Shown in pieces: positions 1 to 64,000 of a stretch of DNA of 64,000 nucleotides (positions within the stretch are counted from its first letter, which is position 1; every line of letters begins with the position of its first letter). The position numbers and the translations under genes were made by a program. The notes under the pieces were generated by a model, which saw nothing but the letters and a program-made list of their open reading frames with translations, did not search any database and had not been told where the DNA came from. The DNA comes from Paraniabella ginsengisoli (GTDB taxonomy: Bacteria; Bacteroidota; Bacteroidia; Chitinophagales; Chitinophagaceae), in contig NZ_JAKWBL010000002.1 of assembly GCF_022513635.1 (NCBI RefSeq), positions 124,001-188,000 on the forward strand. Reading direction: 5' to 3'.

Positions 1-1
1 T

Positions 2-454
2 ATAGGCATGGTGGAAAAACTAAACGATACGATTTATGTTTGGGAAAGTATGGGGCCAGGTGTAAGAAAGGTTTTATTGGATTCATTTCGAGAACGCTCA
101 CAGCACCCATTAGTTATTGGCAGATTAAAAAATCAGTATAAAAAGTTTATACCCTCAGCTATTCAATTTATTCATAAAAATAACGGTGTTGCTTACGATC
201 ACGATTTTTTGTATGGAAACGGTAAGTACTATTGCTCCGAATTAATTTATGATGCTTTGATGTATGCCAATAATAACAAACCGTTTTTTAAGCTTTATCC
301 CATGACGTTTAAACAGCCGGGCTCCTCATCTTATTTTCCTGTGTGGGTTAATTATTACAAAAGGTTAAATATGCCGATACCTGAAGGGCAGCCAGGATGC
401 AATCCCGGCGGGCTTTCCAGGTCGAACAAGATTTTTATTGTTGGTGAATTTTAA
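2..454 (+). CDS. YiiX/YebB-type permuted papain-like hydrolase, 5' partial
   Basis: This is the C-terminal part of a YiiX/YebB-like (NlpC/P60-related, peptidase C92) protein. The reading frame is open to the left window edge, so the listed ATG at 8 is probably internal. The first codons read I-G-M-V-E, which resembles the residues just after the catalytic histidine of this fold (H-x-G-x-V), so that histidine should lie just outside the window. The catalytic cysteine is visible in YYCSELIYDALMYAN. In the family these enzymes are thought to cut amide or ester bonds in lipids or cell-wall material, but the substrate of this member is unknown. It converges with the DUF2130 gene and overlaps its 3' end by four bases. 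The family call is fairly sure; the function is not. Confidence 0.7.
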   Translation: MGMVEKLNDTIYVWESMGPGVRKVLLDSFRERSQHPLVIGRLKNQYKKFIPSAIQFIHKNNGVAYDHDFLYGNGKYYCSELIYDALMYANNNKPFFKLYPMTFKQPGSSSYFPVWVNYYKRLNMPIPEGQPGCNPGGLSRSNKIFIVGEF

Positions 455-1669
455 ACGGGGTCATCATAGTCAAGTAAGTTCAAGTCTACATTCTCCAATC
501 CGCTGATCCCGTCGATCGATCCTCTGATATGTGTCGCATTAAGCAACACTTTTTCCAGCTGTTTTTCACGTGCTTTCCAAAGCCGTTCCATTGCATCGCG
601 CTCTCTTTGTATGCTCATTTTCATACTTAAAAACCTTCTCTTATTGCTTTCCATTGTTCCGAAAATTCAGTACTGGTCAGGTATCCGTAAAGCATATTCA
701 TTTTATCACCTTTGTTTTCCTGGCTTTTTGCGGCATTATAAATTCGGAATATACCGTCACGCAAAACAGAGGCCAATGCTTTTGCCTCCGAAAAAGAACA
801 TATCCAAACACCATCTTTTTCGCCAAAACATTCCATGTCCTTCGGATACCTTCGTGTAACCAAAATCGCAATATCAGCGCCAAGCGAACGCATATCGGCT
901 TTTAGTTTTTCTATCCATTCACCGCCAAAATTTTCTGCCCTTTTGCTTTCCCAAATAATTCGGCCGCAATCGGCGCCAAGGTTATTTCTTACTACTTGTA
1001 TACAATCGGCTCCTCGCACACCTTTACCTACTTCTTCAATTCTGTCAAATGGAAAAGCTGTAGCAAGTAGTTCTTCAAGCGCTAATTCCTGGCTTTCGCC
1101 TTGCAATTGCATGGAACCTTGTTCGGCTTTGCGCTTCATCTCGTTAGCCAGTTTTTTCTGATCTTCCAGTTGCTTTTCCAGCTCTCTTAATTTAAGCTGG
1201 TATTCTGTTTCTTTTTGTGCCGACTTTTCTGTTTCAATTTTTCGGAGGCTCTCTGAAAGCTTTTCTCTTTCTTCACTTAATTGTTTTTGAATAGTGAGTT
1301 CTAGTTCAGCTTCTTTGTTTTTTAGTTCCTGCTGTTGTTTTAAAAATTCAGTTTCTCGTTGTCTCGAAAGTTTGAGCTTTTCTTCGTTTTCTTCATTAGA
1401 TTTCTGCAACAAAGACAATTTGTTTTCATAATCGCCTGTAATGGTTTTTCTCAGCTGTTCTTCCAATTGTTTCTGCAATGAAGATTTCTCCAGCTGTAAT
1501 TTGTCCTGCCATTCCTGTTCTTTTTTTGTAATTCAGATAGATGTTCTTCTGTTTTTTTCTTTTGCCAGTCTGTGATTTTTGCACGCAATTCTTTTTCTAC
1601 TTCTTCGCGAATCGCTTCGTTTGGTTCAAACTCATTGCTGCAATTGGGGCACTTTATTTTTGTCGACAT
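451..1669 (-). CDS. DUF2130 family protein (PD-(D/E)xK-like core), two frameshifts
   Basis: The repaired product is about 406 aa. It starts at MSTKIKCPNCSNEF with an N-terminal Cys-pair zinc-ribbon-like motif, continues through a long charged coiled coil (roughly residues 25-190), and ends in the DUF2130 core. The core contains GADCIQ and IIWESKRAENF, the D...E-x-K arrangement of restriction-endonuclease-like folds, so a nuclease role is an inference. The C-terminal helix (MKMSIQRERDAMERLWK) lies in a third frame. Two single-base losses explain the breaks: the 7-T run at 1521-1527, and the 5-A run at 629-633, where adding one base joins REGF to LSMKMSIQRE. The upstream in-frame ATG at 1690 is less likely because family members begin at the zinc motif. 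DUF2130 has no established role. Confidence 0.8.
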
Positions 1670-1769
1670 AATCCTTATTGTTATTGCCAAACTTACGATT
1701 GTTTTTATAAAACAATAGCCATTCGCGTTGGCGAATGGCTATTGCAACTAGCTAAATCAGTAATACTGG

Positions 1770-2108
1770 TTAAGCTTCCTTTTCTTCTTCAGCTTTCATG
1801 TCATATTGTTTAGCACTCAACAGTTCTTTATTCGTGATCGCATAAAAGGTATTGTTGAACTGGCTGAATTGTGCTGCCAGTGAAACTGTTTTATTTGAAA
1901 CACTTGAATCTGCTGAGGCACTTGAATCCATCATTGCTGTTGGAGGTGTCGGAGTACTTGTTGTATCCGTTGGCTCAGTAGGTTCAGGAGTGGGAGTCTG
2001 AGTTGTATCAGGCTGCGGAGTTTGTGTCGTGTCCGTCTGTGCCATTACTGTACCCATTACAAATGTAGAAGCTGCTACCAATACGAATTTTGTTGCAAAT
2101 TTTTTCAT
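1770..2108 (-). CDS. Small exported Thr/Pro/Gln-rich protein
   Basis: About 112 aa starting at MKKFATKFVLVAAS, a clear signal peptide ending near VMAQT. It is followed by a low-complexity stretch (residues ~25-65) of repeated DTTQTP and PTEPTDTT motifs, then a short helical tail ending in AEEEKEA. An ATG 24 bases upstream would add eight residues in front of the signal peptide and is less likely. I do not recognise a domain. Such Thr/Pro linkers are common in exported Bacteroidota proteins of unknown function. It stands alone, with about 250 bases of AT-rich sequence before the next gene. Confidence 0.6.
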   Translation of the reverse strand: MKKFATKFVLVAASTFVMGTVMAQTDTTQTPQPDTTQTPTPEPTEPTDTTSTPTPPTAMMDSSASADSSVSNKTVSLAAQFSQFNNTFYAITNKELLSAKQYDMKAEEEKEA

Positions 2109-2320
2109 GATATGTGGTTTTAGAGTTAACAATTTAATTGTGTTCTTTTTTTAAATATTGATTTTGAAATTTATTACTAGTTAATGAACGCGTCTACTTA
2201 TATAAACGTTTATTATTATTATTTAGATATAAAAGCTTCGTTAATGTATCCCTTATTATTTCTAAATAAAAACGTTGAAATCTTAAAATGAGTTAAAATC
2301 ATAAAGTATCTTTTTGGGCA

Positions 2321-2356
2321 TATTTAAGAGCTCCGTCATCGGGAGCTTTTTAAATA
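2321..2356 (-). terminator. Hairpin between small genes, possible terminator
   Basis: Inverted repeat with arms TATTTAAGAGCTCC and GGGAGCTTTTTAAATA around a 6-base loop. It lies just after the stop of the SH3 protein on the minus strand. The T content of both outer arms would let it act in either direction. Confidence 0.45.
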
Positions 2357-2381
2357 TGTATTAGTTTAGAATGAGGACCAA

Positions 2382-2801
2382 CTATGCAATGGGTTCAAGG
2401 TATTGCGCGTATGCGTAACCTTCTTCTCCATCATTAGTTCTAACTGACCACCATAGGTCATTTGCTTTACTTACTAGTGTAATAACTTCGTCTTTTGCGG
2501 CTTTGCCAACAATGGGTTGATCGGTGCCCGGGCCCTTTCTGATATTAAGATTTGAATCCTGGGTGATTACTTTTACCTGGCTTCCTATTTCTGCATTTGC
2601 ATTTACATTTAAGATAAGATCACCACTCGCATAATTGGGATCGATCTGATTATAGATATCCCAAAGCTGATCTTTAACAGCACCACTTGGGGCTGCACCA
2701 TCAATATATAAAACGCCGTCTTGTTCTCTCACTGCAAGGTTTGAAACTCCTGCTGCGTTCGCTGCATCAACCAAAGCCTGATATTTTTCCTGAAGTGCCA
2801 T
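2382..2801 (-). CDS. SH3b-domain protein with BON/LysM-like N-terminal region
   Basis: 139 aa. Residues ~1-75 (ALQEKYQALVDAANAAG, then VLYIDG) resemble the N-terminal BON-like half of small LysM/BON proteins. Residues ~78-139 form a bacterial SH3 domain with the typical SNLNIRKGPGTDQPIVG and a final GYAYAQYLEP. There is no signal peptide, which is unusual for an SH3b domain because these mostly bind peptidoglycan outside the cytoplasm. It sits next to a BON lipoprotein on the same strand, separated by a repeat fragment, so the two may serve the same envelope-stress role. Function is inferred only. Confidence 0.6.
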   Translation of the reverse strand: MALQEKYQALVDAANAAGVSNLAVREQDGVLYIDGAAPSGAVKDQLWDIYNQIDPNYASGDLILNVNANAEIGSQVKVITQDSNLNIRKGPGTDQPIVGKAAKDEVITLVSKANDLWWSVRTNDGEEGYAYAQYLEPIA

Positions 2802-2842
2802 AGTGAATTTTTTTGGTTATTATTTATTGTTTTTAGCCAACT

Positions 2843-2892
2843 GTGTGCATGAGGCAACAAAATTGCGTCGCACACTTCAGCATGGTTAACAA
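2843..2892. repeat. Fragment of the GCGTCGCACACTT repeat family
   Basis: Contains TTGCGTCGCACACTTCAGCA, the core seen in the copies at 11050, 21046 and 22765. The flanks are degenerate, so this is a remnant or a distant copy. Confidence 0.5.
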
Positions 2893-2901
2893 TGCTGATC
2901 T

Positions 2902-3393
2902 TTATTTAACGGTCAGACCTTTGCTATCAACTTTTTTAGGTTTAGTAGCTTGCACTTTCTGCATTAACACTTTTAGGTCATCTTTGGAAATTTCGCCCGT
3001 TAACGTTACAATTCCACCAGCTACTGAAGCCGATACAGTTGGATGATCTTTTATAGCATCTGTCACAGCCGTTGTTAGCGAATCATCAGCGCTTATTGTA
3101 ACAGGCGCAACAGGTAATGGAGGAGGAGCGGGGCTTGTAAGATTTTCAACGCTTTTAATACCCTCAACGCTCTTTACTGCAGATTCTGCCGCAGATTGTG
3201 TTGCCGGATCTTTTACTTCACCGGAAATAGTTGCTACCGCATCTTTGACGTCAACCATAACGGTGGTTAAATCTGGGTTTGATTGTAGTGCGGCTTCTGC
3301 AGCAGTTTTTAAATCAGCATCACTTTTTCCTTTACATGATGGAAGAGCAAAAGTGAATGCGACAATTGCGATTAAAGCAAGAATTCTTTTCAT
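2902..3393 (-). CDS. Lipoprotein with two BON domains
   Basis: 163 aa from MKRILALIAIVAF, with a lipobox ending at Cys20 (ALPSC). Two BON repeats follow: residues ~22-85 (DADLKTAAEAALQ ... VATISGEV) and ~105-163 (DDSLTTAVTDAIKDHP ... IVTLTGEI), joined by a proline-rich linker (SPAPPPLPVAPV). BON domains bind membranes or phospholipid surfaces and occur in OsmY-type stress proteins, so an outer-membrane maintenance role is likely. An upstream in-frame start would bury the lipobox, so the start at 3393 is preferred. Confidence 0.8.
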   Translation of the reverse strand: MKRILALIAIVAFTFALPSCKGKSDADLKTAAEAALQSNPDLTTVMVDVKDAVATISGEVKDPATQSAAESAVKSVEGIKSVENLTSPAPPPLPVAPVTISADDSLTTAVTDAIKDHPTVSASVAGGIVTLTGEISKDDLKVLMQKVQATKPKKVDSKGLTVK

Positions 3394-3499
3394 GTTTTCA
3401 TTCAGTTTAGTAGTTTGTAAAATAAGTACCAAACTAACGCAATCGAATTCAGTGCCAATTAAACGGGGAGGTGATTTATTTCCCTAATTTGTTGCAATA

Positions 3500-4182
3500 T
3501 TAACAGATAGCCTTTGAAATGGCATTATAGTCTAGTAGAGCGATGTTTTTTCCATCAGTTTTAATATAGGCCTGCTCACTAAACTCGTTAAGAAATTTAT
3601 AAATTGTTTCATAGGCTGTCCCTATATACGCTGCAATATCTTGTCTGCTTACCGGAAAGGCTATAAAACCTTTTTCGTTTTTTCCAAACTTTTTTCCAGT
3701 GCCAACAAAGCGTTTGCTAATCTGGCTCTCACAGTCATGTGTGCAAGATTACGCATCCTGATTTCAGATGATTGTAATTCATCGGCCAAGAACATCATAA
3801 AATGATAGGCAAAATCCTTATTTACTTTAAATGTTGCTTCAAAAAATTCAAGACTGGTATAGCAAAGCGTAACGGGCGATAATGCAGTAGCAGTAATGGG
3901 ATATTGTGCGGAAATTGTACTTAACCCTCGATGACCTAAAATATCCTGGTTGTGCGCGAAGCGAATGATAAGTTCTTTATTCTCATCCCAGTGTTTATGC
4001 ACTTTAGCAACGCCACTAAGCATAAAATAGATTCCGGTTACAGGGCTGCCTTCAGAAAAAATAATTGCTCCTTTTTTATAGTGAAGTATTTCAAGATTGG
4101 CTTCAAGGGCTGGCCACCACTCTTTTATGCAGTGTTTATATAAAAATGAATTGTCAATACTGTTAGTCTTTTTTGGGCGCAT
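3500..4182 (-). CDS. Crp/Fnr-family transcription regulator, one frameshift
   Basis: The repaired product is about 227 aa. Residues ~15-130 are a cyclic-nucleotide-binding-like beta barrel (GAIIFSEGSPVTGIYFMLSGVAKV). The region around residues 130-165 is the dimer helix. The HTH follows the frameshift in another frame: VSRQDIAAYIGTAYETIYK then FLNEF, ending at a stop at 3500. The break is at the 6-T run 3678-3683; one extra base gives LEKNEKGFIAFPVSRQ without interruption. No Fnr-type N-terminal cysteine cluster is visible, so iron-sulfur oxygen sensing is unlikely. It runs away from nirB together with cobA, which suggests it controls the nitrate/nitrite genes, perhaps through the inverted repeat at 5027-5070. 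The family call is firm; the target is inference. Confidence 0.85.
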
Positions 4183-4226
4183 ATCTTGATAAAGATAACA
4201 GAATCTTCACTAGGCCTGAACGTATT

Positions 4227-4988
4227 TTACTTCAAACTATACAAAATTTCTTTGATCTTCTTTTGCGAAGTAAGCTGCTGCGGAAGCGTAACCACTTCGC
4301 CTATAATAATAACTGCCGGGTTTTCAAGGCCCGCATGCTGGGCTCTGAAGTAAATGTCTTTAACGTGTCCGGTTACTATTTTTTCATTTGGTAAGGTTCC
4401 ATTTTGAATGATGGCTGCCGGTGTATTTCCTTTGCCATATTCGCTAAAGATTTCCGTTATGGCTTCCAATTTACTCATGGCCATTAGTATAACAACAGTA
4501 GCGCTGGATTGCGCAGCTAATTTTATATCGGTAGAAATATCTCCTTTTCGGGTAGTGCCTGTAATTACCCAAAAACTTTCGTTCGTGCCTCTTGCGGTTA
4601 CCGGAATCATTTGAGATGCAGGCACAGCCAATGCGCTTGATATACCTGGTACTACTTCAACGGCTATCCCTGCATTTTGTGCAGTCTCTATTTCTTCCCA
4701 TGCCCTTCCAAATACAAAAGGGTCACCACCCTTAAGCCGGACAACACATTCAAATTTATTTGCATATTCTAAAATCAGATTGTTAATTTCCGACTGGCTC
4801 AACGCATGACAGCCATATCTTTTCCCTACAAACTGTTTTATACAACCGGGTTTGCAATGCTCTAACAACGCATCATTTGCTAATGCATCATGCAATATCA
4901 CGTCTGCTTCGTACAATTTTTTAACAGCTTTTAAAGTAATCAATTCCGGGTCTCCAGGGCCAGCTCCTATTAAGATCAATTTTGCCAT
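4227..4988 (-). CDS. cobA: Uroporphyrinogen-III C-methyltransferase (siroheme synthesis)
   Basis: 253 aa, the normal length for a stand-alone SUMT. Motifs present: LILIGAGPGDPELITLKA at the N-terminus (SAM-binding P-loop), VVRLKGGDPFVFGR and VVPGISSALAVPA. It transfers two methyl groups from SAM to uroporphyrinogen III to make precorrin-2, the first step to siroheme. Siroheme is the prosthetic group of NirB, encoded divergently next door, so the context supports a siroheme role over cobalamin. No dehydrogenase/chelatase (CysG N-terminal domain) is fused or adjacent. It lies 44 bases upstream of the Crp/Fnr gene on the same strand, so the two probably form an operon. Confidence 0.92.
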   Translation of the reverse strand: MAKLILIGAGPGDPELITLKAVKKLYEADVILHDALANDALLEHCKPGCIKQFVGKRYGCHALSQSEINNLILEYANKFECVVRLKGGDPFVFGRAWEEIETAQNAGIAVEVVPGISSALAVPASQMIPVTARGTNESFWVITGTTRKGDISTDIKLAAQSSATVVILMAMSKLEAITEIFSEYGKGNTPAAIIQNGTLPNEKIVTGHVKDIYFRAQHAGLENPAVIIIGEVVTLPQQLTSQKKIKEILYSLK

Positions 4989-5026
4989 ATATAAACATTA
5001 TTAATAAATATATATAATAAATATAT

Positions 5027-5070
5027 TGTCAAATATACTAATTATGTAGATAATAATATTATATTTGACA
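5027..5070. promoter_or_regulatory. 11-bp perfect inverted repeat, candidate operator between cobA and nirB
   Basis: TGTCAAATATA at 5027-5037 and its exact reverse complement at 5060-5070, with a 22-base spacer. The arm centres are 33 bp apart, about three helical turns, so both half-sites would face the same side of DNA. It sits in the ~200-bp AT-rich region between the divergent cobA-crp and nirB genes and is a plausible site for the adjacent Crp/Fnr protein. Binding is inferred. Confidence 0.5.
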
Positions 5071-5185
5071 TATTAAATTAATAATTATTCTAAAATATTT
5101 GCCTTGTTATCGGAAATATATCATATAGAATAAATTTTAATATAATCGATTGCCTGCCATTTTTTAAAACTTAAAACGACATTTA

Positions 5186-7702
5186 ATGAAAGTTGTTGTT
5201 ATCGGAAATGGCATGGTTGGCCAAAAATTCTGCGAAAAATTACTCTCGAAAAGTATTTCGAACCTGCAACTAACTGTATTTGGTGAAGAGACATTAGCAG
5301 CTTACGATCGTGTTCATCTGAGCTCGTACTTTGCCGGTAAAACAGTCGATGACCTCACGCTTCAACCCGTAAAATGGTATGAAGAAAACGGGATTGACCT
5401 TCGTCTTGGAGATCCGGTACAAGATATTGATCGGGATAAAAAAACGGTCACGTCTTTTGACGGTCTTACGCTGACCTACGATTATCTCATTTTTGCTACC
5501 GGCTCAGCTGCTTTCGTGCCACCAATTCCCGGGGTAGACAAACATGGCGTTTTTGTGTATAGAACCATTGAAGATCTGAATATGATCTGGCGCCACGCAC
5601 CCGTAACAAAAACTGCCGTTGTTATTGGTGGTGGTTTGCTTGGTCTGGAAGCTGCAAAAGCCTGCCTTGACCTGGGTATAAAAGATACCCATGTTATTGA
5701 ATTTGCTCCAAGGTTAATGCCGCGCCAGATAGACGAGGCAGGTTCCGAGATATTAATACAGAAATTAAAGGATCTCAACATTACCACACATACAGGAAAA
5801 AACACAGCAGCTATTTTGGGTAATGAAAAGATCAGTGGAATGATATTTACTGATGGTTCCATTTTAAGTACAGATATGCTAATCATTTCGGCAGGTATCA
5901 AGCCGCGTGATGAACTAGCGCGCGCTTGCGGATTAACGGTTGGTCCAAGAGGTGGGATTGTTGTGAACGACTCCATGTTGACAAGCGATGAAAACATTTA
6001 TGCAATTGGGGAGTGTGCGCTGCATAATTCAATGGTATATGGTTTGGTGGCGCCTGGCTATGAAATGGCTGAGGTGACAGCAACAAGACTTGCTGGCTCA
6101 GAAAAAGAATTTCCTGGTTTTGATATGAGCACTAAGCTAAAGTTGATTGGTGTAGATGTGGCCAGTTTTGGAGATCCATTTATTGCTGGCGAAGAGGCAA
6201 AGACAATTGTGTTCAGGGATAATCATCAGGGTATTTATAAAAGAATCAACTTCTCTAACGATGGTAAAGAATTGTTAGGAGGAGTATTGGTTGGCGATGC
6301 CGATGCATACAATATGTTACTGCAGATATGCAAGAATAAAATGGCGCTTCCTCCCGATCCGATGGATCTTATCATAAAAGGAAAAGAGGGGAAAAGCGAC
6401 GCAGGCGCAGGTGTCGTGGCTTTGCCTGATGATGCATTAATTTGTAGTTGCGAAGGTGTGACGAAGCTGGATATTTGTAATGCCGTAACTGAATCGGGTT
6501 GTGAAACAGTAGACGCCATTAAAAAATGCACCAAGGCAGCAACGGGTTGTGGAGGTTGTGCACCAATGGTGAAAGATATTATGGTGCACACCATGAAGCA
6601 GCAGGGGAAAATGGTTCGAAATGTTTTGTGCGAACACTTTGATTATTCCAGGCAGGAGTTGTATGATTTAATTAAGATGAAAGATCTGCACAGTTTCGAT
6701 ACCGTGCTTGATGAGCTTGGTAAAGGGGATGGTTGTGAAACATGCCGCCCGGCGATAAGTTCCCTTATTGCCAGTCTTTGGAATGAGTTGATTGTAAAAA
6801 AGGAAAATGCAACTTCTCAGGATACAAATGACCGTTTTTTAGCTAACATACAAAAAGGAGGAACTTACTCAGTAGTACCACGTATTCCTGGTGGAGAAAT
6901 AACGCCAGATAAATTATTGGTGATTGCACAGGTGGCGAAAAAATACAATCTCTACACTAAAATAACCGGCGGCCAGCGCATTGATATGTTTGGCGCTCAT
7001 GTTAGCGATCTTCCCTTGATCTGGGAAGAATTGATCGAAGCCGGATTTGAAAGTGGACATGCTTATGGAAAAGCGCTTCGTACCGTAAAAAGTTGTGTGG
7101 GGAGTACCTGGTGTCGGTTCGGTTTGCATGATAGCGTGAGTTATGCTATAAGGGTTGAAGAACGTTATCGTGGGTTACGTGCTCCGCACAAAATAAAATC
7201 AGCAGTTTCGGGTTGCATCAGGGAATGTGCCGAGGCGCAATCAAAGGACTTTGGAATTATTGCAACAGAAAAAGGCTGGAACCTGTATGTATGTGGCAAT
7301 GGTGGCTCTAAGCCTCAGCACGCTTTGTTACTTGCTACAGATTTGGATTCTGATACATGTATTAAATATATAGATCGTTTTCTAATGTTCTATATCAAAA
7401 CTGCCGACCCACTTACACGAACTGCAACCTGGCTGAACAAAATGGAAGGCGGTATTGATTATCTGCGCAATGTTGTAGTACACGATTCATTGGGTATTGC
7501 TGATGAATTGGAAAAAGAAATGCAAACACTTGTTGATAATTATCAATGCGAATGGAAAGCCGCAATTGAAAATCCTGAAATAAGAAAAAGGTTCAATCAT
7601 TTTGTAAATGCTCCGCAGGAAAAAGATCCTACTGTACAATTCGACACATTCAGGGGCCAGAAAAAAGCAGCGGAATGGAATAAGCCAATTGCTGTTTCAT
7701 AG
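5186..7702 (+). CDS. nirB: Assimilatory NADH-nitrite reductase, large subunit
   Basis: 838 aa, close to the usual ~850. It reduces nitrite to ammonium with six electrons in the cytoplasm. Domains in order: FAD/NAD(P)H oxidoreductase (~1-400, with VVVIGNGMVG and the NAD-binding VVIGGGLLGLEAAKA), NAD-rubredoxin-type C-terminal domain, a BFD-like [2Fe-2S] domain (~417-465, CSCEGVTK ... CTKAATGCGGC), the nitrite/sulfite reductase ferredoxin-like half domain (~550-620), and the siroheme/[4Fe-4S] domain with cysteines in CVGSTWC and CIREC near residues 635-680. It is uninterrupted, unlike many neighbours. nirD follows after a 116-base gap holding a palindromic repeat. Divergent cobA supplies the siroheme precursor. 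Confidence 0.97.
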   Translation: MKVVVIGNGMVGQKFCEKLLSKSISNLQLTVFGEETLAAYDRVHLSSYFAGKTVDDLTLQPVKWYEENGIDLRLGDPVQDIDRDKKTVTSFDGLTLTYDYLIFATGSAAFVPPIPGVDKHGVFVYRTIEDLNMIWRHAPVTKTAVVIGGGLLGLEAAKACLDLGIKDTHVIEFAPRLMPRQIDEAGSEILIQKLKDLNITTHTGKNTAAILGNEKISGMIFTDGSILSTDMLIISAGIKPRDELARACGLTVGPRGGIVVNDSMLTSDENIYAIGECALHNSMVYGLVAPGYEMAEVTATRLAGSEKEFPGFDMSTKLKLIGVDVASFGDPFIAGEEAKTIVFRDNHQGIYKRINFSNDGKELLGGVLVGDADAYNMLLQICKNKMALPPDPMDLIIKGKEGKSDAGAGVVALPDDALICSCEGVTKLDICNAVTESGCETVDAIKKCTKAATGCGGCAPMVKDIMVHTMKQQGKMVRNVLCEHFDYSRQELYDLIKMKDLHSFDTVLDELGKGDGCETCRPAISSLIASLWNELIVKKENATSQDTNDRFLANIQKGGTYSVVPRIPGGEITPDKLLVIAQVAKKYNLYTKITGGQRIDMFGAHVSDLPLIWEELIEAGFESGHAYGKALRTVKSCVGSTWCRFGLHDSVSYAIRVEERYRGLRAPHKIKSAVSGCIRECAEAQSKDFGIIATEKGWNLYVCGNGGSKPQHALLLATDLDSDTCIKYIDRFLMFYIKTADPLTRTATWLNKMEGGIDYLRNVVVHDSLGIADELEKEMQTLVDNYQCEWKAAIENPEIRKRFNHFVNAPQEKDPTVQFDTFRGQKKAAEWNKPIAVS

Positions 7703-7712
7703 CCGAAGTTCG

Positions 7713-7748
7713 CTCCCCTCTCCTTTGGAGAGGGGCTGGGGTGAGGTC
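7713..7748 (+). repeat. REP-like palindromic repeat, family 1, copy 1
   Basis: CCCCTCTCC-TTT-GGAGAGGGG hairpin followed by a CTGGGGTGAGGTC tail. It lies in the nirB-nirD gap. Three further copies lie at 8246, 11195 and 16333, all in the same orientation. Confidence 0.85.
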
Positions 7749-7818
7749 TGGAAGCGGATTTGAATGCACAGTCTTGTCTCTTAAGAAATTTTTAAACCTC
7801 TTAACTAATTCTTTTAAT

Positions 7819-8193
7819 ATGATTTACGATAATCAGCAAATATCCTTAACTAAAGAACATTGGTTTGCTGCCTGCAGCGTTGAAGATGCTGTTATAAATG
7901 GTGGCGTATGCGTTAAACACGGTAATGAACAAATTGCACTTTTTTATTTTACAAGGCGCAATGAGTGGTATGCAACTCAAAATCTATGTCCTCATAAAAA
8001 GCAGATGGCTTTAAGCCGTGGCATGTTAGGCTCAAAAAATGAGGAGCCTAAAGTAGCGTGTCCTTTTCACAAAAAAACTTTTTCGCTTGTTACAGGACAA
8101 TGTTTAAGCGGCGATGAATGTGATATAAAAACATATCCGGTAAAAGTAGAAAACGGAACCGTCTTTATTAAAGTAGACACAAAAGAGCCTTGA
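7819..8193 (+). CDS. nirD: Nitrite reductase small subunit, Rieske-type
   Basis: 124 aa starting at MIYDNQQISLTKEHWF. The preceding in-frame codons (from 7741) run out of a repeat and carry no family similarity, so the ATG at 7819 is the start. It is a Rieske-like [2Fe-2S] domain with the ligand pattern intact: CPHK (C-x-H) and CPFH (C-x2-H) about 20 residues apart. NirD partners NirB in NADH-dependent nitrite reduction; some NirD proteins have lost the cluster ligands, but this one keeps them. Position between nirB and the nitrite channel fits the role. Confidence 0.9.
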   Translation: MIYDNQQISLTKEHWFAACSVEDAVINGGVCVKHGNEQIALFYFTRRNEWYATQNLCPHKKQMALSRGMLGSKNEEPKVACPFHKKTFSLVTGQCLSGDECDIKTYPVKVENGTVFIKVDTKEP

Positions 8194-8245
8194 TTTATAC
8201 TTGCTCAAAGCATCATAAAGTGAGTTTCAAAATGTCAGGTTCTTA

Positions 8246-8284
8246 CTCCCCTCTCCTTTGGAGAGAGGGGCTGGGGGTGAGGTC
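8246..8284 (+). repeat. REP-like palindromic repeat, family 1, copy 2
   Basis: Same hairpin and tail as the copy at 7713, with one extra GA in the right arm (GGAGAGAGGGG) and one extra G in the tail. It lies in the nirD-FNT gap. Confidence 0.85.
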
Positions 8285-8329
8285 AAACAAAAAAATATAT
8301 CTATTCTCTAAACCAAAAAAATAACCATT

Positions 8330-9153
8330 ATGGACTATGTATCTCCTAAAGAAGTTGCAGGTAAAATGATGGAAACCGCTTTGGCAAAAGTAGCGTTGCC
8401 GGTTAAGGATCTCTTGATAAGAGGCTGTCTCTCCGGCGCTTTACTTGCGATTTCTGTTACGCTTGCTTTTTCGGCAGTAACACAAACAAAGCTACCAATT
8501 ATTGGTGCATTAGTTTTCCCGGTTGGATTCATTGTGATCGTTTTGTTGGGTCTTGAACTTGTAACAGGAAGTTTTGCTTTGGTGCCTTTAGCTTTTATTG
8601 ATAAAAAATAAAAGCATCGGCGATGTTAAAAAATCTTTTCTGGGTTTTTGTGGGAAACCTTATCGGTAGTGTATTATACGGTGTTTTGTATTGGCTGGCA
8701 ACTTCTGTAACAGGCACTGAAAATAACCTGGGCGCCATCGAGCAAATGATTGTTACAGTAGCCGAAAAGAAAACAATAGGATATGCTCAGAATGGCGCTG
8801 CCGGATTTTTTTCTTCATTTGTAAAAGCTATCCTTTGCAACTGGATGGTATGTATGGGTGTTGTAATGGCGCTGACTTCTAAATCAACTATTGGAAAAGT
8901 AATAACAGCGGGCATTCCCATATTTATATTCTTTGCGCTTGGTTATGAACATGCAGTGGTGAACATGTTTGTGATACCTACAGGAATGTTATTCGGCGCA
9001 AATGTTACGTTATCAGACTGGTGGCTATACAACCAACTCATTGTAACACTTGGTAACATTGTTGGCGGACTTTTATTTACGGGGATCGCCATTTATTATA
9101 CATATAGTAAACAGCAGGAATCTCCGGTGGCCGGATTGCAGAAGGTCGCTTAA
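8330..9153 (+). CDS. Formate/nitrite transporter (FNT, NirC-like), one frameshift
   Basis: The repaired product is about 274 aa with six membrane segments, the normal FNT size. The first part (MDYVSPKEVAGKMMETALAK ... GLELVTGSF) ends early at IDKK. The second part continues from MLKNLFWVFVGNLIGS through ALGYEHAVVNMFVIP and the NQLIVTLGNIVGG helix. The break is the 6-A run at 8603-8608; one extra A gives IDKKIKASAMLKNLFW. FNT proteins are pentameric channels for small anions. Placement after nirBD points to nitrite over formate, but the sequence alone does not decide this. Confidence 0.9.
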
Positions 9154-9278
9154 TCTTTCGGATTTTATCAAAAGTATGACTGGTGCATTTACACCTGTAG
9201 CTACCGCTTTGTTCAGTTTTAAGAAAATAAGCACATGGAGGATTCTATGTGATAACTATAAGAAATAAAAAGTACCAC

Positions 9279-9686
9279 ATGACATTATCAAAATACCTGA
9301 TCGTTCTTATTACGATGCTACCTATTGCACAAAATGTAAATGCTCAAAATGATAATTCAGCTAAAATAAAACCCGCTTTATGGGATGGAATGATAATAGC
9401 GGGTTATGCAGACAAAGGAGCTTTTGTCAATTTTGGAGGCCCTTGCATTAAATATGCTAAAAAGCCATGTGTCATTGCTTTGGGTATGCTTCCTTCTCTT
9501 AGAATAAAAGAAGATAAGGTTGCTGAAGGTGCTAAAAAGAATTCGACCCTAACGCCATCACTCGGAGCAGGCATCTGTTTTGCATACAAGCATCTCGCTT
9601 TGCAGGTGCCTGTTTATTACAATGCTAAAACTACAAGCAGCGATGGCCGTTGGGCTGTAGGTATCGGTGCTGGTTATAAATTCTGA
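9279..9686 (+). CDS. Exported protein of unknown function beside narK
   Basis: 135 aa starting at MTLSKYLIVLITMLPIAQ, with a signal peptide cleaved near NVNAQND. The body has alternating hydrophobic residues and ends in VGIGAGYKF, the aromatic-terminal pattern of a small outer-membrane beta barrel. It may be an outer-membrane protein linked to nitrate uptake because it sits between the nitrite channel and the nitrate transporter, but that is guilt by association. The in-frame ATG at 9249 would add ten charged residues before the signal peptide and is less likely. Confidence 0.6.
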   Translation: MTLSKYLIVLITMLPIAQNVNAQNDNSAKIKPALWDGMIIAGYADKGAFVNFGGPCIKYAKKPCVIALGMLPSLRIKEDKVAEGAKKNSTLTPSLGAGICFAYKHLALQVPVYYNAKTTSSDGRWAVGIGAGYKF

Positions 9687-9735
9687 GCAGCTCTTACCAA
9701 TTCCTTAAACGTATTACTAACAAAAAATAATTTTA

Positions 9736-11043
9736 ATGATGAACGATGTTAATACTAAGCCGTTAACTAAGTTGAATGTCCTTTCTTTGAAAGGTGTACA
9801 AATGCGCACTTTTCACATTACCTGGTTCACATTTTTTGTTTGCTTTTTTGGATGGTTTGGTTTGGCGCCATTGATGCCAACCATCAAAGAAAATCTACAG
9901 TTAGATAAATCTCAGATAGGAAATATCATAATAGCATCCGTTTCGGGTACGATAGTAGCGCGCTTACTAATGGGCAGATTGTGTGATACATGGGGCCCCA
10001 GAAAAACCTATACCGCTTTATTGCTTATTGGTGCTATACCTGTAATGTGTGTTGGATTGGCAGAAAGTTATACTTCATTTCTTCTTTTCAGGTTGGCCAT
10101 AAGTGTTATCGGTGCGTCTTTTGTAATTACTCAATTTCATACTTCAATGATGTTTGCTCCAGCCATCAAAGGCACTGCCAACGCAGTCGCCGGAGGTTGG
10201 GGCAATCTTGGTGGCGGAGTTACCAATATAGTGATGCCGATCATATTCGCGGCAATTGTAGGTTTTGGTTACACAAGCGACGAAGCCTGGCGTTATGCGA
10301 TGATCGCGCCTGGCATTATGATGCTTGTTGCGGCTTTTTTGTATTACCGCTTTACAAAAGATACACCAGAAGGAAACTTTGATGAAATCGAAAGAGCAGC
10401 CAAAGTAAAAGTAAAAACAGATTACAGTGTTCTAAAAGACTGGCGAATATGGGCGTTAACACTGGCTTATGCCGTATGTTTTGGCATGGAGATTACTTTT
10501 GATAATATTGCTGCGCTTCATTTCGTTCAGGAATATAATCTCGATCAGCAGTCTGCGGGGCTTTGGGCTGGTGTATTTGGTTTAATGAATTTATTTGCAC
10601 GCGCATTGGGTGGCATCTTTGCGGACCGTGTTGGAAAGACTTATGGTATGCGCGGCAAGGGAATTTTATTAGCGATTGTCTTGTTGCTCGAAGGTATTGG
10701 TCTTATACTCTTCGCTATGGCCGGATCACTTACATTAGCCATTATTTCAATGCTTTCATTCGCGCTGTTTCTGAAAATGGCTAATGGCGCCACTTATGCA
10801 ATCACGCCTTTTATAAACGAAAAAAATATCGGGTTGGTAAGCGGTGTTGTCGGCGCCGGTGGAAATGTAGGTGGCATGTTGTTCGGCTTCTTATTTAAAA
10901 GCTCAACTATTACTTACGCACAGGCATTTAGTTATATCGGTGTTATTGTTGTGTTAGTGTCCTTTATAATATTGCTTACAAAATTCGCTAAAGTTAAACA
11001 CGCTGAAACTCCTGCTGTTGCTTTAGAACCGGTTACGCAATAA
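9736..11043 (+). CDS. narK: Nitrate/nitrite MFS transporter
   Basis: 435 aa (433-435 depending on which of two adjacent ATGs is used), 12 predicted membrane segments, MFS fold. NarK-family features are visible: FHITWFTFFVCFFGWFGLAPL in segment 1, the MFS loop GRLCDTWGPRKTY, and the glycine-rich nitrate signatures ANAVAGGWGNLGGG (segment 5) and VVGAGGNVGGMLFG (segment 11). It brings nitrate into the cytoplasm or exchanges it for nitrite. It is followed after 140 bases by the nitrate reductase. NasA/NarK1-type proton symport versus antiport cannot be told from sequence. Confidence 0.95.
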   Translation: MMNDVNTKPLTKLNVLSLKGVQMRTFHITWFTFFVCFFGWFGLAPLMPTIKENLQLDKSQIGNIIIASVSGTIVARLLMGRLCDTWGPRKTYTALLLIGAIPVMCVGLAESYTSFLLFRLAISVIGASFVITQFHTSMMFAPAIKGTANAVAGGWGNLGGGVTNIVMPIIFAAIVGFGYTSDEAWRYAMIAPGIMMLVAAFLYYRFTKDTPEGNFDEIERAAKVKVKTDYSVLKDWRIWALTLAYAVCFGMEITFDNIAALHFVQEYNLDQQSAGLWAGVFGLMNLFARALGGIFADRVGKTYGMRGKGILLAIVLLLEGIGLILFAMAGSLTLAIISMLSFALFLKMANGATYAITPFINEKNIGLVSGVVGAGGNVGGMLFGFLFKSSTITYAQAFSYIGVIVVLVSFIILLTKFAKVKHAETPAVALEPVTQ

Positions 11044-11049
11044 TATTTT

Positions 11050-11112
11050 TATGAACCCAGCAATAAACATAAATCATCTTCCTTGCGTCGCACTCTTCAA
11101 CTGATGTATATA
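11050..11112. repeat. GCGTCGCACACTT repeat family, copy B (tail only)
   Basis: Carries CAGCAATAAACA ... TTCCTTGCGTCGCACTCTTC ... GATGTATATA, matching the tails at 21046 and 22818. No hairpin head is recognisable here. It lies between narK and the nitrate reductase. Confidence 0.6.
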
Positions 11113-11183
11113 ACTGAACCTATTTAAACGACGACAATAAACTCAATACTATTCAAAGCAAAGAAAAAATAAACAATCAAGAA

Positions 11184-14100
11184 TTGGAGTCTGACTCCCC
11201 TCTCCCCCGGAGAGGGGCTGGGGGAGAGGCTGTTACTACTTGTTGTTACTGCGGCGTAGGCTGTGGCATTAAAGTTACAAAAGACAAACTCGGAAGACTC
11301 AATGTTTCAGGTAATACAGATCATCCTGTAAACAAAGGCATGCTATGTAGTAAGGGCATGAATCTTCACTACACCGCCAACGATACCAGTGATCGCATAC
11401 TTTATCCCGAAATGAGATATGGCCGAAACCAGCCAAGGCAAAGAGTTTCGTGGAATGCGGCTTTGGAAAGAACCGCTGCTGTTTTTAAAACTTTTATCGA
11501 AAAGTATGGTCCCGACTCTGTTGCATTTTATGCTTCGGGACAATGCCTTACAGAAGAATACTATGTTGTAAACAAATTGATCAAAGGGTTTATAGGCAGT
11601 AACAATATTGATACCAATTCAAGGCTGTGCATGAGCAGCGCTGTGGTGGGTTATAAAATGAGCCTTGGTGAAGACAGTGTTCCTGTAAGTTATGATGACC
11701 TTGAAATTGCAGATACCATTTTTGTAGCAGGCGCCAATCCCGCATGGTGTCATCCTATTTTATGGAGAAGGGTAGAAGCGGCCAGGGAAAAGAATCCTGA
11801 TCTGAAAATTATTGTAAGCGATCCGCGAAAAACACAAACCTGTTCTGCGGCCAACGTGTATCTGCAATTAAATCCCGGAACAGATATTACGCTGCATCAT
11901 GCCATAGGAAGGGCATTGATCGAAAACGGTGATATCGATTCAGCTTTTATAAAAAACAATACTGAAGGATTTGATCAATATCGAAATATTGTTTTTGAAA
12001 GAACCATTGCTGAAGCCGCTGTAATTTGTGGTGTTGAAGAAGATCAGATCAGAGAGGCCGCTGCTTATATTGGCAATGCCAAAGGATTTATTACCATGTG
12101 GACAATGGGTTTGAATCAAAGTGTTGTTGGCGTTAATAAAAACTTATCGCTTATCAACCTTAACCTGATCACTGGCCATATTGGCAAGCCCGGTTCTGGT
12201 CCGCTTTCGCTCACTGGTCAACCCAATGCAATGGGCGGTAGAGAAGTGGGCGGATTATCCAATCTTTTACCGGCGCATCGCGAACTTTCTAATGAATCGC
12301 ATCGCGCAGAAGTTGAAGAGTTTTGGAATATTCCCAAAGGCACAATTTCTGCAAAGCCAGGACTTACTGCTACCGAAATGTTTGATGCCTTGGAAAGCGG
12401 TAAGTTAAAAGCAATCTGGATACTTTGCACGAATCCGCTGATTAGCCTTCCCGATGTACGAAAAGCAGAAGCTGCTTTGAAGAAAGCAAAGTTTGTAGTA
12501 GTGCAAGAGATAAGTAACAAGCCGGAAACTTTGCAATATGCTGATGTCATTTTACCTGCCGCTGCGTGGACAGAAAAAGAAGGCACTATGACCAATGCCG
12601 AGCGAAGGATCAGTTATCTCAATAAAATTTTAGATGCACCGGGCGAAGCTTTACCAGATGCTGAAATCATTTGTCGCTTTGCCCAAAAGATGGGTTATCA
12701 CGGCTTTGACTATAAAAATTTTTCTGAAATCTTTGACGAGCATGCAGCACTTACAAAAGGTACGAATGTTGATATGAGTGCGCTCACTTATGAAATACTT
12801 AAAAAGAGATTGACGGTGCAATGGCCGTTTACCCAACTACATTTAAATGCGCATAGCGATAACGAATTGGCTTCAGGTACTAAACGTTTATTTACTGACA
12901 AGAAATTCTATACACCTTCTGCAAAAGCCATTATTCATTCATTTGAAGATAATAACCGTTCCGAAGCATTAACTCCTGATTTTCCGCTTGTGCTTACAAC
13001 CGGACGTATTCGCGATCAGTGGCATACGATGAGCAAAACAGGAAAGGTGAACAAATTAAAGCAACATATATCCTCATCATTTCTTGAAATACATCCCGAA
13101 GATGCAATACAAAGGGGCATTGGTGAGGACGCGCTGGTGGTTATAAAAAGCAGCCGTGGCGAGGTTCGCGTAAAAGCTAAACTATCAACTGATATAAAAA
13201 AGGGTGTTGTGTTTTTGCCCATGCATTGGGGTAAGATCTTAAACAATGATCTTAACCGCGCAAACAATATTACAAACAATCTGCTTGATCCCAAAAGCAA
13301 AGAACCTGATTATAAATATTCGGCAGTTGAGGTAAGCGCCTATAAAAAGCCGAAACAAAAAGTTATTGTTATTGGCGCAGGTGCTGGCGCATGTGGGTTT
13401 GTAAAATCTTATCGTGCTATTAATGCAGAAGACGAAATAGAAGTATTTAGCAAAGAGGCTTTTCCTTTTTATAACCGTGTGCTATTGCCCGATTATATTA
13501 CCGGTTCGCTTAAATGGGATAACCTGGTAAAGATGACAGATGAAGAAGAGTATGAATATAATATTAAACTTCACAGAGGTGTAAGTATTGATACAATTGA
13601 TAAAGAGCACAAAACCGTTGTTGACAGTAATGGTAATTTACATCAATACGATTTACTGATATTAGCCACCGGAAGCCGTTCTGCTTTATTAAGAGACTTG
13701 CCCGGTATGAAAGGTATTTTCACGATGCGCAACAGAACCGATGCTGATCGTTTTTTACAACATACTACTGAAGTTGGTGGACGAGTAGTGATAGTTGGCG
13801 GTGGTTTGCTGGGTATCGAACTGGCTGCTTCGCTTCGTGAAATCAATATTAAGGCAACTGTTATTCAACGCACCTCGCGTTTAATGAACAGGCAATTAGA
13901 TCCACTTGGAAGTCAGTTGTTGCATGAAGAGCTGAAAGATAAAGGCATTGACATTTATTATAACGATGAGATAGAACGCTTTTTAGGTACTGGTGATGTA
14001 ACTGGAATTAAGTTGAAAAGCGGTTTGACGATCGATTGTAGCACAGTAGTAATTGCTATTGGCACAACACCCAATATTGAAATCGCAAAAGCCTGCGGAC

Positions 14101-14774
14101 TTGATTGCAAAAGAGGCGTTGTTGTGAATGAATATTTACAAACCAGCGATCCTGACATTTTTGCTATTGGTGAAATAGCAGAGTTTAAAGGGCTATTATA
14201 CGGTATTACTGCCGCCGCAGAACAACAAGCTGAAATTGTAACACAGTATCTAAACGGTAATATTTCCATTTATTACGATGGCACTTTGTTGATGAATATT
14301 TTAAAGATACATGGTGCTGACCTTTGTTCTTTTGGCGAAGTAGAATGCCCGAATGATCCGGCTTACGAAGAAGTTGTGTTTATTGATAAAGCAAAACGAT
14401 ACTATAAAAAATGCATCATTCATAATGATCGTTTGATAGGCGCCATACTCATCGGGGATAAAAATGAGTTTCTTGAATTTAGAAATCTCATTGAAAATAA
14501 AATTGAACTGAGCGAAAAGCGGCTGCAACTACTTCGTTCGGGAAAAGCCGCTGAGCCAGTGTTAGGGAAATTAGTGTGTAGCTGCAATAATGTGGGAGAA
14601 GGAAATTTAGTAAATAGGATAAATGAAGGATGTAAAGACCACTTGCAATTATGTCAGCTTAGTGGTGCAGGTATGGGCTGCGGCAGTTGCAGACCCGAAG
14701 TAAAAAATATATTGGAAAAAATAGTATGCCTTTCACCGAAAGAAAATAAGGAAGCTGAAAAAATAAGCGCCTGA
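11184..14774 (+). CDS. Assimilatory nitrate reductase fused to FAD/NADH reductase and BFD [2Fe-2S] domains
   Basis: 1196 aa. It reduces nitrate to nitrite in the cytoplasm. Order: [4Fe-4S] motif Cys20-x2-Cys23-x3-Cys27 ... Cys55; bis-MGD molybdopterin oxidoreductase (~60-570) with likely Mo ligand Cys149 in RLCMSS; molybdopterin-dinucleotide-binding domain (~590-700); FAD/NAD(P) oxidoreductase (~722-1010, VIVIGAGAGACG and VVIVGGGLLGIELA); and a C-terminal BFD-like [2Fe-2S] domain (~1129-1180, CSCNNVGEG ... GMGCGSC). The reductase partner usually encoded by nasB/nasC is thus in the same chain. Start: no ATG precedes the first cluster cysteines, the frame is open back to a stop at 11115, and TTG at 11184 is the only reasonable codon seen. 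The first ~16 residues (SPLPRRGAGGEA) are translated palindromic repeat. The stop overlaps the next gene's start (TGATG-type). Confidence 0.93.
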   Translation: MESDSPLPRRGAGGEAVTTCCYCGVGCGIKVTKDKLGRLNVSGNTDHPVNKGMLCSKGMNLHYTANDTSDRILYPEMRYGRNQPRQRVSWNAALERTAAVFKTFIEKYGPDSVAFYASGQCLTEEYYVVNKLIKGFIGSNNIDTNSRLCMSSAVVGYKMSLGEDSVPVSYDDLEIADTIFVAGANPAWCHPILWRRVEAAREKNPDLKIIVSDPRKTQTCSAANVYLQLNPGTDITLHHAIGRALIENGDIDSAFIKNNTEGFDQYRNIVFERTIAEAAVICGVEEDQIREAAAYIGNAKGFITMWTMGLNQSVVGVNKNLSLINLNLITGHIGKPGSGPLSLTGQPNAMGGREVGGLSNLLPAHRELSNESHRAEVEEFWNIPKGTISAKPGLTATEMFDALESGKLKAIWILCTNPLISLPDVRKAEAALKKAKFVVVQEISNKPETLQYADVILPAAAWTEKEGTMTNAERRISYLNKILDAPGEALPDAEIICRFAQKMGYHGFDYKNFSEIFDEHAALTKGTNVDMSALTYEILKKRLTVQWPFTQLHLNAHSDNELASGTKRLFTDKKFYTPSAKAIIHSFEDNNRSEALTPDFPLVLTTGRIRDQWHTMSKTGKVNKLKQHISSSFLEIHPEDAIQRGIGEDALVVIKSSRGEVRVKAKLSTDIKKGVVFLPMHWGKILNNDLNRANNITNNLLDPKSKEPDYKYSAVEVSAYKKPKQKVIVIGAGAGACGFVKSYRAINAEDEIEVFSKEAFPFYNRVLLPDYITGSLKWDNLVKMTDEEEYEYNIKLHRGVSIDTIDKEHKTVVDSNGNLHQYDLLILATGSRSALLRDLPGMKGIFTMRNRTDADRFLQHTTEVGGRVVIVGGGLLGIELAASLREINIKATVIQRTSRLMNRQLDPLGSQLLHEELKDKGIDIYYNDEIERFLGTGDVTGIKLKSGLTIDCSTVVIAIGTTPNIEIAKACGLDCKRGVVVNEYLQTSDPDIFAIGEIAEFKGLLYGITAAAEQQAEIVTQYLNGNISIYYDGTLLMNILKIHGADLCSFGEVECPNDPAYEEVVFIDKAKRYYKKCIIHNDRLIGAILIGDKNEFLEFRNLIENKIELSEKRLQLLRSGKAAEPVLGKLVCSCNNVGEGNLVNRINEGCKDHLQLCQLSGAGMGCGSCRPEVKNILEKIVCLSPKENKEAEKISA
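11195..11231 (+). repeat. REP-like palindromic repeat, family 1, copy 3 (inside the nitrate reductase 5' end)
   Basis: CCCCTCTCC-CCC-GGAGAGGGG hairpin with a CTGGGGGAGAGGCTG tail, read as coding sequence immediately before the [4Fe-4S] motif. The loop is CCC here instead of TTT. Confidence 0.85.
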
Positions 14775-16266
14775 TGAAAAATCATCATACTGTAAAAATC
14801 AATTTTAAAGGAGGCATTATATCGCCTGGCGAGCTGATGGATATTTTAAACATCGCTTCGCAGTGGGGTGTAAAGCAGGTGCGTTTTGGTTTGAGGCAAC
14901 AATTGCTTATAGATGTTGAAGGCGGCTTGGTTGATAAACTTGCTGCAAACCTGGATGCGCTTGATATTATTTATGAAATCGATAAAGATGATCATCCCAA
15001 TATTGTAAGTTCTTATCCTGCTGAAGAAGTGTTTATTAATAATACCTGGCTGGGCGAAGGCGTGTATAAAGATATTCTTGATGAGTTAGATCATAACCCA
15101 AAACTTAAGATAAATATATCTGACAGCAATCAAAGTTTTACGCCTTTACTTACGGGAAATATAAATTGGGTCGCGTCTCCCAGTGTACCACATTTCTGGC
15201 ATCTATTTATTCGCTTTCCAAAAACAAACAGCGTGTTCGAGTGGAACGAAATGGTTTATACAAATGATGTCTCCAATCTTTCAAAAGAAATTGAATCCAT
15301 TATTTATAGGTTTCCAGATCAATTTATAGATAAGGAAATAGTTAACGGTGAGAAACTATTTAGTCTTATCAAGACGGACCAGTTTATTACCAAACCGGTA
15401 AGCGGTAAGATGGTACTCCCCGATTTTAATCTACCTTATTATGAAGGGTTGAATCGTCACAACAATAAATATTGGCTGGGTGTATATCGCCGTAGTGAAA
15501 TGTTCCCGGTTGCATTCCTGAAAAATCTTTGTAGGCTTTGCTTAGATACTAAAGTTGGGCAGCTCTGTTCCACTCCATGGAAATCTGTCATTATAAAAGG
15601 TATTGAAGAAACGGACAAGCAACTATGGGGCGACCTGCTTGATAAGCATCAGATAAATATGCGCCACCCGGCAAACGAATTGAATTTTCAGGTGCAGGAT
15701 AATGATTACGCCGCCCGGAAGCTTAAAAATTATTTGGTTCAAAAGCTGAACACTTTTGATGCACGTACTTTTGGCGTTTGCATTGGTATAAAAACTCAGA
15801 AGAAGAGTGAGATATTTAGTTCGATATTGATCCGGCGTAAGCCTTTATTTGAATTATTTGGAAAAGAGATTTTTCATGTGTATGATATTTTGTGTGCGAA
15901 AGATTTCAATCCGAACGAAAGAACCGGTACAATATTTATTAGCAATATCAGCCGCTTGCATCTTGCTTCAGAACTTCAAAAAGCAGTTTTATGGTTCTAT
16001 AAAAACCGAAATAAAAAGATATTGCCTTCGCAACTAACATAGAAACGGGACAAAAGGGGAAGCCTGAAAAGATTGCTTCCCTTTATCAATGCCAGCAATG
16101 TCTTAGTGTATATGATAATAGATATGGAGATCCGGAAAATAATATTGAACCTGGTGTTGAGTTTAGAAGTTTGGCAGATGCTTATTGTTGCCCGGTATGC
16201 GAAGCACCAAAGCGAGAATTTAAGCGTGTAACAGTTGATACATTGAGTTTTCAGGAAATGAAATAA
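14774..16266 (+). CDS. Nitrite/sulfite reductase ferredoxin-like half domain fused to a C-terminal rubredoxin, one frameshift
   Basis: The repaired product is about 497 aa. Residues ~5-70 (HTVKINFKGGIISPGELMD ... VKQVRFGLRQQLLID) resemble the ferredoxin-like half domain of nitrite/sulfite reductases. Mid-protein has Cys253-x2-Cys256-x8-Cys265, not the usual C-x5-C plus C-x3-C siroheme/[4Fe-4S] set, so siroheme catalysis is doubtful. The last ~65 residues, in another frame, are a rubredoxin: YQCQQC and CCPVCEAPK. Adding one A to the 5-A run at 16013-16017 joins them (RNKKDIAFATNIETG). The gene overlaps the nitrate reductase stop, so the two are co-translated, and it is probably an electron carrier to that enzyme. 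No well-characterised homologue is known to me. Confidence 0.75.
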
Positions 16267-16328
16267 GAATTTTTTTTTAAATGAACAGAATTATTAAAAT
16301 GGAAATATGACTTCTCCATCATCAGAGT

Positions 16329-16945
16329 CTAACTCTCCTCTCCTTTGGAGAGGGGTTGAGGGTGAGGCTGTCCATTAAAATCGGCATGAGCATTATAATT
16401 TTGAAAATATTTTTTATTGTGTTCTTCTACTGGTATGGTAAATAAAGTGAGATGATCAAGGATAAACTTCATACTGAATTTCTTTAATTCGCCTTGCTTC
16501 ATCATTGTGATAATTTGTTGCAGGCCAGCCGCTGAATATATAGCACAAAGCGGTTCTGCTTCGCCTTCATTGGTATATATAAAAGCATCGGCTTTGTGCT
16601 TGAATGACTGGTCGTAAAGTTCTTTGAGCAAAAAAGAGTCCATTTGAGGCATGTCGCAGGCAAAGGCAAAAATATCTTCTGTCGGGTATGCAATATGAGC
16701 GCTCAAAATACCGAGCAGCGGGCCTTTCACCGGAAGCGTTGTATTATCTGTTATTAATTCAACACTTTTTATGAGGTCGGAATAAACCGCTGATTGAGTT
16801 AAGTTGATCGACACTTTAACCTTCAGGTCCAAGGCGTTTAGTTTCTCTGCTGCGATCAAAACCCAATTGACCGTACCTTTTTTAAAAGGCCTTTATCGCT
16901 GCCCATTCTGGTGCTTTGCCCGCCACAAAGTATAAGACCGATCAT
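16329..16945 (-). CDS. mobA: Molybdenum cofactor guanylyltransferase, one frameshift
   Basis: The repaired product is about 205 aa. It attaches GMP to molybdopterin to form MGD, needed by the neighbouring nitrate reductase. The N-terminus MIGLILCGGQSTRMGSDKG carries the nucleotide-binding loop and lies in a different frame from the rest. One added base at the 6-T run 16878-16883 gives LLKKGTVNWVLIAAEKL. FAFACDMPQMD holds the metal-binding aspartate. The last residues, PHPQPLSKGEES, are translated from a palindromic repeat, so the natural C-terminus has been replaced or extended. The gene is opposite in direction to the rest of the Moco genes. Confidence 0.9.
16333..16370 (+). repeat. REP-like palindromic repeat, family 1, copy 4 (inside the mobA 3' end)
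   Basis: CTCCTCTCC-TTT-GGAGAGGGG hairpin with a TTGAGGGTGAGGCTG tail, preceded by AGTCTAA as copy 3 is by AGTCTGA. Read on the minus strand it encodes the final residues of MobA. Confidence 0.85.
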
Positions 16946-17069
16946 AACTGAGATTTTAATAAAGTTGAAGTTAGTAAGTTTACAGATTGAAAAGTTAAAA
17001 GAGGAAAAATCCTTATCAACTTATAAACATGTCAACTTTTCAACTGTAAAAAAATAGTACATTCAACTC

Positions 17070-17891
17070 ATGCTTTTGATAAGTCAACTAAACATATACC
17101 CGATAAAATCGCTTGGAGGCATTAAGATTGAATGCGCAGTATTAACAGACAGAGGATTTCAGCACGACAGGCGGTTTGTGTTAATAGATGAAAGCAACCG
17201 GTTTATTTCTCAACGTGAAATTCCTAAGATGGCTTTACTTCAGCCTGTTATTTCTGGAGATAAATTATTTGTTTTTGAAAAAAGAAACAGCGGTGATGTA
17301 TTGGAACTGGATTTAAAACCTGTGACAGGAGCGCAATGTACGGTACATCTTTTTAAGGACGAGAGTGAAGGATTATTGGTAAGTAAAGATGCAGATAAAT
17401 GGTTTTCTGAAAAGCTGGGAACCAATTGTCGGTTGGTTTATATGCCAGATCAGGTGCGACGTCCGGTAGATCATGCATTTGCTATTCAGGATGACATAAC
17501 AAGTTTTTCCGACGGATATCCCGTGTTAATGATTGGTGAATCATCGCTTCAGGATCTGAATGGTAGACTGGCTCTGCCTTTGCCGATGAACCGCTTTAGG
17601 CCGAATATTGTTTTTGCTGGTGGAGTACCTTTTGAGGAAGATACAATGAAGGTGTTTGAAATAAATGGAATCCATTTTTATGCAGTCAAATCTTGCGCAA
17701 GATGTGTGATGACAACCATCGATCAGGAAACTGCGCAACAGGCAAAAGAACCGCTCAAAACATTAGCTGCATACAGAACGCTAAACAAGAGGATATGTTT
17801 TGGGCAGAACATTTTATTTAATAAACAAGGACAAATAAATGTGGGTGATGAATTGAAGGTTCTTGAACGGCAACCACATTTGACTTTTTAA
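17070..17891 (+). CDS. MOSC domain protein with MOSC N-terminal beta barrel (YcbX-like)
   Basis: 273 aa. Residues 1-120 form the MOSC N-terminal domain (ISQLNIYPIKSLGGI, LTDRGFQHDRRFVLID). The MOSC domain follows (MNRFRPNIVFAGG), with the conserved cysteine in SCARCVMTTID. MOSC proteins bind molybdenum cofactor sulfur or act on N-hydroxylated compounds using Moco. In this Moco locus it could be a cofactor-handling protein or a Moco enzyme in its own right. It is complete and in frame. The upstream 120 bases show no other gene. Confidence 0.85.
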   Translation: MLLISQLNIYPIKSLGGIKIECAVLTDRGFQHDRRFVLIDESNRFISQREIPKMALLQPVISGDKLFVFEKRNSGDVLELDLKPVTGAQCTVHLFKDESEGLLVSKDADKWFSEKLGTNCRLVYMPDQVRRPVDHAFAIQDDITSFSDGYPVLMIGESSLQDLNGRLALPLPMNRFRPNIVFAGGVPFEEDTMKVFEINGIHFYAVKSCARCVMTTIDQETAQQAKEPLKTLAAYRTLNKRICFGQNILFNKQGQINVGDELKVLERQPHLTF

Positions 17892-18007
17892 AATCAGAGG
17901 AATTGTTCCGCAGATATCCGCTGATATGTTGCGCAGATTTTTAGAAAACGTATTTACGAAATCTGCGATGTTTTTAATCTGCCTAAAATCTACGGGAACA
18001 TTAATCA
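17892..18007. repeat. Imperfect palindromic repeat (CGCAGATTT type)
   Basis: Nested inverted repeats: GTTCCGCAGAT near the left end against ATCTACGGGAAC near the right end, and GCGCAGATTT against AAATCTGCG in the middle. It fills the MOSC-moaA gap. Elements with CGCAGATT/AATCTGCG arms are widespread in Bacteroidota genomes. Confidence 0.6.
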
Positions 18008-18035
18008 TGGAAAATTTAAAGCGTAAAAAAGCTCA

Positions 18036-19015
18036 ATGCTTATAGATCAATATAACCGTGTTCATAATTATCTACGAATTTCGCTTACGGATAACTGCAA
18101 TTTTCGTTGCTTTTATTGTATGCCCGAAGAGGAATATTCGTTTTCTCCTCCAGCCTCTTTAATGCAACCTAGCGAGATTGAAAAGCTGGCTAAAGTGTTT
18201 GTTGATCTTGGTGTCAATAAGATTCGACTTACAGGTGGTGAGCCACTTATAAGAAAAGATGCTGCGCAGATTATTTCAGCGTTGGGCAAGTTGCCGGTAA
18301 CCTTAACTCTTACCACAAACGGTGTTCGGCTTCATGAGTTCAAGGATACGTTGGAACAGGCTGGCATCGGTTCTGTTAATATTAGCCTGGATACTTTACA
18401 GGCTGATAAATTTCAACTAATCACGCGCAGGAATAGTTTTTATACAGTAAAAAATAATATTGAGTTGATGTTGAAAATGGGCGTACATGTAAAAGTGAAT
18501 GCTGTTATAATGGCTGGTTTAAACGAGGATGAAATTGTTGATTTTATAGAATGGACGAAATATATGCCTGTGCATGTGAGGTTTATAGAATTTATGCCCT
18601 TCTCCGGCAATAAATGGACGAGCAACAAAGTCTTTACATGGCAGCAGATGTTGGAAAAAGCATCAACAGTTTATTCCTTTTTACCATTAAAAAATGATCA
18701 GCATGATACTTCAAAAGGTTATATAGTGCCGGGCCATGCAGGAACTTTTTCGGTGATAAGTACCATGAGCGCACCTTTTTGCGATTCATGTAATCGGATA
18801 CGCATTACTGCAGATGGAAAGTTAAAGAACTGCCTTTTTGCAAAAGACGAAACAGATCTTTTAACAGCAATGCGCAATGGAGAAGACGTTATCGATTTTA
18901 TTAAAAAAATATTATGAGGAAAGCCGCAGCGTTAGGTGGCCAGTTTACGAAGTCGTTTGAAGCTTTAAATAGCGATGAAGTGGTTAATAGAAGTATGATA
19001 GCAATTGGCGGTTAA
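18036..19015 (+). CDS. moaA: GTP 3',8-cyclase, one frameshift near the C-terminus
   Basis: The repaired product is about 326 aa. This radical-SAM enzyme starts molybdopterin synthesis from GTP, with MoaC completing cyclic pyranopterin formation. The N-terminal SAM cluster is CNFRCFYC with LTGGEPL downstream; the C-terminal cluster is CDSCNRIRITADGKLKNC. The frame breaks at the 7-A run 18903-18909. With one added A it continues KKNIMRKAAALGG and ends MIAIGG, the conserved Gly-Gly terminus required for MoaA activity. The short frame would lack that tail, so the repaired reading is strongly preferred. Confidence 0.95.
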
Positions 19016-19037
19016 TATCGTTTTAATTATCGAATAT

Positions 19038-19062
19038 CTGTCAGGCTGAGCTTGTCGAAGCC
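19038..19062. repeat. Short GTCAGGCTGAGC-type repeat
   Basis: TGTCAGGCTGAGCTTGTCGA followed by AGCC, with internal dyad GGCT-GAGCTTGTCGAAGCC. This short intergenic sequence recurs in many bacterial genomes. It lies between moaA and moeA. Confidence 0.5.
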
Positions 19063-19085
19063 CCAAAATCATTAAGAACATTGGT

Positions 19086-20269
19086 ATGATTACTGTCTCA
19101 GAAGCAAAAAATATAATAAAGGATCATGTATCTGTATTAGATCCGATACGAATGTTGCTGGCAGATGCGGCTGGCAAAGTATTGGCGAAAGATGTGTTTG
19201 CTCCTGATGATGTGCCGGGCTTTGCGCAGTCGGCGATGGATGGCTATGCTTTTGCTTACGACAGCAGCAGCAAAAATCAGCCATTAAACATTGTAGGGGA
19301 ACTTCAGGCAGGCGCTGATAAAGAACTCCATATTAAAAATGGCGAAGCTGCAAGAATCTTTACAGGAGCGCCTTTGCCCGAAGGGGCAGATACTGTTGTG
19401 ATGCAAGAGAAGACTTCTGTAAACCAATTCGAGCTTTTGATTGAAGATGAAAAATTGCTGAAGGGTAGTAATGTGCGCCTTGTAGGTTCTGAAATAAAAA
19501 AGGAGCATTAGCCTTAGATGCTGGTTCATTACTGACACCGGCGGCAATTGGTTTACTTGCAGGAATAGGTATTGACAAAGTAAGCGTGTATCCTCAACCT
19601 AAAGTAAGTATTATTGTTACCGGCAAGGAATTGCAAGTGCCTGGAATGCCTTTGCAATATGGACAGGTTTATGAGTCAAACTCATTTACATTGGCAGCAG
19701 CGCTACAAACAGCAGGTATAAGCGATGTGAGTATTTGTTATGCGGATGATGACCTTGAGCAATTAACAGATATATTGAATAATACATTATCCGCTTCAGA
19801 TGTGGTGTTACTCACTGGTGGCGTAAGTGTTGGTGATTATGATTTTGTAGTAAAAGCAGCAGAAGCCTGTGATGTAAAGACAATCTTTCACAAAGTGAAG
19901 CAAAGGCCCGGCAAGCCTTTATTTTTCGGTAAGCAAAAAGAAAAGGTTGTATTTGGTTTGCCAGGTAATCCTTCGTCGGTATTAACCTGTTTTTATCAAT
20001 ATGTTTTGCTTGTTCTTGAAAGTTTAACAAGACGATCAGTTCAACTAAAAAGGGAAGAAGCAACTTTAAAAAATCAGTATAACAAAACACACCAGTTTGT
20101 GCATTTTTTAAAAGGTTTTTACGATGGGGACACGGTTGAAATACTGGAAGCGCAAGAGTCTTACCGTTTACGATCTTTCGCTAAAGCCAATTGTTTGATT
20201 GAGCTTGGTGAAGCATCCAGAGTTTATCAGCCTGGCGAAAATGTTTTTTTCTATTTGTTACCTGTTTAA
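19086..20269 (+). CDS. moeA: Molybdopterin molybdenumtransferase, one frameshift
   Basis: The repaired product is about 394 aa, the normal MoeA length. MoeA inserts molybdate into adenylylated molybdopterin. Visible features: DDVPGFAQSAMDGYAF (the conserved S-A-M-D-G-Y motif), RIFTGAPLPEGADTVV, then in the second frame VLLTGGVSVGDYDFV and VFGLPGNPSSVLTCFY. The break is the 6-A run 19496-19501; one added A gives SEIKKGALALDAG. The C-terminal domain IV is present. It follows moaA in the same direction. Confidence 0.95.
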
Positions 20270-20299
20270 TATTCACTATTCATCATTCACTATTTCACC

Positions 20300-21030
20300 A
20301 TGGACTTTACTTATTTATTTTATGTACTTCTTTTTATTGTAGCATTTTTATATGCTTCGGTTGGGCATGGCGGCGCCAGCGGTTATCTGGCCTTGATGGC
20401 TATTTTTGGCGTAGCTACGGATGTGATGAAGCCAACCGCGCTGTTGCTAAACCTGTTTGTGTCCTTGGTTTCCTTTATACAATTTTACCGCGGAGGTTAT
20501 TTCAAATTGAAGCTGTTCCTCCCGTTTGCCTTAGCCTCTATACCGCTGGCTTTTTTAGGTGGACTTATTGCCGTGGATGCTTCTTTTTATAAAAAAATAT
20601 TGGGTTTGCTTTTGCTCATACCTATTGCACGATTTCTTTTTTTAGAAACATCAATAATTTGGTTACAAAAAAGCATAACGCATTGTTAGCTGTTTTCCTG
20701 GGTGCTTTTATCGGATTTTTATCAGGATTGATTGGTATTGGCGGCGGCATTATTCTGTCACCAATATTGCTGCTGCTGCGTTGGGCGAATATGAAAGAAT
20801 CTGCGGCGATAAGCGCATTATTCATTTTTGTAAATTCTATGTCCGGTCTCGCCGGCCAGTTAACTAAAGGGGTACAGTTTACTGCGGATATGTATTGGTA
20901 TGTAATTGTTGCGTTTGCTGGTGGGCTTTTGGGCGCTTATTATGGATCGATCAAGTTTAAGCAGGATGTGTTGAAATATGTTTTGTCCACAGTGTTGTTG
21001 TTAGCAGTGTATAAATTATTGTTTGTATGA
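20300..21030 (+). CDS. TSUP (TauE/SafE) family membrane permease, one frameshift
   Basis: The repaired product is about 243 aa with roughly eight membrane segments and two repeat halves. Each half carries the family's glycine-rich segment: FLYASVGHGGASGYLALMA and FLSGLIGIGGGIILSP. The break is the 7-T run 20637-20643; one added T gives RFLFFRNINNLVTKK. TSUP proteins export or import sulfite, sulfoacetate or related small anions. Its place between moeA and moaD suggests an oxyanion linked to this pathway, but the substrate cannot be read from the sequence. Confidence 0.88.
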
Positions 21031-21045
21031 GTAACAATTTTTATT

Positions 21046-21157
21046 GAACCAGCAATAAACAAATGGCATCGGTATTGCGTCGCACACTTGAACAGTAGAA
21101 TATACGGCATCCTACATATTGATTGTAATCACCAGTCAGACCGAGACGGTCAGACTG
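21046..21157 (-). repeat. Hairpin-tail repeat, copy C
   Basis: The tail at 21046-21118 is about 90% identical, in reverse orientation, to 22818-22889. Shared blocks include TTGCGTCGCACACTTGAAC and GGCATCCTACATA. The head is an imperfect palindrome at 21132-21157 (CAGTCAGACCG-AGA-CGGTCAGACTG). Confidence 0.8.
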
Positions 21158-21200
21158 CGTGCAAGTCACAAAATGACGCAGAACCAATAAGTTTAGAATC

Positions 21201-21431
21201 ATGACAATTAATGTTTTATTTTTCGGACCTCTTGCTGAAATTGTCGGCAATGCTATCGAAATGCCCGTTGTTTCTACATTACACGAACTTGAACAAAAAT
21301 TGTTTGAGCAATTCCCTTTGCTAAAAGATAAAAAGTACGCATTGTCCGTCAACGAAAAAATTGTATCAGGCAATGTTGATTTAGAAGAAGGATTTACAAT
21401 TGCTTTTCTACCTCCATTTTCAGGAGGTTGA
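21201..21431 (+). CDS. moaD: Molybdopterin synthase small subunit
   Basis: 76 aa, ubiquitin-like fold. It ends FSGG, and the C-terminal glycine is the residue that is adenylylated by MoeB and carries the thiocarboxylate sulfur to the dithiolene. The start MTINVLFFGPLAEIVG is typical. It sits directly upstream of moeB, and moaE follows moeB. The gene is bracketed by two 26-bp hairpins that are exact reverse complements of each other. Confidence 0.93.
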   Translation: MTINVLFFGPLAEIVGNAIEMPVVSTLHELEQKLFEQFPLLKDKKYALSVNEKIVSGNVDLEEGFTIAFLPPFSGG

Positions 21432-21439
21432 CCAAATCC

Positions 21440-21465
21440 CAGTCTGACCGTCTCGGTCTGACTGG
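21440..21465 (+). repeat. 26-bp hairpin, exact inverse of 21132-21157
   Basis: CAGTCTGACCG-TCT-CGGTCTGACTG plus one G. It starts nine bases after the moaD stop and is the exact reverse complement of the hairpin upstream of moaD. It has no T-tract, so it is unlikely to be a simple terminator. Confidence 0.8.
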
Positions 21466-21519
21466 TATTGGTAAGATGGTGAAGTGTCGTCGTAATTTAA
21501 TTTTTATATTAATCATGGT

Positions 21520-22620
21520 ATGAGTCAAAGAGAACTACATACAAGATACCAAAGACAAATAATGCTGAAAGGCTTTGGTATTGCAGCGCAACAGAAACTG
21601 CTGGCAGCGCGGGTTTTAGTTGTTGGCGCTGGAGGATTGGGTTGTCCGGTATTACAATACTTATGTGCAGCAGGTGTTGGGACGATTGGTGTGATTGATG
21701 ATGATGTGGTATCATTATCTAATTTGCACCGACAGGTTTTATTTGGAACGGATGATATTGGTAAACCCAAAGTTGAAGTTGCTGTTGAACAACTCAGGCG
21801 CCTTAATCCCGAGGTTACTATTAATATTTATACCCAACGATTAACAGTTGATAATACATTAGAACTTTTAGGTAAGTACGATTTGGTTGTAGATGGATCG
21901 GACAATTTTGCTACCCGGTATTTGGTTAATGATGCGTGTGTATTGCTGGACAAACCTTTGGTGTACGGCGCTGTATCAACATATGAAGGACAGCTTGCTG
22001 TTTTTAATTGGAATAAAAATAGTGAGCAAGAAAGAGCCGTAAATTATCGGGATGTTTTTCCTCAGCCGCCATCTGCGCAAGAAGTTCCTAATTGTAATGA
22101 AGCCGGTGTGTTAGGCGTATTACCTGGGATTATTGGTACGATGATGGCAACGGAAGTGATTAAAATTGTTTCAGAAATTGGTGAGGTATTGGCGGGCAAG
22201 CTTCTTATTTATAATTCTCTTAATCACAATTCCTATAGACTTAGTATTGAACAAAATTCAGAGGCAAATGATTTGATACCAAAATCAACAGCTGCGTTTA
22301 AAAGAATGATTTATGAAGAAACCTGTATTTCAAATATTGAAATAGATGCAGCTGCTTTTAATGAATGGGTACGAAATGACAATGCTTTGATTATTGATGT
22401 ACGCGATTCTGATGAAATGCCCATTGTTAGTGGGTTTAAACATATCAATATACCATACGGTGAGATTTTGGAAAGAGGAGAGGAGTTGGATTCGGAAAAT
22501 ATTATATTATTTTGTTTGTCTGGGAAACGTAGCTTTAGCGCGGCACAAAAGTTAAAGCAATTAAGGAAAGGTGTAAATGTGTATAGCTTGAAAGGAGGAA
22601 TAGAGAGCAGGGGAAGTTAA
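21520..22620 (+). CDS. moeB: MoaD-activating adenylyltransferase with C-terminal rhodanese domain
   Basis: 366 aa. Residues ~1-245 are the ThiF/MoeB/HesA E1-like domain: RYQRQIMLKGFG, VLVVGAGGLGCPVLQYL (ATP loop), SNLHRQVLF, VDGSDNFATRYLVND and CNEAGVLGVLPG. Residues ~265-366 are a rhodanese domain whose active-site loop FCLSGKRS contains the persulfide cysteine. It adenylylates MoaD, and the rhodanese half may deliver the sulfur directly, as in MOCS3-type proteins. Thiamine (ThiF) or other sulfur carriers remain possible alternatives, but moaD immediately upstream favours Moco. Confidence 0.92.
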   Translation: MSQRELHTRYQRQIMLKGFGIAAQQKLLAARVLVVGAGGLGCPVLQYLCAAGVGTIGVIDDDVVSLSNLHRQVLFGTDDIGKPKVEVAVEQLRRLNPEVTINIYTQRLTVDNTLELLGKYDLVVDGSDNFATRYLVNDACVLLDKPLVYGAVSTYEGQLAVFNWNKNSEQERAVNYRDVFPQPPSAQEVPNCNEAGVLGVLPGIIGTMMATEVIKIVSEIGEVLAGKLLIYNSLNHNSYRLSIEQNSEANDLIPKSTAAFKRMIYEETCISNIEIDAAAFNEWVRNDNALIIDVRDSDEMPIVSGFKHINIPYGEILERGEELDSENIILFCLSGKRSFSAAQKLKQLRKGVNVYSLKGGIESRGS

Positions 22621-22890
22621 CAGATGACGGATGGGAGATGACAGATCCTTGTTCAGATTTTGGGATGTAGTTTTTCGTATACCGTAATTCATACATCGTA
22701 CATTTTCAAATCCTATTAATCTTATAATCTAACAAATCATGGTTCTGACAATGGCGAAGTATAGGAACAAGACCTCCGAGGTTTTTAAAACCTCGGAGGT
22801 CTTGTTCGGCGTCGTTTATGTAGGATGCCATATATTCTACAGTTCAAGTGTGCGACGCAAGATCGATGCCATCTGTTTATTGTTGGTCTA
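22621..22890 (+). repeat. Hairpin-tail repeat, copy D, with a GACAG-type fragment at its left
   Basis: The 22621-22650 stretch carries GATGACGGATGGGAGATGACAG, a dispersed intergenic motif. At 22765-22807 is a perfect 21-bp-arm palindrome (GAACAAGACCTCCGAGG ... CCTCGGAGGTCTTGTTC) with a one-base centre. The conserved tail (TATGTAGGATGCC ... AGTGTGCGACGCAA ... TGTTTATTG) runs to 22890. There is no T-tract after the hairpin. Confidence 0.85.
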
Positions 22891-22900
22891 ATAAAAGAAT

Positions 22901-23344
22901 ATGAGCGAAAATAAAATCAAAAATATTTTTAGAAGCGGAGCTATAGCGGCGGAGTTTATTGCTGATAGTATTGCAAAACATTCGGCTAAAAAAGATATTG
23001 GTGCGCATAGTATATTTTTGGGCCAGGTGCGTGCCGATATTATAAATGATAAAACTGTTGCAGCAATTGAATACACAGCATATGAAGAAATGGCGTTGAA
23101 AAAAATGCAGGAAATTCGAGAAGCTATTTTTTCGAAATACAAGCTTACCTGTATGCACGTATATCACAGCTTGGGAGTAATAAAAGCAGGTGAATTGTGT
23201 TTGTTTGTATTTACCTCATCACCGCACCGCCGTGCAGCGATAGATGCCTGTAATGAGGTGGTGGAGCGGATTAAGAAAGAATTGCCTGTTTGGGGGAAAG
23301 AAGTTTTTGAAGACGAAACACATCAATGGAAAGAGAATAAATAA
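22901..23344 (+). CDS. moaE: Molybdopterin synthase large subunit
   Basis: 147 aa. MoaE binds cyclic pyranopterin monophosphate and receives sulfur from MoaD. Family motifs: GAHSIFLGQVRAD near residue 35, YTAYEEMALKKM, HVYHSLGVIKAGE, SSPHRRAAIDAC and the near-terminal VWGKEVFED with the conserved catalytic lysine. The moaC-moaB fusion starts one base after its stop, so they are translationally coupled. Confidence 0.95.
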   Translation: MSENKIKNIFRSGAIAAEFIADSIAKHSAKKDIGAHSIFLGQVRADIINDKTVAAIEYTAYEEMALKKMQEIREAIFSKYKLTCMHVYHSLGVIKAGELCLFVFTSSPHRRAAIDACNEVVERIKKELPVWGKEVFEDETHQWKENK

Positions 23345-23345
23345 T

Positions 23346-24250
23346 ATGGTAGACATTACGCATAAACCGAATAGTTTAAGAAAAGCTGTGGCTTCGGCAA
23401 CATTAACTGTTTCCAAACAGGAGACGATTGATGCAATACAAAATAAGACGGTACCGAAAGGTGATGTATTTGAGTTTTCGCGCGCGGCGGGGCTTTTAGC
23501 GATCAAAAAAACCAGCGATGTAATTCCGGATTGTCATCCGCTGCCTGTAGAGTTTGCCTCGATAACACATCATATTGACGGATTGGAAATTGAGATTTTT
23601 GTGGAAGTGCATACGATTTACAAAACAGGTGTAGAAGTGGAAGCCATGCATGGAGCGGCTATTGTTGCGCTAACAATGTATGATATGTTGAAGCCTTTGG
23701 ATAAAGAAGTTTCCATATCCAATATTAAATTGTTGAATAAAAAAGGCGGCAAGACTGATTTTGCTGATGAGGCGTCTACGTTGCGTTGCGCGGTTATCGT
23801 TTGCTCTGATAGTGTGGCTTCAGGAAAAAAGAAGACAAAAGTGGAAAGACAATATTAAGCAAGCTGAAAGTATATGGGATACAAGCTGGCGCTTATGAAA
23901 TTATATCTGATGATTTTGAATTGATACAAAAAAGAGCCAGGCATTTAAGCGAAAATGGTTATAATCTAATATTATTTACTGGAGGTACGGGGCTTTCTCC
24001 GCGCGATGTAACGCCCGATGCTATAAAGCCCTTATTGGACAGAGAAATACCGGGCATTATGGAAGCCGCGCGTAATTACGGGCAACAACGTACACCTTAT
24101 GCGATGCTCTCGCGTGGAGTTGCAGGGTTTATTGGTAATTCACTTGTAATTACATTGCCCGGATCTACACGTGGTGCTGAAGAAACAATGGATGCGCTAT
24201 TTCCTTATGTGCTGCATCTTTTTAAAATAGCAAAAGGAATGGGACACTAA
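23346..24250 (+). CDS. moaC-moaB fusion: Bifunctional cyclic pyranopterin synthase / molybdopterin adenylyltransferase, one frameshift
   Basis: The repaired product is about 301 aa. Residues ~1-150 are MoaC ([47 protein letters not shown]), which closes the pyranopterin ring after MoaA. Residues ~155-301 are a MoaB/MogA domain ([12 protein letters not shown], then [17 protein letters not shown] and [12 protein letters not shown]), which adenylylates molybdopterin before MoeA adds molybdenum. The join lies over the 6-A run 23825-23830; one added A gives [17 protein letters not shown]. This fusion order is known in other bacteria. It is the last Moco gene in the cluster. Confidence 0.93.
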
Positions 24251-24253
24251 AAA

Positions 24254-24317
24254 GTGGCAGTTGACGGTTTTAAGTTGACAGGTAAAACTTTCTACTGTCA
24301 TCTGCCATCTGTCAATT
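24254..24317. repeat. GACAG/CTGTC palindromic repeat
   Basis: GGCAGTTGACGG ... TTGACAG on the left and CTGTCATCTGCCATCTGTCAA on the right form a loose palindrome between the convergent moaCB and ABC-F genes. The right edge contains the ABC-F stop codon. Related stretches lie at 22621, 50659 and 52184. Confidence 0.55.
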
Positions 24318-26272
24318 TTTCTCCTCCAGCTCCATTAATAAAGAAAAAACTTCTTCATACTGTTTTTCAAGCCTTGCATTTTCTTCCGAAGCTTTTTTAT
24401 AGTCCTGTTCAACAGTCAGAAACTTGTCTTTGTCTGCATAGATAGTGGGATCTGCCAGTTTCGCTTGCAACTCAAGCAATAATTTTTTGTTTTTGCTAAG
24501 TGCTTCTTCTGTTTGCTCAAATTGTTTTTGTTGCTTTTGAAGTTCTTTCTTCTGCTCTTTATTGATTGCCTGATTTTTTGCCGGAGGCTCTGGTTTCTTT
24601 TCTTCAATAACAGGTTTTGTAGCAGCAGGTTTTGCTTCTATTTTTTATTGTTGGCATTTTGCCTGGCTTGGGCGGCCATACGTTCATTCCAGGCTACCCA
24701 TTCATCATAACTTCCTTTAAATTCTTTTATTTGGTGATCTACAATTTCCCAGATCTTATTAGCAGTTTTAGAAATGAAATAACGATCGTGGCTTACCAAT
24801 ACAAGGCTGCCTTCATATTTTTTTAAAGAGTCGATCAACAGATCGCAGCTATGCATATCAAGGTGGTTGGTCGGTTCATCCAGCATCAGGAAATTGGCTT
24901 TGCTAATGATCGTTTTTGCTAAAGCAACACGCGCCTTTTCACCACCACTTAATACTTTTATCTTTTTATCTGCGTCATCGCCGCTAAACAGAAAACATCC
25001 TAAAAGTGTTCTTAACTCAACATCCGTCATTTGTGCGCCACAGCTGCGCATTTCGTCTAATATCGTATTGTTAAGATCAAGCGATTCGAGCTGATGTTGC
25101 GCATAAAAACTTTCTTCTACATTATGTCCCCATTTACGTTCGCCCTTTATGGTTTCAATACCTGCAATAATTCTCAGCAATGTAGATTTTCCCTTTCCAT
25201 TAGCACCTATCAAAGCTATTTTATCGCCGCGCTCTATTTCCGCTTTTGCATGATCAAGAATGATGTTTTCTCCAAAAGATTTAGATACATCGTTTAGTTC
25301 CACCAAAACTTTTCCCGGTGTTTTATCAACCCGGAAATTGATTTTAATATTGGGCCTTTCAACAGTTACATCTTCAATGCGATCCAACTTATCTAATTTT
25401 TTCATGATACTTTGTGCCATTGCAGCCTTGCTCGCTTTGGCACGAAAACGCTCTACCAATCTTTCATTTTGCCTGATGTAATCCTGCTGGTTTTCATAAG
25501 CCTTTTGTTGCATCTCAATACGCACGGCTTTTTCCGTTTCATAAAAATCATAGTTACCGTTATAAACATGTAACTCTTTTTGATAAAGTTCGATGATTTT
25601 CGTAACCATCCGGTTCAGGAAATATTTATCGTGGCTTACAATAACCACGGCGCCCTGATAATGCTGTAAATATTTTTCCAGCCATTCGATAGACGGAAGA
25701 TCAAGGTGGTTGGTAGGTTCATCCAAAAGTAAAAGATCGGGTTTGGCTAATATCATTTTCGCAAGCAATACGCGCATGCGCCATCCTCCGCTAAACTCTT
25801 TATATGGTCTTTGTAAATCAGCATTTTCAAATCCCAGTCCTTGTAATACTTCTTCGGTCGTATGATGAATGTTGTAGCCGTCAAGCGTATCCATTTCATG
25901 CAGCTTGTCAGAATATTCATGCAAGGTTTTCTCATCGCCGGTTTTTTCCAATTCTATGCCCAGCTCTTCAATTTCCTTTTCTAATTGTAATACTCGTTCA
26001 AAAGCGCCTAACGCAACTTGTAAAATAGATTCATTGGTATCGAAACTTAATAAGTCCTGGTGTAAATATCCAATAGAGGTTTCCCTGCCTTTTTCAACAG
26101 TTCCTTCAGAAGGAGAAAACCCACCGGTCAATAATTTTAATAAAGTCGATTTACCTGTACCGTTATAGCCGATCAACCCGATTCGGTCATTAGGCTGAAT
26201 ATGCCAGGTGGCATCTTGCACAATCGTTCTCGCACCAAACTCAAATGTCACATTTTGTAAACCTGCCAGCAT
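24312..26272 (-). CDS. ABC-F family ATPase with C-terminal coiled coil, one frameshift
   Basis: The repaired product is about 653 aa. Two ABC cassettes: Walker A GYNGTGKST (~35) with signature FSGGWRMRV, and Walker A GANGKGKST (~365) with signature LSGGEKARV, both followed by LLDEPTNHLD or MLDEPTNHLD. There are no membrane segments. The first half ends in the charged linker typical of ABC-F. The last ~110 residues are a Lys/Glu/Gln-rich coiled coil (QKKELQKQQKQFEQTEEAL, FLTVEQDYKKASEEN), in another frame until one base is added at the 6-T run 24641-24646. ABC-F proteins act on ribosomes (EttA, Uup, YdiF) or give antibiotic protection; the coiled coil fits Uup/YdiF-like housekeeping types. Confidence 0.9.
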
Positions 26273-26349
26273 GATATTTATTTTTTACTATTTTTGATTT
26301 TATAAGCCTGCAAAATTAACAATAGCAGGCGGTAATATTAAACCTTATC

Positions 26350-26976
26350 ATGAAAAAACTATTATTGGTTGTTATACTGTTAGTTGTAGCGTTTCTTATC
26401 TATAGGTATGCTTTTAAAAAAGACGAACCTAAAGAAGAAGCTCCTAAAGGACTGGCAGTAAGTGTACATAGCGAAGCTTTTAATGCTTCGGTAGATGCTG
26501 TTTTGAAAAATTATTTTGCGATGACGGAGGGATTCGTGAATTGGGATTCTACTGTAGTAAACAAAGGCGCAGCAAATATGTTGGAATCTGTTAACAACCT
26601 GGCTTTAGAAGATTTAAAGAAAGATTCCATGATTTACCAAACCGCTTTGTTTCCTGTAGAAAATCTTAAAAGTAATGCGGCAGCAATAAGTGGTGAAAAT
26701 GACTGGGCGGCAAAAAGGTATGCACTTCGTGATCTTTCAGATAATTTACGTAATTTTTTGATTACGGTGAAATATGATGCCGAACCTGTTTACTGGCAGG
26801 AATGTCCGATGGCTTTTGGAGAGGGGAATAGCGGCAGTTGGTTAAGCGATAAGGAAGCCATTGTAAATCCTTACCTTGGTAAAAAGGATCCTAAATATGG
26901 TGCCACAATGCTTGCGTGCGGAGAAACTAAACAAAAGATTGATTTTACAGTACCAGATACAACGCAGCAACAATAA
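26350..26976 (+). CDS. DUF3347 domain protein, membrane-anchored
   Basis: 208 aa. One N-terminal membrane segment (LLLVVILLVVAFLIYRYAF), then a DUF3347 domain: a helical region (NASVDAVLKNYFAMTEGFVN) and the signature WQECPMAFGEGNSGSWLS plus TMLACGE. The cysteines and methionines in QECPMAF and MLACGE are those thought to bind copper or similar metals in periplasmic efflux proteins. Here the domain stands alone without an efflux pump beside it. The tRNA gene follows directly. Confidence 0.8.
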   Translation: MKKLLLVVILLVVAFLIYRYAFKKDEPKEEAPKGLAVSVHSEAFNASVDAVLKNYFAMTEGFVNWDSTVVNKGAANMLESVNNLALEDLKKDSMIYQTALFPVENLKSNAAAISGENDWAAKRYALRDLSDNLRNFLITVKYDAEPVYWQECPMAFGEGNSGSWLSDKEAIVNPYLGKKDPKYGATMLACGETKQKIDFTVPDTTQQQ

Positions 26977-26984
26977 TTATTGAT

Positions 26985-27057
<73 letters not shown>

Positions 27058-27069
27058 CATTAATCATTT

Positions 27070-27105
27070 CCGTAAGTTCAATGTACATTGAGCTTACGGT
27101 TTTTT
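27070..27105 (+). terminator. Terminator after tRNA-Lys
   Basis: Stem CCGTAAGTTCAATG / CATTGAGCTTACGG with one G-T pair and a two-base centre, then six T. A classical intrinsic terminator. Confidence 0.88.
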
Positions 27106-27241
27106 ATTACAGGCTATGATTGTTTGAATGCTAAACTGTTTGAGTTTTTTGATAAATTACTTGTACTTATTGAAATAATTCAGTGAATTAGACCCCCGAC
27201 CGAATTACCTATCGTTTCTTACAATATAAATTCAAGAATTT

Positions 27242-28057
27242 ATGATTGATACTTCTCCTAATAATCTTTCTGATTTACCGGAAGAAACTGACAGTCATTA
27301 TGATCGATTTTTCGGTCCCTTATTCTTTGAACCATACGCCATTGAAGTTGTAAAACGAATTGACCCTGCTTTGGTTTCCATTGTGCTGGAACTCGCTACC
27401 GGAACCGGCCGGGTTACTCGCCATATTCGGGATCGTATTTCAACCAAGGCAAAGCTGATTGCTTCAGATATTAGCGAAGATATGCTCAGTGTTGCTAAAA
27501 AGAAATTAAGAAAGCTAGATATTGACTGGCAACATATAGATGCGCAACAACTGCCTTTTAGCGATAATAGTTTGGATCTGATTGTTTGCTGCTTCGGATA
27601 CATGTTTGTTCCGGATAAGCCGAAAGCATTTGCGGAGGCATACCGCGTTCTGAAGCCGGGTGGCCAACTTTTATTTACAACATGGGATAAGTTGGAAAAT
27701 AACGGTGCGTCGTATACGTCCAGATCTATAGCAAAGAAATATTTAGATGAGCCATTACCTAAGTCATATAATCTTGCTACCTCAATGCATGATGAAAGTG
27801 TTATAGAAGCATTATTAAGGGATGCTGGGTTTGAAAAAATCTCAATAGAAAAAGTAGAACTTTTTGCAACAAGTCGAACCGCAAAAGAAGCGGCAAATGG
27901 TCTTGTAGCGGGAGATATTTATGAGGATATAAAAAAACGTAATCCTGCCTGGATAGAAGAAATAAAAATTAAGTTGGAGAAAGAACTTGCTGAAAAATTC
28001 GGAGCTGCGCCTATGACTGCTCCGATGAGTGCTGTAATTAGCCAGGCATGGAAATAA
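27242..28057 (+). CDS. Class I SAM-dependent methyltransferase
   Basis: 271 aa. The Rossmann methyltransferase core is at ~30-150: motif I LELATGTGRVTRHI, acidic loop ASDISEDML, IDAQQLPFSDNSLDLIVCCFG and the post-motif ALRVLKPGG-like EAYRVLKPGGQLLFTTWD. It resembles the UbiE/Methyltransf_11 group acting on small molecules. The C-terminal region (~160-271) has no motif that names the substrate. It stands alone between the tRNA and the siderophore genes. Confidence 0.8.
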   Translation: MIDTSPNNLSDLPEETDSHYDRFFGPLFFEPYAIEVVKRIDPALVSIVLELATGTGRVTRHIRDRISTKAKLIASDISEDMLSVAKKKLRKLDIDWQHIDAQQLPFSDNSLDLIVCCFGYMFVPDKPKAFAEAYRVLKPGGQLLFTTWDKLENNGASYTSRSIAKKYLDEPLPKSYNLATSMHDESVIEALLRDAGFEKISIEKVELFATSRTAKEAANGLVAGDIYEDIKKRNPAWIEEIKIKLEKELAEKFGAAPMTAPMSAVISQAWK

Positions 28058-28144
28058 TAAAGGTTGCAACTATGCCTTAAAAAATTAGAGGGTATCAAAG
28101 CTATTATTCAGTTTTGTATCTTACAAACTTAACAGCAACTCTTA

Positions 28145-29284
28145 TTAATCCACAACAATGGGATTGCTCTTCTTGATCTTTCGCTTTCTTCCACGCCAAA
28201 TAATAAAGCCCGTTACTGGTAAACTAGCTGCGATAAGGCTTGCAAAGAATGCTAATATTTTTCCTGGCAAGCCCAAAACAGCTCCAACATGGATGTCGTA
28301 ATTCATACGCATTATCTTATCAGATAACGGAGCTGTTTCAAACTTACCGGCATATACGCCATCGGTATGAAGTTCTTTGCCTGTAAACTGATCATAATGG
28401 TAGAAGTCTGCATTAAAATAAGAATCCAGATTGTGATTCACATATCCTTCTAATGCATCGGCGTCATCATGTGGAAAAGCGATTCCCACTTTATTATCGC
28501 TTTTCTTCTGCTTCATTAAATCTAACCAAACGGTATTCACCATCTTTTGTTTGTCAACAGTTCCAGCCAGCGTGCTGTCTGAAAGCGGATGGACATGTTC
28601 CGGCATAGATTTTCCACTGGAGGTTACAAAGTAAAGTGAGTTAGAAAACCATTCAAATCCCATTACTAATCCGGTAATTGCTAAAAAAATAGCGATCCAG
28701 GTCATATAAAAACCCAGCACGTTGTGCATATCATAATTCTTTCTGCGCCACTTGGTGGTGGGTTTCCATTTAAATTTGAAACGTTGTTTGGCCGCCGATT
28801 TATTTTTAGGCCACCAAAGTATAATGCCGCTTATCATCATTACCAAAAAGATAAGCGTGGCTGTTGAAATAATGATCCTGCCTGGTTCGCCAAGCCATAA
28901 TTCGTAATGTCCCATTAAAATAGTTCTGAAAAAATCATCGTCCATGTCCTTTATTTTTTGAACATGCCCCGTGTAAGGGTTTACGAATATCTGGTAGTAA
29001 ACGCTGTCATCGTAATAGTAAGCCAACGCAGCATCATTGGTTCCTAAGTACTCAATGGAGGAAGTTTCTTTTCCATTTAGATATTTATCAACTGAATCTT
29101 TTAGAACAATAGGTGGAAGATAATCGGCGCTATTTTTTTCTACGAAGCGGTAGCTTTGAGTGAGCTGTGTTATTTCTCTTTCAAAAGCAAGTATGCAGCC
29201 TGTAATACCCAGCCATAAAACAACTATGCCTGAAGCAAGGCCCAGCCAAAGATGCAGCTTTCCTATTATTTTTTTGAATGTCAT
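28145..29284 (-). CDS. PepSY-domain membrane protein (PiuB-like)
   Basis: 379 aa from MTFKKIIGKLHLWLGLASG; an in-frame ATG at 29311 would add nine residues. Four membrane segments (~14-35, ~145-170, ~190-215, ~345-370) flank PepSY domains outside the membrane. Conserved histidines (KLHLWLG, DMHNVLGFYMTW, YDIHVGAVLGLPG) are typical of PiuB-like proteins, which sit with TonB siderophore receptors and may reduce ferric siderophores. It lies 73 bases downstream of the receptor on the same strand, with a hairpin between them. The role in iron uptake follows from this context. Confidence 0.88.
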   Translation of the reverse strand: MTFKKIIGKLHLWLGLASGIVVLWLGITGCILAFEREITQLTQSYRFVEKNSADYLPPIVLKDSVDKYLNGKETSSIEYLGTNDAALAYYYDDSVYYQIFVNPYTGHVQKIKDMDDDFFRTILMGHYELWLGEPGRIIISTATLIFLVMMISGIILWWPKNKSAAKQRFKFKWKPTTKWRRKNYDMHNVLGFYMTWIAIFLAITGLVMGFEWFSNSLYFVTSSGKSMPEHVHPLSDSTLAGTVDKQKMVNTVWLDLMKQKKSDNKVGIAFPHDDADALEGYVNHNLDSYFNADFYHYDQFTGKELHTDGVYAGKFETAPLSDKIMRMNYDIHVGAVLGLPGKILAFFASLIAASLPVTGFIIWRGRKRKIKKSNPIVVD

Positions 29285-29311
29285 ATAGTTTTCGAGTTTC
29301 TTATAAAGCAA

Positions 29312-29337
29312 ACTTCTCCTTCTTGAAAAGGAGAAGT
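29312..29337 (-). promoter_or_regulatory. Intercistronic hairpin between receptor and PepSY gene
   Basis: Perfect 10-bp arms ACTTCTCCTT / AAGGAGAAGT with a 6-base loop. It lies between the receptor stop and the PepSY start. It could stabilise the receptor message or attenuate read-through. Confidence 0.5.
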
Positions 29338-29357
29338 GCTTTTATGATTTTCTTCCT

Positions 29358-31771
29358 TTAGAACTTAAAGGCAATTGAAAGACGGGCATTTCTGCCAGGC
29401 TCGCTCTGCCAGTAAGAAGCATTTAACCATTCATAATAAGAACCTGAATAAAGATACTTATCAAAAATGTTATTAATGTTAGCTGCAACACGCACCTTGT
29501 TGTTTTCCCAAAAAGGCTTCCATCCAGCCTAAAATAGTCGGGAAGCCCGAAGCTACTTGCAAGCGAACTCCAATTATCGGTTTTTCTGTCCATCAGCCAT
29601 GTAAAACCACCCGCAATACCTAAATTTTTTAATGCTCCCTTTTGAATTTTATACTCCAACCAACTATTTATGGTATGACCTGCATAACCACGTACGTCGT
29701 CACCTACCCGCATTTCTGTACTATCTATTACAACCTGTGATAGCTTTGTTATTTTCGCCTCTGTAAATGCGTAGTTAGCTACTGCAGTAAAGCCTGGAAG
29801 AATCATGCCTCGTATATCAAATTCGAAACCACGGGCTACTTTTTGACCTAATTCGATACTGTAAGCTGGAGTCTGGCCAGCGTATCTTGGGTCAGCAGTT
29901 AATTCATTCTCTTTTAAAATACGATAAACGGAAAGTGTTGTGCTTAACAACCCATGTGCCCAATCTCTTTTAATTCCAATTTCCTGGTTATTGCCGGTAA
30001 TAGGTTGGGGCGTTCCACCACTTCTTAAAACACCAGCTTGTGGAATAAAAGACTGATCGTATAAAGCATACAGCGCTGTGGTTTTATTGATACTCCAACT
30101 TAAACCAACACGTGGCGTAACTTTTTGGCCTTAACAGCAGGGTCACCCCACGAATGTTGGCTCAAATCAGTATATCTTCCGGCTAAAGTAAGGCGTAGTT
30201 TGTTTTCAAAAAATCCAAGTTCATCCTGAACGTACACTGCAGCATAACGTTGTCCCATTAAGCCTCCTGCTTGAACGGACCTGGCTTCCAACGGAGTTGT
30301 TCTGTCCCAAATCGGGAATCCATTCGATGGAACTCCGTAATTAGGATCTGCCGGATTAAATTCACCTCCGTTAGCCGAATCAATCACAAAATACTGTCCC
30401 CAATCTGCCATATAGTCTTTTGATCCTGCATCAATACCACCCAGAATACGGTGAGTGATTTTACCAGTGCGCACATTACCATTAATAAACAATTGGCCCA
30501 TTGTTATGTCACTTGCAGCATCCCAAATGCTAATGCCTCTTTGTAGAGTGCCATCTGGATTTACGATGCTAGGCCAGCTGCTTGTTCCTTGATGTCGGTA
30601 TTTTGAATGCATGGCTTGTGCTGTTAATTTCCAATCGTTGCTAATCTGATGTTCAAAATTTATCAAGAAAGTCTGGTCCGTAATTTTGGTGGGTTCCAGG
30701 CCGGGTGCGGTCATTGTGAAATTTCGGGGAAGAGTTGCATACTCTGTTCCCGGAGCGAATACGTAATAAGATCCTACATCCGTCATTTTAGCATATTGAT
30801 ACGTGTATTCTGCCGTGATCTTTGTATTGTCATTGATCTGATAACTTAATACAGGAGCCATCGCGTACCTGTTATTATATTCATAATCACGATGCGATTT
30901 TTTGTTTTGTGCAGACAGGTTAAGACGATACAAAAGTTTTCCGTCTTTTGAAAGCTTACCATCAAGATCTAGCATCTTCTATATAAGTTATAACTGCCCA
31001 TCATAAGAGTTGCAGTGCCTCTTGTTTCGCCGGTTGGTTTTTTAGTAACCACATTATAAAGGCCGGCTGGGTCTCCGCTTGATAGCATAAAACCTGCAGG
31101 TCCTTTTACAAATTCTATGCGGTCTACAAAACTCATATCTTCAGTAAGGGGTCCCCAAAAAGAGGCTGCCATATTAAAGCCATTGCGAAACGCCTGTATT
31201 TGTGATCCTCTCATCGAAATATTGGTATATAAATCGCCCCAATGCTCAAGACGTACAGCTCCGCTTACATTTCTGATCACGCCGTCACTCATACTAATGA
31301 TCTGCTGGTCAGCAAGGGTTTTGCTTGTTACAACCTGAATGTTCTGCGGAAGTTCTAACAATGGTGTCTGGGTACGTAATGAGCTTGATACAGTATTTGC
31401 CTTTACTCCGTTTTTATGGCCAATAACAATAACTTCTCCAAGGTCTACAGCATTTATGTTAAGTTGTATATCAACATGAATGGTTTTTCCCTGGCTTACC
31501 GTTACGATGCGTTCCACTTCATCATGCCCTACAAGTGAAATGCGAACGGTATAATCACCAGGCGTAAGCTTATTAAAATTGAAATTACCAAACTCATTAG
31601 TAACGGTTGATAAACCGGTTTGCGCCAATTCTACCGTTACACCTTCTGCATCTGTATTGTCGCTTGTAACAACCTTGCCCGTTATTTTTCCTACACCAGA
31701 TTGTGCCCCAACACCAGCTGCGCTTAGTAAAAAAAGATAGCTGCTATTAAAATTGATCTTATCATCTTCAT
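29358..31771 (-). CDS. TonB-dependent siderophore receptor, about four frameshifts
   Basis: The repaired product is about 805 aa. The start MKMIRSILIAAIFF gives a signal peptide ending near GVGAQS. A carboxypeptidase-D regulatory-like domain (~25-100) is followed by the plug (~115-230; VIVIGHKNG, SSLRTQTPLLELPQNIQVV) and the barrel, ending NARLSIAFKF. Frame breaks: 7-A run at 31729-31735, around 30970-30975, 5-T run at 30122-30126 and 5-A run at 29510-29514. Runs 1, 3 and 4 are repaired by one base, for example KAKKVTPRVGLSWS and GSLFWENNKVRVAAN. The plug wording and the PepSY neighbour point to ferric siderophores. Because four breaks are present, true decay cannot be excluded from sequence alone. 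Confidence 0.85.
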
Positions 31772-31899
31772 AAATAGAAATTTCGGAAGCGAAGCTACTT
31801 ACGAGTAATAAGAATCATTTTCGAAATCGGGAAATTTTTACAGAAAAATAAAATGGCAACCTATTACCCTTAATACCATTGCCACTTATGTAAACTCTT

Positions 31900-31930
31900 T
31901 TTGTTTCCGTACGCCTTTCTTTTATCTTTG
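31900..31930 (+). promoter_or_regulatory. Bacteroidetes-type promoter of the SIMPL gene
   Basis: TTTG at 31900-31903, a 19-base spacer and TATCTTTG at 31923-31930, a perfect match to the TTTG-N19-TAnnTTTG consensus. The gene starts 57 bases downstream. Confidence 0.75.
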
Positions 31931-31987
31931 ATAAGAGTGTAGATGACATCTCTAAATCAAAAGTACACTTCTTAAAAATATTTAAGC

Positions 31988-32753
31988 ATGAATGACTCTC
32001 TGCAAAAACGCCGCTTTCAAAACTTTAATTTATTAGGCTTGGCTCTTATTGCCGTAGCATTGGTAATTGGTGCTTTTGTTATTGCAGGCGCCTATAAATA
32101 TAAATTTAAGAACACACAAACTATACGGGTAACGGGCAGCGCCGGAGTAGATTTTACGAGTGACCTTATTGTGTGGAACGGAAGTTACAGCCGTAATGAT
32201 TATGATTTGAAAGCGGCTTATGCTCAATTAAAGAGCGATGAAAATAATATCAAAAGCTATCTTACCCGCAAGGGTATAAAGCAGTCGGAAATTTATTTTT
32301 TCCGCAGTAAAAATTGATCGCCGTTTTCGAACAAAGTATTCTGAAGATGGTAAATATACAGGCAACGAGTTTGAGGGATACAATCTGTCTCAAACAGTTA
32401 AAGTAGAATCCAATGATATTCCAAAAGTAGAAGCATTGTCGAGGGAAATTACAGAGCTTATACAAACAGGTATCGAGCTTAACTCTCCAGAGCCGCTATA
32501 TTTTTATACCAAACTATCTGATCTCAAACTCGATTTGCTGGCAAAGGCTGCAGAAGATGCTCGCAAGCGTGCTGATATTATTGCAAAAAATACAGGCGGT
32601 TCCATAGGTTCGGTAAGCAAAGCTAATATGGGCATCTTCCAGATAACAGGTAAAAACAGTAATGAAGATTACAGCTACGGTGGCGCTTTCAATACTGCTT
32701 CTAAAAATAAAACCGCAAGTATTACTGTAAACCTGGAATGTACAGTAAAATAG
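31988..32753 (+). CDS. SIMPL (DUF541) domain protein, one frameshift
   Basis: About 254 aa after repair. One N-terminal membrane segment (LLGLALIAVALVIGAFVIAG), then an SIMPL domain: IRVTGSAGVDFTSDLIVWN, YAQLKSDENNIKSYL, and in the second frame EGYNLSQTVKVES, YFYTKLSDLKLDLLAKA, DARKRADIIAKNTGG and the final ASITVNLECTVK. The break is at the 6-T run 32296-32301. Here removing one T (giving SEIYFSAVKIDRR) fits, as does adding two. Bacterial SIMPL proteins are periplasmic and of unclear function. The MscS gene follows 32 bases later. Confidence 0.85.
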
Positions 32754-32785
32754 TAGCCTATATTTTATAAAGATAGAACGTTTTT

Positions 32786-35251
32786 ATGCGTTTGTTAATT
32801 GTCCTCTTAATCTCTTGCTCGTTTTTGGGGCCTTCAAGTGCGGCCCAACAAATTCAGCATTCTGACTCAGCATCAAAACCTGATGCTACAGATTCTACAA
32901 TAAATGATCGAATTGCTGCTGTCGCCGCAAAAGAAAGGAAAAAAAGTACGGAGGTTTTTCAAGCTGGCAAAACAGCCATGCAGCAGCGTAAAGCTTTGGA
33001 ACATTTGGTTAACACAGCGCAGCAGGCGAAGCTCTACTTAAAAAGTGCATTAAGTTTGTCAACTGTTAAGTCTGAGCTTAAATCAATTGAGGCATCCTAT
33101 GATATTTTGAAAGACGGGATTTTTGTGAACAAAGGTACTGCACAAACAGACAGAAACCTATCCGTCTCTTCAGCGATCTTATACCAGCTGGTGCAAAGCT
33201 TGTCTGAGCGCAAAAAGCAGATCGATGACCATCTTGCCCATCTTTCTACATTTAGAAATGACATTGATTCCACACTTAATATCGCATCCATATATAATTT
33301 TCCGACGGATTCAATTGCGTTAAAGGAGTATGTAGCGAGGCTGAAAGTTATAAAGCTACAGGGAGACCCGATCGATAATGATTTGAACGCCCAACTGAAA
33401 CTGATACATCAGGTACAAGACCAGGCCGATTATTTATTGTTTACATTAAAATCCTCGTACGAAGAGATTGAGAAGTATCGAAACGATCTGTCTCAATTTA
33501 CGCTACGTGAAGAGTTTGCCCCCTTGTGGAAACCCGTATTGCATTTCAGGCCTTTTGGCGAAATCATTAAGTTCTCTTTGGAAAAAGAAAAATTAGCACT
33601 GAAATTTTATTTTAAAGAAAACGGAACTAATATATTTATATTAATTCTTCTTGTGTTACTGGTTTATATATGGCTTCGTGCTCTGAAAAGAAAATACCCC
33701 GACGGCGATCGAGCTGGAGGCCTTGTTACTAAAAAGCCATTTCTATCATCGTTGATCATTGTAATCAGTGTGTATCAATTCACTTTTATCAATGCACCAT
33801 TTATATTTAATGCTTGCTTGTGGATCATAGCAGCAGCGTGCCTGTTGGCTATATTAAAAGATTTTATCGCTCCTTACTGGAACAGGTTTTTGTGGGTCAT
33901 TAGCCTGTTCTTTCTTCTAGCTTGCCTCGATAACCTTATACTGCAATCCTCACGCCCCGAAAGATGGATAATGTTGTTTCTGTCGATGGCGGGTATAATA
34001 TACGGTTCGTATATTTTAATAAACGGGCATCATTCGGATCTTAAAGAGAAGCGAATATTACCATTCATTCGCATCGTTGTATTTATCGAAATATTGTCTT
34101 TGCTGGCAAATGTTTTAGGTTGGTATAATTTATCAAAGACCTTGTTAACGACAGGCTATATCAGTTTAATAATAGGCATTCTTTTCATTTGGGTTATTCG
34201 TTTACTGAACGAAGCGCTGGCTTTGTCTTCAGAGATCTATCAGCATACAGGCAGAAAGTTATTTTATATCAATTTCAGTCGTGTAGGAAGTAAAGTACCC
34301 TTTATTTTTAATGTGTTTTTAGTAATTGGCTGGTTGATTATTACCGGTAAGAACTTTTATGTCTTCAAACGGGTGGGAGAGGCTCTGGGAGGATTCTTGC
34401 ATAAAGAAAGAGCTTTGGGAGATTACTCTTTTTCGATCGACGGTATCGTTCTGTTTATTGTCATTGCATATTCTTCCATGCTCATATCAAGGATCGTTTC
34501 GTTTTTTGGAGCTGAACCCATGGAGCTTCATGGTAGTACGAGCACAAAATCAACTGTGAGCTCTCACGGAAGCTGGATACTATTGCTACGCATCTTTGTT
34601 ATCAGCCTCGGATTATTTCTGGCATTTGCAGCATCCGGCCTGCCAATAGATAAAATAACAATTGTACTTGGCGCGTTAGGCGTTGGTATAGGGTTAGGTT
34701 TGCAAGGGCTTGTCAGCAACCTGGTTAGCGGTTTGATCATTGCTTTTGAAAGGCCCGTAAATGTTGGCGATCTTATTGAACTTAATGGTAAATCAGGCAC
34801 AATGAAATCGATTGGCTTTAGAAGCAGTATTGTTACTTTAGGTGATGGATCAAGCCTTATTGTACCGAATGGAGATTTGTTGAATCAACATATGATCAAT
34901 TGGTCTTTGTCAAAAAATATCAGAAAAGTAGTGCTGTCAGTTGGTGTTGCTTATGGTTCTGATTTAACACAGGTGAAAGAACTTCTTGAACAAGTGGCAC
35001 AGAGTAGTGATAAGGTGTTGCAGGTGCCTCCGTGTTCGGCTTTTGCTCGAAAATTTGGAGAAAGTTCCGTCGATTTTGACCTGATATTTTGGGTTAGACA
35101 TCCCTTTGAAGCTGTTCCTGCAACAAGCGATGTCATCACTGCTATTGACGTAGCATTCAGGAAGGCAAATATAGAAATTCCCTTTCCACAACAGGATATT
35201 CGTGTGTTTTCAGCAGAAAGCCAGCAAGGCAAGTCTGATGAAAGAAAATGA
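32786..35251 (+). CDS. Large MscS-family mechanosensitive channel
   Basis: 821 aa. Signal peptide (MRLLIVLLISCSFLG ... SSAAQQ), a ~250-residue periplasmic helical region, then multiple membrane segments from ~285 to ~630. The MscS pore helix and beta domain follow: LGVGIGLGLQGLVSNLVSG (~632) and FERPVNVGDLIELNG, then the C-terminal alpha-beta domain with the final PFPQQDIRVF. The gly/ala-rich pore helix and the V-G-D-x-I turn are diagnostic. The long N-terminus resembles MscK/MscM-type channels that protect against osmotic downshock. Confidence 0.92.
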   Translation: MRLLIVLLISCSFLGPSSAAQQIQHSDSASKPDATDSTINDRIAAVAAKERKKSTEVFQAGKTAMQQRKALEHLVNTAQQAKLYLKSALSLSTVKSELKSIEASYDILKDGIFVNKGTAQTDRNLSVSSAILYQLVQSLSERKKQIDDHLAHLSTFRNDIDSTLNIASIYNFPTDSIALKEYVARLKVIKLQGDPIDNDLNAQLKLIHQVQDQADYLLFTLKSSYEEIEKYRNDLSQFTLREEFAPLWKPVLHFRPFGEIIKFSLEKEKLALKFYFKENGTNIFILILLVLLVYIWLRALKRKYPDGDRAGGLVTKKPFLSSLIIVISVYQFTFINAPFIFNACLWIIAAACLLAILKDFIAPYWNRFLWVISLFFLLACLDNLILQSSRPERWIMLFLSMAGIIYGSYILINGHHSDLKEKRILPFIRIVVFIEILSLLANVLGWYNLSKTLLTTGYISLIIGILFIWVIRLLNEALALSSEIYQHTGRKLFYINFSRVGSKVPFIFNVFLVIGWLIITGKNFYVFKRVGEALGGFLHKERALGDYSFSIDGIVLFIVIAYSSMLISRIVSFFGAEPMELHGSTSTKSTVSSHGSWILLLRIFVISLGLFLAFAASGLPIDKITIVLGALGVGIGLGLQGLVSNLVSGLIIAFERPVNVGDLIELNGKSGTMKSIGFRSSIVTLGDGSSLIVPNGDLLNQHMINWSLSKNIRKVVLSVGVAYGSDLTQVKELLEQVAQSSDKVLQVPPCSAFARKFGESSVDFDLIFWVRHPFEAVPATSDVITAIDVAFRKANIEIPFPQQDIRVFSAESQQGKSDERK

Positions 35252-35354
35252 TATTTATGTAGGGTTCTATTTAACAGTAAAACTTCCGAATCTTTAGTTT
35301 GTTGTATGTTTGACGGATATTTTAATGCGTATCAAAAATCAATTTATTTAATAA

Positions 35355-37315
35355 ATGGCTTACAGAAATCAACAGGAATTTATAAAAGCGTTAGATAAGG
35401 AAGGGGAGTTGTTGCGAATAAAAACTTACGTAAATCCTCATCTTGAAATTGCAGAGATTACTGACCGCATGAGTAAAGAGCCGGGCGGTGGTAAAGCGCT
35501 GCTATTTGAAAATACCGGTTATGAGTTTCCTGTATTGATGAATGCGTACGGAAGTGAGAAAAGAATGTGTATGGCTTTGGGTGTGAAAGAATTAAATGAT
35601 GTGGCCGGTGATATCGAGGCATTGTTCAAGCTTCTATCATCTCCCAAAGAAAATATTATCGACAAGCTGAAGCTATTGCCAAAATTAGGAGAATTTGCTT
35701 CCTGGATGCCGAAGGTGAAAAAAGGAAGAGGGGAGTGCCAGCAAATAATTTTGACTGAAAAGCCTTTAGCATCCGGCGAGCCATGGGGCGGTTTGCCTGA
35801 CATTGGGAAGCTACCGGTTATTACCTGCTGGCCACAAGACGGAGGCCCGTTTGTAACCCTTCCTGTTATTCATACAAAAGAACCAAATACGGGTATTAGA
35901 AACGTTGGCATGTACCGTATGCAGGTTTTTGGACCGAAACTTACTGCTATGCACTGGCATAAACATAAAGTATCTGCCAAGCATTTTAATGAATACAAAA
36001 AGCTGAACAAGATAATGCCCGTTGCTGTCGCGCTTGGCGGCGATCCGGCTTATGCTTATTCAGCAACCGCGCCTCTTCCTGAAAATGTTGATGAGTACAT
36101 GTTAGCGGGCTTTTTGAGAAAGAAAAAGTAGAGCTGGTAAAGTGTGTTACACAGCCTGAGATAGAAGTACCTGCTGATGCGGATTTTGTAATAGAAGGTT
36201 ATGTTGATCCTAATGATGAAATGCTTTGGGAAGGCCCGTTTGGCGATCATACCGGTTATTACTCCTTACCAGATTGGTATCCGAAATTTCATATAACTGC
36301 AATAACTCATAAAAAAGATGCGGTATATCCGGCAACTATTGTAGGTATTCCGCCACAGGAAGATGCATGGTTGGGTAAAGCGACAGAACGAATATTCCTT
36401 GCACCAATTAAGATGACATTGGTTCCGGAAATTAAAGACATGGATATGCCGGTGGAAGGCGTGTTTCATAACCTGGTTATAACACAGATTGAAAAAGAAT
36501 ATGCTGGCCAGGGACAAAAAGTGATGAACGCAATGTGGGGCGCCGGACAAATGATGTTCAATAAAATATTAGTATTGGCATCACAAACCAGTTTTCCCAT
36601 TACCAATTATAAAGAACTGGCAAAGGAAATATTCAAAAACCTGAATCCTGCAACAGATGTATATTTCTCTCAGGGGCCGATGGATGTGCTGGATCATAGT
36701 TGTAGTAAAATGGGCTTTGGTGGTAAGTTTTGTATTGACGGAACTTTTAAATTTGAAGAAGAAATAGAAGATCAGTACCTGAACTATCCGGCACCAAAAG
36801 CACTTCCCGTTGATGACATACAACAAGAGTTTCCGGAAATTGCTTCACTAAACGATAGTTTATTGAAGCTGGATATTCCTTGTTTGATTGTATCTGTTCA
36901 AAAGAATAGAAGAGCACATGTTGCTGAATTGCACAATGCCATTTGTAGCGGGAACTATATAAATGGAGTAAAGATGATTTTGTATGTGGAACATACTGTA
37001 AATGCTTTGGATTTACCAACTGCGCTTTGGCGTTTTTGCAATAACCTCGATCCCAAGAGAGATCATTTTTTATTTAAAAAGGAAACAGAAGAAGGAAAGT
37101 ATAATGCGATACTTGGATTGGACGGAACCATTAAAACTAAAGAATTTGATGGCTTTGAAAGAGATTGGCCAAATATTATTGTTGCTGATGACAAAACCAT
37201 TGCATCAATCGATGCAAAATGGAATGATTTGGGTATCGGTAAATTTATACCTTCTCCCTCTTTAAAATATAAGGATCAGATGTATGGTGATCAAGCGGTT
37301 GCCAGCCCCAAATAA
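35355..37315 (+). CDS. UbiD-family prenylated-FMN decarboxylase, one frameshift
   Basis: The repaired product is about 653 aa. First part: AYRNQQEFIKALDKEGELL, then GIRNVGMYRMQVFGPK and ALGGDPAYAYSATAPLP. After the break comes EKVELVKCVT, the continuation of the conserved A-G-F-L-R-K-E-x-V-E-L motif, then EGPFGDHTGYYSLP with the catalytic Glu region. The break is at about 36113-36128, where one added A gives AGFLRKEKVELVKC. UbiD enzymes decarboxylate aromatic acids using prenylated FMN. Bacteroidota use one in menaquinone formation, which is the likely role, but no other men/mqn gene is nearby. A hairpin terminator follows. Confidence 0.88.
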
Positions 37316-37333
37316 TATAATTTACTAAATAAG

Positions 37334-37372
37334 AATTTGTAAGTGTTCGCCTTAACGGGCGGACAAATTTTT
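37334..37372 (+). terminator. Terminator after the UbiD gene
   Basis: AATTTGT ... TTCGCC-TTAAC-GGGCGG-ACAAATT followed by T residues. The lower stem is perfect and the upper stem is imperfect. Confidence 0.6.
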
Positions 37373-37398
37373 ATTAGATAGAATCTGGTTTTGATAGC

Positions 37399-38073
37399 CT
37401 AAAAATCCTTCGGCAAAAACACTTTATGCTTTTCTATCATTTTATCATCTGCATAAAGTTCGAAATTGATGTACCCGGCGGTTGCAAAGTAAGACCGGTC
37501 AAGCTTAAATCTGCGCTCTTTAATATTGGTCATTTCGAATAAAGGTTGGCCCGATTCGCTGTAAAATTTAATATCGTATTTTCTTTTGTCAAAAGGAAGT
37601 TCCACTCTCACATACCTATCTGGTGATGTAAAGACGTAAGATGATTGTTGAAATCCGGCTGGCAGGAAATTGGTATTTAAATTTACTTCGGTATTAGATT
37701 TATTGCCGCTGTTGTAAGCGTCGGCCATCCCTGTCGAATCAACCGTCGGGCGTTTTGATTTTGTTGAGATATACTTTCCACCTTCAAACATCACAAATAT
37801 GCGGTAAAACATATTGTCGCTAGGCGCAGTTGCGTCAGCAAATCCGTTCTGTTGCAAACTCGGATCAGGTAAGGTTCCTATAGTTTTAAAAAAATTTAAA
37901 CTGTCTGTTGAACGTTGTATACTTATTTGTTTAATAGCCTGGTAATTGTGCATCCACGCAACAACTACACGTCCGCCACCCACTTTATACACAGAAAAAT
38001 CAGGTAGTGCTTCCTGAGCTTGAACATTAGTATAAATAACTCCTGTCAACAGAAAAAATAATATCTTCTTCAT
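37399..38073 (-). CDS. Exported protein of unknown function with FN3-like N-terminal region
   Basis: 224 aa. A signal peptide ends near NVQAQEA. Residues ~25-105 (GGGRVVVAWMHNYQAIKQ, ISIQRSTDSLNFFKTIG, NMFYRIFVMFEGG) match the look of fibronectin-III-like domains common in Bacteroidota secreted proteins. Residues ~140-224 (YVFTSPDRYVRVELPFDK ... YINFELYADDK) form a second beta-rich region that may be a C-terminal module. No catalytic motif is visible. It is a single gene with its own promoter. Confidence 0.65.
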   Translation of the reverse strand: MKKILFFLLTGVIYTNVQAQEALPDFSVYKVGGGRVVVAWMHNYQAIKQISIQRSTDSLNFFKTIGTLPDPSLQQNGFADATAPSDNMFYRIFVMFEGGKYISTKSKRPTVDSTGMADAYNSGNKSNTEVNLNTNFLPAGFQQSSYVFTSPDRYVRVELPFDKRKYDIKFYSESGQPLFEMTNIKERRFKLDRSYFATAGYINFELYADDKMIEKHKVFLPKDF

Positions 38074-38098
38074 AATTAATCCATTGCTACTTAGCCTA

Positions 38099-38106
38099 CA
38101 AAGATA
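38099..38106 (-). promoter_or_regulatory. -7 element of the exported FN3-like gene
   Basis: On the minus strand this is TATCTTTG, matching TAnnTTTG. A TTTA about 20 bases further upstream is a weak -33 match. The gene starts 25 bases downstream. Confidence 0.5.
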
Positions 38107-38133
38107 GGAGACTAGAGAGAATGGTTTAAAATA

Positions 38134-39006
38134 TTAACGTTCCTTTTCGTAAGGAAAGATTGCCTTGTAGCCCCCTGAATGAATGAGCAATAATTCACTT
38201 CCTGTTTTAATTTGACCCGTTGTAATCAACTCTTGAATGCCATAAAACAGCTTGGCCGTATAAACAAAATCAGTTGGAATACCTGTTTGGTCAAAAAGAT
38301 CATTCATGAACTGTATCAGCTCAGCAGTATATTTCGCATAACCACCAAAATGATAGTTATGATTAATATGCATTTTTTCATTTTTATCTAATAACAAATT
38401 AAGTACTTCAGATTCTAAATTTGTATGATTTTTTAAAGTACTAAAGCCAAGTATTTGTGAAGCTGTTTTTTTGCTGTTTATCAATCCCGCCATCATAGTG
38501 CCTGTACCCACTGCACAGGCAACCAAGTCATATTTATCTTTGTGGTAAGGAATTGTTGCAGCGCCCGCAGCTCCTAACAGGCTGTAGCCGCCTTCGGGAA
38601 TGATATAATAATCTTCACTTTTAAATGTAGCTGGTACATGTTTTTCTTTGTAATCTTCGCGGGATAAAAAAATAAATTGCATGCCAAAAGAGGCAGCTGC
38701 TTGCAATGTATGCGAGTGAATTTTCGGCTCTTCTCCCCGAATAAGTCCGATGCTTTTTATGCCAAAATTTTCACAAGCTGCTGCTGTTGCAACAATGTGG
38801 TTGGAGTATGCACCTCCAAATGTTACAACTGATTTATAACAGCCTTTGCATGCATTTTTTTCTAAATGAAATCGGAGCTTGAACCATTTATTGCCGCTGA
38901 CGATCGGATTTATTTTATCCAACCTTAACACATGCACATTCACTCCATTTTTGGACAAGAATGGAACAGCTTCTGTCATAATTAAATCTTCATCAATTAT
39001 CTTCAT
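38134..39006 (-). CDS. PLP-dependent ACC deaminase / D-cysteine desulfhydrase family
   Basis: 290 aa, the short tryptophan-synthase-beta-like PLP fold. The cofactor lysine is in SGNKWFKLRFHLE, then VTFGGAYSNHIVATAAAC (phosphate and substrate loop) and CAVGTGTMMAGLI (PLP phosphate-binding glycines). The family includes ACC deaminase, which opens aminocyclopropane carboxylate, and D-cysteine desulfhydrase. The two are hard to separate by eye and many bacterial members prefer D-cysteine, so I leave the substrate open. It stands alone. Confidence 0.85.
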   Translation of the reverse strand: MKIIDEDLIMTEAVPFLSKNGVNVHVLRLDKINPIVSGNKWFKLRFHLEKNACKGCYKSVVTFGGAYSNHIVATAAACENFGIKSIGLIRGEEPKIHSHTLQAAASFGMQFIFLSREDYKEKHVPATFKSEDYYIIPEGGYSLLGAAGAATIPYHKDKYDLVACAVGTGTMMAGLINSKKTASQILGFSTLKNHTNLESEVLNLLLDKNEKMHINHNYHFGGYAKYTAELIQFMNDLFDQTGIPTDFVYTAKLFYGIQELITTGQIKTGSELLLIHSGGYKAIFPYEKER

Positions 39007-39199
39007 TACTATTGTACGTGTTGGCTAAATTACCTTATTTTTGAAACCATTTATTTTAAAAATACATTATTGGGCTGTTTAGCTTAATACTTAAAATGGA
39101 ATAATTATTATGAAATAGCTATACGAATGGTTCATACCTAAAAGGATGATTATTTACTAGCTATTCTATGTGACAAATAAAAACAATAAAAATAAACAC

Positions 39200-40099
39200 A
39201 TGAAACCAACACTGGTGATTTTAGCAGCAGGTATGGCGTCTCGCTACGGTAGTATGAAACAGGTTGAATCTTTTGGCCCCAGCGGCGAAACGATTATGGA
39301 CTATTCAGTAGCTGATGCAGTAAAGGCAGGATTTGGTAAAGTTGTTTTTTTGATACGACAGCAGTTCGAAGAAAACTTTCGTAGCCTGTTTGCGTCTAAA
39401 CTTGATGGTAAAGTAGAATATGAGTTTGCATTTCAGGAATTGGACATGTACCTGAATGGAGTTGATATCCCCGCAGAGCGTACCAAACCCTGGGGTACCG
39501 GGCATGCAGTTCTTTGCACTAAAAATGTGGTAAAAACACCATTTGCGGTTATAAATGCAGATGATTTTTACGGGTTTGATGCTTTTAAAAAAGCTGTTGA
39601 GTTTTTAACTACTGATTGTGATGAAAAAACTTATTCTGTAATTGGCTACCCGTTGATGAATACTTTATCCGATCATGGAACGGTTAATCGTGGGGTGTGT
39701 GGGTTAGATGAGAAAGGCAATCTTGCAAGCGTTGTAGAGCGCATTGGTATTGGCTTAGAAGATGATAAAGTGAAAGTAACTGACGGCTTACAGCCGGATG
39801 AATTGTCAAAAGACACAGTCGTATCTATGAACTTTTGGTGTTTTCATCCATCGGTTTACGACCTGTACGAAAAAGATTTTAAGGCATTTATTAAAGAAAG
39901 CATAGCTGTTCCTAAGTCTGAGTTTTTAATTCCAGCAGTGGTTGATAACTTCATTAAAGATGGCGGCGTAGTAAAAGTTATTACTACTTCGGCACAATGG
40001 TTTGGTGTAACTTATAAAGAAGATGCTCCAGCTGTTCAAAAACAGCTAAATGGCTTAATCGAGAAAGGGGAGTATAGTACGAATCTTTGGGGTGCATAA
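39200..40099 (+). CDS. Sugar-phosphate nucleotidyltransferase-like protein
   Basis: 299 aa from MKPTLVILAAGMASRYGSMKQ; the open frame begins earlier at a GTG but the ATG at 39200 places the nucleotide loop at the N-terminus as in the family. LVILAAGMASRYG is the NTP-binding motif, TKPWGTGHAVLC binds the substrate, and FAVINADDFYG holds the metal aspartate. The closing region differs from RmlA and GalU, so the sugar is not assigned. It converges with the SusD gene, with a shared terminator. Confidence 0.82.
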   Translation: MKPTLVILAAGMASRYGSMKQVESFGPSGETIMDYSVADAVKAGFGKVVFLIRQQFEENFRSLFASKLDGKVEYEFAFQELDMYLNGVDIPAERTKPWGTGHAVLCTKNVVKTPFAVINADDFYGFDAFKKAVEFLTTDCDEKTYSVIGYPLMNTLSDHGTVNRGVCGLDEKGNLASVVERIGIGLEDDKVKVTDGLQPDELSKDTVVSMNFWCFHPSVYDLYEKDFKAFIKESIAVPKSEFLIPAVVDNFIKDGGVVKVITTSAQWFGVTYKEDAPAVQKQLNGLIEKGEYSTNLWGA

Positions 40100-40175
40100 G
40101 TGTTTTATTTTGTAAATAAAACAACTCGATTTGTGTCTTAGAATGCTACATTGCGCTTTGACGAAAAATCATAAT

Positions 40176-40208
40176 AAAACGGTTGCCTCGTAAAGAGACA
40201 ACCGTTTT
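40176..40208. terminator. Bidirectional terminator between nucleotidyltransferase and SusD genes
   Basis: AAAACGGTTGCCTC-GTAAA-GAGACAACCGTTTT, 14-base arms with one mismatch, T-rich on both strands. Confidence 0.88.
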
Positions 40209-40229
40209 TAATATCAAGTAAATAACGAA

Positions 40230-41846
40230 TTAATTTTTATCCCACCAAACCTTGGTATTGTCATTATCTTTAGCCGAAACGGCACTATAATTGGCGGCAT
40301 TCGAAGAAGACTCGGAAGTTGGATATTCGTATCTTACAGGGAAACGCGTAACATTCTGTCCCTGGAATATATCTACTGGAAGTTTCAATGCATCCAGCCT
40401 TCTGAACTCTGCGTAGCTTTCATCCATTTCCAGAAAACTGAAATGGATCCATTTTTGTATGGCTAATTGTTCCATAAATTTTGCGCCATTAAATGCATAA
40501 GCAGGCGATGCAATCATAGCAGCTACGGCTGATGCTGAAGGCTGTGCTGTAATTCGACGGCGGGATGTGAGGCTGCTATTAATATAGATGTTATAATAAA
40601 ACTCAACTGAAAGTTTCATGCCATCTTCATAGTATTGTCTTGCCTTAACCATATCAGGAGCCGCGCCTGCAATCCCTTTAAAATAAGCTTCGGCTAAAAG
40701 AAACTGCACATCCGAAGCATTAATTGCAACCCCGCTTAGCAGGTTGCCATTTTGAACAAAAGCAACTGAATCAAACTTGGCTATTCTCGTCAAATCTAAT
40801 CCGGTGCGGGCGTCAAATGATCCGGGTAAACCCTCATAATTAGTATAAGTGCTGGCGCTGGCCTGGCCAGGCACCACATACATTACCAATAGTCTTGGAT
40901 CGGTAGCTGACTTCATCGAGTCTACCATAACTTTAGGAGCATAAAGGTTTGCCTGCCTTTCCCATAAGGCTCTCACGTAAGTCTGTCCGGCGCCGCCTGT
41001 TCCATTGGCATTTGGACCGCTGGTTTGCACTGCATTGTCTGCGTTAGACATGATTAATGGCGCGTTGGACGTAATCAAATCCTGCACTTCCATTTTTGCA
41101 CGCGCCGGATCCGCTTCGGAAATTCGCATGGCGTATCGTAAGCGCAGGGAGTTAGCGAATTTTACCCATTTTGAAAGATTACCCCCAAACAAAATATCCT
41201 GTGCTGGTAAAACTCTATGAGCATCGTATTGAGCAGCTTGAAGCGTGATGGAAGATAAATCTGCTGCAGCTTGTTTTAAATCGGCTAACATAGCATAATA
41301 GATCTCGCTTTGTGGATCGAATTTCGGAGTTAAGTTGGCACCAGTACCGCCAAAAATTATACTTATTCCTGTGAAAGCTTCGCTATACGGCATGTCATCG
41401 TATACGTCGGTTGCCTGTGCGGTGGCATAGGCCTCCAGTATTTTTACAATGGGCAGGTACACCTTATATCCTTCCTGTTCTTCTATTGGAAGCTGGGAGT
41501 AAATATATTCTATACCTTTTAGGTTGTTCATTTTTTGCGTATAATACGCTCCCCATGCTCCTAAGTCAGAACGTATGTTATAATAATCCCCACTTACAGG
41601 ATCGCTGTTAAAAGCCATATTTTGCAACATCGGACCAAATTTACCGATGTGATAAGTATATACATCACCATACGGTACCCTTAAGGTATTATTGATGGCT
41701 GTAGGTAGTACGTATTCAATCTGAACAGATGTAAACGCGTCCGGGTTGGGAAACAAATTATCGAGCTTTTTCTGGCATGAGGCAAATATCATCATTACTG
41801 TGAGCATTGTAATGAGAGGTCGTATTATTAATTGTATCTTTTTCAT
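40230..41846 (-). CDS. SusD/RagB-family outer-membrane lipoprotein (SusD-like 2)
   Basis: 538 aa. Lipobox at Cys24 (MMIFASC). All-helical SusD fold with the SusD_2 type N-terminus (KLDNLFPNPDAFTSVQIEYVLPTAINN) and TPR-like segments (AEAYFKGIAGAAPDMVKAR). It caps the SusC channel on the cell surface and binds the oligomer to be imported. SusC is encoded 90 bases upstream on the same strand. No glycoside hydrolase or peptidase gene accompanies the pair, so the ligand is unknown; SusD_2 pairs can also import peptides. Confidence 0.9.
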   Translation of the reverse strand: MKKIQLIIRPLITMLTVMMIFASCQKKLDNLFPNPDAFTSVQIEYVLPTAINNTLRVPYGDVYTYHIGKFGPMLQNMAFNSDPVSGDYYNIRSDLGAWGAYYTQKMNNLKGIEYIYSQLPIEEQEGYKVYLPIVKILEAYATAQATDVYDDMPYSEAFTGISIIFGGTGANLTPKFDPQSEIYYAMLADLKQAAADLSSITLQAAQYDAHRVLPAQDILFGGNLSKWVKFANSLRLRYAMRISEADPARAKMEVQDLITSNAPLIMSNADNAVQTSGPNANGTGGAGQTYVRALWERQANLYAPKVMVDSMKSATDPRLLVMYVVPGQASASTYTNYEGLPGSFDARTGLDLTRIAKFDSVAFVQNGNLLSGVAINASDVQFLLAEAYFKGIAGAAPDMVKARQYYEDGMKLSVEFYYNIYINSSLTSRRRITAQPSASAVAAMIASPAYAFNGAKFMEQLAIQKWIHFSFLEMDESYAEFRRLDALKLPVDIFQGQNVTRFPVRYEYPTSESSSNAANYSAVSAKDNDNTKVWWDKN

Positions 41847-41936
41847 TCGTAACTGTTTTAATTCGCGGCAACGCCACTGATTTTGTGGAAGAACGCCTTA
41901 TTATATATCTTAGATTGATATTTTGTTAGGGACTGA

Positions 41937-44900
41937 TTATAAATTTGCTTTAATTGAAACTCCAAAATTTCTTGATGATGGGTTAACTGTGTACTCAAAT
42001 GCGGAGTTAATAGAATTAGTACCCATACTATTGGAAGGAGCAATATTGGGGAGGGTTTTATGTAAAAAAGCAAGGTTGCGGCCTATAAAAGAAACTGAAA
42101 GCCCCTGTATGCCAATTCTGGAAACTATATTTTCCGGTAAGGTATAGGTTAGCGCAATTTCTCCCAGTCTTATAAAATTGTTTTTATAAACAGATTCTTC
42201 AGAAGAGGTGCCTCCATAACGGTTAGAATAATAGCTCGCTGCAGAAAGAATTACATCATTTGCAGATCCGTTTTCTTTTACTCCGTCAACAATAATACCA
42301 TCTGTACGAGTTATAAAGCCTGAAGGCGCTGTTTGTCCGGTTTCTAAAAGTATGTTTTTGGTTCCGTCGTTATAATACGTTAATCCACCATACTCGGTAT
42401 TTCTTCCAAATAAGGATTCCTTACCAACACCACTCGATAATAAATAATTGTTTGTGTAAGAAACCATGTGGCCCCCATAAGAATAATCCAGGAGCGCATA
42501 AAGTGAAATTCCACGATATGAAAGTTGGTTACTGATACCTCCATAAAACTTGGGTAAGCCATTTGCAATAAAACTTAATTCAGAATTAAATTTCGGTAAC
42601 CCGTTTGCAGAAACAATGATGTTATTATTTTCATCCTTCGCAATTTTACGCATCCAAATAGTATAAGGTTCACTACCCGGTACAGCTTTGAAAGCCGCTC
42701 CAAATGGGTTGCCTAATAGGCGTTCTTCAAGTCCTGCAGCCAAAGTAAGCACTTTACGCTTGATAGTTGTACCATTTACACCCATGTTCCAAACAATATT
42801 TTGATTGCTTATAATGTCTCCGTCCAGTTGAAATTCAAAACCACGGTTAGATACAGATCCGGAATTTATACGAAAATTTTGAGCAGCACTTGATTGGGCT
42901 ACATTAACTGAATTGAGCAAGTCTTTTCCTTTATTGAAATAGAAGGTCAGGTCAGCATGTATCCTTGAACGAAAAAATGATGCTTCAGTACCAAATTCGG
43001 TAGAGTAGTTTTTCTCTGCTATTACTGAAACCGGCGGGATTGATGTAGGGATACTGCTATTTATGATGGTACTGCCATTGGGTAGTTGGTAGGTTCCATA
43101 ACTAAAACCAGCACTGGCAAAATATCTGCTAGGCACTGAATTACCTACCACTGCCTGCGATGCCCTGAATTTTAGATAAGTAATGGCTTTTGGTAACTGA
43201 AATGCTTCGGATGCAACAAAGCTAAGCCCCACCGAAGGGTAGAAGTAGCTACGGCTATAATCAGGTAATTTAGAAGACCAGTCATTGCGGGCTGTTGCGT
43301 TTAAGTATAAATAATTTTTAAAACTTAATTCACCCGTTCCAACAACGGCATACAAGGCCTCGCCACCTTGAGATCCGCTGGGTGCGTTAGGGGTTCCTTT
43401 ATTATTGCTTAAGCTGAAAACATCACGAAATTTTAATCCGTTGGTGCTTTGTGTTGTAACGTTTCCATATTGGTTGTCGATTGTAGCTCCACCAGAAAGA
43501 GAAAGTTTGAAATCTTCACCAAGTCCATGATTGAAATTTAAAAAGCCTTGTAAATAATTTCGGTAACTGTTACCCTGGCTTACCCGGTACTGGCCTTGTA
43601 AATCGCTTGAAGAAGTCGGATCGGAGTATTGCATCCACTTTTGCTTTGTTTCCGTAACTTCATTATTGCGGGTGGTTCCGGTAATAATATTAAGGCTAAC
43701 AGGTTTCGCTATTTGATAATTTACCCTAACACTAGCATTCAATTGTTCGGCTCTGTTATTAAATCTGTTTTCTCGCTGCCCCCATAATAAAGGAAGTATA
43801 ATATTATCTCTTACGCTACCGTTAACATATTTCCGTAAAGAATCGGATAAATAATATCCCTGAGCACTTTTATAATGATCTTCGTACAAGCTGGTTATTT
43901 CGTTAATCGGCATAGGGAAGTTAGAACCCCTATCTAACCGTTCTGGCGGATTTTGCGTATTAGTAATGGTGTACATTACGGATGCTTCCAGTTTTATTTT
44001 TGGGCTAATCTGGAAATTTGCGCTCAGGTTTGCCGTATTACGACCTTGTTTCATATTAGGTAAGAAACCTTTATAATTAAAGTTGGTCATGGAGAAGCGT
44101 AATCCTCCTTTCTCAAATCCGCTTGAAAGACTTACATTATTGGTATTTGTAAACCCATCATTATACAAATCTTTAAAGTTATCAGGTTGAGCAACCCACG
44201 GCCGAATCTGTCCGTCCCACCACTCAACCATAGTTCCGTCCAGTTCCGGCCCGAAATTTAAGGATGAAGTATTGGATATCCATTTAGGCACACCGTCTGC
44301 ATTAAATGTTGTGAAGTAAGGCAGCGAACCATTCCCAAACTCGGTTTGCCTTTCAGGGAAGTAAGCCAGTTTGTTGACTGTAAAATCAGAACGAACTTCT
44401 ACACCTATTCCTTTACCTGCTTTTCTTTTTTGGTATTGATAATTATAACACCGCCTAAAGCCTGAGAGCCATATAAAGCAGCAGCATTCGCACCTTTCAA
44501 CACGCTTATGCTGGCAATATCTTCTGGATTTATATTGTTAATCAAAGACCCCTTCATTCCGTTGGCAAAGCCCCTGTTGGAGTATCCGTCCTCATCATCA
44601 GTATATGGAACACCATCAAGTATAATTAAAGGTCTTTGAGATCCATCCAGCGTATTTATCCCCCTTAGGTTAATGCGGGTGCCACCCATAGGCCCACCGG
44701 AAGTATTTGATATTTGCAAGCCGGCTACTTTGCCTTGTAGGGCAGAAGCGAGGTTGTCGGTACCTGCTTTGGTAATTTGATCAGCTTTAAGTTCTGTAAT
44801 AGCATAAGACAAAGCCTTTTTTCCTTGCTGATATTAAGCGCTGTAACAACAATCTCGCTTAACTCATCCGTCGATTGCTCTAATATTACCTCTATATCCT

Positions 44901-45171
44901 TCATTCCTGTTACGGATATTTCTTGCTGAACATAGCCAACGCCGGATATCACTAGTACGGCATTGTTATTTACCGCAAGTGAGAAGGCTCCGTCCTGGGA
45001 AGACATTGTAACGTTAGAAGTTCCTTTTTCTGTAATGGTGATATTAGAAATCGGCGCCCCCGAATTGTTCTTAATTACACCCGAAGCCGTACTGGATGTT
45101 TGAGCGTACACAGTCTGGACGCTATAAAAAAGAATTAATAGCGGCAAAAGCAATAGTTTGAAAGATCTCAT
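41937..45171 (-). CDS. SusC/RagA-family TonB-linked outer-membrane transporter, two frameshifts
   Basis: The repaired product is about 1078 aa. A signal peptide (ending VYAQT), then a CarboxypepD_reg-like domain (~25-100; ASGVIKNNSGAPISNITI, VTMSSQDGAFSLAV), plug (ATALNISKEKK, DQITKAGTDNLASALQGKV, GTRINLRGINT) and barrel ending VNPSSRNFGVSIKANL. Breaks: 6-T run 44817-44822, where adding one base gives ISKEKKALSYAITELK, and 6-T run 44426-44431, where one base gives NTKKRKAGKGIGVEV. No STN domain is present, so signalling to an anti-sigma factor by that route is unlikely, although an ECF gene lies just upstream. Confidence 0.9.
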
Positions 45172-45286
45172 TTTTTTCGAAAGTTTTTAAAATTATTAAT
45201 AAGATTAAAAATAATGTTAAAAGTCAATCGCAAGTATTGATTATGCAATGGATAATATGGATTATCCTATGTTTTTTTATGCACAT

Positions 45287-45315
45287 AAAAAAGCGCTACA
45301 CAAACGGTAGCGCTT
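45287..45315 (-). terminator. Terminator after the membrane-protease gene
   Basis: On the minus strand: AAGCGCTAC-CGTTTGT-GTAGCGCTT followed by T residues. It separates the protease from SusC downstream. Confidence 0.85.
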
Positions 45316-45338
45316 ATCCGGTTTTGGCTTTAGTCGCC

Positions 45339-46471
45339 TCAGTTCACTTTCACCATATAGATATAGTCTTCTATTTTCTTTGTTTGCTGTGGCCTTTTCA
45401 AGCCAGTAAGCGAACTCCTGGTGTTCAGTTTAATATCTTTTAAAGCGGCGTCTCCGCCTTTTTTAACTTTTAAATCATTTAACGCATTAAAGATACTTCG
45501 GCTTTGTACAGCGAAAGCCACACCTTCAGCATCTTTCTGTCTTGCATTTAAAATGCCAATAACTTCTCCGTCGCTATTTAAAACAGGGCTTCCGCTATTA
45601 CCTCTGTCGGCACGTATATCTATCTGGCAGCTCATTGTATCTCCATTATAGCCGGTTTTAGAACTCAAATAACCCTGACCATATACGATCTCTTCTCTTG
45701 GATAACCCAAGGTAAATATAGGCTCAGCAAGATCGCTTGTTTTCTTTGTGAAACTATAAGGTGTGCCGGGCAAAGGCTTAAAATCAGGATCATCTATTTT
45801 AACAATGGCTATATCGGTTTCAGCGTTGCTGTATACCACTCTTGCAATGAATTCTTTTCCATCAATATTTTGAACGGCTACATTTTGAGCCTCAGCAACT
45901 ACATGGTTGTTTGTAACTAAATAGCCTTTCCCATCAATTAAAAAGCCAGTGCCACTATTTGTATAAGGAATTTCTGGTGTAGTTATAGATACACCATTTT
46001 GTTTAAGATTTTTTATTTCCCTATCCTGAATTCTTGATTTCTGAGCAAGTGTATTAATATCTTTTTCAGTATTTCAAACTGATTTGTAGGGGCTTTTGGT
46101 GTTACGGATCCGACAATTCCGCTAACAATGAGGGCTGTGATGCCTGCGATGGATGCTGCAATGGCCGCAGTCTTTTTAAATTTATTAAATATATAAAGAA
46201 CCCGGCCGCCTTTAGGTTTTTCCGCATCAATCTTTCCTTGTGCTGAAAGACTATGATGAACTTCATTTAACGAAGTCTGGAATTTTTGCCATTGGTTGAA
46301 ACGGTTCATTTTTTGAACAAACAAAGTATGTTCAACCACCATTTGATCTACTTCACTATCTGCCTTGCGTAAATTTTCAAAATGAAGCCGCTCGTCAGGA
46401 TTCATATCACCCATTATATACCGTTCAACGGCATCTAACAGTATAATATTATTTTGTTGATCATTCATCAC
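45339..46471 (-). CDS. Anti-sigma-like membrane anchor fused to a trypsin-like serine protease, one frameshift
   Basis: The repaired product is about 377 aa. Residues ~1-60 (LLDAVERYIMGDMNPDERLHFENL) look like a FecR/RskA-type anti-sigma N-terminus. One membrane segment lies at ~105-125 (AAIAASIAGITALIVSGIVG), then a coiled stretch, then an S1/HtrA-like protease domain. The catalytic triad is visible: His in LVTNNHVV, Asp in ETDIAIVK and Ser in GNSGSPV. The His-bearing part falls in the gap between two frames; one added base at the 5-T run 46062-46066 reads EILKKDINTLAQ on into it. No PDZ domain is seen. It overlaps the ECF sigma gene by four bases, so they are translationally coupled and probably form a control pair. 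Confidence 0.82.
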
Positions 46472-47046
46472 TTAATCGGATTTTTATATTGAGAAAAGAA
46501 TATTTTCTTTAAACGCATCAGGCACTTGTATTTCTGAGTTTTTGCATTTTCGGCATTTGTATAACCAAAACTTTCTGCAATTTCCTGCATACTGTTATTC
46601 TTAAAATAAAACGACTCCAGCAAACTTTTACAAGGTTCTCCTAAATTGTTGATAGCTGTATGCATCATATCAAATTCTGCATCTTTCTGTTCATGTTCTA
46701 CAACATCATCTTCAACAGTTATCTGTGTTTCGTTGGTATCATCAAAATCGATATTGCGCCTGTTGCTCTGATTCAGTTTCTTTAACCAAAGCCTTCTGGC
46801 TACAGAGTAGAGATAGGTACGTATCTGGCAATTTAATTCAAAACTTCCCGAACGTGCTTTATCAAATAAAACCATCATCGCTTCCTGAAAAATATCTTTG
46901 GCATCGTCAATGGTTCCATTATTATTCACTACCAGTGATTGAACCAGGTTATAATTCTGGCTATAGATCACTTCAACCGATTTTTTGTCGTTACGAGCTA
47001 ATCCTTTCAATAAACTTAATTCCTGTTCTAATGTAGAATCTTTCAA
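46468..47046 (-). CDS. ECF-type RNA polymerase sigma factor
   Basis: 192 aa. Region 2 at ~25-95 (DAKDIFQEAMMVLFDKAR, QIRTYLYSVARRLWLKKL) and region 4 at ~130-190 (LGEPCKSLLESFYFKN, MQEIAESFGYTNAENAK, KCLMRLKKIFF). No extra C-terminal domain. Its stop overlaps the start of the membrane protease gene, which supplies the expected anti-sigma partner. A regulon cannot be read from the window; the SusCD genes lie downstream on the same strand but behind a terminator. Confidence 0.92.
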   Translation of the reverse strand: MKDSTLEQELSLLKGLARNDKKSVEVIYSQNYNLVQSLVVNNNGTIDDAKDIFQEAMMVLFDKARSGSFELNCQIRTYLYSVARRLWLKKLNQSNRRNIDFDDTNETQITVEDDVVEHEQKDAEFDMMHTAINNLGEPCKSLLESFYFKNNSMQEIAESFGYTNAENAKTQKYKCLMRLKKIFFSQYKNPIK

Positions 47047-47175
47047 CCTATGATATTTTAATACTAATTTTTAAAAATAGTAACCCTTTCTCAGTCAGAA
47101 AAAAATATTTATTTCTAAGGGTTACTATTTACTGGAAATGGTATTAACTATTTTAACCCCTAAACCTCAAAATTT

Positions 47176-47388
47176 ATGAAAAAGTTATTCTTTTTATTGG
47201 CAATCAGTTCTTTAGGCTTTGTAGCTTGTAATAATGCAGCAGATGGAGACAGCACTGAAGATACAACTTTGGTGACTACGGATAGTTCAGCTATTGATCC
47301 CACTTTAGGGAATCCTCCTGTTAACCCTACCGATACGATGGTTAACCTGGATACAACTACCACTCCAACTGATACGACTGTTCGTTAA
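47176..47388 (+). CDS. Small Thr/Asp-rich lipoprotein
   Basis: 70 aa. Lipobox with Cys18 (LGFVACNN), followed by an acidic, threonine-rich tail (STEDTTLVTTDSS, NLDTTTTPTDTTVR). No domain. It is divergent from the ECF sigma gene with 129 bases between, so shared regulation is possible. A terminator follows. Confidence 0.65.
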   Translation: MKKLFFLLAISSLGFVACNNAADGDSTEDTTLVTTDSSAIDPTLGNPPVNPTDTMVNLDTTTTPTDTTVR

Positions 47389-47420
47389 TAACAGATTTTA
47401 TTCGGCAAGCAATATAGAGG

Positions 47421-47449
47421 GCCATTCTGGAAACGGAATGGCTTTTTTT
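47421..47449 (+). terminator. Terminator after the small lipoprotein
   Basis: GCCATTC-TGGAAACG-GAATGGC followed by seven T. It lies just before the stop of the convergent cytochrome gene. Confidence 0.85.
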
Positions 47450-47452
47450 ATT

Positions 47453-49609
47453 TTAATTCAGAAATATTTCGTCAAAAAATATCCAGGCCTTCTCGCCTTT
47501 ACCAGGATGCCAGTTGGGAAGACTTTTAACTTGTTTTACAATAAGTTTGATCACTTTTAGCCTGCTAATAGGGAACGTCGCCGTAAAATTTTCAAGGTGA
47601 GAAGAGCTGTTGGAAGTAGGTTGAAGGGGTGTTGTTTTGGAAAGTAATTGGAGCGATTCGGTGTTTTCGCCACCCCAAACCTGAATTTCAGCAGGTGGCA
47701 TAATATAGCTTCCTGCATCTACCAGCATATTGAAATTTACAGAACTAATATTTACCGGCTGTTTGAAAAGTAAATATGCCTCCAGGTTATTGTCTTTGTA
47801 ACCAACCCACTCAGCTGTATTGAAATTGGTGGATCCTAAAGTTTCATCAAAAAACGCTTTTCCCTTTTTAGCTTTAACAATATAACGTGGATTTGGATCT
47901 GTAAGCAAATGAATACTATCCGGCTTCAACCCACTTTTATAAAAACCGGAAGATGCGTTGTCACTGCTGATCCATCCTTTCAAAAAAACTTTTGCGTTGA
48001 CAATGGTAGATTTATTAATAGAAAAAGGTTTTTTATATACTGGCGAGCTTATGCTATCGGGTACAGAGCCGTCCAATGTGTACCTTGTACTGGCGCCACC
48101 GATCGGGCTTTTAATCGTTATAACTGAAGTCTTATTAAATATATTTTTATCCTTGTCAGCCTTTATAAATGGAGTAGGCAACTTAGCTATTACAGTATCA
48201 CCGTTATATCCCAAGCCAAAATTTGTGTTAGGAAAGTTTGCCTTTAACGATGCAACATCTTTATTAGAAATAGCCGTATTCCAAACTTTTACCGATTTCA
48301 ATGTTTTTACTTGCATTAAAGGCTTAAGCTGGTTGGCACTTACGCTTGTACCCGAAAGCGATAATTGCTTTAGATGTTTCAGGCTTGTTAAATATTTTAA
48401 TCCATCTCCTTTTATAGCTGTAAATGCCAGATTCAAATCTCTTAAATTAGTGAAGTTTCCAATTGCTTTCAGGTCTTCATCTTTAACCGGCATTTTAGCC
48501 AGGTGAAGGGAGACGATATTGTCTTTGATCTGGTCAAGATCTTTTAACTGTTCACTTTTAAACTGCGCCACTCCATAAAAGTTAACAGAAAGGGCCGGAG
48601 ATGCAGTAGCAAGCGGAGTGATCACTCTGTATTCGGTATTCAACTGGGTAATGGTGCCTTCATCTACGCTTGCAAAATCATACACTTCAACATCTGGAGA
48701 TTTAAAGAAGGTCGCAGCAAGTACTCGCAAGGAATCGTTGCCCGGTAATTCGATTACTTTTTTAGTAAAACTTGCTCCGTCTTTTATCCATAAATGTAAT
48801 ATACGAGCCTCTTCTTCTGTTAATTGTGGTTTTCCTTTAGGAGGCATGTGATCTTCATCATCAACAGGTAAATGAATGCGTTGCATCATCAGCCCCAAAT
48901 CAACAGCAGTAGTGTCCCACAACTTTCCGTTCTTCCCACCTTTAAGCAGCAGTTCTCTTGTTTCCATAATCAACTCGCCTTTGGCTTTACTGGTGTTGTG
49001 ACAGCTCATACATTTTTTTCAATAATAGGTTGAACGAGGTGCGCATAAATCACTGCGTCTTCCAAAGGAACAGCTGGCTGTTCGTTAGAAGCAAGTATTG
49101 GTGATAAAAGGAAATCTTCTCCATGTGTAATATTGGCACCTTTGTGACCGGCAATCAACAAAACGATCGTAGCGCATAGGCCAATAGCTGTGGTAGCTAT
49201 TTTTTTTTCGAATTGATTCTTTTAATCCATACCACATAAAGCTGATGAAGGCACAAGCTACACCAGTCCATTTATGAACATCAATGGCATTGCTCTCATA
49301 TCCTTCCTCTTTCGATAAGAAAAGCCCCATTAAAGCTGCCACTACCGTTGTAAGTGCAGCGGCAAGCAACAACCAGTCTGCAATGTCTTTTAACATTGCC
49401 TGCTTTGGTGATACAATAAGCATTTCGAAGAGAAATGCCAGCAACAATAAAACAATAGGAAAGTGCAGTACCAATGGATGCGCTCTTCCGAATGTCTGTA
49501 AAAACGTCGGTACTATAAATTGATTTCCAAAAATCAATAGAAAAAGTAAAAGGCAATTGAGAACGATACAAAAATTAAAAATGATACTTTGCCATTTCCA
49601 CTGCTTCAT
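47453..49609 (-). CDS. Multidomain membrane c-type cytochrome (DUF2231-like, PSCyt1, LRR, chitobiase-like), two frameshifts
   Basis: The repaired product is about 718 aa. Residues ~1-165 hold four membrane segments of DUF2231-like type (AHPLVLHFPIVLLLLAFL). Then comes a planctomycete-type cytochrome domain with heme motif CMSCHN (~200) and DHMPPKGKPQLTEEE. Leucine-rich repeats follow (NLRDLNLAFTAIKGDGLKYL, LKQLSLSGTS), then a chitobiase/beta-hexosaminidase C-terminal-like domain (TRYTLDGSVPDS) and a discoidin-like end. Breaks: 9-T run 49200-49208 (one base too many) and 7-T run 49013-49019 (one too few, giving EKKCMSCHN). It is the last gene of the cluster with NHL, DUF1501 and DUF1549 proteins. 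Confidence 0.82.
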
Positions 49610-49630
49610 ATACGATTTGTTTTCCTGTTA

Positions 49631-50653
49631 TTATACCAATTCTAATTTATATGGATAAACCTTACCCGAGTTCCATTGTGCTACATAAAGATTTTCTTCG
49701 TCATCGATACAAACGTCATGCGGATAATCAAACGCACGAACGCTTTGAGACATTTCCTGCAACTTACCAGATTCGTATGTTGGCTCGCTACCTGCAAGAT
49801 TTGATATTACTTTATTGTTTTTGTCAAGAATGGTAACAAAGCCGGATTTTTGTGATTGCCTATTATTGCTTTGTAAAACGGCTGCGTATAAAAAATCGCC
49901 ATGTATTACCGGGCGACAAACCCAGGCTCCCGGCATCTCAATGGTATCAATATAAACTCCGTCTAATGTAAATCTCTTGAAAGCATTTTGTTGTCTTGAT
50001 GTTACTATAAGAATAGGTTTTTTGTTTCGATTGTCAATACAAATGCCATGCGCATTGAGTAGGTGTTGAGGCTGATCGCCTTTGCCGCCAAAATGCCTGA
50101 TGTATGCTCCTTTATGATTGTATTGGATCACAAAATCTTTTCCATATCCGTCTACCACGTAAATGTCTCCGTTTGGTGCAATAGCTGTTTCTGTAGGAAC
50201 ATATTCTTCAGGCTTTGTGTACTGTCCGGTTTCTTTAGGATAATCAAGCGTTAATAATACTTTGCCATCGATAGTTGTTTTAACAACCTGATGGCGTTTA
50301 TTGTCGCAAATAAAAAGCACATCTTTTCCGTTTTCATTAAACAGCGTAAGCCCGTGTGCGCCGGGATATTCAGTTCCCCATGAGCTAAGGTATTTGCCGT
50401 TTTTATCATAAATAATTACATTGTTTTTGGTTTCATTCGTAAGCAGCAAAATGCGGCCTTTACTATCCTGTACCATTTCATGGCAATCATTAACCGGATT
50501 TTTGGCTACATCAGCACGGCTCCACTTGGTATTGATTTTATATCGTTTGCTTCCGTGTCCCAAAATCACATCGTTCTTTATCAACCATTCTGGTACACAC
50601 ATAGCACCTGTTACGCTTAAAGCAGTATTTTGCAGAAATGTTTTCCTGTTCAT
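49631..50653 (-). CDS. NHL-repeat six-bladed beta-propeller protein
   Basis: 340 aa. The start MNRKTFLQNTALSVTGAM resembles a weak twin-arginine or Sec signal. The rest is NHL-type beta-propeller blades: CHEMVQDSKGRILLLTN, GAHGLTLFNENGKDVLF, PTETAIAPNGDIYVVDGYG, AHGICIDNRNKKPILIV and PHDVCIDDEENLYVAQWN. No catalytic residues are evident; peptidylglycine lyase-like propellers look similar. It lies between the multidomain cytochrome and DUF1501 genes on the same strand, so the four genes probably form one operon. Confidence 0.85.
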   Translation of the reverse strand: MNRKTFLQNTALSVTGAMCVPEWLIKNDVILGHGSKRYKINTKWSRADVAKNPVNDCHEMVQDSKGRILLLTNETKNNVIIYDKNGKYLSSWGTEYPGAHGLTLFNENGKDVLFICDNKRHQVVKTTIDGKVLLTLDYPKETGQYTKPEEYVPTETAIAPNGDIYVVDGYGKDFVIQYNHKGAYIRHFGGKGDQPQHLLNAHGICIDNRNKKPILIVTSRQQNAFKRFTLDGVYIDTIEMPGAWVCRPVIHGDFLYAAVLQSNNRQSQKSGFVTILDKNNKVISNLAGSEPTYESGKLQEMSQSVRAFDYPHDVCIDDEENLYVAQWNSGKVYPYKLELV

Positions 50654-50658
50654 ATTTT

Positions 50659-50724
50659 TAGTTGACAGATGACAGATAATAGATGGACAGTCTTGTCAAC
50701 CGTCAACTATCATTTGTCATCTTG
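50659..50724. repeat. GACAG/CTGTC palindromic repeat in the cytochrome cluster
   Basis: AGTTGACAGATGACAG on the left and GTCAACTATCATTTGTCATC on the right form a loose palindrome. It fills the gap between the NHL and DUF1501 genes. Confidence 0.55.
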
Positions 50725-50726
50725 AA

Positions 50727-52172
50727 TTAAGCAATCAAATCTTTTGCAACTTTTCCCGCTACATCTGTTAACCGGTAACGGCGCCCCAGATGTTTATACA
50801 CCAGCTTTTCATGGTCAAGTCCCATTAAATGAAGAGCTGTTGCATGAAAATCATGTACGTGAATTGGATTTGATACAATGTTGTAACCAAACTCATCTGT
50901 TTCTCCATATACCCCTGGCTTTACGCCACCGCCAGCCATCCACATAGTAAAGCAGCGCGGATGATGGTCGCGACCATAGCTGGTTGCTGTCAATGGTCCC
51001 TGGCTATAATTCGTACGCCCAAACTCTCCGCCCCAGATCACCAGCGTTTCGTCAAGCATACCTCTTTGTTTAAGATCGGTTACCAGGGCTGCCGATGCCT
51101 GATCTGTATCTTTACATTGGCCTTTCATTTCATTTGGCAGGTTGCCGTGCGAGTCCCAGCCCTGGTGATATATTTGCACAAAGCGCACTCCGCTTTCAGA
51201 TAACTTTCTTGCCAGCAAACAATTGGCAGCATAAGTGCCCGGAACCAGACATTCCGGCCCATAAAGTTTAATGATCGATTCTGGTTCTTTACTAAGATCG
51301 GTAACCTCTGGCACGGCAGTTTGCATGCGATAGGCCATTTCGTACTGTTGTATCTTTGCTTTTATTTCCGGATCGCCTGCGTCCTCAAAACCCTCGTTAT
51401 TTAATTCAGCAAGATTATCAAGCATTTTTCTTCTTTCTTCTTTAGCCATTCCATCTGGATCATTCAGATATAGAACAGGATTTTCGCCATTACTAAATTG
51501 CACGCCCTGGTGAATCGAATCTAAAAATCCATTGCTCCAAAGTTTTGAATATACGCCCTGGCCATTTCCTTTTCCTTTAGAAAGCAGTACGCAATAAGCC
51601 GGGAGATTCTTGTTCTCGCTACCCAACCCATAGCTTAGCCAGGCTCCCATACTAGGACGGTTGCCTACCTGGGCGCCCGTTTGAAAAAACGTAAGGGCCG
51701 GATCGTGATTAATCGCATCAGTGTGGATGCTTTTGATAATACACAAATCATCTACAATCTTTGAAGTAGGGAAGCAGTTCACTCACCCATACGCCGTTTT
51801 GTCCATATTGATCAAAATTAAAAACACTGCCGGCCAGCGGAAATTTGGCCTGATTAGCTGTCATGCCCGTAAGCCTTTGCCCTTGTCGTATGGATTCCGG
51901 CAGATCCTGACCTTGCATTTCGCGCAATTTGGGCTTGGGATCAAAAGTCTCTAATTGAGATGGACCTCCGTTTTGAAACAGGTATATAATGCGCTTTGCT
52001 TTAGGAGCAAAATGCGGCAGGCCTGATATAATTGCTTCTTCGGTATCTTTTGCTGAAAAAAATCTGGAATTAATAAACTGCCCAATGCAGCACCTCCAAT
52101 ACCCATTCCCAACTTAGTCAGAAACCGGCGGCGGTTTACATTAAGACTGTGCTCTATAATTTCTTTTTCCAT
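50727..52172 (-). CDS. DUF1501 protein with twin-arginine signal, two frameshifts
   Basis: About 482 aa after repair. The start is ATG at 52172; a TTG at 52193 would add seven residues. A twin-arginine signal is visible ([19 protein letters not shown]). The body is DUF1501, an alkaline-phosphatase-like fold common in planctomycetes: [19 protein letters not shown] in the gap frame, [31 protein letters not shown] and [13 protein letters not shown]. Breaks: 7-A run 52056-52062 and around 51765-51772. DUF1501 proteins are exported and occur with DUF1549/DUF1553 partners, as here; function is unknown. Confidence 0.85.
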
Positions 52173-52183
52173 TTTATTTTTTT

Positions 52184-52215
52184 GGTCCGTCAACTTTTAT
52201 CTGTCACTGTCATCT
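52184..52215. repeat. GACAG/CTGTC repeat fragment
   Basis: GTCCGTCAACTTTTATCTGT then CACTGTCATC resembles the right half of the element at 50659. It lies between the DUF1501 and DUF1549 genes. Confidence 0.45.
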
Positions 52216-52219
52216 AATA

Positions 52220-54543
52220 TTACACTTTCACTATGGCCTCTTCCATGTTGTAGATCATGGTTATCACACGCATCAGGGCAGCGGTTTTAGCAATATCTGT
52301 AGGATTGCCTTTGTGGGGATATTCACCAACATCAATTACGTTTTGTGCCACTTCTTTCTTCTTGCTAAATAGGTTTAGCTGATCTTTATAATATTTTTTC
52401 AATATGTCAAGTTCTTTAGTCTCTGGCTGGCGGCAGATGATACTTTGAAACGCTGTATTAATAGCTTTATCCGCATCTTTTTCTTTTTCAGAAAGATTTT
52501 CCGCAAACACCCTTGATGCTTCAAGTACGGTAGGGTCGTTCATCATTACCAGGGCCTGAAGCGGTGTGCTGGTATTGGTTCTTTGCACCTCACATTGATC
52601 GCGGTTGCTGGCATCGAAAATAATCATCGAAGGTGGAGGTACCGTAAGTTTGATAAACGTGTAAATACCTCTTCTATATAAATCTTCGCCATTATCCTGT
52701 CGATAAACGGTCAGTGTTCCGCGTCCTGAAGTTGCACCTTCCCAAAGTCCTTTAGGTTGATAAGGTTTTACGCTTGGTCCACCAATTTCTTTGATCAATA
52801 ATCCGCTGCTTCCTAACACCATGTCCCGGATAGTTTCTGCCTGAAGCCTGATGCGTGGAGCGCGGGCATAGAAAAGGTTATCGGGGTCTTTTTCTAAATG
52901 TTCTTTTTTAATATTAGATGATTGCCGGTAAGTGGCAGACATTAGTATCTTTTTGATCAGTCTTTTTATATCCCATTTATGTTCCATAAAGTCAACAGCC
53001 AGCCAATCAAGAAGCTCGGGATGGGTTGGAAGGTTTCCCTGCATTCCAAAATCACCTATGGATTTAACAATGCCTTTTCCAAAAAGCTGTTCCCACATCT
53101 GGTTTACAAATACGCGAGCTGTAAGTGGATTTCTTTTGTCTATTGTCCATTTTGCAAGGCCTAACCTGTTTTTAGGATATTTAGTTGTATCAAAATCCAT
53201 TACTGCAGGTAGTGCGCCAGCTGTAACTACTTCACCATGCTGGTCATATACACCTCTTTCCAAAATATAGGTTGTGCGCATAGTGTCCTCCAGTTCTCCC
53301 ATTACCGACACCTGTATGGTGCCCGTATCTTTTCGGTTGATAAATTTTAGCAGGTTCTTAGTATCGTAATCAGAGAGTTTTAGAATTGGGGTTTTAGCAG
53401 GTTCGGAACCCACCAATCCTTCGAGTCCCTTTTCTTTGCTGTTATTAAAAAAGGCAAACATTTTATAATAATCTTTCTGCGAAATGGGATCATATTTATG
53501 GTCGTGACATTGGGCACATTCAACTGTAAGGCCCAATACACCTTTTGTGTAAGTTTTTACCTTATCTAAATTATACTCAACCCTGTATTCTTCGGGAATT
53601 ACACCACCTTCTTCGGTATATTTATGATTGCGCAAAAATGCTGTAGCCAGAGTTTTTTCTTTTGATGAGTCGGGCAACATATCGCCTGCAAGCTGCCATG
53701 TCAGGAATTGATCATAAGGCATGTTTTTATTAAAGGCATGAATTACCCAATCGCGGTAGGGCCATTGCGTTCTGCGGTCATCATCCTGGTACCCATAACT
53801 GTCTGCATACCTGGAAACATCTAACCAATGGATGGCCATTTTTTCTCCAAACTGAGGACTAGCCATCAACTTGTCAATTGCTTTTTCATAAGCATCTTCG
53901 CTTTTGTCTGCGTCATATTGTTTCTGCAGCTGTAAATTGGGTAAAAGGCCGGTAAGGTCTAATGATATTCTTTTTAGCAGGGTTTCTTTATCAGCTTCTT
54001 CGCTGGGACTAAAATCTTTTAATTGCATTTTATCCGCAATAAAATAATCAATCTCGTTTCTGGCCCAGTCTTTATCGTCAATTTCAGGTAATGTTGCTTT
54101 TTCAGGGGATGTAAAGGCCCAATGTTTTTCATATTTAGCCCCCTGCTCTATCCACTTCGTTAATACGGTTATTTCTTGCTCGCTTAATAAACCCAAGTGA
54201 GACTCCGGCGTTGGCATTTGATAGGCAGGATCGGTAGAAGTGATCCTTTTTATAAGTTCTGAAGAATCGGGTTTGCCAGGAACAATAGCAAATGCACCTT
54301 TGGTTTCTTTTAATGGCGCTTTGGCAAATTGTTCAATATCCAGACGAAATCCTGCTTCCTGTTTGTTTTTATCAGGCCCGTGACAGGCAAAGCATTTGTC
54401 TGAAAGTATCGGACGGACATCATAGTTATAACTAATCTTATCTGATTTCGCTATTTTTTTGATTTGTTTTCGCAAGCAGAAATAGCAAATAGGAGAGTTA
54501 CTGCTACTATAATAATAGATGCAATTGCAATCTGAAGTTTCAT
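52220..54543 (-). CDS. Planctomycete-type cytochrome with DUF1549 and DUF1553 domains, one frameshift
   Basis: The repaired product is about 774 aa. It starts at MKLQIAIASIIIVAV with lipobox Cys24 (FAISAC). The signal lies in another frame: one added base at the 7-T run 54454-54460 joins ENKSKK to IAKSDKISYNYDV. Domain order: cytochrome with heme motif CFACHGPDK (~51), DUF1549 (~155-365; DWARNEIDYFIADKM, HWLDVSRYADSYGYQ, ECAQCHDHKYDPISQKDYY with a second CxxCH) and DUF1553 (~445-690; MWEQLFGKGIVKSIGDFG). These lipoproteins are probably periplasmic redox proteins of unknown substrate. It is the first gene of the cluster. Confidence 0.88.
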
Positions 54544-55027
54544 CCCACTAAAGGTAATGCATATTTTTTGGACTATTTTCATATATAAATTGCGTGTTTT
54601 GGAAGGCGAAAGCTTTGCGAGCTAATTAGCATTCCCATAATAATGCAATCGAAGATTCTTGTAAAATTACCTGTTATATCCATTTTTATAAATGGACTTT
54701 ACTGTAAAAATGATGGATTATGCTATGATAATATGCATTTTATTGTTAAGAGGTCGATAGCTTGGAATAGAAAAAAACAAATCCCCTTCAGCCAAAAGTG
54801 TAACAAACTAATTTGAGAGTAAGGTATAAATCTCTTAAAAACGCTGCTATCTTATTTTTTAATCAATTGATAATAAATTATTTATTTAATATTTATATAA
54901 TATCTAGCTCATTTAAAAAGAGAATGAAACAGGAACAGCACTCGTTTTATAAGTTGTATGCTTTGAGTGCATGACTGATAATAAAATTTAATCTATTAGT
55001 TGTTTATATTACCTTTGCAGTCTTTTT
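54544..55027 (+). promoter_or_regulatory. AT-rich intergenic region with the DEAD-helicase promoter
   Basis: About 480 bases between divergent genes with no ORF or repeat that I can support. At 55010-55017 is TACCTTTG, matching TAnnTTTG, with TTTA at 54987-54990 exactly 19 bases before it (consensus TTTG). That would start the message only a few bases before the helicase ATG at 55028. Confidence 0.5.
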
Positions 55028-56680
55028 ATGATAACATTTGAATCGTTAGGGATTGAGGAAGGATTACTTCAATCTCTTGAAACCATTGGTTTCGTTACCC
55101 CAACCCCAATACAAGAACAAGCTATTCCAGTTTTACTACAAGGAACAAAAGATTTTGTGGGTTTGGCGCAAACAGGCACAGGTAAAACTGCGGCATTTGG
55201 TTTGCCATTAATACAGTTAATTGATAAAAGCCAGCGCATACCACAGGCGTTAATTATATGTCCAACAAGAGAACTATGCCTGCAAATAACGACCGATCTC
55301 GAAAAATTTGCCGGTAAAAGCAAAGTAGGTATAACTGCCGTATATGGAGGAACATCTATAACCCTGCAGATTCGCGATTTGAAAAGAGGTACGCATGTGG
55401 TAGTTGCTACTCCGGGCAGATTAATAGATCTTATCGAAAGGAAAGCAATTAATCTGGAAGATATCAATTACGTAGTTCTTGATGAGGCAGATGAAATGCT
55501 GAACATGGGCTTTAAAGAGGATATTGAATTTATTCTTAAAGAAACCGTGAATCGCCACAGTATGTGGTTGTTTAGTGCCACCATGCCCCCTGAAATTCGT
55601 CAGGTAAGCAAGCGCTTTATGGATAAGCCGGCAGAAATTTCTGTTGGCAAAATGAATTCTACTAATAGTAATATCGATCATCAGTATGTTTCAACGCAGC
55701 ATGTAAACCGTTACGAAACATTAAAACGGATTATCGATTTTAATCCTGGTATTTATGGAATTATTTTTACCAGAACAAAAGCCGACGCTCAAAATATAAC
55801 CGAACAATTAGTACGTGAAGGTTATGATATAGATGCATTGCACGGAGATTTGACACAGGCGCAGCGTGATAAAGTGATGGGTCGTTTCCGCGAAAAATCG
55901 TTGCAATTATTGATTGCTACTGATGTAGCAGCACGAGGAATTGATGTGAAGGATATCACGCACGTAATTAATTATGAATTGCCGGACGACACTGAGGTGT
56001 ACACGCATAGAAGCGGACGAACAGGTAGGGCTGGGAAAAGTGGAGTTTCTACTTCTATCGTTACACCCAGAGAAGTATATCGTTTAAGACAAATTGAAAA
56101 GCTGGTAAATAATAAGTTTCATAAAATGGATATACCAAGTGGCAAAGATGTTTGCCGCAAGCAGTTTTTCCATTTTATTGATAAGATGTTGAAGGCTGAT
56201 ATTAGCCACGGTGAATACGAAACTTATCTTCCTGTGTTGAAAGAAAAGTTTGAAGGCGTTGAAAAAGAAGAAATCTTACAGCGCGTGGCAGCATTAGAGT
56301 TTGACAGATTTTTGAAGTATTATGAAAACGCCGCTGATCTTAACCAGCGCAATGACAGGGAAAGAGATGCGAAAGGGCCTCGTGAAAGACAAACTGGTAA
56401 ACCATTTGCAAGAAACGGAAATTATCAACGCTTGTTTGTAAATCTGGGAACTAAAGATGGTTTTTATAAAGCCAGCTTCCTTCAGTTTATACTTGATATG
56501 AGCGGGTTGAAAAAAGACGTATTGGGCAATATCGATATGAAAGAAATGAATAGCTGGGTTGAAATCGATCCTGCTGCCGGTAAAAAAATGATCCAGGCAA
56601 TGGACGGAAAAAACTATCGTGGTAGAAAAATCCGTATGAATGATGCGGCCACTGGCGGCGGCGGCGGAAGACGTAAATAA
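55028..56680 (+). CDS. DEAD-box RNA helicase with DbpA-type RNA-binding C-terminus
   Basis: 550 aa. Q motif and GFVTPTPIQEQAIP at ~22-35; Walker A AQTGTGKTAAFG (~45); PTRELCLQ; DEADEML (~152); FSATMP; HRSGRTGRAGKSG in the second RecA domain (~322). Residues ~465-545 form a DbpA/CsdA RNA-binding domain (YQRLFVNLGTKDGFYKASF ... KNYRGRKIRMNDA). Likely roles are ribosome assembly or cold-shock RNA remodelling, as for DeaD/CsdA. A terminator follows. Confidence 0.93.
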   Translation: MITFESLGIEEGLLQSLETIGFVTPTPIQEQAIPVLLQGTKDFVGLAQTGTGKTAAFGLPLIQLIDKSQRIPQALIICPTRELCLQITTDLEKFAGKSKVGITAVYGGTSITLQIRDLKRGTHVVVATPGRLIDLIERKAINLEDINYVVLDEADEMLNMGFKEDIEFILKETVNRHSMWLFSATMPPEIRQVSKRFMDKPAEISVGKMNSTNSNIDHQYVSTQHVNRYETLKRIIDFNPGIYGIIFTRTKADAQNITEQLVREGYDIDALHGDLTQAQRDKVMGRFREKSLQLLIATDVAARGIDVKDITHVINYELPDDTEVYTHRSGRTGRAGKSGVSTSIVTPREVYRLRQIEKLVNNKFHKMDIPSGKDVCRKQFFHFIDKMLKADISHGEYETYLPVLKEKFEGVEKEEILQRVAALEFDRFLKYYENAADLNQRNDRERDAKGPRERQTGKPFARNGNYQRLFVNLGTKDGFYKASFLQFILDMSGLKKDVLGNIDMKEMNSWVEIDPAAGKKMIQAMDGKNYRGRKIRMNDAATGGGGGRRK

Positions 56681-56703
56681 ACATATCACAAAATAATTAT
56701 TAC

Positions 56704-56730
56704 GCCGGAGCAGTTTGTTCCGGCTTTTTT
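56704..56730 (+). terminator. Terminator after the DEAD-box helicase gene
   Basis: GCCGGA-GCAGTTTGT-TCCGGC followed by six T. Confidence 0.88.
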
Positions 56731-56806
56731 GTGACTATACTTGAACTGCATCAACTTTTATTTATGATAAAATACCATGCATTATATTTATAGAAACAAA
56801 AGCTGT

Positions 56807-57961
56807 ATGAATTTTGAATTAACCGAAGAGCAACTGATAATACAAAAAGCCGCCCGCGATTTTGCACAAAGCGTATGCCTGCCTGGCGTTATTGAGCGGG
56901 ATGAGCAACAAAAATTTCCAAAGGAACAAATTTCTCAACTTGCCGATCTTGGTTTTTTAGGCATGATGGTGCCAGAAAAATATGGAGGAGCAGGCATGGA
57001 TACGATCAGTTATGTATTGGCGATGGAAGAAATATCAAAAGTTGATGCAAGTGTTAGTGTGTGCATGAGCGTGAATAATAGCCTTGTTTGTTATGGATTG
57101 GAAGCTTATGGAACGGAAGCGCAAAAGCAAAAATACCTGACACCTTTAGCGCAAGGGAAAAAAGATGGTGAATTATATATCGGTGCATTTATGCTAAGCG
57201 AACCGGAAGCCGGCAGCGACGCCACTTCGCAGCGAACAACTGCCGAAGATAAAGGAGATTATTATTTACTGAATGGTACAAAAAACTGGATCACCAATGG
57301 CAGTTCAGCATCTGTATATTTAGTAATGGCACAAACTGATATGGCTAAAGGATCGAAAGGGATAAATACGCTTATTGTTGAGAAAGATTGGCCTGGAGTG
57401 ACGGTTGGTGCAAAAGAAAATAAATTAGGTATTCGCGGTAGCGATACGCACACGGTTATGTTTACTGATGTGAAAGTGCCGAAAGAAAACAGGGTGGGAG
57501 ATGATGGCTTTGGTTTTGCATTTGCCATGAAGACTTTGGCCGGAGGCCGTATTGGCATTGCATCCCAAGCTCTAGGCATCGCATCCGGCGCTTATGAATT
57601 GGCTAAAGAATATGCAAAAACACGTAAAGCCTTTGGAACAGAAATTATGAACCACCAGGCTATTGCGTTTAAGCTAGCTGACATGCATATGAAAATTGAT
57701 GCTGCCAGGTTGCTTTGTTTAAAGGCTGCCTGGGAAAAAGACAATCATAAAGATTACACTATCAGTTCATCTATGGCTAAACTATATTCCTCTGAAACAG
57801 CGATGTGGACTGCAATTGAAGCAGTTCAGGTGCATGGCGGTTATGGTTATGTAAAAGAATACCATGTGGAACGCCTGATGCGCGATGCAAAAATTACACA
57901 GATTTATGAAGGTACCAGCGAAGTGCAGCGTATTGTTATTAGCCGCGGGATTTTGAAATAA
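56807..57961 (+). CDS. Acyl-CoA dehydrogenase
   Basis: 384 aa from MNFELTEEQLIIQKAAR; an upstream in-frame ATG at 56777 would add ten unrelated residues. It carries the family signatures AFMLSEPEAGSDATSQR (flavin and substrate binding), QAIAFKLADMHMKIDAARLL, VHGGYGYVKEYHVERLMRDA and QIYEGTSEVQRIVISR, with the catalytic base glutamate in YEGTSE as in short- and medium-chain members. It introduces the double bond in acyl-CoA using FAD and passes electrons to ETF. Chain length is not assigned. Confidence 0.93.
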   Translation: MNFELTEEQLIIQKAARDFAQSVCLPGVIERDEQQKFPKEQISQLADLGFLGMMVPEKYGGAGMDTISYVLAMEEISKVDASVSVCMSVNNSLVCYGLEAYGTEAQKQKYLTPLAQGKKDGELYIGAFMLSEPEAGSDATSQRTTAEDKGDYYLLNGTKNWITNGSSASVYLVMAQTDMAKGSKGINTLIVEKDWPGVTVGAKENKLGIRGSDTHTVMFTDVKVPKENRVGDDGFGFAFAMKTLAGGRIGIASQALGIASGAYELAKEYAKTRKAFGTEIMNHQAIAFKLADMHMKIDAARLLCLKAAWEKDNHKDYTISSSMAKLYSSETAMWTAIEAVQVHGGYGYVKEYHVERLMRDAKITQIYEGTSEVQRIVISRGILK

Positions 57962-58024
57962 TCTGAACTATGTTCCGAAAGTATTTGGGATGATTTATAT
58001 GATTGGGCGGATCATCACCAATAT

Positions 58025-58130
58025 GACATCCCAGGTTTTTAACTTGGGATGTCTTATTCGGAGCGTACATATAGGATGAGCAATATTGTGATGCACAAGC
58101 GAGCGTGGCAAGGAAGATGAGTTATATTTA
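58025..58130 (+). repeat. Hairpin-tail repeat, copy E (degenerate)
   Basis: The head is a palindrome at 58025-58053 (GACATCCCAGGTT-TTT-AACTTGGGATGTC, one G-T pair). The tail reads ATTCGGAGCGTACATATAGGATG ... GGCAAGGAAGATGA, matching the arrangement and several blocks of copies B and D. Confidence 0.65.
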
Positions 58131-58219
58131 CAGCCGATTCAATAAAGTTGAAACAAATCCATTGAAAAAACTGAAATGAAAAGATCGTGATTTAGATATT
58201 ACATATCTACATTTGCCTC

Positions 58220-58854
58220 ATGCGTTATAAGGCTTTTTTGTTTGATCTGAATGGGACAATGATAGATGACATGAGTTACCATATCAAAGCATGGTATCGT
58301 ATTTTGAATGACCTGGGTGCAGGTATATCAATAGAGCGCACGAAAGAAGAATGTTATGGTAAGAATCATGAATTACTGGAACGGATCTTTCCTGGAAAAT
58401 TTTCTTTTGAAGAAAAAATAAGATGAGCGTTGCTAAGGAGAAGCAGTACCAGAAAGAGTTTGCGCCACATTTGAAATTAATTGACGGATTAGCTGAACTA
58501 CTAAATACATATCACAAGCAAGGAATAAAAATGGCTATTGGTTCTGCGGCTATTATGTTTAATATAGATTTTGTTTTAGACGGTCTCCAAATTCGCCATT
58601 ATTTTGATGCTATAGTTAGCGCGGATGATGTTGTGCGTAGTAAACCAGATCCTGAAACTTATTTAAAATGTGCTACACTTTTAAGCATTGCGCCTGCAGA
58701 ATGTTTGGTTTTTGAAGATGCCCCTAAAGGAGTTGATGCAGCCTTAAATGCTAATATGGATTGTGTTGTTCTTACTACAATGCATAACAAAGATGAGTTC
58801 AATCAAAGAAATATTATATCCTTTCATAAGGATTTTACCGACTTTGCAATGTGA
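58220..58854 (+). CDS. HAD-superfamily phosphatase / phosphomutase-like, one frameshift
   Basis: The repaired product is about 211 aa. Motif I is LFDLNGTMIDD (first Asp nucleophile), motif II IGSAA, motif III with SKPDPETYLKCA and motif IV VFEDAPKGVDAAL. The helical cap (~15-80) makes it a beta-phosphoglucomutase/PGP-like HAD. The break is the 6-A run 58413-58418; one added A gives FEEKNKMSVAKE. TACATTTG just upstream (58208-58215) could be a -7 element. The substrate is unknown. Confidence 0.88.
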
Positions 58855-58896
58855 GTTTTAATACTGCATTGCTTAAGGAGCTTCGACGAAATAACT

Positions 58897-59040
58897 TAAT
58901 CACATAGGCGCATAGATTTATTCTTTGTTAAGGCATATAGTATCCGCCGAAGGCGGATTATAGTGTCTACGTTATCAAAAAATATGTGTCTTCATGTTTT
59001 CTTTTGAATATGATATTCTCTATATGCCTACGTGGTTTGT
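58897..59040. repeat. MITE-like palindromic element
   Basis: Terminal inverted repeats about 17 bp long (TCACATAGGCGCATAGA at the left; the right end read inverted is CCACGTAGGCATATAGA; 13 matches) bracket a 144-bp element. Inside is a perfect hairpin ATCCGCC-GAA-GGCGGAT. No coding potential or transposase is present. Confidence 0.6.
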
Positions 59041-59199
59041 ATTTAGTAAGAAATAGGGAAGTTGTTTTGTCACAATTACTAAGTTGTACAACCGTTTGCA
59101 CAATTTTGCTTTCTGCATAAGTTTTATCTTTCACGAAGAATGTTTCGTGCAGCATATTGCGCACGCGTTTCTGAACCACAACAGCAAAATATTATACAC

Positions 59200-60787
59200 A
59201 TGAAAAGAAAATTGACCCTCCTTACAGTTGCACTTTTTGCACTACTTAACAGTTACGCGCAATCGGCTAAGGAAATAAGTGACATCTACAAAGACCTTAT
59301 GATCTTTGAAAGCCCGATGGCTACATCTTTAAAAAAGGTGTTAAGAAATCAGATATTGAAAAAATACAAAATCCTCAGTTAAAGCAAACCGCTACGGCCT
59401 TATTAAACAAAAACTATAAAACTGATTACAGGATTGCTGATTATAAAGCCTGGTTAGCGCCAACTACCTTAGGGCAACAATTAATGATAGGTGATGGATA
59501 TAGTAAATATGAAGGTATTACAGGGATTTATTTACCGGTAGGAAAACATATTGTTTTGGTTGACGGAATTAATGACGCAAATGAAATAGGGTTGCTGGTG
59601 CCTAATTGGAATCGTCGCGCACCAGAGGGAATAAAACCCACAGAAGATCCGGCAGGATGGGGTATACATAAGCAAAGGTTTGTATTGCGAAATGGTGTTA
59701 ATATTATTGACGTTAAAAAAAATGATGGATTGGCCTATATAGATTTTTATTCTGATGAGCCTGAAAAGGAAAAGTCCATCAAAGTGCATTTTGTAAATGC
59801 GAAAGTGAACGGCTATTTTGATGTTGCAAAAAATAATAACGACGATTGGAATAAACTTATTGATAATGCTGTTTATCCGATCATTGATGCGAAAGGAAGG
59901 CATATTCAAATTGCTTATCCTGCAGAAGCCTGTAAGAAATATGCTTACGGTAAAGGCGTTGAATTGATCGCTAATTATGATTCACTGGTGTATCGTCAGC
60001 ATCGTATATTGGGATTGATTAAATACAATAGCGTACCCGATAATCATATTCTGGCCCGTGTTAACTACAATTATTATATGTTTCGGGATGGAGATGGTGT
60101 AGCTTACATGGGTACTGACCCAGGCAATGCAATGGCGTTAGTGGTAGACCCGGCGCGTGTAATTAAAGGCGATCCTTGCTGGGGCTTTAGTCACGAAGTG
60201 GGCCATGTGCATCAATTGCGGCCTTATTTGAATTGGGGCGGATTAGGTGAAGTAAGTAACAATATCTTTTCTCTTTATGGAACTACTTCATTTGGAAATA
60301 AAAGCCGCGCAAGTGAGCAGAAAAATTATCAAAAAGCAAGAGATAGCATTATCGCGCGTAAGATTTGTTACCTGCAGGATAAAGACGTATTTAACCGCTT
60401 AATACCCTTTTGGCAATTGCAATTGTATTTTACTGGCGCTGGTAACAATCCTGATTTCTATCCTGACTTATTTGAAGCGTTCAGAAAGCAGGGCAATGCT
60501 GAAAAAGTGGGCAGCGTGGCCGCAGATCTGGCGGTTGGGGCGACCGTGGGAACAATCCAGCCCCGTACCAGTTGAATTTTGTAAAAACGGCCTGCGAAGT
60601 AAGTAAGACAGATCTTACAGAATTTTTTGATAAGTATGGTTTCTTTTATGTTGGAGCGTTTGAGTTTGGTGATTATGGAAATTATAAATATGAATTAACA
60701 CAGGAAATGGCGGATAAATGTAGGTCTGAAATTAAGGCCATGAACTTACCAAAACCTAAAGTCGATTTGACAACATTGGAAGATTAA
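59200..60787 (+). CDS. M60-family (enhancin-like) gluzincin metallopeptidase, two frameshifts
   Basis: The repaired product is about 529 aa from MKRKLTLLTVALFALLNSYAQ, a signal peptide. The zinc motif is HEVGH in WGFSHEVGHVHQLRP (~331), with the third ligand Glu in GGLGEVSNN. Breaks: 6-A run 59331-59336, one added A giving LKKGVKKSDIEKI, and near 60502-60506, where one added A reads GQRGRRSGGWGDRGNNPAPY, a family-like W-x-D-R-G-N-N-P-A-x-Y stretch. M60 peptidases cut glycosylated or mucin-type proteins. The nearby DUF4998/DUF5000 genes fit glycan or glycoprotein use. Confidence 0.88.
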
Positions 60788-60812
60788 TATTTTAGTTTAT
60801 AAAAACATAAAA

Positions 60813-60843
60813 AGCCTGGCATATTTTATAGCCGGGCTTTTTT
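60813..60843 (+). terminator. Terminator after the M60 peptidase gene
   Basis: AGCCTGGC-ATATTTTATA-GCCGGGCT followed by T residues, with one wobble pair. Confidence 0.85.
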
Positions 60844-60901
60844 ATGTTCATTTGCTGTACTCAGTATTTGTTATTTACTTTTGAAAAACTTAATTCAGAC
60901 T

Positions 60902-61563
60902 ATGGGAGTAAATATTAAAGCATATCAGCAGATTATTTCAGACCTGAAGCCTGGAAACGTAACGCTTGTTGCTGTTTCTAAAATAAAACCGGTAACAGAT
61001 ATAAAGCTTTATATGATTTAGGACAAAGAGATTTTGGGGAGAACTATGTGCAGGAGCTTGTAGAAAAACAGCCGCAATTACCGGGTGATATTCGCTGGCA
61101 TTTTATCGGTCATTTGCAAAGTAATAAAGTTAAATATATTGCTCCGTTTGTGAACCTGGTACATGGAGTGGATAGTTTCAATCTGTTAAAGGAAGTCAAT
61201 AGGCAGGCTGCAAAAAATAATCGGATCATAGATTGTTTGTTGCAGGTACATATTGCAAAGGAAGAAACTAAGTTTGGGCTTAATGAAACAGAGTTGAATG
61301 AGATACTTGAAAAAGCTGGTGCTTTAAAAAATATTCAAATAAAAGGCTTAATGGGAATGGCAAGCTTTAGCGATGATGAAGCTATTGTGCGTAGCGAGTT
61401 TCAACAATTAAAAGCGATGTTCGATCGACTGGGAAAATCTCAAATCTCAAATCTGAAATCAGAAATTCTTTCCATGGGCATGAGCGGCGATTATAAAATG
61501 GCGATAGAAGAGGGGAGTACCATGGTGCGGATTGGTAGCCTGCTTTTTGGGGCTAGAATTTAG
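60902..61563 (+). CDS. YggS/PROSC-family PLP homeostasis protein, one frameshift
   Basis: The repaired product is about 220 aa. It is an alanine-racemase N-terminal-type barrel with PLP lysine Lys27 in VAVSKIKP, then GENYVQEL, WHFIGHLQSNKVKYI, GLMGMASF, MGMSGDY and MVRIGSLLFGAR. Frame 1 stops after DIKLYMI; one added A at about 61003-61005 gives DIKALYDLGQRDFGENY. The protein binds and buffers PLP and has no known catalytic reaction. It ends at a terminator shared with the convergent DUF4998 gene. Confidence 0.9.
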
Positions 61564-61590
61564 TTTTGTGATAGACAAGTTCAATAAATA

Positions 61591-61623
61591 AAAAACACCT
61601 GGCTTATAAGACCAGGTGTTTTT
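61591..61623. terminator. Bidirectional terminator between yggS-like and DUF4998 genes
   Basis: AAAAACACCTGG-CTTATAAGA-CCAGGTGTTTTT, perfect 12-bp arms with A/T runs at both ends. Confidence 0.92.
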
Positions 61624-61639
61624 TATTTATCAATTAAAA

Positions 61640-63300
61640 TTAGTTTTTAGTAAACCTGAAGTTGGAGAAGTAATAAGTGATTGTTTTTGATGACTCATAT
61701 GTTAGTGAAGGCTCTCCACCAATATTTATTACTACTACCCTGTTATGTCTACCTATAGCTTTAGAAAAGTCAATTGTTACATCAATCCATTTTTCTAAAT
61801 TAGCATCGCTGATGGTATAACTATCTTTGCCGTTATCCCAATATTGCTGGCCGAAAGTACTTTCCTGAGGATACGCCCACATATAGTTCATAACGCGTGG
61901 CCACAGCCTTTTATAAACATCATAGGTGCCTGATACATCCGCCTTTTTGGGTGCATATACCTTAAACTTTAAATATTTATACTGTTGCATATCAAATTCG
62001 TATTCTTTAGGCAGGCTCAATACAAATGAGCTATTCTTAGATTCTAAAGTTGCTTTAATTACATTTTGTAGGTCTGTACCTGCCGGTGGTGCTGATGCTG
62101 GTGCCTCTAAGCTCATTTTCCAATCATTTGTCTGTACCCTTCCATCCAGCAAAAACCTAAAATCAACAAAGGCCTCATCAGGTTTATTATTTACAAGTTC
62201 TACTTTTCCGTTGCTAATGTAGGGTGCAAGGAGGTCGTCAATGCCCATTGAATTTGGAATATACTTTACCTTGGTTAATGTACCCGCTTCTAATAGGTCA
62301 ATCAAATACTGGGCATTATTAGTGGGCATATTGCCTGCCCGGCGTGCGAAGGGTACCAAGGTGCCACCACCAACTACATCGGAAACTCCATTAGCATTAT
62401 AGCTTGTTTTTGTCATCTCAAAAATAGCTCCTCCGGTAAGATCCAATTCTTTTAAAGATGTAAAATAGAACAAATCCTGAAAGGTAGTGGTGTGAACAGG
62501 CAGGTAAGATTTTCTACAGTTGCTACTGAACCAACAGTAAAATTGGTGATATTGTTAGCTTGTAAAGAAGCTTTTTCTACTGGGGAAAAAGTACTCGAAC
62601 CTAAAGGTACCGCAATAGGAAGTGTTTGCGAAAGTTCTACAGTATCAAGTATTGCTGTTCCATTTACTTTGGGAATAATTTTATATTTCAAATCGAAATT
62701 GACCGTGCTTCCCGACTGCAGGTTAAAGGCGAATATGCGAGGATTGGCAGCTCCTGCGCCTTCTTTTCGCACACTGTTTTTATCAGTATAACCATACTGT
62801 AACCCATAATAGTCTAGCAAAATAGAAGATAATCCTCCCGGCCAGGTAAGTATGGCTGAGGATTGCGAAGCGAGTACCTGTGGAGGCTGCACAACTAGAG
62901 AAGCTAGATCGCTTTCTGTGTATGGTATTAAAGCAATTTCCTGTGGTACCGATTTATTGCCTTGGTCGTCAATAGTAAATACGGTGAAGCGATATAGTTT
63001 TGATAGCTCAAGACCGGTTATATTTACCCAGGATACCAATGAATCTATAACCACCTCTTTGTTATCATAGGCAATGACGGTTTTTATCGCCTTGCCTAAT
63101 TTTATATTTTTTGAAGGAATTCTTCCGGCTTTCATTAAATCAATTTCTACTCTTTCAAATCCTATATGTCCTATAATGGTGTCATATCTGCCCGGATAGA
63201 CGGTTTCGCCAGTATATTGATCAATGTTGTCGTACATTTTACCGCAGGATAAAATAAAACATACAAATACAAGCAGCAGTAAATATTGTTTTTGATACAT
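61640..63300 (-). CDS. DUF4998/DUF5013-type surface lipoprotein, one frameshift
   Basis: The repaired product is about 553 aa. Lipobox Cys19 (FILSCGK). Residues ~25-230 are DUF4998 (YDNIDQYTGETVYPGRYD, FERVEIDLMKAGRIPS), then a hydrophobic LRR-like turn (FYFTSLKELDLTGG) and a C-terminal beta-sandwich of DUF5013 type (YKYLKFKVYAPKKADVSG, WIDVTIDFSKAIGRHNRVV, YYFSNFRFTKN). The break is at 62498-62503: adding one G to the GG of ACAGGCAGG gives NLTCPVHTTTFQDL and restores the frame. Such lipoproteins accompany SusCD pairs and probably bind glycans at the cell surface. SusCD for this operon should lie upstream, outside the window. Confidence 0.85.
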
Positions 63301-63323
63301 AATAACTATTTTATAATATTTTA

Positions 63324-63998
63324 TTATTGAGCCTTGCGACCGAATAAAGTTATTTCAGAAAGACAGTTGGCATCATCTAATGTATAGTTGCCATTGAAGC
63401 TTTTCAAAGCCTCGTATCTAAACCATCTGGTACGTTTAGTATAAGCAGGATTATCAGGGTACATATATGCCAAATCTCCGGCTTCTCCCAGTTTTACAAA
63501 TTCCAGTTCAGTAAGTCCGTTAGGTACCGGTATTTTATGTTGTGTTACAAGTTCCCAGGCCTGAGTTGCATCGTCCCAGATATAAATATTATACAAGCCT
63601 ACGTTTTCGCTTTGATAATATTGTCCCCGGTTTACGTTTGCTAAACCACCAGAATGGCGTTGCGTTGTGATGATGCGGCTGATTTCATAATAGTCGCCTA
63701 AGTCTATAATAAAATTCCATGGCATATTGCCATTTGCTGATTTTCCTGTACGCCCTCTGCTGGCTGTGTGCATAAAATTCAGGTTATCTCCACGGTCGAT
63801 AATACCATCAATTACCTTTGCATTTCTGCCTTCGAGACCGTTTCCGAAAACCATTGGCACTCCTCCAATCGAATCGTTGGGGTTAGGCAATATCCAATTC
63901 GTTTTTGGTATTTGAATGTCTTCGAGTAGCGTAAGCTGTCCTTTGTCCAGGCTTTCAGTAATATTACCAAACTTATCTTCAACTCGCACTTTTACATC
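63324..63998 (-). CDS. DUF4959/DUF5000-type surface protein, 5' partial
   Basis: The last ~225 residues of a longer protein; the frame is open to the right window edge (D-V-K-V-R-V-E-D ...). The visible part is the C-terminal DUF5000 region, a discoidin (F5/8 C)-like carbohydrate-binding fold: AKVIDGIIDRGDNLNFMHTA, MPWNFIIDLGDYYEISRI, YNIYIWDDATQAWELV and the closing LSEITLFGRK. It lies directly upstream of the DUF4998 lipoprotein, the usual order after SusC and SusD. The ligand is probably a host or environmental glycan. Confidence 0.85.
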   Translation of the reverse strand, partial: DVKVRVEDKFGNITESLDKGQLTLLEDIQIPKTNWILPNPNDSIGGVPMVFGNGLEGRNAKVIDGIIDRGDNLNFMHTASRGRTGKSANGNMPWNFIIDLGDYYEISRIITTQRHSGGLANVNRGQYYQSENVGLYNIYIWDDATQAWELVTQHKIPVPNGLTELEFVKLGEAGDLAYMYPDNPAYTKRTRWFRYEALKSFNGNYTLDDANCLSEITLFGRKAQ

Positions 63999-64000
63999 TA

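Follow-up and report, generated by a model that had tools for sequence, protein, structure and literature searches.

Short intergenic repeats in Chitinophagaceae are candidate ends of non-autonomous mobile DNA elements

A 64-kb stretch of the Paraniabella ginsengisoli genome (the window) contains five copies, A to E, of one short repeat tail, and we lean towards reading such tails as the ends of short non-autonomous mobile DNA elements that work like REPINs or BIMEs. In each tail an 11-bp core lies between two arms of ~40 nt, an inner (left) one and an outer (right) one that ends in an A-run. If this reading is right, part of one bacterial family harbours an exceptionally dense population of short repeats without a linked transposase, and the spread and persistence of REP-like repeats without RAYT become testable. 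A search for a protein able to bind or cleave GTGCGACGCAA and GAGTGACACAA, the two abundant core types, then has a concrete starting point in a core that hardly varies and in the change of homology at its edge. Searches of the open-access literature by core word or for intergenic repeats of Chitinophagaceae found no description of this repeat.

Repeat tails and heads in the window

The window holds four exact cores and no one-mismatch cores (Table 1). Copies C and D had been taken, in a sequence-only reading of this DNA, for inverted tails of ~90% identity around moaD and moeB, and they are 90% complementary over 80 nt; copy B is, as that reading held, a tail without a head. The same reading gave copy E a head-plus-tail layout, which it has, but its core is GAGCGTGGCAA and not GTGCGACGCAA. 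The palindromic heads beside D and E belong, as proposed, to one family, which has 12 members. Two GTCAGACC-type palindromes flank moaD. Arm lengths differ by one or two bases from copy to copy, and a coding peptide in the tail was set aside by eye on that ground.

Table 1 Repeat tails and palindromes in the window, with positions counted from its first base
Feature	Position	Strand	Description
Copy A	2829-2908	-	Tail only; T1 core 2863-2873; arm limits approximate; absent from the sequence-only reading
Copy B	11045-11133	-	Tail only; T1 core 11083-11093; outer arm adjoins a stop codon (gene ends at 11043)
Copy C	21039-21118	-	Tail; T1 core 21075-21085; 9 nt between outer arm and an ORF stop codon (ORF ends at 21030)
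Head beside C	21133-21157		GTCAGACC-type palindrome; one A/A mismatch in the stem; outside the D/E head family
Second GTCAGACC-type palindrome	21435-21469		Between moaD and moeB
Head beside D	22765-22807		Perfect 21-bp stem; AGACCTCCGAGGTTTT family
Copy D	22817-22896	+	Tail; T1 core 22850-22860; 4 nt between outer arm and moaE start (22901)
Head beside E	58020-58058		Same palindrome family as the D head; 18-nt stem at 89%
Copy E	58064-58146	+	Tail; alternative core GAGCGTGGCAA at 58101-58111

Core types and distribution

The first core type, T1 (GTGCGACGCAA), has a short dyad (TGCG-A-CGCA) and, as read from its sequence, neither GTAG nor a stem beyond that 4-bp dyad. It occurs 164 times in the 4.53-Mb P. 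ginsengisoli genome (84 and 80 copies by strand), against one occurrence of the reversed-pattern control. Allowing up to one mismatch yields 206 sites versus 43 in the control; the one-mismatch sites number 42 in both, with no excess over chance, so partly decayed T1 cores are not detectable in this genome. The second abundant core, T2 (GAGTGACACAA), differs from T1 by a C-G pair swapped for T-A across the dyad and by one further base change, and has 14 and 24 copies by strand (control, 0). A whole-tail profile search of 389 kb of P. ginsengisoli stretches returned 12 matches without T1: three with GAGCG[A/T]CGCAA, two with T2, two with GAGCGTGGCAA (one of them copy E), four at three places with the palindrome TCCGCCAGCTGGCGGA, and one chance match (E-value 0.59). 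At those three places (L086 ~7690, L030 ~190 and L011 ~2730) the palindrome replaces the core. Statistics on P. ginsengisoli copies below refer to 94 (in the adjacent-pair test, 95) of the 164 T1 cores, with identical contexts counted once.

The relative sampled most deeply, G170, contributes 400 kb with 117 T1, 70 T2 and 11 TTGCGACGCAA cores. One-mismatch T1 cores number 24 in this sample (11 are TTGCGACGCAA and 13 have other forms) versus 2 in the control, and the two T1-T2 intermediate forms that were counted have 0 and 1 copies. At ~292-295 kb of the G170 sample (L182), the T2 core of several left-arm copies is interrupted by an insert around CATGCTAAAGCTTGATG.

T1 is present in 167 of 244 genomes of the same family, at 0 to 2,170 copies per genome (reversed controls, 0 to 9). 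The richest genomes are G236 (2,170 copies, about one core per 2.5 kb), G178 (1,832), G170 (1,690), G100 (1,640) and G093 (1,367), and the strand balance recurs in a core-rich genome (1,087/1,083). T2 is present in 136 of the 244 genomes and is high in several T1-rich ones (851 copies in G170, 749 in G088 and 657 in G178); G186 has 94 T2 and only 2 T1, so the core types can be amplified separately. All 16 genomes of the same genus carry T1 (3 to 67 copies), and 15 genomes from other families of the order gave three exact matches, in two genomes. Scanning named genomes with a 31-base pattern recovered eight stretches, assigned by title to Chitinophagaceae (five), Bacteroidia (one) and Bacteroidota (two). 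The sequence GTACAAGWGTGCGACGCAA is present in 20 stretches of IMG/VR contigs (L196-L215).

Homology between copies ends at the core

Left-arm and right-arm similarities of paired copies are nearly uncorrelated (0.016 in G170 over 17,391 pairs, 0.017 in G020 and 0.15 in P. ginsengisoli), and pairs similar on both sides number 43 versus 23.7 expected in P. ginsengisoli and 10 versus 7.4 expected in G020. The two arms are not fully independent in P. ginsengisoli, and the excess in G020 is slight. Where copies share 100-300 bp of left (inner) homology, their right (outer) arms are usually unrelated and the homology stops at the core. Core-to-core segments are found again at other loci, inverted copies included, with inner identities of 0.74-0.89 in five comparisons; among the ten 40-nt flanks of these recurring segments, nine have identities of 0.53-0.66 and one of 0.80, random right-arm pairs giving 0.59 (s.d. 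0.06). One G178 segment, which has T2 at one end, carries a gene for a 228-aa protein (no Pfam match above cut-off) and has an inverted copy in G236 amid other neighbours. On these alignments, core-to-core segments seem to move or to be exchanged.

On either side of the core, the ~40-nt arms have long words in common through descent, at a level far exceeding a column-shuffled null. Fast decay of the outer arms after copying of whole elements may be another source of the pattern, and would require the rate to change abruptly at the edge of the core. Arm-only profiles found 13 right-arm and 7 left-arm matches in G170 that have no exact T1, T2 or TTGCGACGCAA core nearby, many of them, by eye, with a core that is mutated or interrupted. 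These matches included no clean empty site, in a search that was insensitive, the profiles being weak (E below 0.01 for only 2 of the 129 right-arm matches and 6 of the 105 left-arm ones); this disfavours, within that sensitivity, a pre-existing target repeat as the origin of the arms.

Inverted doublets and paired copies

Neighbouring cores less than 600 bp apart in G170 are arranged -+, that is, with their inner sides facing, in 37 of 41 cases (+-, 3; --, 1; ++, 0). Pairs of the -+ order that involve no core type but T1 and T2 number 34 and comprise 25 T1/T2, 9 T1/T1 and no T2/T2 pairs; the heterotypic class exceeds the 16 pairs expected (permutation P = 0.0007). All 12 folded doublets, taken as the first 12 of thirty G170 doublets under 260 bp and folded without a shuffled control, form long imperfect hairpins through the spacer. 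In other stretches, which had been fetched for other reasons, 19 of 20 close pairs are likewise -+; here T1/T1 pairs (12) outnumber T1/T2 pairs (7), so a general preference for heterotypic pairs is not established.

Only three doublets under 400 bp occur in the P. ginsengisoli sample. Adjacent -+ copies up to 15 kb apart resemble each other in their inner arms in this genome, with a mean inner-arm score of 17.6 versus 7.9 in distant pairs and scores of at least 25 in 4 of 14 adjacent pairs versus 1.3% of distant ones (permutation P = 0.008); adjacent +-, ++ and -- pairs have no excess inner-arm similarity. Copies C and D are among the four high-scoring pairs and are the most similar of 4,371 P. 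ginsengisoli pairs in the arm comparison. The four pairs lie 1.8-14 kb apart and bracket genes (C1:1033470-1042986, C1:1746347-1760513, C1:317562-320704 and window positions 21075-22850).

The shared inner arms of adjacent -+ copies, the stop of homology at the core, the occurrence of segments in both orientations and the inverted 228-aa gene segment with other neighbours in a second species would also be expected if the cores were site-specific recombination sites. A recombinase would then exchange or invert core-to-core cassettes, as in dif modules and shufflons and with no hairpin transposition, and the core would be invariant since strand exchange needs identity; we consider this account, and the reason it gives for the invariance, unlikely. 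The core resembles XerC boxes with one extra base. A dif site has a XerC arm, a 6-bp centre and a conserved XerD arm, whereas the arm beyond the core is variable here. The dif (pdif) modules of Acinetobacter are segments bounded by inverted short sites at which content is exchanged, and the segments described here are likewise bounded by inverted short sites, but these are chromosomal, far more numerous and without a conserved second arm. Thousands of sites in both orientations should, moreover, rearrange the chromosome, and no recombinase was identified.

Under the mobile-element reading that we prefer, a full element would have two ends in inverted orientation and a spacer tending to a palindrome, with one T1 and one T2 end as the preferred pair in G170, the best-sampled relative; the tails in P. 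ginsengisoli would be mostly single ends. A putative DNA-cutting enzyme would recognise the core, and the core-to-core segment, foldable as a hairpin, would be copied or exchanged between places. Cutting or joining would occur at the outer edge of the core, such that inner parts move and outer arms stay; it is the abrupt loss of homology at the core that suggests cutting or exchange at this site by such an enzyme. The scheme would involve a single-stranded intermediate and present-day mobility. Several observations count against the mobile-element reading: no linked transposase was found, close doublets are rare in the P. ginsengisoli sample, T1/T1 outnumbers T1/T2 among close -+ pairs of the other stretches, no clean empty site was found, the two arms are not fully independent in P. 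ginsengisoli, one of the ten flanks is alike (0.80), and one-mismatch cores do occur in G170.

The boldest reading of the data, which we hold possible but rather doubtful, is exchange of cassettes across the whole genome, with a putative enzyme that uses two mutually pairing types of 11-bp site to swap or invert core-to-core segments between intergenic regions. If it were true, the outer arms would be addresses among which contents circulate, and segments would occasionally travel with genes, perhaps between cells.

Palindromic heads and the question of an RNA

Palindromes next to the tails are a minority feature that is nonetheless specific to the inner side. Within 100 nt inward of the tail, a stem of at least 9 is present in 15 of 94 P. 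ginsengisoli copies and one of at least 12 in 11; outward of the tail the counts are 3 and 0 of 94, and in 279 other intergenic windows, drawn from stretches fetched for holding a core, they are 25 and 6. Heads of the CCTCNGAGG type (5 of 94 inner windows) and of the GTCAGACC type (4 of 94) are absent from all 94 outer and all 279 other windows. The motif GGTTC[AT]GACAAT (for example, window positions 22738-22754) was also seen on the inner side of 5 of the 94 tails, on the outer side of none, and in one of the 279 other intergenic windows.

The sequence-only reading had treated the head as common to C, D and E and had named copies without a paired head as evidence against its proposal. No single head family is common to the three, and the head is not an obligatory part: a stem of at least 9 is present in only 15 of 94 sampled copies, most of which are of the headless kind. 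It had also seen covariation between the arms of the heads. This survives within the D/E family, in whose 12 members 97.9% of cells are paired and both-side changes affect 14 cells versus 4.7 in shuffles (reached by 0 of 500), with no both-side changes when the partner is slid by one to three columns; covarying pairs number 4 versus 2.3 in shuffles, and 33 of 500 shuffles reach that number. It fails for the contrast between C and D, since the C head is another palindrome. Covariation in a DNA palindrome can also come from hairpin-templated repair, without an RNA function.

No conserved structure was found by RNAalifold in 94 P. ginsengisoli and 45 G020 tails, for the left arm, the right arm or the whole tail on either strand (energies of -0.3 to -0.4, with only a 3-bp dyad of the core predicted), and an Rfam search of the window at gathering thresholds returned only a tRNA. 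Selection on an RNA, one of two suggestions made from the sequence, is thus not borne out, there being neither a conserved tail fold nor an Rfam family; the other, a mobile hairpin-type DNA element, gains support in a REPIN-like form.

Placement relative to genes

T1 cores are mostly intergenic, with 16 of 94 sampled P. ginsengisoli cores inside an ORF of at least 80 aa and 14 of 117 cores inside ORFs in the G170 sample. This placement bears on the explanation that the core is a DNA uptake sequence, a word that the competence machinery favours and that biased uptake has spread. The uptake sequences of Neisseria and Haemophilus are rigid 10-12-mers with thousands of copies on both strands, and the core is a rigid, strand-equal 11-mer present in hundreds to thousands of copies with no linked transposase. 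Known uptake words, however, are common inside genes. Long arms shared by descent are a further difference, and two core types in inverted pairs and segments bounded by cores would be unexpected; we regard this explanation as highly improbable.

The outer arm tends to abut a stop codon. Among copies outside ORFs and with both neighbours, a distance of 32-43 nt to the core is found in P. ginsengisoli for 18 of 38 right-side stops versus 1 of 33 left-side stops, and in G170 a distance of 36-47 nt for 43 of 103 right-side versus 11 of 93 left-side stops. Regulatory gene-end signals, such as terminators or 3' UTR elements that selection maintains gene by gene, would account for outer arms that touch stop codons, but cores also stand before start codons (39 right-side starts in P. 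ginsengisoli), the tail has no conserved fold, relatives lack the elements at the moa operon and copy number ranges from 0 to thousands between genomes. We give this explanation very little credence.

At the moa operon, moaD, moeB and moaE are compact and core-free in five relatives (G002, G003, G007, G012 and G015), in which the neighbours are conserved and moaE is 67-78% identical; the P. ginsengisoli spacers hold the tail, palindromes and other short repeats. Because the operon is compact and core-free in the relatives and its spacers are filled here, the repeat elements most likely arrived in this lineage, as judged from these six genomes. Capture of moaD-moeB as a cassette was rejected, given the same gene order and conserved neighbours in the five core-free relatives.

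Comparison with REP families and the transposase question

REPINs are REP doublets that form hairpins and whose spacers show compensatory changes, according to Bertels and Rainey (2011, PMC3116915). Set beside that account, the repeat is similar in its intergenic location, very high copy number, rigid short word (164 versus 1), inverted doublets (in G170) and hairpin spacers with compensatory changes; it differs in that its conserved word is not a GTAG-tagged palindrome and has no RAYT link, and in having outer arms of ~40 nt, a homology switch at the word and two word types. Since the word lacks GTAG at the foot of a palindrome and no association with a RAYT (Y1_Tnp) gene was found, we do not file the repeat as a REPIN, although it would work like one. 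According to PMC3733652, heterodimers are common among REP families, and CGTC REPs, which lack a transposase, carry a CCA-like tail and, beside the tag, a stem of 8-9 bp. The alternating orientation and heterodimers found here recall the BIMEs and GTAG/CGTC REPs of that paper, including its transposase-less CGTC families, and the reverse complement of T1 contains CGTC (that of T2, TGTC); the stem beside the tag and the CCA-like tail described there are not seen at T1, for which RNAalifold gave no conserved stem.

Movement by RAYT (Y1_Tnp) transposases, with a broken gene kept in P. ginsengisoli, would make the elements REPINs proper. Their layout is as in the REPINs of PMC3116915, 184 of 244 genomes have Y1_Tnp matches, and P. 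ginsengisoli has one broken Y1_Tnp gene with a T1 core about 0.45 kb away. Yet Y1_Tnp does not track the cores, whether across the 244 genomes or at 20 loci, and no linked transposase emerged from either comparison. Of the 17 genomes that reach 100 T1, 14 have a match, against the 184 of 244 overall; the T1-rich G054 (263 T1) and G102 (101) have none, G170 (1,690 T1) does not appear among the genomes listed with a match, and G146, with its 15 matches, has no T1. At 20 chosen Y1_Tnp loci from 15 genomes, T1 or T2 lies within 300 bp of the domain at two, and any of the four core types at four. RAYT as the mobiliser is thus unsupported by copy number and gene neighbourhood, and we judge it improbable.

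Ten of the 15 Y1_Tnp matches in G146 share the best score, and G006 has eight full-length matches with identical scores. The Y1_Tnp elements of these two genomes appear to be recently active and unrelated to the cores.
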